Source: Acidimicrobiia bacterium (GTDB taxonomy: Bacteria > Actinomycetota > Acidimicrobiia > Spongiisociales > ZC4RG35). From it: 64,000 nucleotides of DNA. Location of the stretch: the NCBI GenBank assembly GCA_028285585.1, contig JANQOU010000010.1, forward strand, positions 62,001-126,000. The letters run 5' to 3'. A program made the position numbers and the translations under genes. Every line of letters starts with the position of its first letter. Positions within the stretch are counted from its first letter, which is position 1. The notes beneath the pieces were generated by a model. That model searched no databases. It worked only from the letters and a program-made list of their open reading frames with translations, and was not told the origin of the DNA. Shown here piece by piece: positions 1 to 64,000 of this stretch.

Positions 1-376
1 GCTGTTGATCGCGCTGACTGCTGCCTCGGCTTTCCTGGCTTTCGCTCCTCACAGATCGCTGCTCAGCAACGCCCGTCGTCGCACGACATCGGCATTGTGG
101 ATAGCGCTTGTTCCCGCTGTGGCTGCGGCGTTTCTGGCCATCCCGTTCTTCCTACCTGCTGGAGAAAGCCCAGTCATCCAATCGCTGCCGCTCACCGCAG
201 TCATGTTCCTGGCGACTCTCGCTGCTGCCCCGGGAACGACAACGGTTCAAGGCCCAGAAGACGAGCGGGACATCCTGTGGCCCTGGGGTTTGGCCGTGAC
301 CATGGTGGCGGTGCTCGTTTTCTTCCTCGGCGTTCTTCAAGGCGCCGTCAACCTCGACCCTCGGCTGTGGGGGTAG
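1..376 (+). CDS. Membrane protein, C-terminal fragment
   Basis: The reading frame is open from the left edge of the window, so the true start is outside and only about the last 124 residues are seen. They contain three or four hydrophobic stretches (residues roughly 1-14, 28-50, 60-75 and 95-115 of the visible part), separated by a basic loop rich in Arg and an acidic loop with the residues EDERD. This is a polytopic inner-membrane protein. No family motif is recognisable from the fragment. The next gene, a molybdenum-cofactor-type protein, starts before this one stops, so the two are probably co-transcribed. Confidence 0.55.
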   Translation, partial: LLIALTAASAFLAFAPHRSLLSNARRRTTSALWIALVPAVAAAFLAIPFFLPAGESPVIQSLPLTAVMFLATLAAAPGTTTVQGPEDERDILWPWGLAVTMVAVLVFFLGVLQGAVNLDPRLWG

Positions 377-852
377 ATCCGAAGAGCGCCGTTGTGGTCA
401 CCGTCAGCGACGGTGTCTCGGCCGGTGTTCGTGATGACGGCTCCGGTGATGCTCTCCAGGAGATGCTGTCCGATCGAGGCTTCGGTGTTGAACGGAAACT
501 GGTTCCTGATGAGGCTCATCAGATCGCCGGGGCGATCCTCGGCTCCGCAGGTGACGCTGCCCTCATCGTCACCACCGGCGGCACCGGCTTCGGGCCACGT
601 GACGTGACCCCCGAAGCCACGGCAAGCGTCCTCGACCGGGAGGCACCTGGCCTGGTCCATGCGATGTTGGCGAAAGGCTTGGAGTCGACTCCGATGGCTG
701 CACTGACCAGGGCACGCGCCGGCGATGTGAACGGGAGTCTTGTGCTCAACCTGCCTGGCTCGCCACGTGGTGCCACCGAGAGCCTGGAGGCCGTGATCGA
801 CTTGCTGCCGCATGTGTTGCAACTGCTGTCAGGGGACACCAAACACGACTGA
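367..852 (+). CDS. MogA/MoaB-family molybdopterin adenylyltransferase-like protein
   Basis: A protein of about 161 residues, the usual size for MoaB/MogA. The family signature is clear: TTGGTG at about residues 69-74, followed by RDVTPEAT at 78-85. In characterised MogA this pocket binds molybdopterin and MgATP and makes adenylyl-molybdopterin, a step in molybdenum cofactor synthesis. The GTG start at 367 gives a 10-bp overlap with the preceding gene; a second GTG at 394 is possible. The downstream CoxG-like gene belongs to a family often linked to molybdenum hydroxylases, so the context suits a cofactor role. MoaB-type and MogA-type members cannot be separated here. Confidence 0.88.
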   Translation: MGVDPKSAVVVTVSDGVSAGVRDDGSGDALQEMLSDRGFGVERKLVPDEAHQIAGAILGSAGDAALIVTTGGTGFGPRDVTPEATASVLDREAPGLVHAMLAKGLESTPMAALTRARAGDVNGSLVLNLPGSPRGATESLEAVIDLLPHVLQLLSGDTKHD

Positions 853-922
853 GTTGAGCGACTGGGGTTAGGCCACGGGCCGCGGCTACCGTTTTCCAAG
901 CTGCTGTTCCCGAGGGAGAGCC

Positions 923-1480
923 ATGAAGATCTCACAAGAGTTTGTCGTCCCGCGTCCCACGCACACAGTCTGGGAGTTCTTCCAAGACGTGCCTTCGGTC
1001 GCCGACTGTCTCCCTGGTGCCGAGCTGACCGGGCAGGCAGAAGACGGCTCGTACCAAGGGAAGCTCACGGCGAAGATGGGGCCGATGACAGCGACCTTTG
1101 AAGGGACCGCGGTGGTGACTCCAGATCCCGGAACCATGACCGCCTCGATATCCGGCAAAGGAGTCGACAAGCAAGGCGGCTCCCGCGGCCAGGTCAAGGT
1201 CGATTACGCCATCACGGAGGAAGCTGAGGGGTCCAAGGTGACTGTTGACGCGGACGTCACGTTGTCGGGACCCGCAGCTCAGTTCGGCCGAACCGGGCTC
1301 ATCAACGAGATGTCGAAGCGGTTGATCGCTGACTTCGTCACCTGTCTCGAAGCCAAGCTTGCGGCCACCACCGAAGAGGAGGCCGAGTCGGTCAAGGCGG
1401 GCGAAGTCAAAGGTCTCTCCCTCTTCATCAGCTCGCTGTGGTCGTGGCTCACGGGCCTGTTCAAGAGGAACGATTCTTGA
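923..1480 (+). CDS. CoxG-like SRPBCC-fold protein (carbon monoxide dehydrogenase subunit G family)
   Basis: 185 residues. The first 150 match the CoxG/SRPBCC pattern: an N-terminal strand, a helix with W-E-F-F followed by D-V-P and C-L-P-G-A-E, a central beta-sheet and a long C-terminal helix. A hydrophobic C-terminal segment (about residues 168-180) may anchor it to the membrane, as proposed for CoxG. CoxG proteins recruit or mature molybdenum CO dehydrogenase, but no coxMSL genes are visible in the window, so the partner is unknown. A good ribosome site (GAGGGAGAG) precedes ATG 923. The stop overlaps the TTG start of the cupredoxin gene. Confidence 0.8.
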   Translation: MKISQEFVVPRPTHTVWEFFQDVPSVADCLPGAELTGQAEDGSYQGKLTAKMGPMTATFEGTAVVTPDPGTMTASISGKGVDKQGGSRGQVKVDYAITEEAEGSKVTVDADVTLSGPAAQFGRTGLINEMSKRLIADFVTCLEAKLAATTEEEAESVKAGEVKGLSLFISSLWSWLTGLFKRNDS

Positions 1481-1854
1481 AGAGATGGCTGTTCGTCTTG
1501 GCGGTCCTGGCTGCCCTCCTGGTCTCCGCATGTGGGGGAAGAGGGGGACAAGGCTCCAAGATCGAAGGTGAGCATGTCGACGTGCTGATGTTCGACAACC
1601 GGTTCGAGTTCACCGAGATCAGGATCCCTGTCGGTGGGTCGGTCAATTGGATCGGTGCCGGTGCCAATCCGCACAATGCCGTCGAGGCCAACGAGGAGTG
1701 GTCGACCGAGACCGTCTTCGGGAACCTCGAGCAGCTCGATGGAGATGAAGCGGTTCTCACCTACGACAAACCCGGAACCTACGTTTTCTTCTGTACATTT
1801 CACGGCAACGCAGAAGGAGCAGGGATGGCCGGAACTCTGATTGTTGGACCGTGA
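1477..1854 (+). CDS. Plastocyanin-like cupredoxin lipoprotein
   Basis: 125 residues from the TTG at 1477, which overlaps the previous stop. The N-terminus is a lipoprotein signal with lipobox L-V-S-A-C (Cys19). The mature part is a single cupredoxin domain with the type 1 copper ligands of small blue proteins: His66 in N-P-H-N, then Cys106, His109 and Met117 in the C-terminal loop. It should be an outer-face, lipid-anchored electron carrier. The next gene overlaps by four bases and encodes another lipoprotein, and a multicopper oxidase follows, so this protein may donate electrons to that oxidase; this link is inference. Confidence 0.88.
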   Translation: MKRWLFVLAVLAALLVSACGGRGGQGSKIEGEHVDVLMFDNRFEFTEIRIPVGGSVNWIGAGANPHNAVEANEEWSTETVFGNLEQLDGDEAVLTYDKPGTYVFFCTFHGNAEGAGMAGTLIVGP

Positions 1855-3500
1855 GCAAGAGACTGCTGTTCTTCGCCGCCGGAGCCATGCTGGCCCTCAG
1901 TGCCTGTGCTCCGGCACCTGGCGTTGATGCATCACCGGCGGCGACCGGAGACCCGACCAACCGGGCACCGGCCCAGTGGTCCGGAGTCACACGCAACGTC
2001 CCGGCCGAGTTTCCCACCATCCAATCGGCCGTCGATGCAGCCGACCCCGGCGACCTGATCCTGGTCGACCGCGGTGTCTACAAGGAGACGGTCACCGTGA
2101 CCACCCACGGCTTGACCATCCGCGGCGTCGATCGCAACGACGTGATCATCGACGGTGAGCTGGAGCGGTTCAACGGCGTCGAGGTGCTGTTCGCCGACGG
2201 TGTCGTCGTCGAGAACATGACGTCGATGAACAACAGGATCAACGGGTTCTTCTGGAACGGCTCGCGCGGCTTCCGAGGCTCCTATCTGACCGCAGTCAAC
2301 AACGGTGACTACGGGATCTACGCCTTCGACTCGGGCGATGGGGTCTTTGAGCACTCGTACGCGTCTGGATCACCCGATGCCTCCTATTACATCGGGCAGT
2401 GCGATCCCTGTGATGCGGTTCTCAGAGACTCGATCGGTGAGTTCAGCGGTCTCGGCTACTCGGGGTCCAACGCTTCGGGCCCGCTCTATCTCATCAACAA
2501 CGTCTTCCGGCACAACGGGACCGGGGCAGCACCCAACTCGCTCGACGGTGAGCTTCTTCCGCCGACGGTTGACATGGTGGTGGCGGGCAACCTCATCCAC
2601 GACAACGGATACGGCGTCTTCCCCCACAAGTCGGCTCAGTGGGCGATCCAGGGGAACGGCGTTGCCATCGCTGGCACCCAGGGCACGCTGGTGACCAAGA
2701 ACCGCATCTTCAATCACCCCAACGCCGGGATCTGGGTCGGAACCAACATCGACGCCAATGTGTACATGCCGATAGAGAACGTGATCGAAGGCAACATTGT
2801 CGAGGGCTCCGGTCTCGCCGATCTCAACCTCTCCGGGCCCGGCGGCTACGGGAACTGCTTCGTCGACAACGAGCACAGCCACACCATGCCGGCTCTCCTG
2901 GAGCAAAAGAGCCCCTGTGAGGGGCTTCGCCTCCAAGCAAACTGGGAGATCGGGTCTTTCGCCACTCTGTTCGGCCGCGTGGTCGAGCGGGGCCTTGGCC
3001 TCAACCCCGACATCTTCTATTGGGACATGCCGCATCCGTCCCCCCAGCCGCAGATGCCGGGAGGCGCAGATGCCCCCGTCGTCCCAGCAGTCAACGTTTT
3101 CGCATCGGTGGAGCCCGATCTCGACACCGTCGAGATCCCACCGATGCCCGCAGGCCTAGAAGTAACACAAGGGAAAGGGTTCAACCTCATGGGCATTACC
3201 TTCGCCTCAACGATCGGAGGCATCCTCGGCCTCTACGGATACCTGCTGCCGCTGGTCCTCTATGCGGCATGGGTCGCCATTGCCGTCTGGGAGATCGTCA
3301 AGCGGGACGACATGGCTAAAGGCGCCGGCATCGTCTGGATCCTCGCGATCCTGGTGATCCCCTTCCTCGGTGTGATCGCCTACTACATCTTCGGGAAGAG
3401 CCACATAGCCGCCGCTTATCGATGGGCTCTTTTGGCGGGCGGGCTTGGCGCCTATCTGCTGTTCCTCGCCGCCGGGCTGGTCGTCGGAGGGGTCATCTGA
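1851..3500 (+). CDS. Right-handed beta-helix lipoprotein with C-terminal PLDc_N-like membrane domain
   Basis: 549 residues from GTG 1851. A lipobox ending at Cys19 (L-S-A-C) gives a lipid anchor. Residues about 45-330 form parallel beta-helix repeats like those of NosD and pectate-lyase folds, with many N-G, G-V and N-N turns and the opening motif F-P-T-I-Q-S-A-V-D-A-A-D-P-G-D. The last ~110 residues hold three transmembrane helices (about 442-478, 487-510 and 523-549); the middle one with its W-I-L-A-I-L-V-I-P-F-L-G-V-I-A-Y-Y and G-K-S-H resembles the phospholipase D-nuclease N-terminal membrane domain. NosD-type proteins help copper-centre maturation, which suits the cupredoxin and multicopper oxidase on either side. 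Substrate unknown. Confidence 0.8.
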   Translation: MSKRLLFFAAGAMLALSACAPAPGVDASPAATGDPTNRAPAQWSGVTRNVPAEFPTIQSAVDAADPGDLILVDRGVYKETVTVTTHGLTIRGVDRNDVIIDGELERFNGVEVLFADGVVVENMTSMNNRINGFFWNGSRGFRGSYLTAVNNGDYGIYAFDSGDGVFEHSYASGSPDASYYIGQCDPCDAVLRDSIGEFSGLGYSGSNASGPLYLINNVFRHNGTGAAPNSLDGELLPPTVDMVVAGNLIHDNGYGVFPHKSAQWAIQGNGVAIAGTQGTLVTKNRIFNHPNAGIWVGTNIDANVYMPIENVIEGNIVEGSGLADLNLSGPGGYGNCFVDNEHSHTMPALLEQKSPCEGLRLQANWEIGSFATLFGRVVERGLGLNPDIFYWDMPHPSPQPQMPGGADAPVVPAVNVFASVEPDLDTVEIPPMPAGLEVTQGKGFNLMGITFASTIGGILGLYGYLLPLVLYAAWVAIAVWEIVKRDDMAKGAGIVWILAILVIPFLGVIAYYIFGKSHIAAAYRWALLAGGLGAYLLFLAAGLVVGGVI

Positions 3501-3507
3501 CCTGAAC

Positions 3508-4539
3508 ATGGCAGACCAAGGCCTCTCCAGACGCGAGCTGCTCAAGAAGGCCGGGCTCGGTGGGGCAGTGCTTCTCGGAGGGTCGGTGCTCGGTTCGACG
3601 GCCCGAGGTGCGGCCGCTGGAGGCGAGAGCTCCGAGTACTCGCATGGCGACGAGCATGCGAGCCGGACCCTGGTCGGTGATGAGGTCCTCGACGCGGTGT
3701 ACGGCCACAGCGGTGTGCCCGTCGGGCTCGAGTCGGACGCGCTCGACGCGGCCACCTACCCGCCAGAGCCTGACGGGAAACCAGCGGGAGCGGTCAGAGA
3801 GGTCGAGATAGCCGTCGAGGAGCGGCTCATCGAAGTTGCCGACGGCGTCCAGTTCCAGGCTTGGACCTACAACGGGACCGTGCCCGGTCCCACCATCCGC
3901 GCCACAGAAGGCGACACCATCAAGATCCACTTCGAGAACAGGACTGGGCACTCTCACAACCTGCACTTCCACGGAGCCCATCGGCCCGAGCACGACGGGT
4001 GGGAGCCGATACCCGCCGGCGGCGAGACCACCTATGTGATCGAAGCCGGCCCGGCAGGGGTGCATCCGTATCACTGTCACACGGCACCCTTGGCCGAGCA
4101 CGTGTCACGAGGGCTGTACGGGACGATGATCGTCGATCCGGTGGGCGGCCGGCCGCCGGCGAAAGAAGTTTCACTACTCCTCTCGGGGTTCTCCAACGAT
4201 GAGATCGGCAGGAACGGTGTCGTCGCCTGGAACGGCGTGTCCGGCTTCTTCCACGCCCACCCGATCAAAGTGGAGAGGGGTGAGCCGGTTCGGGTCTATG
4301 TCACCAACATGCTCGAGTACGAGCCGGTTGGCTCGTTCCATCTCCACGCCGAAACCTTCGACTGCTACCCAGCGGGGATGGGCGACCAGCCTGCCTTCCG
4401 TGAGGACACCATCGCCCTGGCGATGGGACAGCGGGCCATGATCGAGTTCACGCTGCCCCACTACGGGCGTTACATGTTTCATCCCCACCAGCACTGGCTT
4501 GCCGACCGGGGCGCCATGGGCTGGTTCGCCGCCGTCTGA
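3508..4539 (+). CDS. Tat-exported two-domain multicopper oxidase
   Basis: 343 residues. The N-terminus has a twin-arginine signal (S-R-R-E-L-L-K-K) and a hydrophobic Gly/Leu stretch, so the folded enzyme is exported. Two cupredoxin domains are visible. Domain 1 has His150, His153/His155 and the cluster His189-Cys190-His191 with His198, which lines up with the type 1 copper site of nitrite reductase, except that Leu203 takes the place of the axial Met. Domain 2 has His278-x-His280 and His325/His327/His329. The extra His pairs suggest a trinuclear centre between subunits, as in small two-domain laccases, rather than a plain nitrite reductase. The gene follows the beta-helix lipoprotein by 7 bp. 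Confidence 0.85.
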   Translation: MADQGLSRRELLKKAGLGGAVLLGGSVLGSTARGAAAGGESSEYSHGDEHASRTLVGDEVLDAVYGHSGVPVGLESDALDAATYPPEPDGKPAGAVREVEIAVEERLIEVADGVQFQAWTYNGTVPGPTIRATEGDTIKIHFENRTGHSHNLHFHGAHRPEHDGWEPIPAGGETTYVIEAGPAGVHPYHCHTAPLAEHVSRGLYGTMIVDPVGGRPPAKEVSLLLSGFSNDEIGRNGVVAWNGVSGFFHAHPIKVERGEPVRVYVTNMLEYEPVGSFHLHAETFDCYPAGMGDQPAFREDTIALAMGQRAMIEFTLPHYGRYMFHPHQHWLADRGAMGWFAAV

Positions 4540-4564
4540 GGGTCCAGTTCAGTCTCGTACTTCT

Positions 4565-4619
4565 CTCGTCTGCGCTGCATATGGTCGTGCTGAGGGCGAC
4601 CTGGTGCAGCGCGAACGAG
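4565..4619. repeat. 55-nt hairpin element, copy 1 (second copy at 43797-43851)
   Basis: Arms 4565-4579 and 4605-4619 are inverted repeats of 15 nt with a two-base internal mismatch; inside them ggtcg and cgacc form a second small stem. The whole 55-nt unit matches the unit at 43797-43851 at about 47 of 55 positions, including the loop. It lies between two converging genes (multicopper oxidase and JAMM peptidase), so it could end transcription from both sides, although there is no U tract. Conservation of the loop argues for a dispersed element. Confidence 0.6.
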
Positions 4620-4645
4620 TCCGCAGACGAGTCGCAGGACGAGGG

Positions 4646-5044
4646 TCAGATCAGCGAGATTTCGGCAACCTCGCCGTTCATGATCGACCAGGCACGCACT
4701 TCCACTTCGCCGGCGAGCCCCACTACGAGATAGACCCACTCGGGGTCCAAAGCGCCATGGATGTCGATCTCAGACGGCACCGCCGGCCCATTCGGGTGGG
4801 AGTGGAACACCCCACCCAAACGCCAGCCGTTGGCTTCGGCGTCCAGCAGAGCATTCACGTGCTGCTGCGGCGGAATCGTGAACCCCGTCGGCGACGCCAG
4901 CTCGTTGTCGGCCGGATAGACGGCCGTGACGGTGTCGCCGTCCATGGCGATGAGCCCACACCCCTCGTTGGGTTGCCAGGACTCGCAATGTTCGACGATT
5001 TGGCAGCGGTGCTGGTCAGTCAGCCGGACGACACGAGTCGTCAT
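4646..5044 (-). CDS. JAMM/MPN (M67-like) metallopeptidase, Mec-like
   Basis: 132 residues starting at ATG 5044. The zinc-dependent JAMM motif is complete: Glu27 in N-E-G-C-G, then His81-x-His83-Pro and Asp94 in the pattern HSHP-x6-S-x2-D. Bacterial members of this size, such as mycobacterial Mec, cut a ubiquitin-like sulfur carrier from its cysteine or other adduct. The start lies 29 bp inside the end of the rhodanese-ThiF gene, whose product activates such carriers in other species, so both probably work in one sulfur-transfer route. No CysO- or ThiS-like carrier is seen within the window. Confidence 0.85.
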   Translation of the reverse strand: MTTRVVRLTDQHRCQIVEHCESWQPNEGCGLIAMDGDTVTAVYPADNELASPTGFTIPPQQHVNALLDAEANGWRLGGVFHSHPNGPAVPSEIDIHGALDPEWVYLVVGLAGEVEVRAWSIMNGEVAEISLI

Positions 5045-6170
5045 AGTCCACCAGTGCGGGAGGTGAGGCGGGGTCGGAGCAGGCGGCACACGAAGGGTCG
5101 CGCGACACGCCGACCGTCAGGAAGTCTTGCTCCAGAGCGTCGTAGACGAGGATCCGCCCGTCCAGTGTCTCCCCGAGACCCAAGACCAGCTTGATCGCCT
5201 CCATCGCTTGGATCGATCCCACCACGCCGGGCAAGACCCCGAGGACACCGGCGTCTGCGCAGGATGGCGCCAGCTCGGGTGGTGGCGGCAACGGGTGGAC
5301 ACAGCGGTAGCAAGGACTGTCGTGTGGCTTGAAGACGGACACCTGGCCCTCGAAACGGAAGATCGAACCGTGGACCACCGGAACATCAAGGTGCATCGAG
5401 GCGTCGTTGACGAGATATCTGGTGGGAAAGTTGTCCCCGCCGTCGACCACCACGTCGTACGCCCCGATGATCTCGAGGGCGTTCCTCGCCGTCAGCCGCT
5501 CCTTGTGGGCGACCACCTTCACGTCCGGGTTGAGCGCAAGCAGGGTCTCGCGGGCTGATTCGACCTTGGCCATCCCGATCCGGTCGATGTTGTGCAGCAC
5601 CTGGCGTTGCAGGTTGCTGGCGTCGACGATGTCGTCGTCGACCACGCCGAGTGTGCCGACACCGGCCGCGGCCAGGTAGAGGGCAGCGGGCGACCCGAGG
5701 CCACCGGCTCCGACCAAGAGCACCCGTGCGTTGAGTAGTTCGAGTTGGCCGGCTTCACCGACTTCGGGCAGGCGGACATGACGCGCATATCTCGTGCGTT
5801 GGTCAGCGGTGAGCCCGCCCGGGGCTCCCCACGGGAGCCCTTCGGCCTTCCAACGGTCAAAGCCACCCGACATCGAGACCACGTTGCTGTAGCCCATGCG
5901 CCTCAACGACTCAGTGGCCAAGGCCGACCGGGATCCGCCAGAGCAATACAGAACGAGTTGCTCGTCTTTGTCGGGCACCACTCCGGCGATGTCTCTCTCC
6001 AGGAGGCCGCGGCTGAGAAATCGCGCTCCCGGAATAGCGCCTTGTGAGTGCTCGTCACTCTCCCGGACGTCGATGAAGGTCGCCTTCTCGAGCAGTTCCC
6101 GGGCAGTGCCCACGTCTATCTCGTCTATCTCGGAGCGAGCCTGGTCGACCAGCCGCTGGTAGTCGCTCAC
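5016..6170 (-). CDS. Rhodanese-ThiF/MoeB fusion, sulfur-carrier adenylyltransferase/sulfurtransferase
   Basis: 384 residues from a GTG that overlaps the aceE stop. Residues about 15-115 are a rhodanese domain with its active Cys76 in Y-C-S-G-G-S-R. Residues about 120-370 are an E1-like ThiF/MoeB domain: the nucleotide loop G-A-G-G-L-G at 154-159, N-L-Q-R-Q at 186-190, and a zinc site made of Cys287-x2-Cys290 and Cys361-x2-Cys364. Such enzymes adenylate the C-terminal Gly-Gly of a small carrier and load it with sulfur. In the well-known MoeZ/Uba4 proteins the rhodanese domain is C-terminal; here it is N-terminal. Confidence 0.88.
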   Translation of the reverse strand: MSDYQRLVDQARSEIDEIDVGTARELLEKATFIDVRESDEHSQGAIPGARFLSRGLLERDIAGVVPDKDEQLVLYCSGGSRSALATESLRRMGYSNVVSMSGGFDRWKAEGLPWGAPGGLTADQRTRYARHVRLPEVGEAGQLELLNARVLLVGAGGLGSPAALYLAAAGVGTLGVVDDDIVDASNLQRQVLHNIDRIGMAKVESARETLLALNPDVKVVAHKERLTARNALEIIGAYDVVVDGGDNFPTRYLVNDASMHLDVPVVHGSIFRFEGQVSVFKPHDSPCYRCVHPLPPPPELAPSCADAGVLGVLPGVVGSIQAMEAIKLVLGLGETLDGRILVYDALEQDFLTVGVSRDPSCAACSDPASPPALVDYDDSCRPAD

Positions 6171-8890
6171 TGGTGGTTCCGGGCCGGGTCCACCGTCGAT
6201 GGGTCGATTCCGTAGCGATCGAAGGCTTCGGTCACACGGTCTTCGCCAACTGAGCCGCGTTTGGCGAGGGCGTTCATCGATGCGGCGACGATGTGCCCCT
6301 CGTCGGTCTCGAAGAAGCGCCTCAGCGCATCCCTCGAGTCGGACCTACCGAACCCATCGGTCCCCAACGTGGTCAATCCGCCAGGTATCCACTTGGAGAC
6401 CTGATCAGGAACAAGGGTCATGAAGTCGGTCACGGCCACGATCGGGCCTGGCACCGATTGCAACACCTGTGTCACATGAGGGACACGCTGCTCCGACGCA
6501 GGATGCAGGCGATTCCACCGCTCAACCTCGAGCGCCTCCTCACGCAGCCGCTTGTACGAGGTGACAGACCACAACTCGGCTCCGATGCCGAAGTGGGTGG
6601 CCAGCGATTCGGCGGCGGCTCTGGCGGCAAGGTTCGCCGTGCCCGAGAACAAGATGGCCACGTCGCTGTTCAACCCGTCGGGTGCATCGGCGAACTTGTA
6701 GATGCCGTCCATGATCCCCTGGTCGATCCCAGCGGGCTTGGCGGGCTGGGCGAAGTTCTCGTTGTAGAGGGTCAGGTAATAGAAGACATCGTCCGGGTTG
6801 GCCCCATACATCCTTTCCAAGCCCTGTTCGACGATCACTCCGACTTCGTATGCGAATGCCGGGTCGTATGCCTGGCACACCGGGAATGTCGAGGCGAGGA
6901 TCAAGCTGTGGCCGTCCTGGTGCTGAAGGCCCTCACCCGCCAGGGTGGTTCGTCCTGCTGTGGCCCCGAGCAGGAATCCGCGGGTGCGGGCGTCGGAAGC
7001 GTTCCAGATCAGGTCGCCGACCCGCTGGAAGCCGAACATCGAGTAGAAGATGAAGAAGGGGACCATCGGCACGCCGCGAGTGGCATAGGAGGTGCCGGCT
7101 GCGGTCCAAGATGCCAGCGAGCCCGACTCGGTGATGCCCTCTTCGAGGATCTGGCCGTCCTGTGCCTCGGTGTAGGACAGCAGCATGGCGGCATCGACCG
7201 GCTCATAGAGCTGGCCCTTCGACGCGTAGATCTTCAGCTCCCGGAACAGCGAGTCCATGCCAAAGGTCCGCGCTTCGTCGGGGACGATGGGAACCACGTA
7301 GTCGCCGAAGTCCTCAGCACGCGTCAGGTTGCGGAGAAGACGGGTGAAAGCAGATGTCGTCGAGGCCTCGACTTTGCCTGAGCCGGCATAGACCTCGGCG
7401 TAGGCGTCGGCTCCGGGGAGGGTCAACGAAGAAGGCTTGACCACTCGCTGTGGCACCGGTCCGCCCAACTCCTGTCGGCGGGCGTGTAGGTATTCGTGCT
7501 CAGGAGTGCCCGGGCCGGGACGGAAGTAGGGGGGCTCAGACTCACCGGCCAGCGACTCTGCCGGGATCTCGTTCTGGAGATGCAGCGTCTCCCTGAGATC
7601 CATGAGCTGCTGGTTGGTCAGCTCCTTGATCTGATGGGTGGCGTTTCGACCTTCGACGTCGGGGCCGAGAGTCCAGCCTTTGATCGTCTTGGCAAGAATG
7701 ACGGTCGGCTTGCCGTTGTCCAGTTCGGTGGCCACCTTGTAGGCCGCATAGATCTTGCGGAAGTCGAGGCCGCCGCGGCGAAGCGCCCACACTTCGTCGT
7801 CGGTCATGTCCGTGACCAACTCCTTGGTGCGGGGGTCCTTGCCGAAGAAGTGGTCACGCACGTAGGCACCGTCTTCCGCTTTGTACCGCTGATACTCGCC
7901 GTCGACGGTCGAGTTCATGACGTTGACGAGAGCGCCCTCAGTGTCCCTGGCCAGCAAGGGGTCCCATCCACTTCCCCATATCACCTTGATCACGTTCCAG
8001 CCTGCGCCGCGGAACACGGCCTCCAGCTCCGAGATAATCTTGCCGTTGCCGCGGACAGGCCCGTCAAGGCGCTGAAGATTGCAATTGACCACCCAGGTCA
8101 GGTTGTCGAGCCCCTCCCTGGTCGCAAGGGAGATCGCACCCAGCGTCTCGGGCTCATCGGTCTCACCGTCGCCGATGAAACACCACACCCTCGACTTCGA
8201 CGTGTCGTCCAGCCCGCGATTCTGGAGGTACTTGTTGAACCTGGCGTGATAGATCGAGTTGATAGGGCCGAGTCCCATCGAGACCGTGGGGAATTCCCAA
8301 AAGTCCGGCATGAGGCGAGGGTGGGGGTAGGAGCTGAGTCCGTCGCCGTCGATTTCGAAGCGGAAGTTGTCGAGATGCTTCTCGTCGAAGCGGCCCTCCA
8401 GATAGGCGCGGGCATAGACACCGGGCGCGGCGTGGCCCTGGATGTAGACATGATCGCCACCGCCTTCGGCGTTCTTGCCCTTGAAGAAGTGGTTGAACCC
8501 GATCTCGTAGAGAGTGGCCGACGAGGCGAAAGTGGAGAGATGGCCGCCAATTCCTTTCTCTCTATGGTTGGCCTTGACCACCATCACCGCGGCGTTCCAG
8601 CGGATGAAGCGGCGGATTCGCCTCTCGATGTCCTCGTCACCCGGGAACTCCGGCTGCTCCTCGAGCGGGATCGTGTTGATGTACGGCGTGGTCACCGACC
8701 GCGGAGCGCCGAGACGCTTCTCGTGCGCCCGCTCGAGCAGCTTGGCAAGGAGAAAGCGCGCTCGAACCGGGCCGTGTGCTTCGGCCACGGCGTCGAGCGA
8801 TTCGATCCACTCGCTGGTCTCGACAGGGTCGGTGTCGGGCAGCTGGTGGAGGTACTCCTCGCCGAGTGTCTCGCCTAGATCGCCTGCCAT
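6167..8890 (-). CDS. aceE: Pyruvate dehydrogenase E1 component, homodimeric AceE type
   Basis: About 907 residues from ATG 8890, close to the usual length of homodimeric E1 (near 890). The thiamine-diphosphate motif starts at G-D-G-E-T-D-E and closes with V-V-N-C-N-L-Q; the G-G-H-L-S-T-F-A-S region and V-Y-I-Q-G-H-A-A-P-G match AceE. The enzyme decarboxylates pyruvate and passes the acetyl group to E2 lipoate. The E2 and E3 genes are not in the window. A longer frame upstream of ATG 8890 exists but its sequence is not AceE-like and runs into the neighbouring hydrolase gene. The stop overlaps the GTG of the rhodanese-ThiF gene. Confidence 0.95.
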   Translation of the reverse strand: MAGDLGETLGEEYLHQLPDTDPVETSEWIESLDAVAEAHGPVRARFLLAKLLERAHEKRLGAPRSVTTPYINTIPLEEQPEFPGDEDIERRIRRFIRWNAAVMVVKANHREKGIGGHLSTFASSATLYEIGFNHFFKGKNAEGGGDHVYIQGHAAPGVYARAYLEGRFDEKHLDNFRFEIDGDGLSSYPHPRLMPDFWEFPTVSMGLGPINSIYHARFNKYLQNRGLDDTSKSRVWCFIGDGETDEPETLGAISLATREGLDNLTWVVNCNLQRLDGPVRGNGKIISELEAVFRGAGWNVIKVIWGSGWDPLLARDTEGALVNVMNSTVDGEYQRYKAEDGAYVRDHFFGKDPRTKELVTDMTDDEVWALRRGGLDFRKIYAAYKVATELDNGKPTVILAKTIKGWTLGPDVEGRNATHQIKELTNQQLMDLRETLHLQNEIPAESLAGESEPPYFRPGPGTPEHEYLHARRQELGGPVPQRVVKPSSLTLPGADAYAEVYAGSGKVEASTTSAFTRLLRNLTRAEDFGDYVVPIVPDEARTFGMDSLFRELKIYASKGQLYEPVDAAMLLSYTEAQDGQILEEGITESGSLASWTAAGTSYATRGVPMVPFFIFYSMFGFQRVGDLIWNASDARTRGFLLGATAGRTTLAGEGLQHQDGHSLILASTFPVCQAYDPAFAYEVGVIVEQGLERMYGANPDDVFYYLTLYNENFAQPAKPAGIDQGIMDGIYKFADAPDGLNSDVAILFSGTANLAARAAAESLATHFGIGAELWSVTSYKRLREEALEVERWNRLHPASEQRVPHVTQVLQSVPGPIVAVTDFMTLVPDQVSKWIPGGLTTLGTDGFGRSDSRDALRRFFETDEGHIVAASMNALAKRGSVGEDRVTEAFDRYGIDPSTVDPARNHQ

Positions 8891-8904
8891 GTCCGTCAGG
8901 TTAG

Positions 8905-9789
8905 TTAGACGCCGATTTCGTTCTTCACCTGCGCGGCCAGCCAAGGCTCCACCACTTGGAGCAGTCGGACCGGGGCGTCGAGCTGAGGTGTGTGGCCGGT
9001 GTCTGTCATCTGGGCGAATTCCCAGTCGGGACGCAGTGAGCACATCCATTCGACAGACGTTGGCGACACCAAACGGTCCTCGACACCGTGAATCACGAGT
9101 GTCGGAGCCGAGATTCGCCTCAGCATGGATACGAAGTGGCGTGGCCGGGTGAAGAGCCTGGCAATCGAGGTCGCCGTCTTCGGCACCGCTTCGACGGCCC
9201 ATGGCATCTTGCGGCGGGCCTCGGCGAGTTCGATGAACTCGTCGATCAACTCGATCGGGATGTTGGATGGCTTGTGCACGACCGAGCTCAGAGTGAGCTT
9301 GACCAGCCCTTCGGCGTCATAGCGCTCGAGAAGAAGCCTGTTGGCGGCCAAGCCGAGGCCTGGAGTCGCCTGGATGAGGAGGCGTCTTGCTGTGGGCCAG
9401 TGAATCTTGTCGTCGGGAAGCCTTGGCGGCGTGGCAGGTGAGATCAGGACCAACCCCTCCACGACGTCCGGCTCGGAAGAGGCAACCATCTCACACAGCA
9501 ATCCGCCCAGCGAGTTGCCCAGCAAGGTGACCGAGTCGCCGAATTCGGCAGCGAAAGCCCTAACCGCTTCAGCGTGTGTTTGCAGGCTCCAGTCCCGGGC
9601 GGGGGGAGAGTGGCCGAAGCCGGGAAGATCCAACGCGACCACCCGCCGATGCTCGGCGAGGCGGGGCCCAATCAACTCCCAGTTGGCGACAGATCCGCCG
9701 AGACCGTGGACGAGAACCAGCGTTTTGCCGTTGCCTCCGTAGTCGCGCCAGCTCAACGGTCCTGCCTCGGTGCGGAGAAGAGGGGTCAC
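8905..9789 (-). CDS. Alpha/beta hydrolase
   Basis: 294 residues with the classical fold: oxyanion loop H-G-L-G-G near residue 28, nucleophile Ser93 in G-N-S-L-G-G, acidic residue in H-G-V-E-D-R, and the catalytic His in D-T-G-H-T-P-Q near the C-terminus. The cap region after residue 120 is rich in Leu and Arg. The substrate cannot be read from the sequence; esterase, lactonase or C-C hydrolase activity are all possible. It lies 15 bp upstream of aceE on the same strand, so they may form one transcript, and it diverges from the ABC exporter operon with a 71-bp gap. Confidence 0.85.
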   Translation of the reverse strand: MTPLLRTEAGPLSWRDYGGNGKTLVLVHGLGGSVANWELIGPRLAEHRRVVALDLPGFGHSPPARDWSLQTHAEAVRAFAAEFGDSVTLLGNSLGGLLCEMVASSEPDVVEGLVLISPATPPRLPDDKIHWPTARRLLIQATPGLGLAANRLLLERYDAEGLVKLTLSSVVHKPSNIPIELIDEFIELAEARRKMPWAVEAVPKTATSIARLFTRPRHFVSMLRRISAPTLVIHGVEDRLVSPTSVEWMCSLRPDWEFAQMTDTGHTPQLDAPVRLLQVVEPWLAAQVKNEIGV

Positions 9790-9860
9790 GAGGCGAGGCT
9801 ACATCCGGCCGAGGTGTAATCATTGGCCGGTAGTCTCGGGAAGAACGCGAGGGAGAACAC

Positions 9861-10799
9861 TTGACCGACATACTCACCGTCAACGGCTTGGTGAAGAGTT
9901 TCGACGATTTCGTCGCCGTGAACGGGGTGTCCTTTTCAATCGACGAAGGCGAGACCTTCGGCCTGCTCGGTCCCAACGGTGCCGGCAAGACCACTTCGAT
10001 CTCGATGATCTCGGGCCTGCTCGAGTCGGACGGGGGAGAGGTCCACGTCGCCGGGGATCGTGTTGCCACATCGTCCACCAAGGCCAAAGCGCACATTGGC
10101 CTGGTGCCTCAGGACCTCGCCATATACCCGGACCTCACCGCTTCCGAGAACCTCTCCTTCTTTGGGCGGCTGTACGGCATGACGGGAGACGATCTCTCGA
10201 AGCGAGTCGACCAGGTCCTCGAAGTGGTCGGCCTGTCGGAGCGGCGGGACGACTTGAGCAAGGAGTTCTCCGGCGGCATGAAGCGCAGGCTCAACATCGG
10301 TGTTGGCCTGCTCCACAAGCCGAGGCTCCTGATACTCGACGAGCCCACCGTGGGTGTCGACCCACAGTCCCGAAACGCCATCCTCGAATCGGTCGAGCAG
10401 CTCTCGGGTGAGGGTATGGCTGTCTTGTACACCACCCACTACATGGAGGAGGCCGAGAGGCTCTGCGACCGGGTCGCCATCATCGACGAAGGTCAGATCC
10501 AGGCGGAAGGCACCCGACGCGAGCTGGTGTCCATGGTGGGGGAGAAGGACAAAGTGACTATTGCAGGTGGGGGTGCTCTTTCGTCCTCGATACCGGCCAT
10601 CGAAGGACTCGCCGGTGTGACCGGCGTCTCGGCCACCGAACAGCAGCTCGATGTCCTCGCCGAAGACGCCTCTTCGATCCTCCCTCAGCTCCTGGCTGCC
10701 GTTACCGATGCCGGCGGCTCGATCTCCGGCGTCGAGGTCTTCGAGCCCAACCTGGAGGCAGTGTTCCTGCACCTGACCGGAAAGGCACTTCGGGACTGA
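9861..10799 (+). CDS. ABC exporter ATPase subunit (DrrA-like)
   Basis: 312 residues from TTG 9861, preceded by GAGGGAGA. All nucleotide-binding motifs are present: Walker A G-P-N-G-A-G-K-T-T near residue 35, the ABC signature F-S-G-G-M-K-R-R, Walker B L-L-I-L-D-E-P-T-V-G-V-D, and the H-loop in T-T-H-Y-M-E-E-A-E. The C-terminal 80 residues form the small regulatory domain found in DrrA/NodI-type ATPases. It powers the two ABC-2 permeases encoded directly downstream. The substrate is unknown; drugs, lipids and polysaccharides are typical for this group. Confidence 0.92.
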   Translation: MTDILTVNGLVKSFDDFVAVNGVSFSIDEGETFGLLGPNGAGKTTSISMISGLLESDGGEVHVAGDRVATSSTKAKAHIGLVPQDLAIYPDLTASENLSFFGRLYGMTGDDLSKRVDQVLEVVGLSERRDDLSKEFSGGMKRRLNIGVGLLHKPRLLILDEPTVGVDPQSRNAILESVEQLSGEGMAVLYTTHYMEEAERLCDRVAIIDEGQIQAEGTRRELVSMVGEKDKVTIAGGGALSSSIPAIEGLAGVTGVSATEQQLDVLAEDASSILPQLLAAVTDAGGSISGVEVFEPNLEAVFLHLTGKALRD

Positions 10800-10800
10800 C

Positions 10801-11976
10801 GTGCGCGCTGCGTTCCAGATAGCTCTCAAAGATCTCCGGCTCAGGATCAGAGATCGTTCCGCCGTGATCATCGGCGTGATCGCACCACTGGTGCTGGCGT
10901 TCATATTCAATCTTGTCTTCGGCGGAGCTTTCACACCATCCGAGGGATTGGACATCTCGTACGGGATCGTGGATGAAGACCGTGGTGACATCACCGTCGC
11001 CTTCTCCGAAGGGTTTGCCCAAAGCGGGCAGTTCGAGGTCAGTGGCTACAACAACCGGGCTGATGCCGAGCAAGCCATCGAAGATGGGACCATCGACGCC
11101 TTCTTCCACTTCGAGCCCGGGTTCACTCAGGAAGTGCTGGCCGGAGGATCGCCTCAGATCGCGGTGGTGGGTGATGTCGATTCGCCGACGTCAACGCAGA
11201 TAGCTGCTTCGATCGCTGAGGGTTTTTCGATCTCCTTGCGCACCTCGACACTGGCCCTGACCACGGCGGCAGCGTTGTCCGGGTCGCCGATCACGCCCGA
11301 TTTCATCGCCTCGGTCTCAGATCCGACGGCTGCGTTGGGCTCGTTCTCCATCGCCGACCTCTCCGCTGACACCAAGCAGCTAGACCCGACCACTTACTTC
11401 GCCGCAGGAATGGCCGCCTTCTTCCTCTTCTTCACCGTTCAATATGGCGTGCTTGGCCTCCTCGAGGAGGAGCGTGACGGGACCATGGCGCGGCTCCTGG
11501 CCGCTCCCATCTCTAGGTCGGCTGTGGTGAGCGGCAAGGCGATTCTCTCCTTCCTGCTTGGCCTGATCGCCACGACCATCCTGATCGTCTCCACCGCGCT
11601 GCTGATGGGTGCCGAGTGGGGACATCCGTTGGGTGTCGCGCTGCTGGCGATAGCCGGCGTGCTCTCGGCCGTGGGGATCATGGGATTCGTAGCGGCACTG
11701 GCGAAGTCCCCCGAGGGGGCGGGCAACCTCGGGGCGATCATCGCAGTCATCTTGGGCATGCTGGGCGGTGTCTTCTTCCCCATCGGGCAAGGAGACGACT
11801 TCCTTTCCAACCTGACCTTCATCACACCGCACGCCTGGTTCATGAGGGGTCTGGCGCAACTCAGCGGCGATGCGTCGTGGACGGAAGCCCTTCCCGCCGT
11901 CGGGGCCATCATGCTGTTCGCAGTCGTGACCGGCGGTGCGGCCTGGACGATGTTGTCGAGGAGGATGCGGACGTGA
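10801..11976 (+). CDS. ABC-2 type permease, first subunit
   Basis: 391 residues from GTG 10801, two bases after the ATPase stop. One transmembrane helix (about residues 20-42) is followed by a large extracytoplasmic domain of some 170 residues and then five or six helices from about residue 200 to the end, the layout of YhgE/DrrB-like ABC-2 membrane proteins. The motif L-L-E-E-E-R-D-G-T-M-A-R-L-L-A-A-P after the first helix of the second set is the family's coupling region. It pairs with the next gene to form a heterodimeric exporter. Confidence 0.88.
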   Translation: MRAAFQIALKDLRLRIRDRSAVIIGVIAPLVLAFIFNLVFGGAFTPSEGLDISYGIVDEDRGDITVAFSEGFAQSGQFEVSGYNNRADAEQAIEDGTIDAFFHFEPGFTQEVLAGGSPQIAVVGDVDSPTSTQIAASIAEGFSISLRTSTLALTTAAALSGSPITPDFIASVSDPTAALGSFSIADLSADTKQLDPTTYFAAGMAAFFLFFTVQYGVLGLLEEERDGTMARLLAAPISRSAVVSGKAILSFLLGLIATTILIVSTALLMGAEWGHPLGVALLAIAGVLSAVGIMGFVAALAKSPEGAGNLGAIIAVILGMLGGVFFPIGQGDDFLSNLTFITPHAWFMRGLAQLSGDASWTEALPAVGAIMLFAVVTGGAAWTMLSRRMRT

Positions 11977-13136
11977 AGCCTTTCAGCATCGCTTGGTCCA
12001 ACGTGAGGCGGATGTTGCGTGAGCGATCCAACATCTTCTTCGTCTTCATCTTCCCGATAGCGCTGATCTTGCTGATCGGGGTGCAGTTCGGCGGTGGTGT
12101 CGATCCCATAGTCGGGACCTTCAGCGCCGACGACGGCGACCTGTCCCAGGAGATACACGCCGCGATCGAGGCCGGCGAGTCGTTCGACGTGATCGTCTAC
12201 GAGACAGAAGAGGCTCTTGTCGATGCGGTCGAGCTGGGCTCAGTCCAGGCCGGTGTCTTTTTGCCTGCGGGGATGGACGCTGCGACTGCCGAAGGCACTC
12301 CCGTCGAGATCGGGTACGTGGCGCGGCCCGACGGATTCGGTGCGCAGATGCAGGCGATCGTCAACTCAATCGTCGCCGAGGTGATGATGCCGGTCGGTGC
12401 TGCTCAGTATGCGGCGGCGGAGACGGGGCAGCCTTTCACCACAGCTTTGGCTGCATCGCAGTCGATCGCCGACTCGCTCCAAGTGTCACCTGTCGACGTT
12501 TCCTACCTGGGTGAGGCGCTGTTCCCGGCCAGTCTCGGCCAGTTCGACTTGGGAGCTGCGTCGCAGCTGATCCTGTTCGTGTTCCTGACGGCGATGGCGG
12601 GCTCGGCAGCACTGATACTGACACGGCAGCTGGGGATCAGCGCTCGGATGCTCTCGACGCCGACGAGCGTCGGGCAGATCGTGGTCGGCGAGTCCTTGGG
12701 CCGCTTCGGGGTGGCGCTGGTCCAGGGGGTGTACATCATGGTGCTCACCCTGATCATCTTCAGCGTCAACTGGGGTGACCCGATCGGGGCGATCATGCTT
12801 CTCATTTTCTTTTCGGCCGTAGGAGCTGGGGCCGGGATGCTCATGGGCTCCGTTTTCTCCAACGACCAGCAGGCCAGCGGCATGGGTGTCATGCTCAGCC
12901 TTGGCTTGGCCGCTCTCGGAGGCTGCATGCTGCCTATCGAGTTGTTCCCTCCAACCATGCGGACCGTTGCCCACGTCACTCCGCACGCCTGGGCTCTAGA
13001 CGGGTTTGCCGAGCTGGTGCGACGCGGAGGCACGGTGGTGGACATCCTTCCCGAGCTGGGGGTCTTGGCGGCCTATGCCGCAGCTCTGTTCGCGTTGGCC
13101 TCTTGGAGGCTGCGCGTGGCCATCACACGGCCCTGA
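11973..13136 (+). CDS. ABC-2 type permease, second subunit
   Basis: 387 residues starting at GTG 11973, which overlaps the previous stop as GTGA. The plan is the same as in its partner: one N-terminal helix, a soluble external domain (about residues 45-210), then a block of helices. The coupling region is more diverged (L-T-R-Q-L-G-I-S-A-R-M-L-S-T-P). The two permeases share topology but little sequence, as expected for an old duplication that formed a heterodimer. An open frame extends back to 11616 but that part is antisense-like and overlaps the first permease, so I reject it. Confidence 0.88.
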   Translation: MKPFSIAWSNVRRMLRERSNIFFVFIFPIALILLIGVQFGGGVDPIVGTFSADDGDLSQEIHAAIEAGESFDVIVYETEEALVDAVELGSVQAGVFLPAGMDAATAEGTPVEIGYVARPDGFGAQMQAIVNSIVAEVMMPVGAAQYAAAETGQPFTTALAASQSIADSLQVSPVDVSYLGEALFPASLGQFDLGAASQLILFVFLTAMAGSAALILTRQLGISARMLSTPTSVGQIVVGESLGRFGVALVQGVYIMVLTLIIFSVNWGDPIGAIMLLIFFSAVGAGAGMLMGSVFSNDQQASGMGVMLSLGLAALGGCMLPIELFPPTMRTVAHVTPHAWALDGFAELVRRGGTVVDILPELGVLAAYAAALFALASWRLRVAITRP

Positions 13137-13139
13137 TGG

Positions 13140-13652
13140 TTGAATGAGGGTGTGACCAACCTGAGTGGTGTCAACGAAGAGCGGGCCCGGCGGCTCCGGC
13201 TGGGACGATTTCTCTCCTGGGCTGGCTCCTTCTGGCTTCTTCTCGTGGTCGCCGCGAATTTCGGCCTCTTGCGAGCTCTTCCTTTTGCGGAGTTCTTGGC
13301 CGGAACCCTTTTCTTTCCCTTCGCGATGCTTTGGGCCGGTCGTGTGCTGAAGCGCCGCAACCCGCCGTCACCGCCTCAGGTGCCAACCTCTAGTGGGACT
13401 CGCATGACGAGGAGACCGCCGCCCCCTGTTGTGGAGAGACGCCCCGCCCCCGAGCCATCCTTCCCCGAGTTCTTCGAGTTCGAGGAGCCAACGGATCCTG
13501 TTCCGGTCGAGCTCGAGCCGATCGAGCCCGAGCCGTCTTTCACCATCGGCATGGATCCAGAGGACATCGTCTTCGATGTCACCGGACGGCCGCTCAAGAG
13601 CTCTGACGAGATGATCGCCGAGGCGAAGGAACGGCTGCGCTCAGATTGGTGA
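13140..13652 (+). CDS. Small membrane protein with proline/glutamate-rich tail
   Basis: 170 residues from TTG 13140; GTG 13152 is an alternative start. Two hydrophobic helices (about residues 25-43 and 50-66) are followed by a basic stretch and then a low-complexity cytoplasmic tail dominated by Pro, Glu and Val-Glu pairs (about 85-145). The last 30 residues look like an amphipathic helix. No family is recognised. It follows the ABC exporter by 3 bp and may be part of that operon. Its end overlaps the end of the converging acyltransferase gene by 12 bp. Confidence 0.6.
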   Translation: MNEGVTNLSGVNEERARRLRLGRFLSWAGSFWLLLVVAANFGLLRALPFAEFLAGTLFFPFAMLWAGRVLKRRNPPSPPQVPTSSGTRMTRRPPPPVVERRPAPEPSFPEFFEFEEPTDPVPVELEPIEPEPSFTIGMDPEDIVFDVTGRPLKSSDEMIAEAKERLRSDW

Positions 13653-15941
13653 GTCCTGGCCCAGTCCCAAAGCGGCCAGACGCCGAGCTTCCCTGACCTC
13701 TTCCGCGAATACGGAGCGTGCTGCGTCGCTCCCGTTCTCTTCGAGGAGACCCCGATTGTCAGCGAGCTGCAAAGCCGACTTGAACAAGACCTGGCTGGCG
13801 CTCTCACCTGAGATCAACCGGTCTTCGATCCGATACATCTTCGCCCGAGCCAGACAGGCCTTGAGGAAGCGCTTCTCGTCGAATCTCCCAGAAGTCGCCT
13901 CCAGCTCGTCACCGACGACCTGGTAGCCGTCGAGTATCGGGAGGATGGCCCAGGACGCAACCGCGGATCCCATCTTGGCCAGCACCCCGAAGGCTCCTGA
14001 GCTTGTGAGGACGGTTTCCCAGTCGGCGACATCGAGCGACAGATCACCTTCGCAGTCGGCGACGAACAGGTCTTTCTCCTTGAAGAAGAACTCGAACTTC
14101 AACAGGTCGCGGATCTGCAACATCCTGCTTCTCATGGCATCCGGGTTGCGTGAGCCGTCGTCGACCATCGACATCAGCGCCATCTCGGCAATGGCGCGAT
14201 TGAGGAAGAAGTGAACGACAACGTTCCGGTAGTAGGAGACACGGATCATCTGGTCGTCGTCGAGCCAGTAGACGGTCCTGCCCAGGGCCTCGTGGCTGGA
14301 GGTATTGCGATGCTCGGCGAGCCAGCGAAGAATCTCCTCGACTGCTTTCGGGTCCGACAGGTCGACGATCTCGGTGGTGGGCAATCCTCGGCGGTCGATG
14401 AAGTCCTGGAGGTCGGCGCATGACTCAGCAAGCTCGTCGGCAGTCTGTGCCTTGCCGCGGGCTGCCAGCAGCGCGATGCTCACGACGGCAGCAGGTGTGA
14501 TGGGAGTGACGGTGCCGATTCGGTGCATCACTTCGAACGTGAGCTTCTGAAGCTCGAGCGGCGTTTCGTCTCCGGCTTCGATTTCCCCGACAACGTCGGC
14601 AACCGAGACCGGATCGGCGAAGCGGATGTGGATGTTGCCGTATCGCCTCCGCAAGGAGCGCACGGCACCCACCAGCCATCGGATCGTCTCGTCTTCTTTG
14701 CCCTGGCCCTGCGCCTCGCGGGCGTAATCGGGAACGTCTTGGATCTGGTCGTACGCGATCGACACCGGTATCAGCTTGATGTCCTCTGCCTTGCCTCGCC
14801 GCTGAGCATCAACGACATAGCTCAGCATGCCGTAGCGAGGGGGTCGGAGCCTCCCGGACCTCGAGCGACCACCTTCGACGTACCACTCGAGGGGGAAGCG
14901 CTTCTCGATGAGGTAGTCGATGTAGGCACCCAGCACGGCTTTGTACAACTTGTTGTCGCGGAAGGAGCGACGAATGAAGAACACCCCGGTGCGTCTGAGC
15001 AGTGGGCCCACCGGGAAGAAGTTGATGTTGATCCCTCCGGCCGTGTGGTTCGGCGGGAGGTCGTTCTCCCACAACATGAACTGAAGGCTCAGCCGGTCCA
15101 AGTTGGATCGGTGACTGGGCAAGAAGACCACAGGGTTGGAGTTGCCCAATTCCGCGATTCGCCTCACCTGGTCGGGCTCGTAGCGAATCTCGCCGTAGCC
15201 CTGCCGGTAGAGGGCATGAATGGCCCCGGCGATCAGGTCGATGACATAGGGGCTGTGTGTTGCCGCGATCTCTCTTAGATACCGCTCAGCCTTGGAGCGA
15301 GCAGTGTCACGAGCAATGTCTTCGGAATCTGCAATGGCTTCGATGTCCTCCGTGAAGTCGCGGCGGCTCAGGATGGCCTCGGGCACGAAGCGCGGGATCT
15401 TGTACCTGTTGCCTCTCAGCTTTCGCTCGGTTTGGTCGAGCACGCGCCAGGCGCGGCGAGTGACGTAGGGGCCGGCACCGTCGATCTCGTTCGAATCCGT
15501 GTAGGCGGCGGCCAGCGTCTCGGAGTCGGCGCCTGCGGCGGCGATCAACCTGACGCGCTTCGGGCGCAGGTAACGGATCCAGTAGGCGCGCACACCTCGC
15601 GGGTCACGAGGGTCTCCTGGCTTGAAAGCGTCGGTCCAGCCGACCGAGCGCCGCCCTTCCCTCCGCCGTGGCGCCATCCAGACCACCCGAGTCGGGATCA
15701 GGAACGTGGGATTCTCGCCGCTGAGAAGCTTGGACAGACGATCATCGTCACCACCTTTTCCGCGTCGTGACGACTTGATGCGCAGCGTGTCGACTCGAGA
15801 GCCGACACTCGAGCGGATCCATCGCGTGAGCAGGCGCTTCTCCATGTCGGTTGCGACATCGAGGAGGTAAACGGTTGGCGTGCCCGGCTTTCCGCCAAGC
15901 AGGTTCGAGTCGGTTTTCGGCAGCCGCGGCACGCCAGGCAC
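13641..15941 (-). CDS. plsB: Glycerol-3-phosphate 1-O-acyltransferase, PlsB-like
   Basis: 766 residues from GTG 15941. The acyltransferase block I motif H-R-S-N-L-D (an HX4D motif) lies in V-V-F-L-P-S-H-R-S-N-L-D, followed by block III-type G-G-R-S-R-S-G-R and block IV V-P-V-S-I-A-Y-D. The length and the long N- and C-terminal flanks fit PlsB/mitochondrial GPAT, which moves acyl chains from acyl-CoA or acyl-ACP to position 1 of glycerol-3-phosphate. The window also encodes PlsY and PlsX, so this organism appears to have both routes to lysophosphatidate. The N-terminal 25 residues are uncertain. Confidence 0.88.
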   Translation of the reverse strand: MPGVPRLPKTDSNLLGGKPGTPTVYLLDVATDMEKRLLTRWIRSSVGSRVDTLRIKSSRRGKGGDDDRLSKLLSGENPTFLIPTRVVWMAPRRREGRRSVGWTDAFKPGDPRDPRGVRAYWIRYLRPKRVRLIAAAGADSETLAAAYTDSNEIDGAGPYVTRRAWRVLDQTERKLRGNRYKIPRFVPEAILSRRDFTEDIEAIADSEDIARDTARSKAERYLREIAATHSPYVIDLIAGAIHALYRQGYGEIRYEPDQVRRIAELGNSNPVVFLPSHRSNLDRLSLQFMLWENDLPPNHTAGGININFFPVGPLLRRTGVFFIRRSFRDNKLYKAVLGAYIDYLIEKRFPLEWYVEGGRSRSGRLRPPRYGMLSYVVDAQRRGKAEDIKLIPVSIAYDQIQDVPDYAREAQGQGKEDETIRWLVGAVRSLRRRYGNIHIRFADPVSVADVVGEIEAGDETPLELQKLTFEVMHRIGTVTPITPAAVVSIALLAARGKAQTADELAESCADLQDFIDRRGLPTTEIVDLSDPKAVEEILRWLAEHRNTSSHEALGRTVYWLDDDQMIRVSYYRNVVVHFFLNRAIAEMALMSMVDDGSRNPDAMRSRMLQIRDLLKFEFFFKEKDLFVADCEGDLSLDVADWETVLTSSGAFGVLAKMGSAVASWAILPILDGYQVVGDELEATSGRFDEKRFLKACLARAKMYRIEDRLISGESASQVLFKSALQLADNRGLLEENGSDAARSVFAEEVREARRLAALGLGQDSPI

Positions 15942-15967
15942 TCTATTGGCCTGGCAATATCGCTCCG

Positions 15968-16423
15968 ATGCGGATCGTGTTGCAACGTGTGAGCAAGGCC
16001 TCGGTCGAGGTCGAGAACGACACAGTCGGGTTCATAGGCCCAGGTCTGCTGCTTCTCGTGGGAGTGGCTCCGGACGACGCGAGAGCGGACGTCGATGCCG
16101 CAGTTGCGAAGATCTCAACTCTCCGTGTCTTTGCCGATGACGAAGGCAAGATGAATCGCTCGGTGCAGGAGATCGGCGGGCAGGTGCTGGTGGTCAGCCA
16201 ATTCACGCTGCTCGGAGATACCCGAAAAGGCCGGAGGCCCTCTTTCGTCGGAGCGGCGGCGCCGGAAGTCGCTTCACCACTCGTGGACTACATGGCAACG
16301 GCGTTTGAGGCGGCGGGTGTGGGGACTGCGATGGGAAGGTTCGGGGCGATGATGGAGGTGAGCCTGGTCAACGACGGCCCCGTCACCCTGGTCATGGATT
16401 TCGCCGACGGCCGATCCGTCTGA
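15968..16423 (+). CDS. dtd: D-aminoacyl-tRNA deacylase
   Basis: 151 residues from ATG 15968, the normal Dtd length. The hallmark motifs are present: M-R-I-V-L-Q-R-V at the N-terminus, S-Q-F-T-L-L-G-D in the middle, and N-D-G-P-V-T near the C-terminus, which matches the family's GP-x-T loop for chiral proofreading. The enzyme removes D-amino acids (and Gly from tRNA-Ala) from charged tRNA. The frame upstream of 15968 is open but lacks Dtd sequence. The last 32 bp overlap the end of the converging plsY gene. Confidence 0.93.
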   Translation: MRIVLQRVSKASVEVENDTVGFIGPGLLLLVGVAPDDARADVDAAVAKISTLRVFADDEGKMNRSVQEIGGQVLVVSQFTLLGDTRKGRRPSFVGAAAPEVASPLVDYMATAFEAAGVGTAMGRFGAMMEVSLVNDGPVTLVMDFADGRSV

Positions 16424-16994
16424 TCGCGTCCTTCAGGTGTTTCGGGAACATCAGCAGACCCATCGCAATCGAGAGAACGAGATACGTCGCAGAGGGCTCC
16501 AAGCCCCAGGGGCCGGCGGGGAGATCTCGCGCCAGCCACAGAACTGCGAGCACGTTGAGTGCAAGGATCGCAGCCAAAGCCGCAATGCCAGACGACCTGG
16601 AGATGACAACCGCCACCACGATCACCCCGAGCACGGGGAGGAACGCATTAGGCCAGGCTCCGATGATCACTCCGGCCGCGATTGCCAGACCTTTGCCCCC
16701 TGCGAAGCGATACCAAACGTTGTAGACGTTTCCCGCCACGGCACCGGCACCGGCCAATGCGGTTCCCCAATCGCCCGCGATGACACTTCCCAGAGTCACT
16801 GCAAGCAGGCCTTTCCCAATCTCGACGACGAGTACCGCAGTTGCCAGCGTCCATCCGCCGAGCCGGCGGGCGTTGTTCGTGCCGGGGTTGCCGCTCCCGT
16901 CGCGGCGCAGGTCGACGCCCCACATGAGGCCCAGCCAGCCGGCCGTGGGAAGCGAGCCGATCAGGTATCCGCTCAAGGCTGCGGCTGCGGTCAC
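16392..16994 (-). CDS. plsY: Acyl-phosphate:glycerol-3-phosphate acyltransferase
   Basis: 200 residues, five or more transmembrane helices. The three PlsY motifs are visible: G-S-G-N-P-G-T-N-N-A-R-R near residue 33, the F-A-G-G-K-G-L-A loop near 97, and a C-terminal loop. PlsY acylates glycerol-3-phosphate with acyl-phosphate made by PlsX, whose gene is at 46.1 kb. The GTG start at 16994 overlaps the stop of the upstream adnB gene, so it sits at the end of the adnA-adnB transcript, an unusual partner for a lipid enzyme. Confidence 0.93.
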   Translation of the reverse strand: MTAAAALSGYLIGSLPTAGWLGLMWGVDLRRDGSGNPGTNNARRLGGWTLATAVLVVEIGKGLLAVTLGSVIAGDWGTALAGAGAVAGNVYNVWYRFAGGKGLAIAAGVIIGAWPNAFLPVLGVIVVAVVISRSSGIAALAAILALNVLAVLWLARDLPAGPWGLEPSATYLVLSIAMGLLMFPKHLKDAIRRIGRRRNP

Positions 16995-19900
16995 TCGGCC
17001 ACCTGCTGCTGTCCCTCTTCACAGAACATCAAAAAGTCGCATCCTCTGCACCAGTTGCTGGGCTGAGCTTCGAAGCTCTCTTCGAGGATGGCGTCGGTCA
17101 ACTGGTCGAGTCTGGATCGAGCTGATCGGACCCAGGTCTCGTCAGCTTTGTAGCTGTCGACCTCCAGACCGCCGCCGAGATATGCGAACGCCACTTCGAG
17201 GTTGGCGGGTGCCGGCCGTCCGAAGTCCACTTTGCTCACTGCAACCGCATAGGCCTGTAGCTGAACCAGCCGAGCTTCGTCCTGGCTCGGCTTCCCGCTT
17301 TTGAAGTCGACCACCTCCCAGCTCTGATCGTCGCAGTAGACCGCGTCGATTCTCCCCCTGACTCGGAAGCCGTTGTCCAGCTCGATGCCGAACGGGGCTT
17401 CGATCAGGTCGGCGCGGCGATTGGCGTAGCTCGAGTCGAGATAAGCCTGATATGCGCCGGGGCCGCCTTCGCCGTCAGCGATGTCGTAGAGGTCGTCGGC
17501 CATGTCCTCGAACGGCACCTGGCCGCGCTGGTGAAGTTCGATGCGTCGGTGGACTTCTGTCCCGCGCACCGCTGCGGGGTTGGGCTTCCGAGGCAGAGGG
17601 TCGACATCGGTCCAGTAGTAGCGCTTCGGGCACTGAGCCATGGTCACCAGCGAGGTCACCGACACAGAAGGGCTCTCCTCGGGATCGGGTTGTTCAGGTG
17701 TCAGCTCTGCCAGGCGAAACAGACGCTGGGTGGTCTCGTCCACGACACTGTTGTAGTCGTCTTTAAGGCCCAGCCGGCGGGCCAGGGCAGGCATCGCCTC
17801 CGGGTCGGACATCGCTTCACGGAGCGCATCCGGCCAGCCGTGCTCGAAGAGCGGATCAGGGCTTCTGTCTCCCATAGGTGCTCGCAGCGTGGCGGGTCGT
17901 TTGCTGAGCGGGGCCTCTCCTTCCGACGCCGTGTTTGGGTGGCCGGCGACCAGCTCGAACAACTCGGATTGCTCCTTGGGGGTTTGCGTCGGCTCAGGAA
18001 GCCCGTACCAATACGCTCCTGACACGAGCAACCTCTTCTTGGCGCGAGTCAAGGCGACGTACGCCACACGCCACTCCTGGCTGTCGTGTTTCGCCCTCAG
18101 ATAGGCGGTGCGTTCGTCCTTGTCCTGAGGCAAGGATTCGATGTATCGGTCGATCCTCATCTCGTGCGGCAGGTGCTCAGCAAAACGCACCGGGTCGGGA
18201 TGCTGTTGGGATCTGGAAGGGAAGTTGCCTTTTGTCACCGCCGGGATGGCCACCGTGTCCCATTCGAGGCCTTTCGCCCTGTGGACGGTCACCAGCGTCA
18301 CAGCCTCCTCGCCCGAGAGCCTCGCCGAATCCAGCTCGTCCGCTGGTTCGTCCTCCATCGTTTCCAGATAGTCGAGAAAGGCACCGACCGATGGGCGACC
18401 CTCGAGTGGGCTCCAGTCTTCCGCCAGATCCAGCAGGCGGAACACGTTGAGCCTGGCCGTGAGCCGTTGATTAGGAGGCAAGGCGTCGATGTCTTGCCAG
18501 GCACGGGTCTGGTCGAGGATGAGTCGCAGCGTCTCCACCAGAGTGAGGCCTTGGCTCTCGATCAGAACCTCTCGGTAGACAGCCGCGAATCGGTTGATCA
18601 TCTTCCTTGCCTCAGGGCGCAGGCCGGTCACTTGATCCAACACCTCGATCACTTCGACAAGGGTGATCGGGTCCAGGTCTTCGCTCCCGGTGGCTTCGTC
18701 TTTGGCTGCGATGCGAGTCAACGGAGCGATGTCTGCCATGCCGAGTCGAAACTTTGAGCCAAACAGGATCTGAGTGACCGCGGAGGAGTCTCGAGGCCGT
18801 TCGAGAGCGGTCAGCCACGCGCGCAGCTCTGAGACCTCGGGAACCGACAGCAGGCCTCCAATGTTGGCTACCTCGACTGGTATGTCGTGGCGAGCGAGAG
18901 CGTCGACTATCACCGAGAAGTCCTTGTTCTTTCGGAAGAGGACTGCCATGTCGGACCAAGGCGTCCCTTGCTCATGGAGACGCTCGAACGTGCGCGCAAT
19001 CCAGTCGGCTTCCTCAAGAGCGTCACGAGCCCAGTACGTCGTGATCTCGCCTGTGCCTGCCGTGTCGAGCGGCGTCAGCGGTTCCGATGTCGGGTTGGCC
19101 CGTTGCCTCACCATGTTGGCGACGTCGAGGATCACCGTGTCGGAGCGTCGATTGAAGGTGAGGCCCCGGTCGTGCGCGGCGGTGCCATCCGATCGAGGGA
19201 AGTGGGTGGTGAATTGCTCGAAGTTCTCCGCCGATGCCCCGCGCCACTCGTAGATGGTCTGGTCTTCGTCTCCAACTGCGATCACTGGAAAGCCGTTGGA
19301 GAAGACACGTGTGAGCAAGACTCTCTGAGCGGGGTTGGTGTCCTGGTACTCGTCGAGGACGACTGCGCGATATCGGTCCCGAATGGCAGCGGCCAGCTCC
19401 GGGTGCTCGGTGACGATGCGGGTGGACAGAGTGACCAAGTCCGCGTAGTCGACGACGCGGAGGCGGTTCTTGTGCTCCGAATAGTCGGCGAGTGTCTCTG
19501 CCATCTCCACCCGCGCCTCCCAGATGTCGTCGTCGGGATCGTGGTTGTAGGTGAGGAGATGCTCTGGAGAAAGCAGATGGTCACCCATCCGATCACCGAG
19601 TCGTCTGATCCGGTCGAGAGTCCTGGTCTGGGTGATGTCCAGGTGTTGGTACGAGCGGTGATGGAAGGTGTCCGTGAGCAGTTGACGCGAGAAGGTGGGG
19701 GTAATCACCTTGGATCGGTTGTCCACGCCGGCCAAAGCGCCGAACTCCGAGAGAATCTGTGCGGCGAAGCCGTGATAGGTGTGAACTTCGACCTGGCGTC
19801 CTGCCTCCACCCTGTCCCCGAGCGTCTGTCTCACTCGATCCGCAAGCTCGGCTGCGGCCTTGTTGGTGAAAGTGATGCCGAGGATCTCCTCCGGCTCCAC

Positions 19901-20041
19901 ATCGTGATTGCGTACCAGGTTGGAGATCACCATCGCGACGGTTGTGGTTTTGCCCGTGCCCGCGCCGGCTCGCACTCTGATCGAGGTCAGGCCAAGGTCG
20001 AGGATGCCCTGCTGTTCGGGTGAGGGGGTGAGCTCGCTCAT
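16991..20041 (-). CDS. AdnB-like UvrD-family helicase-nuclease
   Basis: About 1016 residues from ATG 20041. An SF1A motor is complete: Walker A A-G-A-G-T-G-K-T-T, Walker B V-V-L-D-E-Y-Q-D-T, and motif VI V-A-Y-V-A-L-T-R-A-K-K. The C-terminal ~250 residues form a RecB-like PD-(D/E)XK nuclease (G-R-I-D-A-V-Y, V-V-D-F-K-S-G-K) with an iron-sulfur set: one Cys in A-Q-C-P-K-R-Y and three in W-C-R-G-C-D-F-L-M-F-C. With the preceding gene it forms an AdnAB-type heterodimer, the actinobacterial end-resection machine. The start overlaps the adnA stop (ATGA). Confidence 0.9.
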   Translation of the reverse strand: MSELTPSPEQQGILDLGLTSIRVRAGAGTGKTTTVAMVISNLVRNHDVEPEEILGITFTNKAAAELADRVRQTLGDRVEAGRQVEVHTYHGFAAQILSEFGALAGVDNRSKVITPTFSRQLLTDTFHHRSYQHLDITQTRTLDRIRRLGDRMGDHLLSPEHLLTYNHDPDDDIWEARVEMAETLADYSEHKNRLRVVDYADLVTLSTRIVTEHPELAAAIRDRYRAVVLDEYQDTNPAQRVLLTRVFSNGFPVIAVGDEDQTIYEWRGASAENFEQFTTHFPRSDGTAAHDRGLTFNRRSDTVILDVANMVRQRANPTSEPLTPLDTAGTGEITTYWARDALEEADWIARTFERLHEQGTPWSDMAVLFRKNKDFSVIVDALARHDIPVEVANIGGLLSVPEVSELRAWLTALERPRDSSAVTQILFGSKFRLGMADIAPLTRIAAKDEATGSEDLDPITLVEVIEVLDQVTGLRPEARKMINRFAAVYREVLIESQGLTLVETLRLILDQTRAWQDIDALPPNQRLTARLNVFRLLDLAEDWSPLEGRPSVGAFLDYLETMEDEPADELDSARLSGEEAVTLVTVHRAKGLEWDTVAIPAVTKGNFPSRSQQHPDPVRFAEHLPHEMRIDRYIESLPQDKDERTAYLRAKHDSQEWRVAYVALTRAKKRLLVSGAYWYGLPEPTQTPKEQSELFELVAGHPNTASEGEAPLSKRPATLRAPMGDRSPDPLFEHGWPDALREAMSDPEAMPALARRLGLKDDYNSVVDETTQRLFRLAELTPEQPDPEESPSVSVTSLVTMAQCPKRYYWTDVDPLPRKPNPAAVRGTEVHRRIELHQRGQVPFEDMADDLYDIADGEGGPGAYQAYLDSSYANRRADLIEAPFGIELDNGFRVRGRIDAVYCDDQSWEVVDFKSGKPSQDEARLVQLQAYAVAVSKVDFGRPAPANLEVAFAYLGGGLEVDSYKADETWVRSARSRLDQLTDAILEESFEAQPSNWCRGCDFLMFCEEGQQQVAE

Positions 20042-22995
20042 GCGAGGTACGCCCCTTTGCCTTCGGGCCACGCCGGGCACGAGAGACGAAAGTCGCACCT
20101 CTCACAGTGCTTGCCCACGTTGGGCTGCCAGTCTTCTTCTCGGATCGACCGGGTGACACCAGCCATCACGTCATGCAGCTCATCGAGCCGGTTCAGGTCC
20201 AGGTCGCGGGTAGATACCGATTTGGTTGCAGCTCTCGGGTACCAGAGCTGGGCCTGAATGACTTCTTCGCCCTCCTCGGAGACGGCCGATGCGTAGAACG
20301 CGAGTTGAATCGACTCGGCCGCATCCAACTTGGACATGGCTGTGGCCGATGTCTTGTAGTCGACGACACGCACTCCTGAGTCGGTTCGCTCGAGCCGATC
20401 GATGAAGCCGGTCCACTCGACGCCGTCGATGAGCATCGTCACCCGCTTCTCGAGATCGACCGGCCGGCCGTCACCGTTGGGCCAATTCTCATAGAGCCGT
20501 GTCAGCGCCTCTTCGGCCTTGCCCAACCAAGCTTCGTTCAGCTCTGGGGTGCCGAAGTCGGCGTCGACCCAGGTTTCTCTGAGCCAATGAAGAGCGCGAT
20601 CGAGGCTGGCATGGGCACCGCCGGTTCCCAACACTTCTCGTTCAGCGGATTCCAGCGCGGTGTGCACCAGATTCCCGAAGTGGGCATAGGGCGAAGTGAC
20701 GTCTCCGAGGCGAAGTCTCCGCTCCAAGGCATATCGGCGCGGGCACTGGCGGTAGCTCTCGGCTTGGCTCGGCGACAGCCTGAAGCTGTCCGGCATGATC
20801 GGGCTGTCCGGTCCCGGTTCTGCGATTCCAGCGAAGGCATCTGCCGTCCACGCTCTCGCCGGTGGGCGAGCAAGGATCTCTGCTGCTGCAAGTCGGTGGC
20901 TCGAACTTGCTTCCGGGTCCATCAGCTGTCTGCGGAGGGTGGTCTCGGCCTCGGTGATGGTGACGGGTTCGCCATCCTGCTCGCTGGGTGGGCCCAAGCC
21001 GGCAAGGCTTCCGGGCTCTGACGCGGCCAGCATGAATCGCGACGGTCGTCGCTCACCTTGGTCGATACCGGCGTCGGTGGCGGTCCAAACAACCCGCAGC
21101 CTCGCTCTGGTCATCGCCGTGTAGGCCAGCCTCATCTCTTCCTGCAATTGAAAGAGATGTTGTGCCGACGGGTCGATGGTTCTCTCGGGGGAGAGAAGCT
21201 CAGGCCTGAGCATCCGGCGGCTGCGTCTCAGGTCGGGGAAGACTCCTTCGACAGCGTTGGCAAGGAACACGAGGTCGAATTCGAGGCCTTTGGCCTGGTG
21301 CAGAGTGGTGAGTGTCACGCCCCCGCGGTTGCTTCGATGCGAGATGAGGGGGGTGGCCTCGAAGCCCTCCTCCTCGGTCAGTCGGAGAAATCGGCTCAAA
21401 CTCAAGCCGGGGTCGCGCTCGGCCTGACGAGACAGGACCTGGGCGAATGCGGTGAAGGCTCTGCGCCACTCGTCACGATGAGGGTCGCTCACCAGCGGCT
21501 CGATGCCGTCGAGAGTGGTCCAGATCCTCCAGAAACCGTCGACGGCGCTCTCTGAGGTTGCCCACAACGGGTCGCCGAGGAGCATCGCCAGGCCGGGTTG
21601 GCCAGGCAGGTGCTCGGCGACGACATCGGCCCAGGCCGACCAGGTGCGACGTCGGGCTCTCGCCAGCTCCCTCTCCTGGCCGAGGCTCAGGGCGACGGCC
21701 GGCCCGAGGAGTATGCGGCGAATGGCCCTGTCAGCGTCGGCCGCCTCACTTGGCGTTGTGACCGGCAACGCTCCGCCGTTCACCGCGGCGACCACAAGAT
21801 CGTGCACGAGCCGCACCGCAGGATGATCGACCAGACGGCTATCCGGTCGGTCGTGTGGGATGCCTCTTCGCTCCAGGGCGCGCGACAGCTCACTCACGAG
21901 CTCCTTCTTCGATCTCACGAGGACGGCTATGGACTCCGGCTGAATCCCATCCACCCTCATGGCGTGATCGACTTCCTTGGCTATCCAGTCGGCCTCGGCG
22001 GTCTCTTGATCGAAGACATAGGTGTCTACACGGCCCTCGTGGTTGGCCGGTGTCACCGGGCCGGCGGAGCCGGGGAGCTCTCCGGAGGAGACCACCCGAA
22101 GGGCCGAATCGAGGATGGCGGCAGGCACACGGAGGCTTTGACCGAGAATGATGCGGCTGGCGTCCTCGTGTCGCTGTGTGAAGTCGGCAATGTTGCGAAG
22201 CTCTGCGCCCCGGAACGAGTAGATCGACTGGTAGGGGTCGCCTGCAACAGTGAGGTTGTCCGAGTCGGCGGCGATCAGGTCGGCCAGCCTTGCCTGTGCC
22301 TGGCTTGTGTCCTGGTACTCGTCCACCAGCACGTAGCTGAAGCGGCTCACCAGCTCTTGGCCTGCCGCCTTCTCTAGAAGTCCAACGGCTTGGACGAGAA
22401 GGGTGCCGTAGTCGGTCCTGCCCAGCTCATCGAGACGCTCGAGGTATCTCCGATACATTCCGGGAAGCCCGCGCCAGTCGGCCCGCTGCTTCGATCTCTC
22501 GACCAAATCGTCCGGCGTCAAGAGGCGCTCGGAGCATCTCATGAGGAAGTCGGCGACCTCCGCAGCGAAGGCGGGGCTTTGGAGAATCCCTCTGTAGATG
22601 ATGGGCCAATCTTCCGGGCTCTCGCCGGCGAGGACGTGGGCGACGAGACTCACTTGCTCCGGAGTGGTCAGGGGGACCGGGCGCCGGCCATCGGCAGCGG
22701 TCTCCACGAGCCGCAGCGCCAAAGAGTGGAAGGTGGTGACGTCGACCGGAACTCCGGTGAACCCGATCGACTGCTCGACTCGGCGTGAGATATCGGCCGC
22801 AGCCCGTCGTGAGAAGCAGAGGACGACGATCTCATCGCGTTCGGCGAGGCCCTTTGTGACCAGGTGCTCCACCCTGCGCACCAGAAACTCCGTCTTTCCG
22901 GTCCCGGGCCCGGCGACGACCATCTGATAGCCGTCTGCTTGCTCCAGGGCGTGTGGCCACTCCTCGAGCCCGATGGTTCTCTCCCGCACGGACAC
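20038..22995 (-). CDS. AdnA-like UvrD-family helicase-nuclease
   Basis: 985 residues from GTG 22995. The motor domains hold Walker A A-G-P-G-T-G-K-T-E and an intact Walker B V-L-V-D-E-Y-Q-D-T, so both subunits of this pair appear able to hydrolyse ATP. The C-terminal nuclease has G-F-I-D-R-L-E-R and V-V-D-Y-K-T-S-A, plus the four-cysteine iron-sulfur pattern (Y-R-Q-C-P-R-R and H-C-E-R-C-D-F-R-L-S-C). AdnAB enzymes process double-strand breaks for recombination. The order adnA-adnB is as in mycobacteria. Confidence 0.9.
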   Translation of the reverse strand: MSVRERTIGLEEWPHALEQADGYQMVVAGPGTGKTEFLVRRVEHLVTKGLAERDEIVVLCFSRRAAADISRRVEQSIGFTGVPVDVTTFHSLALRLVETAADGRRPVPLTTPEQVSLVAHVLAGESPEDWPIIYRGILQSPAFAAEVADFLMRCSERLLTPDDLVERSKQRADWRGLPGMYRRYLERLDELGRTDYGTLLVQAVGLLEKAAGQELVSRFSYVLVDEYQDTSQAQARLADLIAADSDNLTVAGDPYQSIYSFRGAELRNIADFTQRHEDASRIILGQSLRVPAAILDSALRVVSSGELPGSAGPVTPANHEGRVDTYVFDQETAEADWIAKEVDHAMRVDGIQPESIAVLVRSKKELVSELSRALERRGIPHDRPDSRLVDHPAVRLVHDLVVAAVNGGALPVTTPSEAADADRAIRRILLGPAVALSLGQERELARARRRTWSAWADVVAEHLPGQPGLAMLLGDPLWATSESAVDGFWRIWTTLDGIEPLVSDPHRDEWRRAFTAFAQVLSRQAERDPGLSLSRFLRLTEEEGFEATPLISHRSNRGGVTLTTLHQAKGLEFDLVFLANAVEGVFPDLRRSRRMLRPELLSPERTIDPSAQHLFQLQEEMRLAYTAMTRARLRVVWTATDAGIDQGERRPSRFMLAASEPGSLAGLGPPSEQDGEPVTITEAETTLRRQLMDPEASSSHRLAAAEILARPPARAWTADAFAGIAEPGPDSPIMPDSFRLSPSQAESYRQCPRRYALERRLRLGDVTSPYAHFGNLVHTALESAEREVLGTGGAHASLDRALHWLRETWVDADFGTPELNEAWLGKAEEALTRLYENWPNGDGRPVDLEKRVTMLIDGVEWTGFIDRLERTDSGVRVVDYKTSATAMSKLDAAESIQLAFYASAVSEEGEEVIQAQLWYPRAATKSVSTRDLDLNRLDELHDVMAGVTRSIREEDWQPNVGKHCERCDFRLSCPAWPEGKGAYLA

Positions 22996-23009
22996 GGGTG
23001 GATCGTAGG

Positions 23010-23138
23010 TCAGGCGGCGGCCGGCAGCGGCTGGGTGTCTTCTCCGATCAACTCGGCTTCGATCCCGAATCCGGCTAGGTAGGCGACAGGGTCTGCGAAG
23101 ACCTCGTTTGCATTGTTTTTCTCGTTGAAGTTGCTCAT
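23010..23138 (-). CDS. Possible 42-residue small protein upstream of adnA
   Basis: A short frame from ATG 23138 encodes 42 residues: a polar Asn-rich start (M-S-N-F-N-E-K-N-N-A-N-E), then a more hydrophobic middle with Y-L-A-G-F-G-I-E-A-E-L-I-G-E and a tail ending P-L-P-A-A-A. It stops 14 bp before the adnA start on the same strand. Its composition is protein-like and less Arg-rich than shadow frames nearby, but there is no clear ribosome site and no family I recognise. It could be a leader peptide or a small regulator of the helicase operon, or not translated. Confidence 0.35.
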   Translation of the reverse strand: MSNFNEKNNANEVFADPVAYLAGFGIEAELIGEDTQPLPAAA

Positions 23139-23228
23139 GAAGGTCAATGTAAGAAACCGGTGTGACAGATTTGAGTTCGGCAGCCGAGATCGGCCTCTAT
23201 CACTTAGGATCGCCAGGTCGCAGACACG

Positions 23229-24506
23229 ATGGAGGAGATGTTGCACGGCGGAAACGAATACGACTCACCGATGTATCACGAGGCGGTTGGTCAATTCAAC
23301 CGTGTCGCCAAGCTGATGGGTCTCGACGAGAACGTCTCGGATCGCCTGAGAAGCCCGCAGAAGTCGACTGTTGTCTCCTTCCCATTTCGACACGACAACT
23401 ACACGCAGGTGGACACCATCTTCGGGTATCGGGTGCAGCACCTGACCACGATGGGCCCCACCAAGGGCGGCATCCGCTTCGCACCCGATGTCGACCTCGG
23501 CGAGGTGTCGGCACTGGCGATGTGGATGACCTGGAAATGCGCCATCGTCGGTGTGCCATTCGGCGGCGCCAAAGGGGGAGTGCGCATCAACCCGATGGAG
23601 CTGTCCCGGGCCGAGCTGCAGAGGGTGACTCGTCGCTTCACGATGGAGATCATCAACGTCATAGGCCCCGACACCGACATCCCGGCACCCGACCTCGGGA
23701 CCAACGAGCAAGTCATGGCCTGGTTGATGGACACCTACTCCCAGCACGTCGGCCATGCAGTGCCCGCAGTGGTCACCGGAAAGCCTCCGGCCCTGGGTGG
23801 CAGCGTCGCCCGTCGGGAGGCGACAGGACGCGGCTTGATGTTCCTGGTGCCGCAAGCGGCGCGGGTGGTGGGCATCGACCCGGTCGGAGCCACGGTGGGG
23901 ATACACGGGTTCGGCAACGTTGGCCGGTATGCGGCGGTCGCCGGCCAGGAGATGAAGGCGAAGGTCGTTGCCGTCTCCGACATCTCAGGCGCCGTCTACA
24001 ACCCGGACGGTCTCGACATACCCGCTGTGGGCAAGTGGGTCGATGAGAACAGGTTCTTGGAGGGATATCCGGATGCTGACTTCATCGACGGCAATGCTCT
24101 CTTCGAGCTCGACGTCGACGTGCTTGTGCCGGCGGCGATCCAGGGCGTTCTTCACAAAGACAACGCGGCGAACGTGAAAGCCAAGTTGATCATCGAGGGA
24201 GCCAACAACCCGACAACTCTCGAGGCGGACGACATCCTTCGCGAGCAGGGGGTGTTCATCGTCCCCGACATCCTCGCCAACGCCGGGGGCGTGACTGTCT
24301 CGTACTTCGAGTGGGTGCAGGACGTGCAGAAGTACTTCTGGACCGAGAACGAGGTCGTGGCCCGGTTACGTGAGATCATGACCCGCGCCTTCGACGAAGT
24401 GCACGCAATAGCGATCGATGAAGGCATCGATATGCGCAACGCAGCCCTCATCAAGGGAATCAGGCGGGTCGCCGACGCCAAGCTGGTTCGAGGGATCTTC
24501 CCCTAG
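23229..24506 (+). CDS. gdhA: Glutamate dehydrogenase (Glu/Leu/Phe/Val family)
   Basis: 425 residues. The substrate pocket Lys residues are in P-T-K-G-G (Lys79), W-K-C (Lys103) and G-G-A-K-G-G-V (Lys115, the catalytic Lys), followed by the family's D-L-G-T-N-E-Q motif. The nucleotide-binding fold has G-F-G-N-V-G near residue 220. This enzyme interconverts glutamate and 2-oxoglutarate with NAD(P). The length and ending (K-G-I-R-R-V) fit the hexameric 420-residue class. The start at ATG 23229 has GGAG just inside; a promoter probably lies in 23139-23228. Its stop overlaps the converging nuclease gene by four bases. Confidence 0.93.
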   Translation: MEEMLHGGNEYDSPMYHEAVGQFNRVAKLMGLDENVSDRLRSPQKSTVVSFPFRHDNYTQVDTIFGYRVQHLTTMGPTKGGIRFAPDVDLGEVSALAMWMTWKCAIVGVPFGGAKGGVRINPMELSRAELQRVTRRFTMEIINVIGPDTDIPAPDLGTNEQVMAWLMDTYSQHVGHAVPAVVTGKPPALGGSVARREATGRGLMFLVPQAARVVGIDPVGATVGIHGFGNVGRYAAVAGQEMKAKVVAVSDISGAVYNPDGLDIPAVGKWVDENRFLEGYPDADFIDGNALFELDVDVLVPAAIQGVLHKDNAANVKAKLIIEGANNPTTLEADDILREQGVFIVPDILANAGGVTVSYFEWVQDVQKYFWTENEVVARLREIMTRAFDEVHAIAIDEGIDMRNAALIKGIRRVADAKLVRGIFP

Positions 24507-25300
24507 GAGGCTGGCTCCTCGGCATCGGCCCAGGCAGGGCAGATGTCCTGGAAGGAGCACCAGTTGCACAAACGTCCGGGGCGAGTCGGGAACCTGTCGG
24601 TCTCCAGTGCCCGGTCGATGGCGTTCCACAGTGCGCGCAGCTGGCCATCCATGGCATCCAGGTGATGGCTCTCGATCGGCAGGCGGTAAAGAGTGGGCCC
24701 GTTCAGGTAGAGCAGGCGAACCTCTTTGGGCGTTTCCCCGGTTCTCTGGCGGATCAGAAGCGCATAGATCTTCAGGGCGAAGAAGGCGGAAAGGGCGTAC
24801 CGCTCGGGTGGGGCTTTCCCCGTCTTGTAATCGGTGATGATGAGCCGGCCGTCATCGTCACGGTCGATGCGGTCGAGGATGCCGCGGATCGTGATGCCAT
24901 CGAGGTCTTCGAGCATGTCCAACTCGCGGTCCTCTGGGTCGAAAGTCGTTGGGTCTTCGATGGAGAAGTAGTTGGCGAGGAGCTTGAGCGACTCGACTCC
25001 CCAATCCCGCTCCTCTTCGGTGTCGGCGAACAGGCCCTCAAACTCGTCTTCACCCCTGATTTCGGTCCAGGCCTCCCGAAACAGGTCAAAAAGCCGTTCG
25101 GGGGTTCGCTCATCAGGCTGGTCATCGAAGAGGTTTTGCAGCGCGAGATGGGCAGTTGTGCCCCGCGCTTGGTAGATGGAGGTCGGCTCCGGGATCCGGT
25201 CTATGGCTCGGAACTTGAAGAGTTGGGGGCAGGTCTTGAAGTCTCCGGCGCGGCTCGGCGAGAGAGTCTCCAACTTCGGGTTCTGTAGCTCAACCGTCAC
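24503..25300 (-). CDS. Stand-alone RecB/Cas4-like iron-sulfur nuclease
   Basis: 265 residues. It begins with S-P-S-R-A-G-D-F-K-T-C-P-Q-L-F, the first cysteine of an iron-sulfur nuclease, then has G-I-L-D-R-I-D-R (Asp of the PD motif), I-I-T-D-Y-K-T-G-K (D-x-K catalytic strand) and ends with L-C-N-W-C-S-F-Q-D-I-C. This is the same fold and cofactor set as the nuclease domains of AdnA and AdnB, but without a motor. Such proteins (PF12705-like) degrade DNA ends or ssDNA. No cas genes are near, so a CRISPR role is unlikely; DNA repair is more probable. Confidence 0.85.
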   Translation of the reverse strand: MTVELQNPKLETLSPSRAGDFKTCPQLFKFRAIDRIPEPTSIYQARGTTAHLALQNLFDDQPDERTPERLFDLFREAWTEIRGEDEFEGLFADTEEERDWGVESLKLLANYFSIEDPTTFDPEDRELDMLEDLDGITIRGILDRIDRDDDGRLIITDYKTGKAPPERYALSAFFALKIYALLIRQRTGETPKEVRLLYLNGPTLYRLPIESHHLDAMDGQLRALWNAIDRALETDRFPTRPGRLCNWCSFQDICPAWADAEEPAS

Positions 25301-25365
25301 GTGAGCGATCTTAGGAACGGTGTGTGACAGGTTTGGGGATGCTCGCCCGGGAAGCGGCGGGTCGA

Positions 25366-26616
25366 TCAGGTCGAGCCCATCGTCTTTGGCTCATCCGCCG
25401 GGTCGGGAAGCCCAGGTGGGGGCACCTCGGCCTGCCGGGTCCGGTCCAGCCTTCGTGCAGCGGGGAGGAATGCCAGCGCTCCTACGCCGACCAGCGTCCC
25501 AGAGATGATGAGTGACATCTGGACACCGAGGGCGGCAGCCAGCCAAGGAGCAAGAGTGAGCGGCAGGAGGTGCCCCACTTCGGAGTGGATGTGGTTGACG
25601 CCCATCACCCGACCCACCATCTTGGAAGGTGCGTTGATCTGGACCATCGTGCGATGCAAGGGGGCCATCATCCCGATGATGAGTCCCCAAACGACGCCTG
25701 CTGCGACTACCACCTGGAGCAGGTCGGTGCCTACGTAGAGCAGCACTCCGACGGCGTTCATCCCGACCAGAAAGGTGAGAAAAGTCGCGGTGCGCAGGCG
25801 CGCCGGGAAGCGTGCCGCGATCACTGTGCCGCTGACCAGCCCGATGCCGAAGATGGAGTTCACCCAGCCAAGCGTCTCGACTTCCACGCCCAGCACATCC
25901 CTGAAGAAAAGCGGCTCCAGTGCGCTGAAGGTGCCGAACAGCAGCCACACGGTTGACCCGAGGAAGATGTAGAAGCGGAGTCGCCGGTGGCCGTATGTGA
26001 AACGGAAGCCCTCCTTCAACTCATTCCAACCTGTGGATGTCTCGTCAATCGGAATCAGCTTCCTGACCTTCACAGGGATCAGAAGGGCAGCTGCGACCGC
26101 CGAGGTTGCCGCGTCGAACACGAAGATCGCATCAACGCCCACGGTGCCTGCGAGCAGTGCTCCGACCGCAGGCCCAACTACGAATGCCGTCCAAGAAGCA
26201 CCTTCGATCAGCCCGTTGATTCGCGACAGCTCGTCTTCTTCGTCGGTCAGGAAGGGGGCAAAGGAGGAGATGGCCGTGAACACCGGCGTGCCGACCAGGC
26301 CGAGCATGAACGTGGCAAGCACCAGCGAGGGGATGGTGTTTGCGAAGATGAGTGCCAGGGCGGCCGGCACGAACAGGATCTCGCCGACGAGGACCACTTT
26401 TCTCGGGTCGAAACGGTCGACGAGGACACCTGCGATTGACGCACCGATGAGAGATGCCACGCCGAGAGCTCCCATGACGAATGCAAGCTCGGTCGGGTTG
26501 GCGTCGAGAGTGAAGGCTGCCTTTCCCCAGATGCCCACGAAGAAGGCGGCCTCTCCTCCGGCCCGTGAGATGAAGCGGGCAAAGACGACGTTGCGAACGT
26601 TGGTGTTGGCCCACAT
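25366..26616 (-). CDS. MFS transporter, MefA/EntS-like efflux permease
   Basis: About 416 residues from ATG 26616 with 12 predicted helices. It begins N-V-R-N-V-V-F-A-R-F-I-S-R-A-G-G, the MFS_3 start, and has the loop motif D-R-F-D-P-R-K between helices 2 and 3, typical of antiporter-type MFS proteins. It most likely exports drugs, siderophores or other small molecules. An upstream ATG at 26649 would add 11 residues but would place the coding start over the first CGCGAAA box of the small-RNA promoter (26636-26646). The last 25 residues are a Pro-rich cytoplasmic tail. Confidence 0.87.
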   Translation of the reverse strand: MWANTNVRNVVFARFISRAGGEAAFFVGIWGKAAFTLDANPTELAFVMGALGVASLIGASIAGVLVDRFDPRKVVLVGEILFVPAALALIFANTIPSLVLATFMLGLVGTPVFTAISSFAPFLTDEEDELSRINGLIEGASWTAFVVGPAVGALLAGTVGVDAIFVFDAATSAVAAALLIPVKVRKLIPIDETSTGWNELKEGFRFTYGHRRLRFYIFLGSTVWLLFGTFSALEPLFFRDVLGVEVETLGWVNSIFGIGLVSGTVIAARFPARLRTATFLTFLVGMNAVGVLLYVGTDLLQVVVAAGVVWGLIIGMMAPLHRTMVQINAPSKMVGRVMGVNHIHSEVGHLLPLTLAPWLAAALGVQMSLIISGTLVGVGALAFLPAARRLDRTRQAEVPPPGLPDPADEPKTMGST

Positions 26617-26635
26617 CGGCGGCACGGTAGGCGCT

Positions 26636-26709
26636 CGCGAAAACAACATCTAGGCCGCGAAAACAATGGAGTTGGTTTGCTTGACGGCCTCATGAACCCT
26701 CCGTACTTT
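26636..26709 (+). promoter_or_regulatory. Promoter region of small RNA A with two direct CGCGAAAACAA boxes
   Basis: Two identical 11-mers CGCGAAAACAA lie at 26636-26646 and 26656-26666, exactly 20 bp apart (two helical turns). Twenty-five bases after the start of the second box comes TTGACG (26681-26686), a 17-bp spacer and TACTTT (26704-26709), a good housekeeping-type promoter. The same layout, with the same 25- and 17-bp spacings, recurs at 27744-27818. The boxes look like tandem sites for a regulator. Confidence 0.6.
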
Positions 26710-26715
26710 CGCCCT

Positions 26716-26862
26716 ACTGGTGAGAGGGAAACCTCTAACCGGCATCGGAGAAACCTCGGTTTCGACGATCCGCCACCTGTCCGGGGGCCCGCTTTCCCGG
26801 CGAGTGGCATGAGAAGCCCCGAGAGGGCTGAGGCTTCGGCCGAGGCTCCCTCGGGGTTTTCT
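26716..26862 (+). ncRNA. Putative structured small RNA A (about 145 nt)
   Basis: Bounded by the promoter above and a terminator with a T run at 26857-26860. The predicted RNA opens with an 11-bp hairpin, 26717-26727 paired with 26732-26742, capped by a GAAA tetraloop and interrupted by one G-A mismatch. A second domain pairs gccac (about 26772) with gtggc (about 26804) around an inner ccggg/cccgg stem. It ends in the UUCG-capped terminator. No credible reading frame fits. A longer relative with the same promoter, first hairpin and terminator lies at 27825-28260. I cannot match it to a known RNA family by eye; expression is not shown. Confidence 0.55.
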
Positions 26863-26867
26863 CGCGT
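26813..26867 (+). repeat. 55-bp direct repeat, copy A (other copy 28211-28265)
   Basis: This unit and 28211-28265 are about 51/55 identical and in the same orientation, 1.4 kb apart. Each contains a full terminator hairpin plus ctcgcgt downstream. Differences are concentrated at the 5' edge and at one stem base (c/t) where pairing is kept as G-U. Confidence 0.8.
26817..26860 (+). terminator. Rho-independent terminator of small RNA A
   Basis: The stem ccccgag/ctcgggg (26817-26823 with 26850-26856) continues past an A-C mismatch into gggct/ggctc, a tandem G-A pair, and ggc-UUCG-gcc at the tip. TTTT follows at 26857-26860. On the other strand no T run follows, so it is oriented for plus-strand transcripts, though its hairpin may also slow the NYN transcript that arrives from the right. 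Confidence 0.75.
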
Positions 26868-26934
26868 TTGTGCAGTTTGTCGAGTTGCGGTGGGGATTGG
26901 ATGAGCAGCGATCTTTGCCCATCAGGTTTCTCAG

Positions 26935-27606
26935 TTATGCCCACTCAGGTGGTCGGATCAGCTCCTTGCCTTCGAGGGACGTGAGTGTGTCCCGTAGCTG
27001 TGCCTGAGAGAGTCGCGACCGACTGATGTCTCGTTTGGCCGTCGCCGCAGCGATGAGGTCCAGGCTTCGGCGACCGCGAGGAGGGACGATGACAACCGTC
27101 TTCTGTGGGAAGCAGTTGCGGACGTATGCGACAGCGGGGATCAAGTCCTCATCTGCACACATGAGCCAGAAGGTGTCCGCGTTGTCGTGGTTGGCGTCGT
27201 GGACGATTTCAACGGCGATAGCGACGTCGGTTCGTTTCTCCTGAGATCGCTTGCCCCACTCATCACACGATGGGCACTTCCACTTACGACTTCGGAATCG
27301 CCCGTCGTTGTGGACATCAACTCCGGCGGATTCCAACGCTTCCAGATATGTCGCTTGCCGTTGTGAGGCGGTTTGTGACTGTTTTCGGCCTGTGGATGTG
27401 AAGTATTTGACTGCTACCAGCGTTTGGGCTTCATTCATCTCCCTGCTGAAGAGGGACCACAAATCGAGCCAAAGAAGCCTTCGCCATCCCTTCGCCTTTA
27501 GGCCGTAGTAGAGGTTGTAGCCGTCCACATAGGCGATGACACGCTCGGAATCGCTTGTAGCAATGACTTGCACTCGGTTAGCATCATGCCTATCTACGCC
27601 CCCCAT
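26935..27606 (-). CDS. NYN-domain (PIN-like) RNase with zinc-ribbon insert
   Basis: About 223 residues from ATG 27606; GTG 27573 is an alternative start. Residues about 22-185 form a NYN/LabA-type PIN-like nuclease: V-D-G-Y-N-L (Asp28), T-D-V-A-I-A (Asp127) and C-A-D-E-D-L-I (Asp152/Asp154) are the expected metal-binding acids, followed by V-I-V-P-P-R-G-R-R. A short insert has Cys111-x2-Cys114 within W-K-C-P-S-C-D-E-W, half of a possible zinc site. The C-terminal ~35 residues look like a small helical domain. NYN proteins cut RNA. The gene is flanked on both sides by related putative small RNAs on the opposite strand, which suggests, without proof, that they act together. Confidence 0.82.
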   Translation of the reverse strand: MGGVDRHDANRVQVIATSDSERVIAYVDGYNLYYGLKAKGWRRLLWLDLWSLFSREMNEAQTLVAVKYFTSTGRKQSQTASQRQATYLEALESAGVDVHNDGRFRSRKWKCPSCDEWGKRSQEKRTDVAIAVEIVHDANHDNADTFWLMCADEDLIPAVAYVRNCFPQKTVVIVPPRGRRSLDLIAAATAKRDISRSRLSQAQLRDTLTSLEGKELIRPPEWA

Positions 27607-27634
27607 TTGCAGACCTGCGTGGGATATAGGGTTA

Positions 27635-27669
27635 TTACAGGGACCTCGCTTTGGGCAAGGTCCCTGTAA
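27635..27669. promoter_or_regulatory. 12-bp perfect inverted repeat upstream of the NYN gene
   Basis: Arms ttacagggacct (27635-27646) and aggtccctgtaa (27658-27669) are separated by 11 nt. The repeat lies 29 bp before the NYN ATG on the minus strand, in the likely promoter or leader. It may be a protein-binding operator (arm centres 23 bp apart) or an mRNA hairpin; no T run follows on either strand, so a terminator is unlikely. Confidence 0.65.
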
Positions 27670-27743
27670 CGCGTCTGGGATGTCTCGTTCGATCGCACCG
27701 ATTCTCAATGTTCATGGGCCTCTCGAACAGCCCGTGAAGGGTT

Positions 27744-27818
27744 CGCGAAATCTCAACAACAGGTCGCGAAAAACAATGTGGCTTTCGGCTTGTGCAGGGT
27801 GTGCCGATGGTCTACTTT
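27744..27818 (+). promoter_or_regulatory. Promoter region of small RNA B with two CGCGAAA boxes
   Basis: Boxes at 27744-27750 (CGCGAAA, inside the palindrome ttcgcgaa) and 27765-27776 (CGCGAAAAACAA) are 21 bp apart. TTGTGC (27790-27795) begins 25 bp after the second box starts, and after 17 bp comes TACTTT (27813-27818). Spacing equals that of promoter A although the bases between differ, so the layout is under selection or recently duplicated and drifting. Confidence 0.58.
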
Positions 27819-27824
27819 TTCCGC

Positions 27825-28260
27825 CACGTCGACGGGGAAACCCGACGGCGGGCCGAATCAGCCGGAAACTGCTGAGGAGGCGATCCGAGGTCAGCCGGGA
27901 AACCGGAGGGCCCGAGGTCAAGCCGGAAGTCAGCCGGGAAACCGGACGGCGGAAGGTTCCGGGCGGAAAGCAAACGGGAAACCGGGAGTGGAACGTCCAG
28001 CCGGAGCCAGCGGGAAACTGGTGGCACCGGAGGTCGAGAGACCGGCGGGGATCCTTCGGGATCGTCGAAGGTAAACCGGCCCGCAGGCCGCAAGGCTTGC
28101 AATCGGCCCCGGAGACGGGGGCGAAGCGGTCCTCGGACCGCAGCCGGAGGCTTAGGCCGACGGCAACCTCCGAGCGGAGTTGGGTCCCCGGCCCGACGAC
28201 GCACGGAAGAGGAACCCCGAGAGGGTTGAGGCTTCGGCCGAGGCTCCCTCGGGGTTTTCT
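27825..28260 (+). ncRNA. Putative structured small RNA B (about 435 nt) with serial GAAA/UUCG hairpins
   Basis: The predicted RNA starts at the foot of a hairpin capped by GAAA (27824-27836 with 27841-27852, one A-A mismatch), the counterpart of the first hairpin of RNA A with different bases. Further hairpins follow: ccgg-GAAA-ccgg at 27895-27906 and again at 27934-27945, cgg-GAAA-ccg at 27975-27984, ccag/ctgg at 28007-28021, gatcc-UUCG-ggatc at 28050-28063, cccc/gggg at 28107-28120, gcggtc-ctcg-gaccgc at 28126-28141, and ggagg/cctcc at 28146-28171. It ends in a terminator almost identical to that of RNA A. Open frames cross it but give Arg/Gly-rich nonsense. Family unknown; expression is not shown. 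Confidence 0.55.
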
Positions 28261-28265
28261 CGCGT
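28211..28265 (+). repeat. 55-bp direct repeat, copy B
   Basis: Second copy of the unit at 26813-26867, same orientation. The two copies bracket the NYN gene and nearly all of RNA B. No transposase gene or short terminal inverted repeats accompany them, so they look like duplicated RNA-gene ends rather than insertion-sequence ends. Confidence 0.8.
28215..28258 (+). terminator. Rho-independent terminator of small RNA B
   Basis: Same fold as terminator A: ccccgag/ctcgggg base stem, a middle stem with G-U pairs, tandem G-A, and a ggc-UUCG-gcc tip, followed by TTTT at 28255-28258. It separates RNA B from the PH-domain gene that begins 80 bp downstream. Confidence 0.75.
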
Positions 28266-28337
28266 CTGGGCTTGGATGCGTCGGCGTGGTGGGTTTCTCA
28301 TGTCTCGCCGATTCTTGGCGTTTAGTCTCCGGCCCCG

Positions 28338-28933
28338 ATGGGCTACCCCGACCGACTGCTGAGTGACGACGAGACGATCGTCTCCGAGTTCCGACCCCAT
28401 TGGTCAGGGCTACTCCGCGAGATCCTCTTCGTTCTCGGTGCCTTCGCCATTGGCGTCATCCTGGTGATGATCGACGCACCGAGTTGGGCTTACGTGGCTT
28501 TGCTGATCTTGCTGTTCCTTTTCGTCATCGGTGGCGTCATCAAGTGGATCACGACACTCCACGTGATCACAACCGAGCGCGTGATTTACCGGGCCGGCTT
28601 CATCGCCAAGCGTGGCAAGGAGATCCCCCTCGAAGTGGTCAACGACATCGCCTTCAACCAGACCATCTTCGAGAAGCTGTTCGGCACCGGTGATCTCCTC
28701 ATCGAGTCGGCGGGAACCCACGGTCAGAGCCGTTATCGGGACATCCCGACACCAGAGGAGGTCCAGTCGCTCCTGTATCAGGTGAGAGAGGATCGCATAC
28801 GCGACATGAGGGCCGATGGTGTGACCGAATCGCGGGCTTCCCAGTTGGAGAAGCTCTCCAACCTCCACGACGAGGGCAAGCTCAGCGACGAAGAGTTCGA
28901 ACAAGAGAAGAACCGGCTATTGCGAGGTGACTG

Positions 28934-28934
<1 letters not shown>
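28338..28934 (+). CDS. Membrane PH-domain protein (bPH2/YdbS-like) with C-terminal SHOCT domain
   Basis: 198 residues. Two transmembrane helices (about residues 30-48 and 53-74) come first, then a bacterial PH-like domain with T-T-L-H-V-I-T-T-E-R-V-I-Y-R and the G-D-L-L-I-E-S-A-G pattern (about 80-150). The last 32 residues, with L-H-D-E-G-K-L-S-D-E-E-F-E-Q, are a SHOCT helix pair, often seen in membrane or stress proteins. Function unknown; bPH2 proteins may bind lipids or proteins at the membrane. The stop shares one base with the ATG of the acyl-CoA ligase, so they are co-transcribed. Confidence 0.82.
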
Positions 28935-30544
<1,610 letters not shown>

Positions 30545-30566
30545 GTCGACGCAGTTCCAGGGTCGA

Positions 30567-30585
30567 CACCTTCAGTGTGAAGGTG
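30567..30585 (+). terminator. Hairpin after the acyl-CoA ligase
   Basis: A perfect 8-bp stem caccttca/tgaaggtg with a 3-nt loop lies 23 bp after the ligase stop and before the next gene. It has no T run, so it may be a weak or Rho-assisted terminator or a 3'-end stabiliser. Confidence 0.45.
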
Positions 30586-30643
30586 CGGCGAGCAGGAAGC
30601 CTCTCCGTTACTCTTTCACGAATCCAGGACCTTGGGGGTTGTG

Positions 30644-32086
30644 ATGATGCCAATTGACGAGGTGGAGCTTCATCCAGCGCGGCTTATACCCGCAGTGGGG
30701 ATCGGCAAGGGGGCCGAGCAGGAGGAGAGGGCCACATCGGCGCTATTGGCTGTGATGGGGATCGTCCCGTCGTTTGCGAAGAGCGTCCTCAAGTATCTTG
30801 GCGCTCCAGCTGGACGGGTGAGCGCGTACACCGAGCCGCACCTCAAGACCAAAGAAGGTGTCTCCGCCATTCCGGACGGGTTGATAGTCGTGGAGCGGGG
30901 TTCTAACCAGTGGACCTGCTTGGTCGAAGTCAAAACGGGCAAAGCATCGCTGGACGCCGATCAGATCGACAAGTATCTGCAGCTCGCAATGGGCCTCGGC
31001 ATTGATGGAATGCTCACGATCAGCAACGAAATCGTCGCGGACCCATCGGAGTCACCCGTTCGAGTCGACAAGAGAAGAACGCGCAAGGTGCGGCTTGCTC
31101 ACCTGTCATGGTCGAGGATCATGACCGAGGCTGTTATCGAAGCTGAGCATCACGGTGTTGCCGACCCCGAACAGTCGTGGATTCTTGGTGAGCTCATCGC
31201 ATACATGGACAACGAGAAGTCTGGCGCCGGTGGATATGAAGGCATGGGATCAGAGTGGGTGGCTGTCCGGAATGCTGCTCGCCAAAGGACCCTTCGGGCA
31301 ACGGATCCCGGGGTAAAAGCTGTAGCGGAAGACTGGGAGGAGTTTGTCGAGTACCTCGCCCTCAAGCTTCGTCAGAATCTGGGGCGACGGGTAGAGCCGT
31401 CGTACTCGCGGGCATCGACGAGGGCGTCAAGACTCAGGGAGAACGCGGACTCATTGGGTGACTCGGCGAGCTTGTCCGCCACGATCAAAGTTCCTGATGC
31501 CGCAGCATCCATCGATGTTGCCGCTGATCTGGCGGCTCGACAGGTCACAACTTCTGCGCGAATACAGGCTCCGAAGGAAGGTCGAGCCAAGACTCGTATG
31601 AATTGGATTCTCCGTCAGCTGAAGGACACGCCTTCCGATCTCCGCATTGAGGTTCACTACCCGCGGACACGATCGACGACATCTGACATGGTCGACATAG
31701 CTAGACAACGTCCAGAAGTGCTGCTGCTTCCAGACGACACCCGCCGAGAACCGAGTGGCTTCACCATTGCATTGACGCGAGACATGGGTTCGAAACGCGG
31801 AAAGACTCGGGGCTCGTTCGCTGATGAGACGATGCGCCAAACTCTGGACTTCTACGGAGATGCTCTTCAGAAGGTGAACAAGTGGACGCCGCCGGCCCCG
31901 AAGCTCAAGAAGGTTGAGCCTGAGAGCCAAGAGAGCCAAGGTGAGTCCCGCAGCCAGGAGACGTCGCGTCCCGAGATTGCCACAGCGACTCCCGATGGAA
32001 TTGACCAGTCGTCATCGGAGCCAGCCATCGTCGAACCATGGGGTCTGGAAGAACGACGGCATCCCGGCGAGGACAATCACCCTTAG
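30644..32086 (+). CDS. Uncharacterised protein with PD-(D/E)XK nuclease-like core
   Basis: About 480 residues from ATG 30644 (or 30647), preceded by the purine-rich ttggggg. Residues 73-115 carry a restriction-like nuclease pattern: Asp78 in I-P-D-G-L-I, Glu95 and Lys97 in L-V-E-V-K-T-G-K, then a helix with D-A-D-Q-I-D-K-Y-L. A middle region (about 190-260) is helical, a third region (300-430) is a separate alpha/beta unit rich in Arg, and the last 55 residues are a low-complexity Ser/Glu/Pro tail. Its codon use and GC look somewhat lower than in neighbouring metabolic genes. Function is unknown; DNA binding or cleavage is inferred from the motif alone. Confidence 0.7.
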   Translation: MMPIDEVELHPARLIPAVGIGKGAEQEERATSALLAVMGIVPSFAKSVLKYLGAPAGRVSAYTEPHLKTKEGVSAIPDGLIVVERGSNQWTCLVEVKTGKASLDADQIDKYLQLAMGLGIDGMLTISNEIVADPSESPVRVDKRRTRKVRLAHLSWSRIMTEAVIEAEHHGVADPEQSWILGELIAYMDNEKSGAGGYEGMGSEWVAVRNAARQRTLRATDPGVKAVAEDWEEFVEYLALKLRQNLGRRVEPSYSRASTRASRLRENADSLGDSASLSATIKVPDAAASIDVAADLAARQVTTSARIQAPKEGRAKTRMNWILRQLKDTPSDLRIEVHYPRTRSTTSDMVDIARQRPEVLLLPDDTRREPSGFTIALTRDMGSKRGKTRGSFADETMRQTLDFYGDALQKVNKWTPPAPKLKKVEPESQESQGESRSQETSRPEIATATPDGIDQSSSEPAIVEPWGLEERRHPGEDNHP

Positions 32087-32149
32087 GTCGACTTGATGTC
32101 TCGCCAGTCAGAGACCCGTGTGGGTAGCCGAATCTAACCTGGCGCGACT

Positions 32150-32938
32150 GTGACTGAAGCGCTGTTCGATAGGCAAGGCGACCTTGTCGTCCCGAGCCGT
32201 CTGACCGAGGGTCCTTGGTCGCCGGAAGCTCAGCACGGAGGTGCTCCGGCGGCCCTGATGGGTGGTGAGATCGAGCGCACCCTTGCGGAGTCGGACATGG
32301 TGCTGACCAGGCTCGGAGTCGACATCTTCGGCCCGGTGCCGATTGCTCCCATGACACTCGAGACGGAAGTGGCTCGAGGTGGGAAGCGGGTCCAGTTCAT
32401 CGATGTTTCCTTGTCCGTCGAAGACCGTGTGATCGTCAGAGCGCACGGAGTTGGTCTGCGTCGTGGTGACCATGACGTGCCTTTCGGCGAGCCGGATCCA
32501 GTTTCTTACCTGAGCCCCGCGGACGCCCCTCCGGTCAACTTCTTCAAGAATCCCGGAGCCTTCGCCTCAGATGCCATGGAGGTGCGGATGGCGAGCGGTG
32601 ACTTCGACCAGGCCGGGCCCGGGGTGGGTTGGTTCCGGATGCGGGTCCCGGTGACGCCTGGCACCGAGCCGACACCGGTGGAAACCGCATGTGCTGCCGC
32701 CGACTTCGGCAATGGCGTCTCTAACTGGGATCCCCAGTTCAGCTGGATGTTCATCAACCCGGATCTAACGATCCACTTCACGAGGCCGCCGGTTGGCGAC
32801 TGGATACTTCTCGACTCGATGACCCACGCTCATGACACGGGAACGGGGTTGAGCCAGTCTGCTCTCGTGGACGAGGGCGGCTTGTTCGGAAGGGCGGCTC
32901 AGTCGTTGCTGGTCGAGCCGTTCGGTGGGCGGGGCTAG
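32150..32938 (+). CDS. Acyl-CoA thioesterase-like double hot-dog protein
   Basis: 262 residues from GTG 32150. The N-terminal half has the pattern seen in TesB/4HBT_3 proteins: G-P-W-S-P-E-A-Q-H-G-G-A-P-A-A-L followed by R-L-G-V-D-I-F-G-P-V-P and L-E-T-E-V-A-R-G-G-K-R. The C-terminal half repeats the fold, with A-D-F-G-N-G-V-S and G-D-W-I-L-L-D-S. Family members hydrolyse acyl-CoA thioesters. Substrate unknown; the acyl-CoA ligase 2 kb upstream gives weak context support. Confidence 0.8.
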   Translation: MTEALFDRQGDLVVPSRLTEGPWSPEAQHGGAPAALMGGEIERTLAESDMVLTRLGVDIFGPVPIAPMTLETEVARGGKRVQFIDVSLSVEDRVIVRAHGVGLRRGDHDVPFGEPDPVSYLSPADAPPVNFFKNPGAFASDAMEVRMASGDFDQAGPGVGWFRMRVPVTPGTEPTPVETACAAADFGNGVSNWDPQFSWMFINPDLTIHFTRPPVGDWILLDSMTHAHDTGTGLSQSALVDEGGLFGRAAQSLLVEPFGGRG

Positions 32939-32996
32939 ACGACCGAACTGGAGGCCATAGAGCCCACATATGGTCGGTATTACCTGAGGTTGCGGG

Positions 32997-33263
32997 TTAG
33001 GAGGGGATTTCGACGAGTTCGCCGGAGGTGAGGTCGAGGACGAACTCTCTGTCACTCTTCGAGTCGGAGATGAAGTTGGAGAGCCTTGCTCCCTGCTGGC
33101 GGACCACCCACCAGGCGTAGTCCTCCGACCCTGACTCCAGGAACGCGGTTCTGGCGTCGCGGGCGGCCTCGACTGCGTCTAACTCGCTCTCGTGCTCGGC
33201 GAGGACGGTCTCCTCTGGCTCGAACGCCCTGCGGCGTTCAACGAACTGAACAGCCTCGAACAT
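32997..33263 (-). CDS. Small acidic conserved-type hypothetical protein
   Basis: 88 residues, rich in Glu and Asp. An N-terminal strand (V-Q-F-V-E-R-R-R) is followed by a helix with E-L-D-A-V-E-A-A-R-D-A-R, then a W-W-V-V-R core and a final strand ending V-E-I-P-S. No family motif is known to me. It is preceded by a good ribosome site (ggaggctag read on the minus strand). It diverges from the membrane protein gene at 33338. Confidence 0.6.
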   Translation of the reverse strand: MFEAVQFVERRRAFEPEETVLAEHESELDAVEAARDARTAFLESGSEDYAWWVVRQQGARLSNFISDSKSDREFVLDLTSGELVEIPS

Positions 33264-33337
33264 TGTCTTCTAGCCTCCTGGCTTGATTGTACCCTGCCCC
33301 CGGTGATCATCCCGTCATCCAAGAGAACCCTCTCGCA

Positions 33338-33700
33338 GTGAGCGATGTTCACTCTTGGTGGGGCTGGGCCGCGGTTGTCATAAGTGGACTAGTCGGTGTC
33401 TGGGGTGTCCTCATGGCGAGACGCGAAGATGTCCCACTGGCCTTCTACTGGGGAGTTGGTGTAGCCGTGGTGTCGCTGGTGTCCCAGGTCGTTCTCGGGG
33501 TGATGTCGATGTCTCTGGAGAACATCGACCCCGGTAACCAGCACGTGTTCTACGGGGTCGTAATCGCGGTGACACTCAGCTTTGCCTACATCTATCGCGC
33601 CCAGTTCAGGAAACGACCAACCCTGTACTACGGGCTCCTCCTACTGTTCACCATGGGTCTAGGAATCAGAGGGATCATGACTTTCGGACAGAGCTTCTAA
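33338..33700 (+). CDS. Four-helix membrane protein
   Basis: 120 residues from GTG 33338 (an upstream TTG at 33287 is less likely). Four hydrophobic segments at about residues 8-26, 34-54, 66-84 and 94-112 fill nearly the whole protein. No catalytic or binding motif is visible. The stop overlaps the fabI start (TAATG), so it is translated together with the enoyl reductase. Confidence 0.65.
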   Translation: MSDVHSWWGWAAVVISGLVGVWGVLMARREDVPLAFYWGVGVAVVSLVSQVVLGVMSMSLENIDPGNQHVFYGVVIAVTLSFAYIYRAQFRKRPTLYYGLLLLFTMGLGIRGIMTFGQSF

Positions 33701-34485
33701 TGCTGCTCAAAGACAAGAAACTGCTCATCACCGGTGTCCTCACCGACGACTCCATTGCATGGCACACCGCGAGAGTGGCCCAGGAGGAGGGGGCCGAGAT
33801 AGTTGCCACGGGCTTCGGCAGAGGACTGCGGCTCACAGAGCGGTCGGTCCAGCGGCTCCCTGAGCCGTGCGATGTGCTCGAGCTCGACATCAACGACCCC
33901 GCCCAGGTCGATGCCATGGTTGCTGATCTCGACCAGCGCTGGGGCAAGATCGACGGTGCGCTGCACGCCATAGCGTTCGCCCCGGCCGACGCTCTGGGTG
34001 GCAACTTCTTGGACACCCCCGCCGAGTCTGCGCAGACCGCCTTCACCACCTCTGCCTTCTCCTACAAGACACTGGCCGTGGCCTTGCTCCCGCTCATGGA
34101 GAAGGCCGGTGGCGGCTCGCTGGTGGCGATGGACTTCGACAACACACAGGCGTGGCCGGCCTATGACTGGATGGGTGTCGCCAAGTCGGCTCTTCAGTCG
34201 GTGACTCGCTACCTGGCCAGAGACCTCGGCCCCCACAAGGTACGGGTCAATGCAGTGTCAGCCGGCCCGCTCGGGACGGTCGCGGCCAAGTCCATCCCCG
34301 GATTCAATAAGTTCGATCAGGTGTGGGCGGAGCGCTCGCCGCTGGCCTGGGACACCCGAGATCCCGATCCTGTTGCGCGAATGGTGTGTGTGCTGCTCTC
34401 AGACTGGGCGACCATGACGTCCGGTGAGATCATTCACGTCGACGGCGGGTTTCATGCCGTTGCCGCCGGGGTAGACCCCGACTGA
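33700..34485 (+). CDS. fabI: Enoyl-ACP reductase, InhA-like FabI
   Basis: 261 residues. It begins L-L-I-T-G-V-L-T-D-D-S-I-A, the FabI/InhA dinucleotide-binding loop, and has A-Y-D-W-M-G-V-A-K-S-A-L, where Tyr and Lys are the catalytic pair with the InhA spacing of six residues. The motif M-D-F-D-N-T also follows mycobacterial InhA rather than E. coli FabI. The enzyme reduces the enoyl-ACP double bond in fatty acid elongation using NADH. The last 87 bp overlap the 3' end of the antisense histidine kinase gene. Confidence 0.93.
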   Translation: MLLKDKKLLITGVLTDDSIAWHTARVAQEEGAEIVATGFGRGLRLTERSVQRLPEPCDVLELDINDPAQVDAMVADLDQRWGKIDGALHAIAFAPADALGGNFLDTPAESAQTAFTTSAFSYKTLAVALLPLMEKAGGGSLVAMDFDNTQAWPAYDWMGVAKSALQSVTRYLARDLGPHKVRVNAVSAGPLGTVAAKSIPGFNKFDQVWAERSPLAWDTRDPDPVARMVCVLLSDWATMTSGEIIHVDGGFHAVAAGVDPD

Positions 34486-36270
34486 CTCGGTAGGCATCGA
34501 GCTGCCGAGGGGCAGTTCGACCACAAAGGTGGCTCCTCCGCCTTCGGTCGACTCGATGCGCACCGATCCCTTCATCACTTCGGCGAGGCTCTTCACGATC
34601 GACAGGCCGAGACCGGTTCCCCCTTTGGAACGGGTATCCGACTGATCGAGCTGTGTGAATCGGTCGAAGATACGCTCGCGGTCTTCCTCGGGAATGCCGG
34701 GCCCATGGTCCACGACGGCCAGGACCGCAGTCGATGCCCTCTGCCAGCCGAACATCTCCACGGGCGAGTCCGGTGCGTACTTCGAGGCGTTTTCGACCAG
34801 GTTGATCAGGATCCTCGACAGATGGTCGCGATCGGCCTCAACCAGAAGGTTGGCCGGGTCGACGGTGATCGTTGGCTCTATCGAGACGACCCGGTTGACC
34901 TCATCGAAGATCTGCTTGACGGCAATCGGTTCCAGATGAATCGGGATGGCACCGCGGTCGATGCGTGAGACGACCAGCAGGTCCTCGATCAGCCGCTGGA
35001 GACGGCCGGCCTGACGTCTGGCGCTGAGCAGCAGCTCCTGTGAGGTGGGCTCGGGTGGCGCAAGCTCCGGCCGGTTGACCGTGTCGAGCGAGCCGATGAT
35101 CGAGGTGAGAGGGCTTCGGAGCTCGTGGCTGACGGTGGATACGAAGTCGGTCTTCATCTGTGCGACCTCTTCAAGACGACGTGTCATGTCTGCCTGCGCC
35201 TCGTAACGCCCGATCTGAGAGAGAACGAGGCCTGCCGGTGCCGCCAGAGATCCGAGCTGCTCAAGCTGGTCTTCTGAGAAGTCGCCGTCGTAGGGGTCGC
35301 CGACAACGATCACGCCCACTCTCATCGACTCGACCTTCAGCGGGGCGACCAGCGCTTGCTTGAGACCAAGCTCCTTGAGGAGCACATGGTGATCCGAGTC
35401 CTCGGTCACGCTCCGGACGTAGATGGGCTTCGCGGCGCGATATGTCTGAGCGACGACACTGGCGGCATTGATCTCGACGGTGATCGGGTCGGTCTCCAGG
35501 GGATAGCCGTTGACCCAGATCGGGCTCATCACCTCAAGACGGTGCATGTCGGTGTCATTCAGCAAGACCACGCCGACCTGTGCGTCGAGGTACTTGCAGA
35601 TGGTGCCGACGAGGTGAGGGACGATCTCTGCCAGGGACTCGGCTCTGGCCAGGGTGGCGCTGACCGCGTAGAGGCGTTCGAAGTCGAGACGCTGTAACTC
35701 GAGCTTGTTCTCCTGCTCGGTCGAGACTCGGGCCTCCTTCTCGAATTCGAAGCCGACCAAGGCTGTGGCCGCGCCGACCACCAAGACCGTGATCACCGGT
35801 CCCAGCACGTCGGGTATCGCACTGGCGGTCCCCGTTTGGAACTCGACATAGGAGATAGCTGCGGCGATCCCGACTGTGACGATTGCATGGGCCCACCAGG
35901 TGAGGAGGAGACCGGACACGGCGGTCAGCCCGAAGAGGATCGGCAATGCGGTCGCTTGAAGGTCGGGGATGGTGGCAAGCGCCGTGATGCCAACGATCAG
36001 GCCCATCAGCCAGGCTGCTGAGATCCAAGGGGCCGCTGCGGTGGCCATGATCCGGTCCCACCTCGTGGCGGTCGATATGACGAGCAACACGGCTATCCCT
36101 GCCAGCGGCACATAGAAGCCGCGTTGCATGAACACGTCCTCGCTGCGAACCGCCTGTGCGCCGATGATGATCAAGACGATCCATGCCACGGCCGAGGCAC
36201 GGCGAAAAAGCGACGACCGGAAGCGGGCCATCGACTCGTGAACTGTGGGTTCTGTGGCTGAGACTGTCAT
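34399..36270 (-). CDS. Membrane histidine kinase with GAF domain
   Basis: About 623 residues from ATG 36270. Six or so helices fill residues 15-185, followed by a coiled coil, a GAF domain (about 210-375), the H-box S-H-E-L-R-S-P-L-T-S with its phospho-accepting His, and a complete ATPase domain (N-box N-L-V-E-N-A-S-K-Y, G1 D-H-G-P-G-I-P, G2 G-G-T-G-L-G-L). The membrane part is MASE-like in appearance, but no known sensor is recognised. No response regulator gene is adjacent. The C-terminal tail of ~28 residues beyond the ATPase core is read from the strand opposite the fabI 3' end. Confidence 0.88.
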   Translation of the reverse strand: MTVSATEPTVHESMARFRSSLFRRASAVAWIVLIIIGAQAVRSEDVFMQRGFYVPLAGIAVLLVISTATRWDRIMATAAAPWISAAWLMGLIVGITALATIPDLQATALPILFGLTAVSGLLLTWWAHAIVTVGIAAAISYVEFQTGTASAIPDVLGPVITVLVVGAATALVGFEFEKEARVSTEQENKLELQRLDFERLYAVSATLARAESLAEIVPHLVGTICKYLDAQVGVVLLNDTDMHRLEVMSPIWVNGYPLETDPITVEINAASVVAQTYRAAKPIYVRSVTEDSDHHVLLKELGLKQALVAPLKVESMRVGVIVVGDPYDGDFSEDQLEQLGSLAAPAGLVLSQIGRYEAQADMTRRLEEVAQMKTDFVSTVSHELRSPLTSIIGSLDTVNRPELAPPEPTSQELLLSARRQAGRLQRLIEDLLVVSRIDRGAIPIHLEPIAVKQIFDEVNRVVSIEPTITVDPANLLVEADRDHLSRILINLVENASKYAPDSPVEMFGWQRASTAVLAVVDHGPGIPEEDRERIFDRFTQLDQSDTRSKGGTGLGLSIVKSLAEVMKGSVRIESTEGGGATFVVELPLGSSMPTESVGVYPGGNGMKPAVDVNDLTGRHGRPV

Positions 36271-36332
36271 CGGTTCCAAACGGGTTGACTGTATTCTCGG
36301 CCGTTCTCCGGGTTGGATCGAGGTTTTGCTCT

Positions 36333-37064
36333 TTGGCTTTGCGGTCTTTTGCTGACGGTGCCTTGTTCGCAGAGGTCTTTGGGGACGGCGCGCCAAGCAT
36401 TTTGGCCCTCCACGGATGGGGGCGGCGTGGTGCCGACTTCAAGCAATCGCTGCATGACTTGCCTGCTCTTGCACCCGACCTCCCAGGCTTTGGCGCATCC
36501 CCGGCTCCCGGCTCGGTGATCGGCGCCGAAGGGTACGCCGACATTGTCTCGGAGATGCTGGAAGCTTTCGATAGGCCTCCCGTACTTGTTGGGCATTCCT
36601 TTGGGGGGCGGGTAGCGGTGTGCCTGGCGGCCAAGCATCCCGGCCGGGTTGGCGACCTGGTTCTGACAGGTGTCCCTTTGGTGAGACAGAGCCCGCCGGG
36701 AAAGCCCAAGCTCACCTTCCGGATCATCAGGAAACTCAACGATCTTGGCCTGCTCTCTGATCAACGTCTCGAAGCCGAGAAGAACAAGCGTGGCTCGGTC
36801 GACTACCGGGCTGCTCGCGGTGTCATGAGAGACATCCTCGTCAAAGTGGTCAACGAGGGCTATAAGGATCAGATGCCGAGAGTGGAGTCGCATGTGCATC
36901 TGATCTGGGGAGAAGACGACAACGAAGTGCACCCAGGTGTGGCTCGGATCTCACACGAGCGCTTTCTCCACGATTCGAGTCTCGAGCTACTGCCCGGTGT
37001 CGGGCACCACGTGCCACTGCAGGCTCCCGCCGCCTTGAGACGTGCGGTTGAGGCAGCGCTGTGA
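36333..37064 (+). CDS. Alpha/beta hydrolase
   Basis: About 243 residues from TTG 36333. It has the oxyanion loop L-H-G-W-G-R-R-G, the nucleophile in V-G-H-S-F-G-G-R, an acidic residue in W-G-E-D-D and the last catalytic His in G-V-G-H-H-V. The open frame begins far upstream at 36183 but that part lies opposite the start of the histidine kinase gene and is not hydrolase-like. The stop overlaps the GTG of the MurF-like gene, so a role in the same envelope operon is plausible, for example on a peptidoglycan-related ester or amide. Substrate unknown. Confidence 0.82.
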   Translation: MALRSFADGALFAEVFGDGAPSILALHGWGRRGADFKQSLHDLPALAPDLPGFGASPAPGSVIGAEGYADIVSEMLEAFDRPPVLVGHSFGGRVAVCLAAKHPGRVGDLVLTGVPLVRQSPPGKPKLTFRIIRKLNDLGLLSDQRLEAEKNKRGSVDYRAARGVMRDILVKVVNEGYKDQMPRVESHVHLIWGEDDNEVHPGVARISHERFLHDSSLELLPGVGHHVPLQAPAALRRAVEAAL

Positions 37065-38524
37065 CCTGGCTGCTCGCCGCGGTGTGCGGGGTCGCCTCGG
37101 TCCCCGCCGGCATCCGCTGGCTCCGAGTGTCGCAGCGAGAGCACTACCTGGCTCCGGCTGCTACCCGCTTCGCGTGGCGGTGGTGGACTGCCAGGCCAGT
37201 CAACGTCGCTCTTCTCGTGGCTGGTGTTGGCGGTGTGATCGGCGTGTTGTGGGACGCCCGGCTGGGTTTTGTCCTCGCGGCCGCACAGGTCGGGCCGGTC
37301 GGCCTATCCGTTCGCGGCGTGACGTCTCCTCTTGCTTGGACCGAACGGCTGCGAAGGCTCGCCGTGGCCAGTGGGTTGATAGTGGCGGCGGTTTATCTTG
37401 TCGGAGGCCTTCTCCGTTCACCTTTGATCGTGGTGCTCGGGCTCATCCTGTTGCCATTGATCGTCGATCTGGCAGCGGCGGTGCTGGCTCCGCTGGAGAA
37501 GGCCTTGGGGAATCGGTGGGTGAAGAGAGCAGCGGCCAAGCTCAAGTCGGTCGACTGCGATGTCGTCGCGATCACCGGATCGTATGGGAAGACGTCGACC
37601 AAGAACTATCTGGCCCACTTGCTTGCCGATCATCGGCGGACGGTGGCCAGTCCGGCGTCGTTCAACAACAGGATGGGCCTCGCCCGCGCCATCAATGAAG
37701 GGTTGGGTCCGGACACAGAGGTCTTCATCGCCGAGATGGGAACTTACGGGATGGGGGAGATCGCCGAGATGACCAGTTGGGTGACGCCCAAGATCTCGGC
37801 GATGATTGCCATCGGCCCTGTTCACCTCGAGCGGTTCGGATCGGAGGAGCGAATCGTCGAGGCCAAATCGGAGATCCTCGACCGCGCCGACATTGGAGTT
37901 GTCTGCATCGACCATCCGCTGCTGGCGAAGCTCGCTGAGGACCGCTCTGACACGATGAAGATCGTGGAAGTCTCCGCCGCCAACCGGGTTGTCCGAGTCG
38001 ATGGTCGAGAAGTGATGACGGTCCCGGAGAGCGTCTTTCCGTCGAACCTGGCGGTCGCGACCGGAATCGCTCTCGAGCTGGGCGTCCCACTGGAGGTGAT
38101 CAAGTCGAAGTTGGCGACACTCCCGGTCGCCGAGCACCGGCAGACAGTGCTCAAGGGCGAAGCCGGGTTCACGATCATCGATGACACCTTCAACTCGAAT
38201 CCTGCCGGCGCCCGACGCGCCTTGGAGTTGCTGGCAGCCTCAGGCGATGGCCGCAAGGTCGTGGTCACGCCCGGAATGATCGAGTTGGGCCCACAGCAGG
38301 CAAGAGCCAACGCCGAATTCGCAACCAGCGCAGCTGCCACGGCGGACGACGTGATCATCGTCGGACGGACCAATCGACGCGCACTGCTTCAAGGCGCATC
38401 AGCAGGTCGCGCAGCCGTTACCGTCGTCGACTCCAGAGACGAGGCAGTGGCTTGGGTCAGAAACCGACTCGGTCCCAGTGACGCTGTCCTCTACGAGAAC
38501 GACCTCCCCGACCACTACCCATGA
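37061..38524 (+). CDS. Membrane-anchored MurF-like Mur ligase
   Basis: 487 residues from GTG 37061. Unlike soluble MurF, the first ~150 residues contain four or five hydrophobic segments, so the ligase is held at the membrane. The Mur ligase core follows: the ATP loop I-T-G-S-Y-G-K-T-S-T-K-N near residue 173, then E-M-G-T-Y-G-M-G-E-I, G-P-V-H-L-E-R-F, A-E-H-R-Q-T and D-D-T-F-N-S-N-P, all close to MurF patterns. MurF adds D-Ala-D-Ala to UDP-MurNAc-tripeptide. A D-Ala-D-Ala ligase gene follows after 10 bp, so the pair could make and attach a dipeptide. Whether this is the main MurF or a second copy cannot be told from the window. Confidence 0.82.
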   Translation: MTWLLAAVCGVASVPAGIRWLRVSQREHYLAPAATRFAWRWWTARPVNVALLVAGVGGVIGVLWDARLGFVLAAAQVGPVGLSVRGVTSPLAWTERLRRLAVASGLIVAAVYLVGGLLRSPLIVVLGLILLPLIVDLAAAVLAPLEKALGNRWVKRAAAKLKSVDCDVVAITGSYGKTSTKNYLAHLLADHRRTVASPASFNNRMGLARAINEGLGPDTEVFIAEMGTYGMGEIAEMTSWVTPKISAMIAIGPVHLERFGSEERIVEAKSEILDRADIGVVCIDHPLLAKLAEDRSDTMKIVEVSAANRVVRVDGREVMTVPESVFPSNLAVATGIALELGVPLEVIKSKLATLPVAEHRQTVLKGEAGFTIIDDTFNSNPAGARRALELLAASGDGRKVVVTPGMIELGPQQARANAEFATSAAATADDVIIVGRTNRRALLQGASAGRAAVTVVDSRDEAVAWVRNRLGPSDAVLYENDLPDHYP

Positions 38525-38534
38525 GAGCCCACAA

Positions 38535-39608
38535 GTGACCAGACCAGCCGTTGTGTTCGGAGGCCCTGCTGACGAGCACGACATCTCGATACTCACCGGT
38601 CTTCAGGTGATCCGCGCCCTCGGTGATGTCGACGCGGTGTACTGGTCAAAAACCGGTGACTGGCATCTCGTCGACAACGACCTGGAAGCTTCGGACTTTG
38701 CCGACGGTGTGCCCCGCAAAGCACGGGAATTGACGTTCGTGGCCTCGCCTGGCGCCGGGCTGATGCTGAAGCGAAAGCCTCTATCGCCCGAAGCCGTTCT
38801 CCTGGCGTGTCACGGCGGTCCAGGGGAGGATGGGACTCTCCAAGGCCTCTTCGACATGGTGGGTTATCGCTACACCGGCCCCGGCCAGGCGGCTTCAGCC
38901 TTGGGAATGGACAAGCTGGCCTTTGGCGCGGCGATGTCGGCTGCCGGCCTTCCGACGCTCCCGAGAGCCTTGGTCACGGTGGGGGATGAGCAGCCGCCAG
39001 ACTTTGACAGCCCTTTCATAGTCAAGCCACGGTTCGGTGGCTCCTCGATCGGCATCGAGGTCGCAGACGACTGGTCCACGGTCCTTGCCTTGAAGAAGTC
39101 GTCCCGGTATTTCGATCAGGGTGCCGTTGTCGAGCCTTTCGTCTCGAGCCGGGATCTCCAGGTAGCCGTTCGCACCTATCCGCAGTGGGAGATGTCAGCG
39201 ATCGAAGCCCCAGCCCGTGCTGACGACGGCATCTACTCCTACGACCAGAAGTACCTTGCGTGGGGTGGCGAGGTAAGTGAAGGCCGGGACTTGCCGGCCA
39301 CGCTCGACGATGAGGCTCTGACGGCTATCACCGACTTGTCGAGAAGAGTGACTGAGGCGGCAGGATTGCGCGGCCTGGTGAGGATCGACTATCTCGATTG
39401 TGACGGAGAGTTGCTGGTCAACGAGGTGAACACCATTCCGGGCTCGATGGCTGCCTACCTCTGGATCGACCCTCCGATTGATCGCAAGACTCTGTTCACA
39501 GACATGATTTCGGAGGCACTAGCAGACAGGACCCGAGTGTTCTCTGTAGCCGGCAGCGACGGCACGGCGCTCAGGAGCGCCGGGACCATCGCGTCGAAGC
39601 TTGGTTGA
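38535..39608 (+). CDS. ddl: D-alanine-D-alanine ligase-like ATP-grasp enzyme
   Basis: About 357 residues from GTG 38535. The N-terminal domain opens V-V-F-G-G-P-A-D-E-H-D-I-S with the Ddl glycine-rich loop and has the A-C-H-G-G-P-G-E-D-G-T segment typical of Ddl. The ATP-grasp part has P-F-I-V-K-P-R-F-G-G-S-S-I-G and ends with the metal-binding V-N-E-V-N-T-I-P-G-S. These define the Ddl family, which joins two D-Ala. It follows the MurF-like gene directly. An open frame before 38535 overlaps the MurF-like gene and is rejected. Confidence 0.88.
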   Translation: MTRPAVVFGGPADEHDISILTGLQVIRALGDVDAVYWSKTGDWHLVDNDLEASDFADGVPRKARELTFVASPGAGLMLKRKPLSPEAVLLACHGGPGEDGTLQGLFDMVGYRYTGPGQAASALGMDKLAFGAAMSAAGLPTLPRALVTVGDEQPPDFDSPFIVKPRFGGSSIGIEVADDWSTVLALKKSSRYFDQGAVVEPFVSSRDLQVAVRTYPQWEMSAIEAPARADDGIYSYDQKYLAWGGEVSEGRDLPATLDDEALTAITDLSRRVTEAAGLRGLVRIDYLDCDGELLVNEVNTIPGSMAAYLWIDPPIDRKTLFTDMISEALADRTRVFSVAGSDGTALRSAGTIASKLG

Positions 39609-39612
39609 GCGC

Positions 39613-39846
39613 CTAGAGGTGGACTACGGGGCAGGTGAGGGTGCGGGTGATCCCGTCCACGGCCTGAATCTTGGCGACGACGAGCTTGCCCAGTGAGTCG
39701 ACGTCTTCACTCGACGCTTTGACGATGACGTCGTAGGGGCCCGTCACGTCATCCGCGGAGTCGACACCGTGGATCTCTCGCACTTCCTCTGCAACAACGG
39801 CGGCCTTGCCGACCTCCGTCTGGATCAGGACATAAGCCTGGACCAA
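39613..39846 (-). CDS. Stand-alone Lrp/AsnC-type effector (RAM) domain protein
   Basis: 77 residues from TTG 39846, with a strong ribosome site (GGAGG) before it. The sequence Q-A-Y-V-L-I-Q-T-E-V-G, then T-G-P-Y-D-V-I-V-K-A, and G-I-T-R-T-L-T-C-P-V-V is the beta-alpha-beta effector domain of Lrp/AsnC regulators, without the usual N-terminal DNA-binding helix-turn-helix. Such stand-alone proteins form dimers and octamers and bind amino acids; they may modulate full-length regulators. It ends 4 bp from the converging Ddl gene. Confidence 0.88.
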   Translation of the reverse strand: MVQAYVLIQTEVGKAAVVAEEVREIHGVDSADDVTGPYDVIVKASSEDVDSLGKLVVAKIQAVDGITRTLTCPVVHL

Positions 39847-39879
39847 GTGAGCCTCCTTCGCTCTGGGAGGCGAGCGACA

Positions 39880-41049
39880 CTAGTGGATCAGGTTGTTCTC
39901 CATCACAAAAAGTGCGGCGTTGTGCCTGGTGTCGGCGCCGATGTGCCCACGGGCGCGAGAGAGGCCGGATGTGTACTGGCCGACGTCGGCGCCGAGAACT
40001 TCGGCGGCGTCCTCGTTGGACAGGCCTTGTGCGTACAAGACGAGTGACCGCACTTCCGGGGTGGAGAGGCCGGGCACGGTGAGATCAATCTCCAGTTGCG
40101 GTGCGATCTCGATGACTGCGTCCACCATGGTGGAGTCGAGATGACCGGCGCGGACCCCCTCCTTGAGAAGGCCGATGGCAGTGTGTGTCGGCAAGGCGGG
40201 CCGGTGTGGGCGTGGTTCCCTCATCGCCGAGAAGATGTCGGCGACGGCCATCAGGCGCGACGCTCTGCCCATACCGCCGACTCTGATGCCGGTGTGATAG
40301 CCGGATCCGTCGAGATGCTCGTGATGCTGGGATGCGGTGTCACTCAGGTCGGCGAGCGAGGGTATGGCCTGGAGGATCCTCTGTGTCTCGGAGGTGTGAC
40401 GTTGGACTTCGCTCACCTCACCAGGTGTCAGAGCGGCGGGCTTGTTCCAGATCGACCTCTCGATCGCCAGCCGACCGACATCGTGGAGCGACCCGGCGCG
40501 ACGTATCGCAGTCGTTTGCTCTTCGCTGAACCCTGCGAGGGTGGAGGCAAGACCGGCAATGCGAGACACGCGTCGCGAATGGCCGGTGAGCGTTGGTGCG
40601 ACCAGGTCTGCGACATCTCCGACAAAGGCCAGGGCCTCGTCGATCTCAGCCTCGGTGAGGACGAGATGTGGCTCCGGCTCCAGTGCCAGGATCGAATCTA
40701 CGACTGCGTCGACATGGGCGCCATCCAACTCCTCGCTACGCGACGGCGATTCACCCACTGCGACGTCCGGAAGGCGGAGCCGGCGCTGAACCAGGTCGTA
40801 GCTGTTCGTCAGCCCATGTCCTTGAACACGATCGGATTGATCGAGATAGGAGAGGAAATCGACCACCTCGGCCGTGAGCACGCGGTAGTACTGCTCTCGA
40901 TCGAACTCTTCGGACTGAAGCTGTGCAGCGACGTCGAACAGCGCCTGTCCGAGCCGGCGACCCCTGGCAAGGTCGGTGGAAAGCGATAGGAGAGCGAGTA
41001 TCTCCGCACTCCGAATTTGGGTGATCTGGTTTGTTACCGCCACGTGCAA
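39880..41049 (-). CDS. HD-GYP-like phosphohydrolase with C-terminal LuxR-type helix-turn-helix
   Basis: 389 residues. A helical N-terminal part of ~150 residues is followed by an HD domain with H-S-R-R-V, the pair L-H-D-V-G-R-L, Q-H-H-E-H-L-D-G-S-G-Y-H and V-A-D-I-F-S-A-M. The last pattern element reads G-Y-H rather than G-Y-P of classical cyclic-di-GMP phosphodiesterases. The C-terminal 60 residues (L-S-T-P-E-V-R-S-L-V-L-Y-A-Q-G-L-S-N-E-D-A) form a LuxR/GerE-type DNA-binding helix-turn-helix. It may link a nucleotide signal to transcription; target unknown. Confidence 0.83.
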   Translation of the reverse strand: MHVAVTNQITQIRSAEILALLSLSTDLARGRRLGQALFDVAAQLQSEEFDREQYYRVLTAEVVDFLSYLDQSDRVQGHGLTNSYDLVQRRLRLPDVAVGESPSRSEELDGAHVDAVVDSILALEPEPHLVLTEAEIDEALAFVGDVADLVAPTLTGHSRRVSRIAGLASTLAGFSEEQTTAIRRAGSLHDVGRLAIERSIWNKPAALTPGEVSEVQRHTSETQRILQAIPSLADLSDTASQHHEHLDGSGYHTGIRVGGMGRASRLMAVADIFSAMREPRPHRPALPTHTAIGLLKEGVRAGHLDSTMVDAVIEIAPQLEIDLTVPGLSTPEVRSLVLYAQGLSNEDAAEVLGADVGQYTSGLSRARGHIGADTRHNAALFVMENNLIH

Positions 41050-41073
41050 AGCAGTAGTTGGGGAAATGCCTAC

Positions 41074-41289
41074 CTAATAGCCGTCTTGTCCGAGTTGAAC
41101 TCCGGTGACGAACTCGTTGCCATCTTCGGCAACGACCTGAAAGACTATCCGCTGACCCTGCCTCAGCGTGCGAAAGACGGAGTCCTTGAGCGATCCAGGT
41201 CGCAGGTACACCTCTGTCTGGTCGGTGTCGCGTACGACGATCCCTGCACCGGTCACGGGGTCGTATGTCTTGACGACGCCTTGATCCAT
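41074..41289 (-). CDS. Cold-shock-domain-like small protein
   Basis: 71 residues. M-D-Q-G-V-V-K-T-Y-D-P-V-T-G-A-G-I-V-V follows the cold-shock domain opening (G-x-V-K-x-[FY]-[ND]-x2-x-G-[FY]-G), but the aromatic RNP1 residues are mostly replaced by aliphatic ones, so nucleic acid binding may be weaker. Strands continue with E-V-Y-L-R-P-G-S-L and G-Q-R-I-V-F-Q-V-V. It lies 4 bp after the rpmB stop on the same strand and is likely co-transcribed with ribosomal protein L28. Confidence 0.72.
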   Translation of the reverse strand: MDQGVVKTYDPVTGAGIVVRDTDQTEVYLRPGSLKDSVFRTLRQGQRIVFQVVAEDGNEFVTGVQLGQDGY

Positions 41290-41293
41290 GGTG

Positions 41294-41479
41294 TTAGGCC
41301 TTCACGACCTTGCCGGCGCGGATGCACGAAGTGCAGACCCTGGCCTTCCGGGTGTTCGACCCGTGCTTCACGCGGATCTTCTGGATGTTGGGAAGCCAGC
41401 GACGGTTGTTGCGCTTGTGCGAGAAGCTCACGGTTTTTCCGTAGCTGGGCTCCTTGCCGCAGATCTCACAGCGATAAGA
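41294..41479 (-). CDS. rpmB: 50S ribosomal protein L28
   Basis: 61 residues from ATG 41479, with AGGAG nine bases upstream; an ATG three codons earlier is too close to that site. The L28 pattern is complete: C-E-I-C-G-K-E-P at the start, V-S-F-S-H-K-R-N-N-R-R-W-L-P-N-I in the middle, and V-C-T-S-C-I-R-A-G-K at the end. The two Cys pairs make this a zinc-binding form of L28. Confidence 0.95.
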   Translation of the reverse strand, partial: SYRCEICGKEPSYGKTVSFSHKRNNRRWLPNIQKIRVKHGSNTRKARVCTSCIRAGKVVKA

Positions 41480-41622
41480 CATTTGCATTTACTCCTGGAG
41501 TGGTCTCCGGATCACAACTGGGTGAGCGGGAGAGGATAAACGGGTCGCTCTGTCGAACTCGACCGCGGTGCAATGCTAACGAACAGCCCTATCAAGTCCT
41601 AGTTGGCCTGTACCGTCGGGTC

Positions 41623-43788
41623 ATGGCCACTTTGGCCCGCTTGACGGAGATCGACACCAGGGAGTTGAAGGGGATAGGGCCCAAGACCTCGGAAGCTCTG
41701 CGCGAGCTGGGGATACGTCACGTTGCCGACCTGCTGCATCATGTGCCGCGGCGCTACATCGACAGGACGCAGAAGGCACCCATCGCGCAAACGCCCATCG
41801 GTGAGGAAGTGACTTTGATCGGAGAGGTCTCGGCTGTCACCAATCGCCGGGTCAAGGGAGGGCTTCTCATCGTCGAAGCCCGGATCTCCGACGAGACCGC
41901 CACGATGAAAGCCGTGTGGTTCAACCAGTCGTTCAGAATCAACCAGTTGTCCCAGGGGACGTTGGTGGCCTTGTCGGGTGTCGTCGAGGCCTTCCGCGGT
42001 TCACTCCAGATGAAGAGCCCCGACGTCGACGTGCTCTCAGGCTCGTCCGAGGGCCTGCTGACGGGCCGCGTTGTTCCCATTCATCCCGGCATCGCCAAAC
42101 TGAAGATTGGGGCGATACGACGATCCATCCACAACGCATTGAACCGTTCGTCGCCGATCGAGGATGTCCTGCCCGTGGAGTTCAAGGCCGAGCACGGGCT
42201 GATGGAGCGGGACAAGGCCTATTGGTCAGTCCACTTCCCGGACACTCTCGATGAGGTCGCGCCTGCGCGGCGGAGGTTGGTCTACGACGAGCTGTTCCGC
42301 CTCGAGCTGGCCCTGGCCGTGCAGAAGCGCAAGCAGATGGCCGAGTCCTCGGGCATCGCTCATGCCGCTCGGGGAGAACTGGTCAGCTCGTTCCTCGAGT
42401 CGCTGCCCTATCGGCTCACCTCGGCGCAGGACCGGGTGCTGGCCGACATCGAGGAGGATCTGACGAGGCAACACCCGATGCATCGTCTCCTGCAGGGCGA
42501 GGTCGGGTCCGGCAAAACTGTCGTCGCCGTGGCGACCCTCTTGCGCGGGGTGGAAGGCGGCTACCAGGGGGCGATCATGGCTCCGACGGAGGTGCTGGCC
42601 GAGCAGCACTATCTGGGTGTTAGGTCGCTGCTCGCCGATGCCGGGTTGTCCCCGGATCCCATAGGCCATGCATCGGATCTGGGAATGGACAGCCTGTTCT
42701 CAGCGGAGGGGCCGGCAGTCCACCTCGCTCTGCTCACCGGCTCTCATGCTGCAGCCAACTACCGCGATGACATCAGCCGGGACCAGCTGCTCGACGACAT
42801 AGCATCTGGCGATGTCGACCTTCTGGTCGGCACCCACGCCCTGATTCAAGAGGGCGTTCACTTTGCCCGCCTCGGAGTGGCGGTGGTCGACGAGCAGCAT
42901 CGGTTCGGTGTAGCGCAACGGGTTGAGCTCAAAGACAAGGCCGGCGATGTCGACCCGGATCTCCTGATCATGACCGCGACACCCATCCCGAGGACACTGT
43001 CGATGACCCTCTACGGCGATCTCGATGTGTCGGTGATCGACGAGATGCCACCCGGCCGGAACCCCGTTGTGACCTCGCATCTGGCCAAGCAGGACGAGTC
43101 GAGGGCATGGGAGCTGATCCGCTCCGAAGTCGAACAGGGTCGGCAGGCCTTCGTGGTGTGCCCGCTTGTCGAGGACTCTGAGAAGGTGGAGGCGGCGTCG
43201 GCCACAGCCGAGTTCGAGCGGCTCTCGATGCTGATGCCCGGGCTCCGAGTCGGGCTCATCCACGGCCAGCTCCGCTCTGCCGAAAAGGAGGGCGTGATGG
43301 CACAGTTCCGATCCGGTGAGATCGATGTGCTGGTCTCGACGACTGTGATCGAGGTGGGCATCGATGTGCCCAATGCCACGGTCATGGTGATCGAGGACGC
43401 CGATCGGTTCGGTCTCAGCCAGCTCCACCAGCTCCGGGGGCGTGTCGGTCGTGGCGAGCACCCTGGCCGTTGCCTGCTGATCGCCGACCCCAGCACGGAT
43501 GAAGGTGAGGATCGAATCAAGGCGATGGTTTCGACTACGGACGGTTTTCGCCTCGCCGAGGAGGACCTGCGGATACGTGGCCAGGGCACAGTGTTCGGCA
43601 CCCGTCAGTCCGGGGTCAAAGACCTCCGATTGGCGGACCTCCTCGCCGACTACGACCTCTTGGTAGCGGCGCGTCGGGATGCTTTCGGCCTGGTCGACTC
43701 GGACCCGGAGCTGGCCGGGTACCCCGAGCTGGCCGCCGAAGCCCGTGCCATGCTCGGTGAGGACGTCGAGTGGCTGTTCGTCAGTTGA
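41623..43788 (+). CDS. recG: ATP-dependent DNA helicase RecG
   Basis: 721 residues from ATG 41623. The N-terminal wedge domain has L-K-G-I-G-P-K-T-S-E-A-L and the OB fold with V-T-L-I-G-E-V. The motor has Walker A Q-G-E-V-G-S-G-K-T-V, motif II D-E-Q-H-R-F-G, T-A-T-P-I-P-R-T and the C-terminal motif Q-L-R-G-R-V-G-R-G. RecG reverses stalled forks and migrates branched DNA. The open frame extends 606 bp upstream, but that part is opposite the cold-shock and rpmB genes and is not RecG. It is transcribed away from rpmB, a common arrangement. Confidence 0.95.
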   Translation: MATLARLTEIDTRELKGIGPKTSEALRELGIRHVADLLHHVPRRYIDRTQKAPIAQTPIGEEVTLIGEVSAVTNRRVKGGLLIVEARISDETATMKAVWFNQSFRINQLSQGTLVALSGVVEAFRGSLQMKSPDVDVLSGSSEGLLTGRVVPIHPGIAKLKIGAIRRSIHNALNRSSPIEDVLPVEFKAEHGLMERDKAYWSVHFPDTLDEVAPARRRLVYDELFRLELALAVQKRKQMAESSGIAHAARGELVSSFLESLPYRLTSAQDRVLADIEEDLTRQHPMHRLLQGEVGSGKTVVAVATLLRGVEGGYQGAIMAPTEVLAEQHYLGVRSLLADAGLSPDPIGHASDLGMDSLFSAEGPAVHLALLTGSHAAANYRDDISRDQLLDDIASGDVDLLVGTHALIQEGVHFARLGVAVVDEQHRFGVAQRVELKDKAGDVDPDLLIMTATPIPRTLSMTLYGDLDVSVIDEMPPGRNPVVTSHLAKQDESRAWELIRSEVEQGRQAFVVCPLVEDSEKVEAASATAEFERLSMLMPGLRVGLIHGQLRSAEKEGVMAQFRSGEIDVLVSTTVIEVGIDVPNATVMVIEDADRFGLSQLHQLRGRVGRGEHPGRCLLIADPSTDEGEDRIKAMVSTTDGFRLAEEDLRIRGQGTVFGTRQSGVKDLRLADLLADYDLLVAARRDAFGLVDSDPELAGYPELAAEARAMLGEDVEWLFVS

Positions 43789-43796
43789 GGATGAGC

Positions 43797-43851
43797 CTCG
43801 TCTCCGCTGCACAGGGTCGTGCTGAGCGCTACCTCCTGCAGCGCGGACGAG
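43797..43851. repeat. 55-nt hairpin element, copy 2
   Basis: Arms 43797-43811 and 43837-43851 pair over 13 of 15 positions, and the 55-nt unit is about 85% identical to that at 4565-4619, with the conserved loop ggtcgtgctgag. Here it lies between two genes on the same strand (recG and rsmD), so it is not limited to converging gene ends. Confidence 0.6.
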
Positions 43852-43873
43852 AGAGAGCACGGATGGCGGTTCG

Positions 43874-44422
43874 ATGAGGATCATTGCCGGGTCGGCGCGG
43901 GGGAGAAGGCTCAAAGCCCCCGACACCGACGCGACTCGCCCTGCCACCGATCGTGTTCGCGAGGCTGTCTTCTCATCGATTGGTTCCTGGGTCGAAGACG
44001 CCGATGTGGCCGACCTCTACGCCGGGACTGGCTCCTTCGGTCTCGAAGCCCTGTCGAGAGGAGCCCGATCGGCGGTGTTTGTCGAGAACGCCAGGAAGGC
44101 CTTGACCGTCTTGAAGGACAACATCGAGACGCTGGGCCTGGGAGGGACGCTGGTCAGTGGCACGGTCGTGGACTACCTCAATCGCTCGAAGGACCAGTTT
44201 GACCTGGTGTTCATGGACCCGCCATGGCCGCTAGAGACGGGGCAAATGGAGGATGAGATGGCCCTGCTCGATCCGCTGCTGCGGCCAAACGGCGAGGTAG
44301 TCGTCTCCCGGCGTCACACCGACCGGGTTCCCGACCCACCGAAAACCTGGCGGCTTGCCGCTGAAAAACTCTACGGAGATACAAGAATTCTCAGGTACGA
44401 GAAGGTGAAACAGGAGCAATGA
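43874..44422 (+). CDS. rsmD: 16S rRNA (guanine-N2)-methyltransferase RsmD
   Basis: 182 residues. The N-terminus R-I-I-A-G-S-A-R-G-R-R-L and T-R-P-A-T-D-R-V-R-E-A-V-F is typical of RsmD, followed by the SAM-binding D-L-Y-A-G-T-G-S-F-G and the N6/N2-amine catalytic motif D-P-P-W-P. The enzyme methylates G966 of 16S rRNA (E. coli numbering). Its end overlaps coaD by four bases, the usual neighbour in many bacteria. Confidence 0.93.
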   Translation: MRIIAGSARGRRLKAPDTDATRPATDRVREAVFSSIGSWVEDADVADLYAGTGSFGLEALSRGARSAVFVENARKALTVLKDNIETLGLGGTLVSGTVVDYLNRSKDQFDLVFMDPPWPLETGQMEDEMALLDPLLRPNGEVVVSRRHTDRVPDPPKTWRLAAEKLYGDTRILRYEKVKQEQ

Positions 44423-44886
44423 CAACGGCTCTCTGCCCAGGCAGCTTTGATCCGCCGACCAACGGCCACACGGATGTGATCTCGCGCGCCGTCAAGAGCT
44501 TCGACAGAGTGGTGGTATCGGTGATCGACAACCCGTCGAAGCGGTCGCTGTTCACGCTGGAGGAGCGGAAGGCGATGTTGTCCGAGATTCACGGCGACGA
44601 CATCGAATTGGCCACCTTCAGAGGCCTGCTCGTGGAGCACGCCGAGGCCGTTGGAGCGGATGTCGTGGTCAAAGGCTTGCGCACGGTCGACGACTACGAG
44701 TACGAGAATCAGATGGCGCAGATGAACCGTCATCTCACCGGGATGGAGACACTGTTCATCCCGACTCGGCCGGAGTTCGCCTTCATCTCATCGTCGCTGG
44801 TGAAAGAGGTTGCAAAGCTCGGAGGATCAATGAGCGGTCTGGTCCCCGATGTGGTGGAGAAGGCACTGAAGGAGCGGTTGTCATGA
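44419..44886 (+). CDS. coaD: Phosphopantetheine adenylyltransferase
   Basis: 155 residues, standard length. The nucleotidyltransferase motif P-G-S-F-D-P-P-T-N-G-H is followed by the R-T-V-D-D-Y-E-Y-E-N-Q-M-A region and the ISSS-like motif F-I-S-S-S-L-V-K-E. It makes dephospho-CoA from 4'-phosphopantetheine and ATP, the fourth step of CoA synthesis. It overlaps the next gene by four bases. Confidence 0.95.
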   Translation: MTTALCPGSFDPPTNGHTDVISRAVKSFDRVVVSVIDNPSKRSLFTLEERKAMLSEIHGDDIELATFRGLLVEHAEAVGADVVVKGLRTVDDYEYENQMAQMNRHLTGMETLFIPTRPEFAFISSSLVKEVAKLGGSMSGLVPDVVEKALKERLS

Positions 44887-45422
44887 CCCAAGAAACACAG
44901 ACAGACAACGTCACCGAGCTGGTGATCGACGCTACCGGGCGGCCCGAGCCGACCGACATACTCGACATCGTCGACGATCTCATGGTGAACTTGCACGAGG
45001 CCAAGACGATGCCACTCGGCTCCAATGCACTCGTCGACCGGGACGATTTTCTTGCAATGCTTGAGCGGCTGCGCGCCAGCCTTCCCGACGAGCTTCGCGC
45101 CGCTCGCTGGATGGTCCGGGAGCGTGAGGCTTTCATCTCGCGCACCAACGAGAAGGCCCGAGAGATCGTGGACAAGGCACGAGCCGAGGCCGATGCAATG
45201 GTGTCCGACTCCAACATCGTTGCCGAGGCCGTCGAAGAGGCCAACATCCTGGTCCGGCGTGCGGAGGGCGAGGCCCGCAAGCTCCGGCTGGAGACCGAAG
45301 ACGAGATCGAGAAGAAGCTGCAACGAGTCGAGTCACTTCTGATCGACATCATGAACCAAGTGCAGAGTGCGAGAAGTGAGCTTCATCACGCTCGCCCCCA
45401 GGCACCCGAAGTCCCGGTCTGA
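44883..45422 (+). CDS. DivIVA/SepIVA-like coiled-coil protein
   Basis: 179 residues. The N-terminal 90 residues have a short T-D-I-L-D-I-V-D-D-L-M helix, then from about residue 85 to 165 an unbroken charged coiled coil (K-A-R-E-I-V-D-K-A-R-A-E-A-D-A, then A-E-G-E-A-R-K-L-R). The position between coaD and yceD-rnc is similar to that of mycobacterial SepIVA, which is needed for septation and polar growth. Sequence alone would also allow another DivIVA-type scaffold, so the name is by context. Confidence 0.75.
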   Translation: MTQETQTDNVTELVIDATGRPEPTDILDIVDDLMVNLHEAKTMPLGSNALVDRDDFLAMLERLRASLPDELRAARWMVREREAFISRTNEKAREIVDKARAEADAMVSDSNIVAEAVEEANILVRRAEGEARKLRLETEDEIEKKLQRVESLLIDIMNQVQSARSELHHARPQAPEVPV

Positions 45423-45423
45423 A

Positions 45424-45912
45424 ATGACTGACCTGGTCGTCAAGGTCGACGACCTCGTCGGACATCTAGAGAAGCAGAGGCCGATCCGGGGCCAGCTCGA
45501 CATCTCGCTCCGAGTCGGGGACACCACGGTGAGCGGCCCGATGACGGTGTCCGGCAACATTCGCGGCACGGTGGACGGCGTCCAGGCAGGGTTCGACGTT
45601 GAGGCAACTGCACACATGCGCTGTGTCCGCTGCCTCGTTGAGTGGGATCAGCCGGTCACGGCAACTGGTGCCCAACACTTCTCGAAGATCCCCGATGAGG
45701 ACGGGTACGCGGTCGTCGACGGCGAGGTAGACATGGGCGGGCCGGCGAAGGACGAGCTGTCGTTGTCACTCCCCGCAGCCCCTATCCACGACGAGAACTG
45801 CTTGGGACTTTGCCCAATCTGTGGAAACGACTTGAATATTGACCCCTGTGACGGCCACGGGGACGACTCAGACTCTCCTTTCGCCGTCCTGAAGGACTTG
45901 TTCGATTCCTGA
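45424..45912 (+). CDS. yceD: YceD/DUF177 family protein
   Basis: 162 residues from ATG 45424. The DUF177 core shows M-R-C-V-R-C-L in the middle and C-L-G-L-C-P-I-C-G near the C-terminus, which together form a likely zinc site. YceD genes precede rpmF in most bacteria, as here, and affect 23S rRNA or ribosome maturation in plants and bacteria. The downstream rpmF starts 21 bp later. Confidence 0.9.
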   Translation: MTDLVVKVDDLVGHLEKQRPIRGQLDISLRVGDTTVSGPMTVSGNIRGTVDGVQAGFDVEATAHMRCVRCLVEWDQPVTATGAQHFSKIPDEDGYAVVDGEVDMGGPAKDELSLSLPAAPIHDENCLGLCPICGNDLNIDPCDGHGDDSDSPFAVLKDLFDS

Positions 45913-45933
45913 CACACCAAAGGGAGTGCACTC

Positions 45934-46110
45934 ATGGCGGTGCCAAAGAAAAAGATGTCGCGCTCACGCACTCGCCAGCGCAAGGCTGCCTGGAAGGTTG
46001 CCGCTCCGCGCTCCGTGGCGTGCGAGCAGTGTGGGAAGCCGAAGCTGCCACACCGTGCCTGCCGTGAGTGTGGGACCTACGCTGGCCGCGAAGTAATCGA
46101 GACTTCCTAA
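45934..46110 (+). CDS. rpmF: 50S ribosomal protein L32
   Basis: 58 residues from ATG 45934 with AGGGAG upstream. It begins A-V-P-K-K-K-M-S-R-S-R-T-R-Q-R-K, the L32 start, and carries the zinc pairs C-E-Q-C-G and C-R-E-C-G, so this is the zinc-binding (C+) form. The gene sits between yceD and plsX, its usual place. Confidence 0.95.
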   Translation: MAVPKKKMSRSRTRQRKAAWKVAAPRSVACEQCGKPKLPHRACRECGTYAGREVIETS

Positions 46111-46118
46111 GGATCCCA

Positions 46119-47087
46119 TTGGCCCGTATCGCCCTCGACGCTATGGGGGGCGACCATGCCCCAACGGAGACCGTCGCCGGCGCGCTCGATGCTGCCGAGA
46201 GCGACATCGACGTAGTCCTGGTGGGGGACAAGGAGAGGCTGACAGAGGAGCTGTCGAACCACGACGCCAGCCTTCCGATTGTTGACGCACCAGATGTAGT
46301 CGGCATGGGAGACGACCCGGCCAGTGCTCTACGCGAGAAGCCGGAGTCATCGGTGAGCGTTGCCGCCAAGCTGGTCAAGGAGGGTGCCGTCGACGGCTTT
46401 GTCTCGGCGGGCTCGACAGGCGCAGCGATGGCAGCTGCCGCGATCCTGGTCGGGCGGATCAAGGGTGTCTCACGGCCGGCCATAGCAACCATCTTCCCCA
46501 CGCCGACCACGCCGACGCTGGTGCTCGACTCCGGAGCCAACCCGGATGTGAAGCCTGAGCAACTCGCCCAGTTCGGGATCATGGGATCGGTGGCAGCAGA
46601 GACGCTTCTCAATGTGGATCACCCACGTGTCGGGCTGTTGTCGAACGGCGAGGAGAAGGGAAAGGGCCGAGACCTGGAGCGAGCGGCCTATGAGTTGCTG
46701 GAATCCGGTCCCACCGAGTTCGTCGGCAACCTCGAGGGGCGAGACATCGCCTCGGATCGAGCCGACGTCATCGTCACCGACGGCTTCACGGGGAACATCT
46801 TCCTGAAGACCACCGAAGGGGCGGCGAAGCTGGTCGCCAACTATTTCCTCGAGGCTGTGTCGCAGCTGGCACCGGAGGTGCAGGAGCAGGTGTTTCCCGC
46901 TGCGGCTGCGGTCAGGGATCGTCTCGATTATGAGACTTATGGAGGAGCACAGCTCCTCGGCGTGCGCTCGGTTGTCGTAATCGCACACGGCAGCTCGTCG
47001 CGAGTTGCCATTCGCAATGCCCTTGCGATGGCCAAAGACGGTGCTGAGCGAGACTTGCCCGGTCGGCTGACAGCCGAGTTGGCATGA
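46119..47087 (+). CDS. plsX: Phosphate acyltransferase PlsX
   Basis: 322 residues from TTG 46119 with AAGGA upstream. Motifs: A-L-D-A-M-G-G-D-H-A-P at the N-terminus, S-A-G-S-T-G-A (active-site loop), L-L-S-N-G-E-E-K-G-K-G and T-D-G-F-T-G-N-I-F-L-K-T. PlsX makes acyl-phosphate from acyl-ACP, the substrate of PlsY at 16.4 kb. It overlaps rnc by four bases. An open frame 51 bp longer upstream covers the rpmF end and is rejected. Confidence 0.95.
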   Translation: MARIALDAMGGDHAPTETVAGALDAAESDIDVVLVGDKERLTEELSNHDASLPIVDAPDVVGMGDDPASALREKPESSVSVAAKLVKEGAVDGFVSAGSTGAAMAAAAILVGRIKGVSRPAIATIFPTPTTPTLVLDSGANPDVKPEQLAQFGIMGSVAAETLLNVDHPRVGLLSNGEEKGKGRDLERAAYELLESGPTEFVGNLEGRDIASDRADVIVTDGFTGNIFLKTTEGAAKLVANYFLEAVSQLAPEVQEQVFPAAAAVRDRLDYETYGGAQLLGVRSVVVIAHGSSSRVAIRNALAMAKDGAERDLPGRLTAELA

Positions 47088-47758
47088 GCCTCGCCTCACA
47101 ACTGGGCTACGAGTTCAAAGATGTCTCTTTGCTGCGTCTCTCCCTCACTCATCGTTCCGTCAGTTCCGAAGATCCGTCAAGGAACGACAACGAGCGTCTC
47201 GAGTTCCTGGGCGATGCAGTTCTCCAGTTGGTGGTGACCGACCTCTTGTACGACAGGTACCCCCAGCTGGCTGAGGGGCAGATGGCGAAGGTGCGGGCAG
47301 CTGTGGTCAGTCGGCCGACTCTGGCCGAGATCGCCAAGTCGATTGACCTCGGATCGGAGGTTGAACTGGCACCAGGCGAGGAGCGATCAGGCGGTCGCAG
47401 CAAGGACTCGATCCTGGGCAACGCGCTGGAAGCTGTGATCGGAGCGGTCTACCTCGACGGCGGCTTGGAGGAGGCCCGGCGAGTGATCCACATTCTCTGG
47501 GAAGAGAGAATTGCCGACCGTGCGAAGCGACCGGGTGTCAAGGACTACAAGACCCGGCTCCAAGAGCACCTGGCCAGGCGTGGCGAGCGACCTTCATATG
47601 ACGTGGAGGGGAGTGGGCCAGATCACGAAAGAAGCTTCAAGGCCGTTGTCACTGTCGCCGGGAAGAGCCTCGGCTCAGGTGAAGGCAAGTCGAAGAAGGA
47701 GGCCGAGCAGGCGTCGGCCCGCGAAGCATTGGAGACGCTCAACTCGCGAGGTCGCTGA
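47084..47758 (+). CDS. rnc: Ribonuclease III
   Basis: 224 residues. The nuclease domain has N-E-R-L-E-F-L-G-D-A-V-L-Q (the family signature with catalytic acids) and N-A-L-E-A-V-I-G-A-V-Y-L-D. The C-terminal double-stranded RNA-binding domain ends G-K-S-K-K-E-A-E-Q-A-S-A. RNase III matures rRNA and cuts structured RNAs. Its 3' end overlaps the converging membrane protein gene by 20 bp. Confidence 0.95.
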   Translation: MSLASQLGYEFKDVSLLRLSLTHRSVSSEDPSRNDNERLEFLGDAVLQLVVTDLLYDRYPQLAEGQMAKVRAAVVSRPTLAEIAKSIDLGSEVELAPGEERSGGRSKDSILGNALEAVIGAVYLDGGLEEARRVIHILWEERIADRAKRPGVKDYKTRLQEHLARRGERPSYDVEGSGPDHERSFKAVVTVAGKSLGSGEGKSKKEAEQASAREALETLNSRGR

Positions 47759-48602
47759 CCACGCCTTCCCGTCGGGCCCGCAGATCGATGTACCAAGCAG
47801 TGCTCATCGCGGCGATCCCGGCGACGATCACGCCCTGAGCGGCCAGGCCGACGATCGCGACCAGCGAGATCCCAACGCCGATGTCGCCGATGAAACTGAG
47901 TGGCAGCGCCACCAGTTGAATGAGCTGCACGGCGACCGAGCCGAGCAGCCCGACAAGCATCAGGAAACCGACGGTGGGCCACCAGCGGCCGCGGACGAGG
48001 TCGATGCTCCGCGTGATGGAGGACAACGGCCCTCGGCCCTCCACCGAAAGCACCGCAGACCACATCGACATGGCCCCTCCCAGCCAGAGCGCCGGGCCGA
48101 GGAAGGCAAGAAACACAAGAGTTGCCATGAACACACTCGGGATGGCCAGCCCCAGCGTGGCAACGAACATGATCGAGAAGACAGCAGCCGCGGAAAGGGC
48201 ACCTGCAACCAGTCCTACTGGGTAGCGGCGCAGGGCCCAGCGACGGATCTCGGCTCCGGAGGCCGCCTGCCCTGTCGCGTCGACGGCCACCGCTCGGTGC
48301 GTGGCGAGGTACACGAACAACGAGGCCAGGAGTTGGGCTCCGAAGGCGATCGCTGCGGCTTGGAAGAGCGGTGTTGCCATCTCCAGGATCACCTCGGCGG
48401 GGAGGGTGTTCAGAGATTCGGGATCGCTCAGCACCAAGTCGAGGAACTCGTTGGCGTTGGTGGCGTTGAAGGCCATGAGTGAGATGACTCCAGCCGGGAC
48501 GAAGGCGATGAGTGAGGTGCTCAGCAGCGGGCGCCACAACCGAGCCAGCGCTTGCATCCCATCACCGAGGATTTGGCCGAACGGCCGCGGGGATATCTCC
48601 AT
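47739..48602 (-). CDS. Six-helix membrane protein
   Basis: 287 residues with six or so transmembrane segments, a layout like the YciC/GPDPase membrane-domain group: helices near residues 25-45, 80-100, 130-155, 160-180, 215-240 and 245-270. It starts I-S-P-R-P-F-G-Q-I-L-G-D-G. There is no catalytic motif. It is inserted on the opposite strand between rnc and mutM, which are neighbours in many actinobacteria. Function unknown. Confidence 0.75.
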   Translation of the reverse strand: MEISPRPFGQILGDGMQALARLWRPLLSTSLIAFVPAGVISLMAFNATNANEFLDLVLSDPESLNTLPAEVILEMATPLFQAAAIAFGAQLLASLFVYLATHRAVAVDATGQAASGAEIRRWALRRYPVGLVAGALSAAAVFSIMFVATLGLAIPSVFMATLVFLAFLGPALWLGGAMSMWSAVLSVEGRGPLSSITRSIDLVRGRWWPTVGFLMLVGLLGSVAVQLIQLVALPLSFIGDIGVGISLVAIVGLAAQGVIVAGIAAMSTAWYIDLRARREGVVSDLAS

Positions 48603-48640
48603 TCGATCGGTACGGTAACCGTCCCTGTCAGGAGGCCCGG

Positions 48641-49477
48641 CTGCCCGAATTGCCAGAAGTCGAAACGACGCGGCGTCACCTCGAAGAGGCGATGCTCGGC
48701 CGCCGGATGGTTTCGGTTCGAGTCGGGCGCGACCGCACCGCGCGTCACAACGCCTCGCCCTCGGAGGTGGTGAACCGTCTTTCCGGCCGCAAAGTCGAGA
48801 AGGTCGGCAGGCATGGGAAGTTCTTGGTCTTCGAGCTGGACGAGGGCTACACGATGGTGGCCCACCTTGGGATGTCCGGCCGTTTCGCCATCACCGCGTC
48901 CGGAGAGGAGATGTCGCCACACACGCATTTCGTCACCACGCTCGACGACGGAAGCGAGGTGAGGTTCATCGACCCTCGGACCTTCGGCTTCGTCGCCGCA
49001 TACGACGAAGACGAGATCGCCTCATCCGGTTTGTCCCGGCTCGGGCCTGATGCCTGGGACAACCCACCTGGGGCCACGGAGCTGCGCACGGCTCTCGAGA
49101 AGCGGACGGCGCCGATCAAAGCTCTGCTCCTGGATCAGGGTCCTGTCGCCGGCCTTGGGAACATCTACGCGGACGAGGCCTTGTTCTTGGCCAAGATCCA
49201 CCCACTGGCGCCCGGCGGTTCTCTCGATGGAAGCAAACTCGCCGACCTCCTGAGCGCGGTGCGGCAGGTGTTGGCAACTGCCATCGAATCGGGTGGGACC
49301 ACGCTCAACGATCTCGCCTATCTCCTTCCGGACGGCCAGGCAGGTGACAATCTCGACTCACTCCACGTCTACGGTCGGGATGGGGAGCCGTGCCGGGTCT
49401 GCTCCACCGAGGTCCAGAGAGTCGTGGTGCGGGCCAGGTCGACGCACTTCTGCCCGGGATGCCAGGCCGATGCTTGA
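48641..49477 (+). CDS. mutM: Formamidopyrimidine-DNA glycosylase (CTG start likely)
   Basis: 278 residues. The catalytic N-terminus P-E-L-P-E-V-E-T, with Pro after the initiator, begins right after the CTG at 48641, which has a strong AGGAGG at 48630-48635, five bases before it. There is no ATG, GTG or TTG in frame between 48602 and 48641. A TTG at 48650 would give M-P-E-V-E-T but is poorly spaced. The C-terminus holds the zinc finger C-x2-C-x16-C-x2-C (C-R-V-C to C-P-G-C) and N-I-Y-A-D-E-A-L. It removes oxidised purines such as 8-oxoguanine. Confidence 0.9.
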   Translation: MPELPEVETTRRHLEEAMLGRRMVSVRVGRDRTARHNASPSEVVNRLSGRKVEKVGRHGKFLVFELDEGYTMVAHLGMSGRFAITASGEEMSPHTHFVTTLDDGSEVRFIDPRTFGFVAAYDEDEIASSGLSRLGPDAWDNPPGATELRTALEKRTAPIKALLLDQGPVAGLGNIYADEALFLAKIHPLAPGGSLDGSKLADLLSAVRQVLATAIESGGTTLNDLAYLLPDGQAGDNLDSLHVYGRDGEPCRVCSTEVQRVVVRARSTHFCPGCQADA

Positions 49478-49766
49478 GCGCGCGGTCCGGGTCTTGGTCT
49501 CCGGCCAGGTCCAGATGGTCGGCTACCGCCAGGCTTGTCGGAGTGTGGCCCGCTCCCTGGGGCTGTTCGGCTGGGTTCGCAATCTCGTCGACGGGCGGGT
49601 CGAGCTTTTCGCCCAAGGCAGCTCGGAGTCGATCGACAAGCTGATCGATTGGGCCTGGTCGGGACCGAGGTCGGCTGTGGTCGTCGGCGTGGAGACCGAC
49701 AACGTCGCGGTGGACAGGACACTGACCGACTTCTTCATCCAGCCAAACCCAGAGAAATCCAGTTGA
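49470..49766 (+). CDS. acyP: Acylphosphatase
   Basis: 98 residues from ATG 49470, overlapping mutM by 8 bp. The catalytic motif V-S-G-Q-V-Q-M-V-G-Y-R (Arg binds phosphate) is followed by G-W-V-R-N-L-V-D-G-R-V-E, with the catalytic Asn. The order mutM-acyP-smc-ftsY is as in mycobacteria. Acylphosphatases hydrolyse carboxyl-phosphate bonds such as acetyl- or 1,3-bisphosphoglycerate. Confidence 0.92.
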   Translation: MLERAVRVLVSGQVQMVGYRQACRSVARSLGLFGWVRNLVDGRVELFAQGSSESIDKLIDWAWSGPRSAVVVGVETDNVAVDRTLTDFFIQPNPEKSS

Positions 49767-49829
49767 ATCCCGGCCTTTTGTTAGCCTTGCCGGATAATCA
49801 CAGTCGTGTCATTTGCCAGGTAGTCAGCT

Positions 49830-52800
49830 GTGTATCTCAAGTCACTAAAACTCACCGGTTTCAAGTCGTTTGCTGACCGGACGCGCTTCGAGTACCGCCC
49901 CGGAGTGACGGTTGTCGTCGGTCCAAATGGATCGGGCAAGTCCAATATCGTGGATGCCCTCTCGTGGGTTCTGGGCACTCAGTCCACCAAGACGCTTCGC
50001 ACATCGAAGATGGAGGATGTGATCTTTGCCGGCACGGCAACCCGGCCGGCGCTGAACAAGGCCGAGGTCACCCTGGTGATCGACAACGAGGAACGTCAGA
50101 TCGATCTCGACCTGGACGAGGTCTCGATCACGAGGCGTCTCTACAGGGACGGGTCGAGTGACTATGAGCTGAACGGTGTTGGCTGTCGGCTTCTCGACAT
50201 CCAAGACCTGCTTTCGGACTCCGGGGTGGGGCGGCATCAGCATGTGATCATCGGCCAGGGCGAGATCGGCATGATCCTCAACGCCTCGCCTGAAGAGCAT
50301 CGCTCCGTGATCGAGGAGGCGGCAGGGATCCTCAAACACCGGCGTCGCAAGGAGCGGAGCGAGCGCAGATTGGACAAGACGGACGAGGATCTGGTCCGAC
50401 TCCAAGACTTGTTGGGCGAGTTGAACCGCCAGATGCGTCCTCTGAAGAGGCAAGCCAACGCAGCAGATCGCTACGACGGGCTCAAAGCCGAAGTTGTGGC
50501 TCTTCGCCTGTATCTCAGCGGTCAGGCGCTGGAGAGACACGATCGTGACCTGACTGTCTACACGTCGGAGAAGGCGAGTCTGGTGGAGTCGCTCGAGGTC
50601 GACCAGCAAGCGGTGGATGTCCTCTCGGGTGAGCTGAGCCAGCTCACCGAGACTGCGAGTCAGGTGGGCGCCGATCTGAGCCGGGACACCTCGGCGGCGG
50701 CGTTGCTTGAAACCACCGCTGAGCGTCTGCGTCGGATCGCGTCGGTGGCGCACGAGAGAGCACGTGCCGTGTCCGGACGACGACAGGCCGCCATCGAGCG
50801 GCGTGCCGATCTGAGAACAGAGGAGTCGGAGATTCTGTCGGAGCTGGCTTCGATAGGCCAGCAGTTGGAGACCGCCGAGGCGGAAGCCGATGCGGCTGAG
50901 AGCGAGTTCCGCCGGCTAGAAGACGAAGAGAGCGCTCTCGCCACTCAGAACTCACTTTCGCCGGAAGGGGCACTTGCCGCGGTGCGAGGCGAGATGAGCT
51001 CTCTCGAGGCGAGCGTCATCCGTGACGAGCGAGAGATGACAACGTTGAAGCGCCGGGTCGATGTCCTCAACGCACAACGACGGGACCAGACCACGGAAGT
51101 CGACCGGCTCAACACCGAGATTCGCGACCTGGACTCCGAGTTGACTGGGCTCCAAAGCTCTTACCAGTCGGCCAAGAAGAAGCGAGAGTCGGATCAGAGT
51201 GCGTGGTCGGACGCCGAAGCGATCCTGAGTGAGGCCAGGCTCCAGGAGGCATCCGCTCGAGCCCGAGTTGAAGCGATTGCGGCCGCGCTCGAGGCTCGCT
51301 TTGACATCGAGGCGAAGAATCTGGCTGAGCGCTCGTCCGGCGCACTTGGCTCACTGACCTCACGGCTCGACATACCAGCCGGCATGGAGAAGGCCGTCAG
51401 CGCAGCGTTGGGTGTCTGGGCAGAGGCGGTTGCCTTTGGAGAAGGGGCCGACGTCAGAGGTGCGGTTGAGCTGGTGAAGAGCCGCGCTGCGGGATCGGTT
51501 CCGGTTGTCGCCGCCAGTGGCGAAGCAGCTCCGCCCACCCGCGAAATCGCTGACTCCTTTGGTTTGGATGCACTGATCGATCTGCTTGGTGCCGGCGCCG
51601 ATCAGGGGCTGGCAGCCTCGTTGCTGGGAGACGTCGTGCTGGTCGAAGGCTGGGCCGCCGGATGGGATCTGGTGGCCAAACACCCCGCGCTGCGCGCGGT
51701 GACGCCGGAAGGCGACCTTGTCTCATCTCATGGTGTCGTGATCTCCAGTGTCGACAGTGCGGGAACAGCGATGCTCGAAGCTGCTGAAGTCGATTTGGAG
51801 CGGGCGACCACCGAGGTAGCCAGAGCCGAGTCGCGTTTCACTGCCGCCAAGCGTGACTTCGAAGGCTCCAGAGAAAAGGAGAGATTGTCTCTGGAGACCC
51901 TGGAGGAAGCCGAGTTGAGCTTGGCCGGCAGGTCTGAGGCCATGGGGCGGATCCAGCAGTCGGTCACCGTCGTGGAGCAAGAGACGGAACGGCTCGATGA
52001 GCGTCTCCGAGTGTTGGAGACAGCGAGCGAGGCGTCCGGCGGGCAGATCGACCTGTTGCGTGTCAGGCTGTCATCCCTCGAAGGGGAAGAGGCCGAGCGC
52101 CTGAAAGTGTGGGAGGAGATGGAGGGCCGCAGGCTCGAGGTGGCAGCGCGACGCGAGATAGCCCGAGCCGAGTGGCAGGACACAGTGGCGAGTCATCGCG
52201 GGGTAGTCGAGCGGAAACAGCTACTCGAGGAGCGCAAGTCCCGTATCGAAGCCGAGATGTCAGCACTCGAGTCAGGTGATGTTCCGGTGGCCGATGCCGA
52301 CCGGTTGAAAGAGGTCGAGGGGCACGCCAAGAGAGCCGTCACCGTCCTGGAGCGGCGCATCGAGGAGCTTCGGGATCGACAATCTCGGCTCCGCGATGAG
52401 AACTCAGGTGTCCTCTCCAAGCTGGAGTCGATCAGATCAGATCACGAGAGCAAGCGCAATGCGGTGTCGACTGCGCGTGAGCGCATCGCAGAAATCGAAA
52501 TCAAGCTGACGGAGCTGAGGTTGACCAGGGAAGCGGTCGTCGAGGCGTTGCGTCGTGACGCCGACGCCGACATCGAGTCGGCGATGGGGGCACCCCGCCC
52601 GGATCTCGGGCCAGATGTGAATCTCGATGAGTTGCTCGAGACAAAGACAGCCCAGCTCAGCCGACTCGGGCCCATCAACCCGTTGGCCGCGGAGGAGTAC
52701 CGAGAGCTGGCAGAGAGACACGAGTTCCTCACGGAGCAGATTGCTGATGTCGAATCGTCCCGGTCTGAGCTGCGCAAGGTGATCGCTGCGCTGGAGCGTG

Positions 52801-53279
52801 AGATCGAAGACAGGTTCCAGGCGGCGTTCGCCGAGGTCTCATCTGCATACCAGAGGTATTTCGACGTCCTGTTCCCAGGTGGCAGAGGGCAGATTCGCCT
52901 CATCGACGCCGACGACTCGCAATCCGGAGTTGCCATCGATGCCCAACCTCTTGGCAAGAAGGTCAGCTCGATGAGCTTGTTGTCGGGTGGCGAGCGGAGT
53001 CTGGCTGCTCTTGCGTTCCTGTTTGCCATCTTCGAAGCACGGCCAAGCCCCTTCTACGTTCTCGATGAGGTCGAGGCGGCGCTCGACGACGCAAACCTCC
53101 GCCGCTTTCTCCGAATCGTCGAAGAGTTCCGCAAGAGGGCGCAGCTCATCATCGTCACCCACCAGCAGCAGACGATGGAGGCGGCAGATGTGCTGTACGG
53201 CGTGACCATGGAGCCGGGTGGCTCCTCACAGGCGATTCGCAAGGAGATGTCCGTCATCGAGGCGAATCAGGTCGCCTAG
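49830..53279 (+). CDS. smc: Chromosome segregation protein SMC
   Basis: 1149 residues from GTG 49830. The N-terminal ATPase half has V-G-P-N-G-S-G-K-S-N (Walker A) and the C-terminal half has L-L-S-G-G-E-R-S-L (signature) and Y-V-L-D-E-V-E-A-A-L-D-D (Walker B). Between them two long coiled coils flank a hinge at about residues 500-650, including F-G-L-D-A-L-I-D-L-L-G. SMC with ScpA/ScpB (not in the window) compacts and separates chromosomes. It is followed by ftsY after 12 bp. Confidence 0.96.
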   Translation: MYLKSLKLTGFKSFADRTRFEYRPGVTVVVGPNGSGKSNIVDALSWVLGTQSTKTLRTSKMEDVIFAGTATRPALNKAEVTLVIDNEERQIDLDLDEVSITRRLYRDGSSDYELNGVGCRLLDIQDLLSDSGVGRHQHVIIGQGEIGMILNASPEEHRSVIEEAAGILKHRRRKERSERRLDKTDEDLVRLQDLLGELNRQMRPLKRQANAADRYDGLKAEVVALRLYLSGQALERHDRDLTVYTSEKASLVESLEVDQQAVDVLSGELSQLTETASQVGADLSRDTSAAALLETTAERLRRIASVAHERARAVSGRRQAAIERRADLRTEESEILSELASIGQQLETAEAEADAAESEFRRLEDEESALATQNSLSPEGALAAVRGEMSSLEASVIRDEREMTTLKRRVDVLNAQRRDQTTEVDRLNTEIRDLDSELTGLQSSYQSAKKKRESDQSAWSDAEAILSEARLQEASARARVEAIAAALEARFDIEAKNLAERSSGALGSLTSRLDIPAGMEKAVSAALGVWAEAVAFGEGADVRGAVELVKSRAAGSVPVVAASGEAAPPTREIADSFGLDALIDLLGAGADQGLAASLLGDVVLVEGWAAGWDLVAKHPALRAVTPEGDLVSSHGVVISSVDSAGTAMLEAAEVDLERATTEVARAESRFTAAKRDFEGSREKERLSLETLEEAELSLAGRSEAMGRIQQSVTVVEQETERLDERLRVLETASEASGGQIDLLRVRLSSLEGEEAERLKVWEEMEGRRLEVAARREIARAEWQDTVASHRGVVERKQLLEERKSRIEAEMSALESGDVPVADADRLKEVEGHAKRAVTVLERRIEELRDRQSRLRDENSGVLSKLESIRSDHESKRNAVSTARERIAEIEIKLTELRLTREAVVEALRRDADADIESAMGAPRPDLGPDVNLDELLETKTAQLSRLGPINPLAAEEYRELAERHEFLTEQIADVESSRSELRKVIAALEREIEDRFQAAFAEVSSAYQRYFDVLFPGGRGQIRLIDADDSQSGVAIDAQPLGKKVSSMSLLSGGERSLAALAFLFAIFEARPSPFYVLDEVEAALDDANLRRFLRIVEEFRKRAQLIIVTHQQQTMEAADVLYGVTMEPGGSSQAIRKEMSVIEANQVA

Positions 53280-53291
53280 CGTCAAGCCCTG

Positions 53292-54269
53292 ATGGACACC
53301 CAGACCCTGATCATCCTTGGTGTTGTTGCCGCGCTCGCGGTCCTCACCGGGCTGTGGCTGCTGCGGCGTCAAGCCGGCCAGCCCGAAGACCTGGCCCGGA
53401 CAAGCCGGTTGACGAGAACAGCGGAAGCGCTGGGTGCTGCTCTACGCGGTGCTTGGAGCTCGGGGCTCGGGGATGAAGCCTGGGACCAGATTGAGGAAGG
53501 CCTTCTGGCGGCTGATGTCGGGGTTTCGGCAACGACCGAAGTCGTGGACGGGTTGCGCCGGGCCAAGCCCGAGTCAGTCGACCTCGCCAGAGCCGAGCTG
53601 GCGAACCTGCTCCGCTCGGAGCTCAGCGACGGCGTCCGTCATCTCAGTCTCGAGGCGGATCCAGCAGTCATCCTTGTTGTCGGGGTCAACGGGACCGGCA
53701 AGACCACCACAATCGCCAAGCTCGCTCACCGGCTCGATGCCGCCGGCAAGAAGGTCCTTCTGGGCGCTGCCGACACTTTCAGGGCGGCGGCGGGGGATCA
53801 GCTCGATGCTTGGGGCGAGCGAGTGGGTGTCGATGTGGTCAGCGGTCAGGAGGGTGGCGACCCGGCATCGGTTGCCTTTGATGCGATAGCGGCCGGCAAT
53901 GCCCGCGGCATGGATGTCGTGATCATCGACACGGCCGGGCGCCTCCACGGGAAGAAGAACCTGATGGGCGAGTTGCAGAAGATCCATCGGATCTCTTCGG
54001 CCGACGGCAAGTTAGGAGAGACTCTTCTCGTTCTCGACGCAACCGCCGGGCAGAACGGCCTGGTTCAGGTCAAGGAGTTCGGCGAAGCGATCCCGCTGAC
54101 CGGGATCGTGCTCACCAAACTCGATGGCACCGCGAAAGGTGGGATCGTCTTCGCCATCGAGAAGGAGCTGGGCGTTCCTGTGAAGTTCGTGGGTCTCGGC
54201 GAGGGCATGACCGATCTGGAGCCGTTCGACCCGAATAAGTTTGTGGCTGAGCTGTTGGAAGAGTCATGA
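53292..54269 (+). CDS. ftsY: Signal recognition particle receptor FtsY
   Basis: 325 residues. An N-terminal transmembrane segment (about residues 5-25) replaces the acidic A domain of E. coli FtsY, as in other actinobacteria. The NG domain has G-V-N-G-T-G-K-T-T-T-I-A-K (G1), D-T-F-R-A-A-A-G-D-Q-L (G2), I-I-D-T-A-G-R-L (G3) and T-K-L-D-G-T-A-K-G-G (G4/G5). It docks ribosomes with SRP at the membrane. It overlaps cdd by four bases. Confidence 0.95.
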   Translation: MDTQTLIILGVVAALAVLTGLWLLRRQAGQPEDLARTSRLTRTAEALGAALRGAWSSGLGDEAWDQIEEGLLAADVGVSATTEVVDGLRRAKPESVDLARAELANLLRSELSDGVRHLSLEADPAVILVVGVNGTGKTTTIAKLAHRLDAAGKKVLLGAADTFRAAAGDQLDAWGERVGVDVVSGQEGGDPASVAFDAIAAGNARGMDVVIIDTAGRLHGKKNLMGELQKIHRISSADGKLGETLLVLDATAGQNGLVQVKEFGEAIPLTGIVLTKLDGTAKGGIVFAIEKELGVPVKFVGLGEGMTDLEPFDPNKFVAELLEES

Positions 54270-54655
54270 GCCCGGACCAGTTGGTGCCCATTGCCCGCAC
54301 GGCCGCAGAGATGTCGTATTCGCCGTACTCGAAGTTCCGTGTCGGAGCCGTTGTGGTCGGCAGCGATGGCGAGACCTTCACCGGTGCCAACATCGAGAAT
54401 GCCGCTTACCCGTCATCCTCGTGCGCCGAGGCGACTGCGATCAACACTGCCGTGGCGCAAGGTGTTCGAAAGATCGACGTAATCACTGTCGCTTGTATCG
54501 ACGCCAAAGATGTCGACGGGGCCTACCCCTGCGGGCGCTGTCGGCAGATCATGTCTGAGTTCGGCGTGGAAACTGTGATCGTGACCGCCGGTGACGGATC
54601 CGAGGTGCGAGAGCACACACTCGACGAGCTGCTCCCGTACCAGTTCGAGCTCTAG
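54266..54655 (+). CDS. cdd: Cytidine deaminase
   Basis: 129 residues. The zinc and catalytic residues are in S-S-C-A-E-A-T-A-I (Cys, Glu) and Y-P-C-G-R-C-R-Q (two Cys), the class of tetrameric CDA. It deaminates cytidine and deoxycytidine. A pyrimidine nucleoside phosphorylase gene lies 1.8 kb downstream on the other strand, so nucleoside salvage genes are near each other. Confidence 0.94.
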   Translation: MSPDQLVPIARTAAEMSYSPYSKFRVGAVVVGSDGETFTGANIENAAYPSSSCAEATAINTAVAQGVRKIDVITVACIDAKDVDGAYPCGRCRQIMSEFGVETVIVTAGDGSEVREHTLDELLPYQFEL

Positions 54656-54680
54656 ACGCTCGACTTCCACTCTCTGCCGT

Positions 54681-54711
54681 GCAAGGCGTGTCGCTCAGCG
54701 ACACGCCTTGC
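54681..54711. terminator. Bidirectional hairpin terminator between cdd and etfA
   Basis: The 15-base arms gcaaggcgtgtcgct (54681-54695) and agcgacacgccttgc (54697-54711) are perfectly complementary around a single base. It lies between converging stops at 54655 and 54723, so it can stop transcripts from both sides. T tracts are weak (ctata on the plus side). Confidence 0.8.
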
Positions 54712-54722
54712 TATAGCAACGG

Positions 54723-55670
54723 TTATCGGTCTGCCAGCGCCTCGGCCAGTTTCGGGAGGACCTGATGCACGTCGCCGACCACGCCCAGATCGGCGATGGA
54801 GAAGATCGGCGCATCGGGGTCCTTGTTGATCGCGACAATCGTCCCGGAGTCCTTCATGCCGACTAGATGTTGCATTGCTCCTGAGATTCCACACGCGATG
54901 TAGACGTCTGGCTTGACCGTCTTGCCGGTCTGGCCCACCTGCTTGGCATAGGGGACCCATCCGGCGTCGACAATGGCGCGTGTGGCCCCGGTCGCTGCAT
55001 CCAGTGGCTTGGCCAGGTTCTCCACCAGTTCGTAGGCCTCGGCCGAACCGAGCCCTCGTCCTCCGGAGACGATGACCGCGGCGTCGCCGAGCTGAGGGCC
55101 TTCCCGATCCTCGGCGTGAGATCCCGTCACACGGGCCTCTGAGGCCCCAACGTCGGGTAGCTCCAGAGTCGAGACAGAGGGAGCGCCTCCGCCTGTCGCT
55201 TCGGCCACGAAAGACTTGGGCCTGATCAGCACGATGAACGGACCTGTGGTCATCTCGGCCGTGGCGATCTGACTGCCACCGAATACCTCGTGGCTTGTCT
55301 CGACCCCTCCTTCGGACAAAGTCACGTCACTGGCGTTGGAGAGCACACCGACGCCGAGCCGGGCTGCGAGACGGCCGGCGACGTCACGGTCGTTGTAGGC
55401 CTGGCCAAACAGGATCAGGTCCGGGCTGTCCGCTCCTGCCTTGTCGGCCAGAGCAGCGGCCACCGGTCCCGACGCCAGCCTGTCTCCACACTCGATGTGA
55501 ACGACAGTCGAGGCACCGTGCTCCCCAAGAGTCGCGAACGCGCTGTCATCACCGCTTCCCAAATAGAGGGCGGTGACATCACCCAGCACTCGTGCCTTGG
55601 CGAGAAGCTCCTGGCCAAGAGTCGATGGCCCGTCATCACCTTCTTCGACGAACACCCATACATTGGCCAT
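54723..55670 (-). CDS. etfA: Electron transfer flavoprotein, alpha subunit
   Basis: 315 residues. The C-terminal FAD domain has [45 protein letters not shown] and [12 protein letters not shown], the full EtfA signature. It receives electrons from acyl-CoA dehydrogenases and passes them to the respiratory chain. The ATG shares one base with the etfB stop. Confidence 0.95.
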
Positions 55671-56428
55671 CAGATCACCTTCCGATCTTCGAGGAGAGCG
55701 ACGATTGCCAGGTGTGCCTCGCCTTCGTCTTCGATCTTCTGCCCCGCAGCTCGCTCTGGGGCGTCGGTGATTGCGACCACGGTCTGAGCCGGCCCGGCTT
55801 CGACACCGAGATCGTCCAGTGAGAGGTTGTCCACCGGCTTCTTTTTCGCGTCCATGATTCCTTTGAAGGTCGGGTATCTGGGCTCGACCACACCGGCCGT
55901 GACGGAGACCAGGGCCGGCAAGCTCGCTTCAACTGTGTCGTAGCCGTCAACCGTTTGGCGGTTGATGGTCACTGAGCCGTCGCCGGTCTCGACCGAGGTC
56001 GCATAGGTGAGAGCCGGGACGTCGAGAAGCTCGGCGAGCATCTGTGGGACCACTCCCGCGTACCCATCGGTCGATTCGGTCCCGGCAATCACTAGGTCGT
56101 ATCCCTCTTTGCTGATCGCTGCGGCGAGAACGCGTGCCGTGGTCAGGGCGTCGGAGCCGCGCAGGCCCTCGTCATCCACCAGTACTGCCTTGTCGGCACC
56201 CATCGCCAGGGCTTGGCGAACGCCTTGTGCATTTCCCGCCGGTCCCATGCTCACCAACGTGACTGTCCCTTCGCTCGCCTGAGCGAGCTGTAGACCCATC
56301 TCCACGCCGTAACGATCGGTGTCGTCGAGGATCTGATCCTCGGGGCGAACGAGCCAGTTCGTTCCCTCTTCGATCTTGTACGGAGTGGCTGGGTCGGGAA
56401 TCTGCTTGACGCAGACAACGACCTTCAT
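55670..56428 (-). CDS. etfB: Electron transfer flavoprotein, beta subunit
   Basis: 252 residues. It begins K-V-V-V-C-V-K-Q-I-P-D-P, and has G-P-A-G-N-A-Q-G-V-R-Q-A-L-A-M-G-A and V-I-A-G-T-E-S-T-D-G-Y-A-G-V-V-P, matching EtfB, which binds AMP and forms the heterodimer with EtfA. etfB-etfA is a two-gene unit 63 bp downstream of deoA. Confidence 0.95.
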   Translation of the reverse strand: MKVVVCVKQIPDPATPYKIEEGTNWLVRPEDQILDDTDRYGVEMGLQLAQASEGTVTLVSMGPAGNAQGVRQALAMGADKAVLVDDEGLRGSDALTTARVLAAAISKEGYDLVIAGTESTDGYAGVVPQMLAELLDVPALTYATSVETGDGSVTINRQTVDGYDTVEASLPALVSVTAGVVEPRYPTFKGIMDAKKKPVDNLSLDDLGVEAGPAQTVVAITDAPERAAGQKIEDEGEAHLAIVALLEDRKVI

Positions 56429-56491
56429 GTGACTCCTTGTGTCAGCTTTGACCGGCGATGGTAACGAGGCAGAAACCCTGCGAAACCGCGG

Positions 56492-57802
56492 TTACGAAGT
56501 CCGGCTGTCGAGACGATCGATGATCAGGTCCGGGGGCTTGGCAGGCTCAGAGATGATCTTCCAAGCACTCTCGAGAGCGTCACGTTGCGACTCCCACTTC
56601 TCCGGGTCGGAATACCTGACCTCGGCCAGTTTGTCGCCCACCGCCACCTTGTCACCCACCTTCGCCAGGAGGGTGATGCCGACACCTGGGTCTATGACGT
56701 CCTCTTTGGTCTCGCGGCCGGCTCCAAGCCGGGTCGCTGCGAGCCCGATGGTGAGGGCGTCACATCGAGACACATAGCCATCGGCTTTGGCTGTGATCTC
56801 GGCGGTCAGAGGTGCCTTGGGAAGCAGCGACGGGTCCTCGATCATGTGAGTGTCGCCACCATGTGCGCGGGTGACGTCGAGGAACTTCTTCAGTGCGGAT
56901 CCGTCGGCGATCGCATCTTCCAGTCTTCCTCGGCCGCCACCGATGCGGGCCAGATCGAGCATCACCTCCCCAAAGGCCAAGGTCAGCTCGACCAGATCGG
57001 CAGGCCCCTCACCTCGCAGCACAGTGATCGACTCCGCGATCTCGGAGGCATTGCCTACCTCATTGCCGATGGGCTGATCCATCGAAGTGATCAGCGCCAC
57101 TGTGTCCACACCGTAGGAAGAGCCGATGCCGACCATCGTCCTGGCCAGTCTCTGGGAACCTTCCAGATCGGTCATGAAGGCACCGCTACCGGTTTTCACG
57201 TCCAGAAGAAGCCCGTCGAGGCCTTCCGCCAGTTTCTTGGACATGATCGAGCTGGAGATGAGAGGGATCGAGGGAACTGTCCCAGTCACATCCCTGAGGG
57301 CATAGAGCTTTCTGTCCGCCGGCACCATCGACTCGGATTGGCCGGCGAGCACCAGCCCATGGGTCTCGAGGATCGAGGCGAATTGGCTCGGGTCGAGCCC
57401 GGTGGTGAATCCGGTGATCGACTCCAGTTTGTCGAGGGTGCCTCCTGTGTGCCCCAAGCCGCGGCCCGACATCATCGGAACGTAGACCCCACACGCAGCC
57501 ACGAGGGGGGCCAGAGGGATGGAGACTTTGTCGCCGACACCTCCGGTGGAGTGCTTGTCGACCTTGGCGCCGGCGATGTGGGAGAAGTCCATGGCGTCAC
57601 CCGAGTGCAACATGGCCGATGTCCACGCAGCCAGCTCACCGGCCGTCATCCCATTGAGGAGGATGGCCATCGCCATGGCTGACATCTGATAGTCGGGGAC
57701 GGAGCCGTCCGTGTAGCCCTCGATGAGCCACTTGATGGCTTCAGGCTCCAGCTCACCGCCGTCGCGTTTGGTCTCGATCAGCTGAACGGCGGCGTACGAC
57801 AT
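56492..57802 (-). CDS. deoA: Pyrimidine-nucleoside (thymidine) phosphorylase
   Basis: 436 residues. The family signature is M-S-G-R-G-L-G-H-T-G-G-T-L-D-K-L-E, with D-K-H-S-T-G-G-V-G-D-K before it and L-L-L-D-V-K-T-G-S-G-A-F-M later. It cleaves thymidine, deoxyuridine or uridine to base plus (deoxy)ribose-1-phosphate. The class cannot be split into thymidine-specific and broad pyrimidine types from these motifs. It lies 32 bp downstream of argC on the same strand. Confidence 0.93.
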   Translation of the reverse strand: MSYAAVQLIETKRDGGELEPEAIKWLIEGYTDGSVPDYQMSAMAMAILLNGMTAGELAAWTSAMLHSGDAMDFSHIAGAKVDKHSTGGVGDKVSIPLAPLVAACGVYVPMMSGRGLGHTGGTLDKLESITGFTTGLDPSQFASILETHGLVLAGQSESMVPADRKLYALRDVTGTVPSIPLISSSIMSKKLAEGLDGLLLDVKTGSGAFMTDLEGSQRLARTMVGIGSSYGVDTVALITSMDQPIGNEVGNASEIAESITVLRGEGPADLVELTLAFGEVMLDLARIGGGRGRLEDAIADGSALKKFLDVTRAHGGDTHMIEDPSLLPKAPLTAEITAKADGYVSRCDALTIGLAATRLGAGRETKEDVIDPGVGITLLAKVGDKVAVGDKLAEVRYSDPEKWESQRDALESAWKIISEPAKPPDLIIDRLDSRTS

Positions 57803-57834
57803 AGTGGGTTCAAGCTACCCCGCCGAGAGTCGGC

Positions 57835-58752
57835 TCAGATGATGCCGCTCAACTCGGGGTGACCCAGCGCCAGATTCATGTTCTGGACAGCCTGGACCGC
57901 GGCACCTTTGAGGAGGTTGTCTTCGACTCCCACCATCACCAGGTTGGAGCCGGAGATGTCGATACCTCCCAGCATGGCCCCTGTCAGATCGGTGCCGTCT
58001 TTCAATTCCGGGATTTGGTCGAGAACTTCGATGAGAGGCTCGTGCCCGTAGGCTTCCGTCAGGATTTCGACGGCGTCGCTTCGCTCGAGTTGCCTGCTCA
58101 GTGGCAGATGGACGGTCACGAGGAGCCCTCGAAACGCCGGATGGACATGCGGGATCATCCGGATGTCAGTGCCCAGGTTTCGGCTCGCTTCACCTTCATG
58201 AATGTGCCCGACCAGGGAGTAGGGCATCAGGTTGTCGGCCAACTCGGCAGGGTCGTTCTTCCGGGACGGTGTGGTCCCGGCACCCGAGTAGCCAGAGACA
58301 CCGAATGCCACGGGGACGCCCTCCAGCATCTCCAGAAACGGCGCGATCGCAAGCTGCGCGACGGTTGCGTAACAACCCGGGTTGGCGATTCTTCTTGCTC
58401 CCGAGATCTTGTCGCGGTTCAGCTCGGGCAGCCCGTACGCCCAGTTGTCGTCGAATCGGTGATCGGCGGAGATGTCGACGATTGCGGTCTCTGAGCTGAG
58501 CGCCTCGACGAACGGGCCGCTCACTCCGTTCGGAAGTGCGAGAAACACTGCATCCAGAGAAAGGCCGGCCACCTCGTCGGGGCTCGACGACTCGAAGACG
58601 AGACCGTCGATCTGGGGCACCGGCTCTCCGGCCAGCTCGCGGCTCCCCGCATAGGTCACCTCAACCTCCGGATGCCTCCCCAGGATCGAGAGGAGCTCAC
58701 CACCTGTGTGGCCGCGCGCTCCGATGACGCCAACTCGGTGCTTGTCACTCAT
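57835..58752 (-). CDS. argC: N-acetyl-gamma-glutamyl-phosphate reductase
   Basis: 305 residues. V-G-V-I-G-A-R-G-H-T-G-G-E-L is the NADPH-binding start and I-A-N-P-G-C-Y-A-T holds the active Cys. It makes N-acetylglutamate semialdehyde, the third step of arginine synthesis. It overlaps the NAGS-kinase fusion by 8 bp, so the two are translated together. At 305 residues it is at the short end for ArgC (often 310-350). Confidence 0.92.
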   Translation of the reverse strand: MSDKHRVGVIGARGHTGGELLSILGRHPEVEVTYAGSRELAGEPVPQIDGLVFESSSPDEVAGLSLDAVFLALPNGVSGPFVEALSSETAIVDISADHRFDDNWAYGLPELNRDKISGARRIANPGCYATVAQLAIAPFLEMLEGVPVAFGVSGYSGAGTTPSRKNDPAELADNLMPYSLVGHIHEGEASRNLGTDIRMIPHVHPAFRGLLVTVHLPLSRQLERSDAVEILTEAYGHEPLIEVLDQIPELKDGTDLTGAMLGGIDISGSNLVMVGVEDNLLKGAAVQAVQNMNLALGHPELSGII

Positions 58753-60061
58753 CGAAGTCCTCCGGCATGTCGGCGATCAGTTTCACAGCTCTCGAGATTC
58801 GATCGAAGTCCGGCTCGCCGATCCAGAACACGGACCAGTCACCGCGCCTGACAAACCCGTCCGCTTCCTTGAGATAGAACGCGTTGAACCGGTTGTCGCT
58901 GCGCGAGCGCCAGAACAGTGTCGGGAAGTCGGATGTCATCCGATCCCAGAGTGTTCGGGCAAGACCCTCGCCTCTGGCTGTGTCGTCGATGGCGAACTTG
59001 TCCAGATAGGAGAACTCGTCGAGGTTGGTGACGATGGCAACTGCACGCTCAGTGTCAGAGCTGTAGGCACGTTCCATATCCAGTTCCTGCCACCAAGAGC
59101 TTCGGAGCTTTCGACCGAAGGCCGACTCCACGAGTGACACGATCGACTCGCGGTTCAGAGATGTTGGCTCCGACTCGACGACGATGCGCTCGCCTTGCCG
59201 GACCAGGGTGCCCGCACCGGTGTGCGTGAATAGCTCCTGAACCAGCGCAGACGGAGTTGTTATCGACACAGAGGTTTCTTCGGGTGAGCCGTCGAGCAGC
59301 TGTTTGATCTGAGTCAGCTTGAGCTCCATCCCGGAGTGCACCCAGTCGGCCTCGAGCAGCTGCTCGTAGTCAGAGGCGAGGTTGATCGAGTCGATGATGT
59401 TGCCTTCACCATCGAGCAGGCCGCCGGTTTCGGTGAGGAAGATGATCTTCATCGGCTGCACGGCCTGGACCAGCTCGCGTGTCGCGGCGTCGGCGTTCAT
59501 GTTCACCAGTTGCCCTCCCGGGGCCACCCCAAGGCAGGTGAGTATCGGGATGGCACCCGATTGGACGATGGAGCGGATCAGGTCGAGTCGAACCTCGGCC
59601 GGCTCGCCGACGTAGCCGTAGCGCTCCTCGTTGAGAAGCCTGGCGTCGAAAGCGCCCTGGGTGAGGCCGTGCGCCGAGACGCCCTGGGTGCGAACCGCCT
59701 CCACCAGCTCGATGTTGCGTGCTGTGAAAGTGTCTCTGGCGACATCAAGGACCTCTCGGGTGGTCACCCGGAGACCGTCGAGTCTCTCACTGCCGACTCC
59801 CGCTGCGGCGAGGTCATCGTCGAGCTGAGGCCCTCCGCCGTGGAGGACTATGGGGGTGAGCCCGACGGTGTGAAGGAAGGCGAGCGAGGCCGCAGTCTCC
59901 TCGAGACGATCCCGGAGAATCGCCCCACCGATCTTGATCACCGCGAACCTGGCCTGGTCGATCGAGGAGAACCTCTGCAAGTAGGTGCGGATCTCCTTGC
60001 TGTCGCTCATGTTGGACAGCAGTTGGACGATCGTCTGCCGGACGCTCCGGTCGTTGCTCAT
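58745..60061 (-). CDS. Bifunctional N-acetylglutamate synthase/kinase (ArgB with DUF619 NAT domain)
   Basis: 438 residues from ATG 60061. The N-terminal ~290 residues are an acetylglutamate kinase domain: A-V-I-K-I-G-G-A-I, L-H-G-G-G-P-Q-L-D and N-M-N-A-D-A-A-T. The C-terminal ~150 residues are a DUF619-type acetyltransferase with S-Y-L-D-K-F-A-I, G-E-G-L-A-R-T-L-W and W-R-S-R-S-D-N-R-F-N-A-F-Y. This layout is that of the NAGS/K of Xanthomonas and of animal NAGS. It would carry out the first two steps of arginine synthesis and be inhibited by arginine in known cases. The start overlaps the carbamoyltransferase stop. Confidence 0.9.
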   Translation of the reverse strand: MSNDRSVRQTIVQLLSNMSDSKEIRTYLQRFSSIDQARFAVIKIGGAILRDRLEETAASLAFLHTVGLTPIVLHGGGPQLDDDLAAAGVGSERLDGLRVTTREVLDVARDTFTARNIELVEAVRTQGVSAHGLTQGAFDARLLNEERYGYVGEPAEVRLDLIRSIVQSGAIPILTCLGVAPGGQLVNMNADAATRELVQAVQPMKIIFLTETGGLLDGEGNIIDSINLASDYEQLLEADWVHSGMELKLTQIKQLLDGSPEETSVSITTPSALVQELFTHTGAGTLVRQGERIVVESEPTSLNRESIVSLVESAFGRKLRSSWWQELDMERAYSSDTERAVAIVTNLDEFSYLDKFAIDDTARGEGLARTLWDRMTSDFPTLFWRSRSDNRFNAFYLKEADGFVRRGDWSVFWIGEPDFDRISRAVKLIADMPEDFDE

Positions 60062-61062
60062 GAACGGAGCAACTCGCTCATGATGGCCTTCTGGACATGA
60101 AGCCTGTTCTCTGCCTCGGGGTAGGCGACACAGTTCGGCCCGTCGAAGACGTCGTCGGACATGATCACGTTGCGGCGCATGGGAAGGCAATGGCTGACCA
60201 CGGCGTCGTTGGTGAGGCTCATCTTCGGCGCATCGACCATGAAATGCTGGAAGGAGTCCCTGACCTCCTTCTCCTCGTCCCATCGGCCGAAGTAGGGGAT
60301 GGCACCCCAGCTCTTTGCATAGACGACATCGGCGCCGGTGTAGGCCTCAGCGACGTCGTGGGTGACGGTGATGCCTTGTCCATGTGCTTCGGCGTCAGCG
60401 GAAGCGATCTTCATGTACCGGTCGTCGAGGACGTAGTCCTCCGAGGGGCAGAGCAGGGTCACGTCCATCCCGAACTTGGCAGCGACGACCAGCGCCGAGT
60501 TGGCAACCGCTGTGTTCAGGGGCTTCGGGTGATAACTCCAGGTGAGGACATATTTCTTGCCATCCAAGTCGCCAAGCCGGTCTTGAAGGGCCATCACATG
60601 GGCCAGCTCCTGGCACGGGTGTGTGATGGTCTCCATGTTGATGACCGGGACGTCAGAGTGCTTGGCGAACGAGTTGAGGATCTCGTCCTTGCGATCTTGC
60701 TCCCAGTCCTCGAACTTGGGGAACGCTCGGATTCCGATCAGGTCGCAGTAGCGGGAGAGGACCTTGGCCGCTTCTTGTGCGTGCTCCTCGGCATCGCCGA
60801 GCATCACTGCGCCGTCTTCGAACTCGAGAGGCCACATGCCGCCTGACGGAGTCAGGACAACAGCGTGCCCTCCGAGTTGCCGGGCACCGACATCAAACGA
60901 CGTCCTGGTTCGAAGAGAGTTGTTCAGGAACAGAAGCGCGATGGTCTTGCCTCTCATCGTCTCGCCATAGGGCGAGAGCTTGAAGGCGTTCGCTTCGTCG
61001 ATCAGTGCCTGTAGGTCCGGTCTCGACCAGTCGTACGTGTTGAGGAAGTGCCTGATCGCCAC
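60058..61062 (-). CDS. N-acetylornithine carbamoyltransferase (AOTCase)
   Basis: 334 residues from GTG 61062. It is closer to Xanthomonas AOTCase than to ordinary ArgF: F-L-N-T-Y-D-W-S-R near the start, S-L-R-T-R-T-S-F for carbamoyl phosphate, M-W-P-L-E-F-E in the loop that takes the acetyl group, I-N-M-E-T-I-T-H-P-C-Q-E-L-A-H, Y-H-P-K-P-L-N-T-A-V-A-N-S, and S-H-C-L-P-M-R-R-N-V. It would carbamoylate N-acetylornithine instead of ornithine. The open frame before 61062 is not AOTCase-like. The 52-bp gap after galK has a small cgcga/tcgcg hairpin. Confidence 0.92.
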   Translation of the reverse strand: MAIRHFLNTYDWSRPDLQALIDEANAFKLSPYGETMRGKTIALLFLNNSLRTRTSFDVGARQLGGHAVVLTPSGGMWPLEFEDGAVMLGDAEEHAQEAAKVLSRYCDLIGIRAFPKFEDWEQDRKDEILNSFAKHSDVPVINMETITHPCQELAHVMALQDRLGDLDGKKYVLTWSYHPKPLNTAVANSALVVAAKFGMDVTLLCPSEDYVLDDRYMKIASADAEAHGQGITVTHDVAEAYTGADVVYAKSWGAIPYFGRWDEEKEVRDSFQHFMVDAPKMSLTNDAVVSHCLPMRRNVIMSDDVFDGPNCVAYPEAENRLHVQKAIMSELLRS

Positions 61063-61114
61063 CAGTGTCGTGTCAGGCTCCCTCTGGTTCAAATCATTGC
61101 GCGAAAAAGTCGCG

Positions 61115-62287
61115 TCAGAGGTGCAGGACGGAGGTGCCCGACTGTGGCGTCGCGGTGAACGCTGAGCCGTTGAGACCGGTGCGCTCTCGGTATGTCTCCA
61201 GCGTCGCTTTCGCAGTCTCGTTCGAGGACTCGGGTTTGACGAGAGCAACGACGTAGCCGCCGAACCCACCGCCTGTCATGCGCGCCCCGCGGCAGCCGTC
61301 GGCTTCGTTCAGCAGGCTGACCAACAGATCGATCTCGGGCACGGACACCTCATAGTCGTTGGCCAGACTGAGGTGACTGGCTGACATAGCGCCGCCTGCC
61401 GTGGTGAGGTCACCGCGACGAAGGGCATCGGCGACCTCTTGGACTCGGTCGTTCTCGGAGATGACATGTCGAGCCCTTCGAGCCAGGACGTCGTTCAACT
61501 CTTCGTGGTCCATGTCGCTGAGCGAGGCTTCACGCAGGGACTTGACGCCTAGCGCCCGCGCGGCTTCGAAGCTCTCCTCACGGCGGTCGTTGTACCCGGT
61601 TGTGGTCAGCTCACGTCTCACCGATGAGTCGACCAACAGCACCTCAACCCCTTCAGGGAAGGGGACCTGGGTGACTTCGATCGACTCGAAGTCGATGAGC
61701 AGGAGATGCCCGCTCGCAGCCGCCGCCGAGGCGATCTGGTCCAAGAGGCCGCTTTCCAGGCCCACCCAGTGGTTTTCGGCCTGCCAGCCCAGGCGCGCCA
61801 TCTCGAGTGGTTTCCAATCGACGTCAGAGAAGCTTGCAAACACCCGGGCGATTGCCATCTCGAGGGCTGCTGAGGAAGAGAGGCCTGCCCCAACCGGAAG
61901 GTCGGCGACGATCACACCTTCCCAGCCGTGCGCTTCGGGGTATCGCTGCTCGAAAGCTCGGGCGACACCCTGTGGGTAAATCCCCCAGTCGTCGAGAGGT
62001 GCGGCTGAGTCGATATCGAAGGAGATCCGCGACTCGTCGAGAAGCGAGTGAAGGATCACTTGACGGTCCTGTCGTCTGTTTGCTGTGACGTGGAAGGACT
62101 GCTCGATCGCCATGGGAAGCGAAAAGCCGAGGTTGTAGTCGGTGTGGTCTCCGATCAGGTTCACTCGCCCGGGCGAACGTGCGATCAGTTCGGGAGCATG
62201 GCCAAACTGCCGCTGATGAGTTTCTGCAAGAGAACTGATTTGCCGCGGGTCGCGCGCTTCGGCTGGCATTCGCGCCGATTCAACCAT
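61115..62287 (-). CDS. galK: Galactokinase
   Basis: 390 residues from ATG 62287 (ATG 62269 is also possible). GHMP motifs: G-R-V-N-L-I-G-D-H-T-D-Y-N near residue 40, the ATP loop P-V-G-A-G-L-S-S-S-A-A, and M-T-G-G-G-F-G-G near the end. It phosphorylates galactose at C1 in the Leloir pathway. The GH36 alpha-galactosidase diverges from it only 23 bp away, so galactose release and use are encoded together. Confidence 0.94.
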   Translation of the reverse strand: MVESARMPAEARDPRQISSLAETHQRQFGHAPELIARSPGRVNLIGDHTDYNLGFSLPMAIEQSFHVTANRRQDRQVILHSLLDESRISFDIDSAAPLDDWGIYPQGVARAFEQRYPEAHGWEGVIVADLPVGAGLSSSAALEMAIARVFASFSDVDWKPLEMARLGWQAENHWVGLESGLLDQIASAAAASGHLLLIDFESIEVTQVPFPEGVEVLLVDSSVRRELTTTGYNDRREESFEAARALGVKSLREASLSDMDHEELNDVLARRARHVISENDRVQEVADALRRGDLTTAGGAMSASHLSLANDYEVSVPEIDLLVSLLNEADGCRGARMTGGGFGGYVVALVKPESSNETAKATLETYRERTGLNGSAFTATPQSGTSVLHL

Positions 62288-62310
62288 CGGCGTGTGATGA
62301 TGCGGCCCGC

Positions 62311-63786
62311 ATGAAACGAACCACCCTCAGAGTCGGCGGCGTCTCGCTGAACGCGGTGGCCGAGTCTGTGGAGACACTGGAGTCGGGATGGGCGCGGCTA
62401 GTCGGAGAGACTGTCCAGGTCAGCGTGCAAGATGCCTACGAGAGGTTCTTTCGCCATGGGTGGCACTCATGGAGTCTCGCCCACTGGGCCGACTTGGGCT
62501 CAGACCCCTTCCAGATTCTGGTCCCTGATCTCCAGCGTCAGGCAGATGATCCGCGGCTCGGCGGGGTAGAGGGACATGTCGGAAGTTGGGTAGGTGTCAT
62601 CGAGAGCTCCGAAGGCCCGTCGCTGTTGTTGGGGGCACTGGGGCTCGACGCTCATGTCGAGGCCGACGAGAGCAGCTTGTCAGGTCGCTCCACACAACTC
62701 ATCGACTGGGTGGTGGGGGTCGGCGACAGCCAATCGTTGTTGTCGGAGTACGCCAAGAGCCTGGCCGATGTCTTTGGCCGGAGGGAGGTCAGTCCGGCAC
62801 CGAGGATCTGGTGCAGCTGGAACAGCCACGGATGGGACATCGACGAGGCTCGGATGCAGGCCCTGGCCTCCACCGTCGCCAGGGAGCCTTTCGACGTGTT
62901 CCTCGTCGACGATGGCTGGCAGCAGGACATTGGGGATTGGTCGGCGAACGACTCCTTCCCGAGCGGCATGGCAGATCTTGCGGCTCACATCTCCAGTGAG
63001 GGCCTGACTCCAGGGTTGTGGCTAGCTCCTGTCGCTGTGCGCGACTCCATGGCGCAGCGCGTCTCTGATCTTCTGGTGCGTGATGACGATGGCGAGCCGC
63101 ATGTCATGGGGCACAACTGGCAAAGTCAGTATCACGGCTTGGACCTCGCCAAGCCTGAAGCTGTCGAGTTCGCCGCGGCATCTGTCGCCAGGGCCGTCTC
63201 GTGGGGATATCGGGTGTTGAAGCTCGACTTCTTGTTCGCGGGGGCGGTGAACCCTGCCCACCCGAGCCCCGAGGCGGCTTACCGCAGCGCAGTGGAGCAG
63301 ATTCGGGAGGCGGCAGGCGAGGACGTATGGCTGATTGCCTGTGGGGCCCCCATAGTCCCGTCGATCGGTGTGTTCGACTCCATCAGAGTCGGGCCCGACG
63401 TTGCTCCCTATTGGCAGAACCCCCTGGATCGGTACGTGCAGGACTACTCGGCTCCCGGCATGCGCATTGCGATTTCCACTTCTCTATCGAGACTGTGGTT
63501 GAGGAGTGCAATCGACTCCGACCCTGACATGTCGTACTTCTCCTCGGTGCAGAACCTGCTCACGGAGGATCAGCGAAGGATGCAGCGGAACCTGGCGCAG
63601 ATCTTCGGCGTCAAGAGCAGCTCGGCCCGTGTCGGAGACCTGACCGACGAAGAGCTGTCGGAGTTGCGAGCGTTCTTCGAAAGCTCACCTCCGGTCGAGC
63701 AAGTGGATCGCTACAGGTTTGCCGTCAACGGCCACGAGGTGGACTTCTCGCCGGTGACGATGGACGGTGTGGCCCGTCTCAGCTGA
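62311..63786 (+). CDS. GH36-like alpha-galactosidase
   Basis: 491 residues, shorter than the usual 700-residue GH36 enzymes. Motifs around the barrel: W-C-S-W-N-S-H-G-W, F-L-V-D-D-G-W-Q-Q, L-K-L-D-F-L-F (Asp nucleophile in K-x-D), and R-V-G-P-D-V-A-P-Y-W (Asp acid/base). No signal peptide is seen, so it is probably cytosolic and acts on imported oligosaccharides. A short N-terminal domain and only a small C-terminal domain explain the reduced length. Substrate range within alpha-galactosides is not known. Confidence 0.87.
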   Translation: MKRTTLRVGGVSLNAVAESVETLESGWARLVGETVQVSVQDAYERFFRHGWHSWSLAHWADLGSDPFQILVPDLQRQADDPRLGGVEGHVGSWVGVIESSEGPSLLLGALGLDAHVEADESSLSGRSTQLIDWVVGVGDSQSLLSEYAKSLADVFGRREVSPAPRIWCSWNSHGWDIDEARMQALASTVAREPFDVFLVDDGWQQDIGDWSANDSFPSGMADLAAHISSEGLTPGLWLAPVAVRDSMAQRVSDLLVRDDDGEPHVMGHNWQSQYHGLDLAKPEAVEFAAASVARAVSWGYRVLKLDFLFAGAVNPAHPSPEAAYRSAVEQIREAAGEDVWLIACGAPIVPSIGVFDSIRVGPDVAPYWQNPLDRYVQDYSAPGMRIAISTSLSRLWLRSAIDSDPDMSYFSSVQNLLTEDQRRMQRNLAQIFGVKSSSARVGDLTDEELSELRAFFESSPPVEQVDRYRFAVNGHEVDFSPVTMDGVARLS

Positions 63787-64000
63787 CCGGCAGCTCCACC
63801 CGCCCGGCACCGCTCGAGTCACGCACCCATCGTCGTCCCGTAGCCAGCTCGACACATTTGTAGGCACCGTCGTAGATCCCGATCGACTTGTTCTTGACGA
63901 TCGACTCGCAGTACATCTCCATGAGGTCGGTCTCATCAACGAGAAGGTCGATCGCCTGGCGGGTCTCGGCTCCCGTTCGAGTCTCTACGGTCCCGTCTCC
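63779..64000 (-). CDS. Truncated gene at right edge, C-terminal part, unknown function
   Basis: An open frame enters from the right edge and stops at 63779-63781, overlapping the alpha-galactosidase end by 8 bp. The visible ~73 residues include R-Q-A-I-D-L-L-V-D-E-T-D-L-M-E, then Y-C-E-S-I-V-K-N-K-S-I-G-I-Y-D-G-A-Y and a final R-R-W-V-R-D-S. It looks like the helical and beta end of an enzyme but I do not recognise the family. Start and most of the protein are outside the window. Confidence 0.5.
   Translation of the reverse strand, partial: GDGTVETRTGAETRQAIDLLVDETDLMEMYCESIVKNKSIGIYDGAYKCVELATGRRWVRDSSGAGRVELPVS

Follow-up and report, generated by a model that had tools for sequence, protein, structure and literature searches.

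Two similar loci, each with a promoter-like region followed by a string of hairpins, are located on the plus strand of a 64,000-nt stretch of DNA (hereafter referred to as the window; G000:C12:62001-126000) from a 2.6-Mb Acidimicrobiia genome. A gene for a putative RNase lies between them on the opposite strand. This arrangement raises the questions which RNAs are encoded here, whether they represent a family of their own and with which cellular process they are associated. The features of the region, with the two predicted transcripts denoted RNA-A and RNA-B, are as follows:

24503..25300, minus strand: PDDEXK (AddB-like) nuclease gene, left neighbour (Pfam PF12705; synteny)
25366..26649, minus strand: MFS transporter gene, an insertion that only some members of the family have and whose 5' end, as listed, overlaps RNA-A box 1
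26636..26662, plus strand: paired CGCGAAA boxes preceding RNA-A (26636 and 26656; spacing 20 bp)
26681..26709, plus strand: predicted sigma70-type promoter of RNA-A (TTGACG, 17 bp, TACTTT; spacing constant in relatives)
26716..26867, plus strand: RNA-A, about 150 nt, four hairpins (fold z -5.3; alignment A2)
26807..26867, plus strand: conserved 3' hairpin/terminator of RNA-A (covariance model CM R1, E 3.4e-16, G000:C12:88808-88868)
26935..27708, minus strand: NYN-domain gene (Pfam PF01936, E 2.6e-10), missing from the relatives' loci
27744..27771, plus strand: paired CGCGAAA boxes preceding RNA-B (27744 and 27765; spacing 21 bp)
27790..27818, plus strand: predicted sigma70-type promoter of RNA-B (TTGTGC, 17 bp, TACTTT)
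27825..28265, plus strand: RNA-B, approximately 440 nt long with some 14 hairpins (fold z -7.5; relatives by blastn; family statistics)
28205..28265, plus strand: conserved 3' hairpin/terminator of RNA-B (CM R1, E 3.3e-17, G000:C12:90206-90266)
28338..28934, plus strand: bPH-SHOCT gene, right neighbour (Pfam PF03703, PF09851; synteny)

Direct reading of the DNA confirmed the promoter layout that a preliminary description of the region had claimed for both loci, namely box, box, 25 bp, -35 element, 17-bp spacer and TACTTT. Upstream of RNA-A, box 2 starts 25 bp before the -35 element TTGACG at 26681, which is followed by TACTTT at 26704-26709; for RNA-B, the same 25-bp distance separates the beginning of box 2 from TTGTGC at 27790, with TACTTT at 27813-27818. 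The first hairpins were also found as described, i.e., capped by GAAA and carrying a purine mismatch at the same place (G.A in RNA-A, A.A in RNA-B). Near-identity of the two terminators held, with 95% identity over 57 nt, but the term 'terminator' had to be revised, since the element represents a covarying long stem that includes the U-tract. Because this tract falls within the outer stem, the 3' hairpin is not a textbook terminator.

Both RNAs fold better than dinucleotide shuffles of their sequences, with z-scores of -5.3 (RNA-A) and -7.5 (RNA-B) and no shuffle as good in either case. Among 60 3' hairpins collected across the order, the CCCGAG/CUCGGG core is invariant, and covariation is seen in both the outer and the inner stem: 84 cells carry two-sided changes that preserve pairing vs. 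33 in shuffles, none of which scored as high, and slid controls gave 3-28. Alignment A2, comprising RNA-A homologues of eight genomes, contains 15 pairs with changes on both sides. The earlier claim that the related RNAs are under selection for structure is thus supported by covariation. The third hairpin of RNA-A carries GGGGGCCCGCUUUCCCGG, which is invariant in the eight relatives and contains the loop CCCGCU, and this conserved C-rich loop is shared by several RNA-A forms.

Order-wide accessibility was judged from minimum free energy (MFE) statistics of 52 non-redundant RNAs. The MFE per nucleotide was below that of all 8 shuffles for 51 of the 52; tetraloops accounted for 83% in the RNAs vs. 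31% in shuffles, and unpaired runs of at least 6 nt amounted to 1.4 per RNA vs. 4.4. Loops within the family are mainly UUCG, GAAA, GCAA and GAGA, those of RNA-B being mostly of the GNRA/UNCG type; the internal loops, which are symmetric, are rich in purines (GA/GA, GAA/GGA, GGAA/GGAA; tandem G.A). Hairpin number and sequence vary freely within a length range of about 85-550 nt, whereas the caps and the 3' hairpin are constant. A repeated protein-binding motif was sought in the order-wide RNAs, and none was found beyond the tetraloop hairpins themselves. As a separate observation, CGCG is strongly depleted inside these RNAs (13 seen vs. 140 expected from shuffles); the depletion is milder in the DNA of the window (335 seen vs. 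400-634 expected).

Covariance model CM R1, built from the shared 3' hairpin and independent of promoter sequence, was used to determine the distribution of the RNAs. The scan, which the preliminary description had suggested, recovered homologues with covarying stems in 98 of the order's 110 genomes, mostly with one to three copies each; the E-values are rough, and 19 weaker matches outside the order need care, although the two of them that were examined resemble a related type of RNA. No match was obtained for the remaining 12 genomes, and as some lineages manage without one, the RNA is dispensable there. Genus g11, belonging to the same family, lacks the 3' hairpin, yet possesses many boxes of a different layout. 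When 85,000 genomes were searched with a 20-base promoter pattern, 72 stretches were obtained vs. approximately one calculated by chance, nearly all from Acidimicrobiia or mislabelled bins of this lineage. Chance is excluded as the origin of the promoter layout. The remaining matches, from Azospirillum, Bacteroidales and a few other groups, are not accompanied by such an RNA and appear to be chance occurrences. A slightly shorter form of the pattern was present in 85 of the 110 genomes of the order vs. 2 of 284 genomes of the class outside it, as tallied by hand, and a reversed-pattern control yielded almost no matches in the class. Viral contigs scanned with the promoter pattern gave no match, and a phage origin of the RNAs was rejected on these grounds.

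At the gathering cut-off of Rfam release 15, no family was matched by these RNAs, in keeping with the preliminary description, which knew of no system with this plan, and relaxed thresholds returned nothing credible; a literature search likewise found nothing on them. Judged by sequence and predicted fold, RNA-A and RNA-B are paralogues of an undescribed non-coding RNA family that is nearly order-wide in uncultured Acidimicrobiia. A similar 3' hairpin following GAAA/GCAA hairpins was noticed in genomes of f23, another family of the class (L266 near 2770-2831, minus strand; L267 near 2510-2830, plus strand). The f23 loci share the hairpin GUCCGACACGGG, located before the 3' hairpin, and have no CGCGAAA promoter; possibly, they encode an older, class-wide relative of the hairpin-string RNA.

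Of 93 genomes of the order, 89 contain the double CGCGAAA box, and its candidate target genes were sought by pattern searches and tests of upstream regions. Twenty unassigned double-box regions that were fetched blind contained further RNA loci and otherwise mainly dnaA, nrdJ and dnaB. With dnaA identified by TIGR00362 and nrdJ by Pfam, boxes were located upstream of dnaA at 28 of 30 loci (52 boxes in 18 kb, compared with a shuffle expectation of 2.1 and with 12 boxes in 106 kb elsewhere) and upstream of nrdJ, encoding the class II ribonucleotide reductase, at 26 of 30 loci (50 boxes vs. 7 in 95 kb). The association is weaker for dnaB, with boxes at 12 of 30 loci (18 vs. 10 in 106 kb). The window's own genome has a third double-box site between rplI and dnaB; at its dnaA, an exact box is separated by 20 bp from a degenerate one. 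Outside the order, the promoter-type pattern occurs in only two genomes, which are AT-rich, 1.0-1.1 Mb in size and probably affiliated with Actinomarinales, a sister order (PMC12008989); there it precedes dnaA. Retention of a GC-rich box before dnaA in AT-rich genomes is strong evidence that the box is a real site. Conserved paired boxes place the RNA loci in one group with dnaA, nrdJ and dnaB, and at the sequence level the RNAs have a cis-element in common with these replication genes. It is very likely that both the RNA family and this common element are real. Nothing was found in the literature on CGCGAAA in connection with dnaA, or on a common regulator of dnaA and nrdJ in Acidimicrobiia.

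Further box arrangements were observed. Inverted pairs (CGCGAAA-N18-TTTCGCG) are located upstream of nrdJ (L150, L151, L153, L166, L169) and dnaB (L247, L251), and since such pairs occur too, a dimer may bind the putative site in direct as well as inverted arrangement. Genomes of genus g11 (L117-L124) contain 5-10 dispersed double CGCGAAA sites each; the sites examined are followed by a GTTGGGCCCTCCCCCGCCACC-like sequence, and this element is distinct from the small-RNA promoters. Three tandem boxes with 20-bp spacing (L131, about 2920-2966, minus strand) precede a small gene, after which come SAF/CpaB-like and CpaE-like genes. Regarding dnaB itself, the homology in the window's genome (G000:C4:583567-587394) is divided into three pieces within one 1290-aa frame, as would be expected of inteins. 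The CGCGAAA box resembles yeast SCB-type and E2F-type cell-cycle sites, through which ribonucleotide reductase and further S-phase genes are likewise controlled; this likeness almost surely represents convergence.

For the function of the family, the following model is proposed. Each RNA would be transcribed from its own sigma70-type promoter with paired CGCGAAA boxes, and the boxes would serve as sites of one putative DNA-binding regulator. Most likely, this putative common regulator would time the RNAs with replication, alongside dnaA, nrdJ and often dnaB. The RNA would act through its structure, i.e., as a string of very stable tetraloop hairpins with tandem G.A internal loops, and may titrate or scaffold an RNA-binding protein during the replication phase. 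A decoy or scaffold role is suggested because open stretches are few and hairpins vary freely, with constant caps and an invariant 3' hairpin. Points that count against the model are the missing 3' hairpin of genus g11, the 12 genomes of the order with no match, the C-rich loop of several RNA-A forms as a potential pairing seed, the lack of a repeated protein-binding motif other than the tetraloop hairpins, and the weaker association with dnaB. As a whole, the reading as box-regulated, paralogous and replication-timed RNAs of the decoy or scaffold type is the best explanation and probably correct. Taken separately, the decoy or scaffold mechanism is the preferred function, but is put forward with less than even confidence.

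The main rival is a trans-acting antisense small RNA whose C-rich loop would pair with mRNAs, perhaps those of replication genes. The CCCGCU loop inside GGGGGCCCGCUUUCCCGG, invariant in the eight RNA-A homologues, argues for such pairing, and precedents exist in two known RNAs. EcpR1 of Rhizobiales is a stringent-response RNA whose conserved GC-rich loop pairs with dnaA and gcrA mRNA (PMC4414408), and 6C of mycobacteria, 93 nt in length with two C-rich loops, interacts with dnaB mRNA as a target (PMC8628891). EcpR1, a trans-acting small RNA, resembles the present family in being a conserved structured RNA tied to replication and cell-cycle genes, dnaA included. However, the tie observed here is a promoter element common with dnaA and nrdJ, known from sequence, and the RNAs are multi-copy hairpin strings of an unrelated phylum. 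Similarly, 6C/B11 is an actinobacterial structured RNA with C-rich loops, and one RNA-A loop is C-rich as well, but the present family spans about 85-550 nt and has mostly GNRA/UNCG loops; neither a match to the Rfam covariance model of 6C nor two C-rich stem-loops were found in these RNAs. Furthermore, most members display only tetraloops and have fewer open runs of at least 6 nt than shuffles, and the C-rich loop is not retained across the order, CCCGCU being invariant in the eight RNA-A homologues. Antisense pairing, conceivable chiefly for RNA-A-type members that carry the CCCGCU loop, is rather unlikely as an account of the RNAs at large.

An RNA-polymerase-binding function analogous to that of 6S or Ms1 was also considered. 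Both are abundant-type structured RNAs with their own promoters, and Ms1 occurs in Actinobacteria. The stable, multi-hairpin nature of the RNAs and the apparent strength of their own promoters would suit this function, as would the lack of an Rfam match to known RNAs of the 6S/Ms1 type at the loci searched. On the other hand, the RNAs have no sequence similarity to 6S or Ms1 and no large central bulge; they form local hairpins with short pair spans and no long open-promoter-like bubble, and both copy and hairpin number vary. An analogue of 6S or Ms1 is thus regarded as improbable.

The genomic neighbourhood bears on the next explanation. A conserved slot was recognized in which PDDEXK is transcribed away from the RNAs and bPH-SHOCT in RNA direction, with RNA-A adjoining the former and RNA-B the latter. 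Most of 104 RNAs possessing box and terminator adjoin PDDEXK or end 25-150 bp before bPH; many genomes have two RNA copies and some three (L036, L040). The same RNAs and neighbours are present on a contig of isolate UBA5794 (L065). As bPH begins about 25-150 bp past the end of RNA-B in many genomes, a leader or attenuator acting in cis on the bPH-SHOCT gene might be envisaged. Placement immediately before bPH and in its orientation was not a constant feature, however: RNA-A is positioned elsewhere, beside PDDEXK, the single RNA of family f6 has no bPH after it, and the L234 RNAs point away from bPH. Moreover, every RNA has its own conserved end hairpin. A leader function has little probability.

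The preliminary description had correctly recognized the opposite-strand gene between the loci as encoding a NYN-domain protein (Pfam PF01936) and had proposed that the RNAs may be substrates, guides or antidotes of this RNase. Adjacency, which applies to the window only, speaks for such a partnership. It was contradicted by the comparison of genomes, as none of the 20 syntenic RNA loci of relatives contains the NYN gene and homologous RNAs regularly occur without it, an outcome that the preliminary description itself had named as refuting. NYN homologues were detected in 8 of 60 genomes, namely the window's own and seven others with 30-40% identity that encode them elsewhere, unlinked to the RNAs, compared with the RNA in 98 of 110. 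Linkage between RNA and nuclease gene across genomes, as for a toxin-antitoxin system of the RNA-antidote type, was not found, and a NYN-associated RNA was rejected as highly improbable. According to synteny, the NYN and MFS genes are lineage-specific insertions into the PDDEXK-RNA-RNA-bPH slot, and the NYN gene is a chance neighbour outside the system. Just upstream of the NYN gene, a perfect 12-bp inverted repeat (TTACAGGGACCT...AGGTCCCTGTAA) was noticed at window positions 27635-27672, a candidate terminator or operator.

GacA-controlled rsmX/Y/Z and CsrB are multi-copy, multi-hairpin RNAs with an upstream activator box that titrate a protein, and the present family resembles them in its several multi-hairpin copies driven by box-containing promoters. 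Nevertheless, a CsrA/RsmA sponge of the CsrB/RsmZ type was rejected with next to no probability left, since the box is different, GGA is not displayed in hexaloops, and CsrA was found in just 10 of 41 genomes from the order, the window's genome not among them, so that the RNA occurs in genomes without CsrA.

Returning to the replication-timed decoy or scaffold RNAs proposed above, the family would add a structured RNA new to libraries from an uncultured order, with an unusual design of tetraloop hairpin strings and G.A internal loops. A short box conserved in two orders marks dnaA, nrdJ and dnaB together, and this gene set points to an undescribed putative replication-wide transcription regulator in Acidimicrobiia whose reach would include the hairpin-string RNAs. 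Tentatively, the RNAs may represent an RNA arm of replication control, i.e., a multi-copy RNA co-activated with dnaA, dnaB and ribonucleotide reductase by this regulator, whose hairpins would act on a replication or RNA-binding protein. By means of the CGCGAAA box, the timing of dnaA and of dNTP supply outside well-studied models becomes a testable question.
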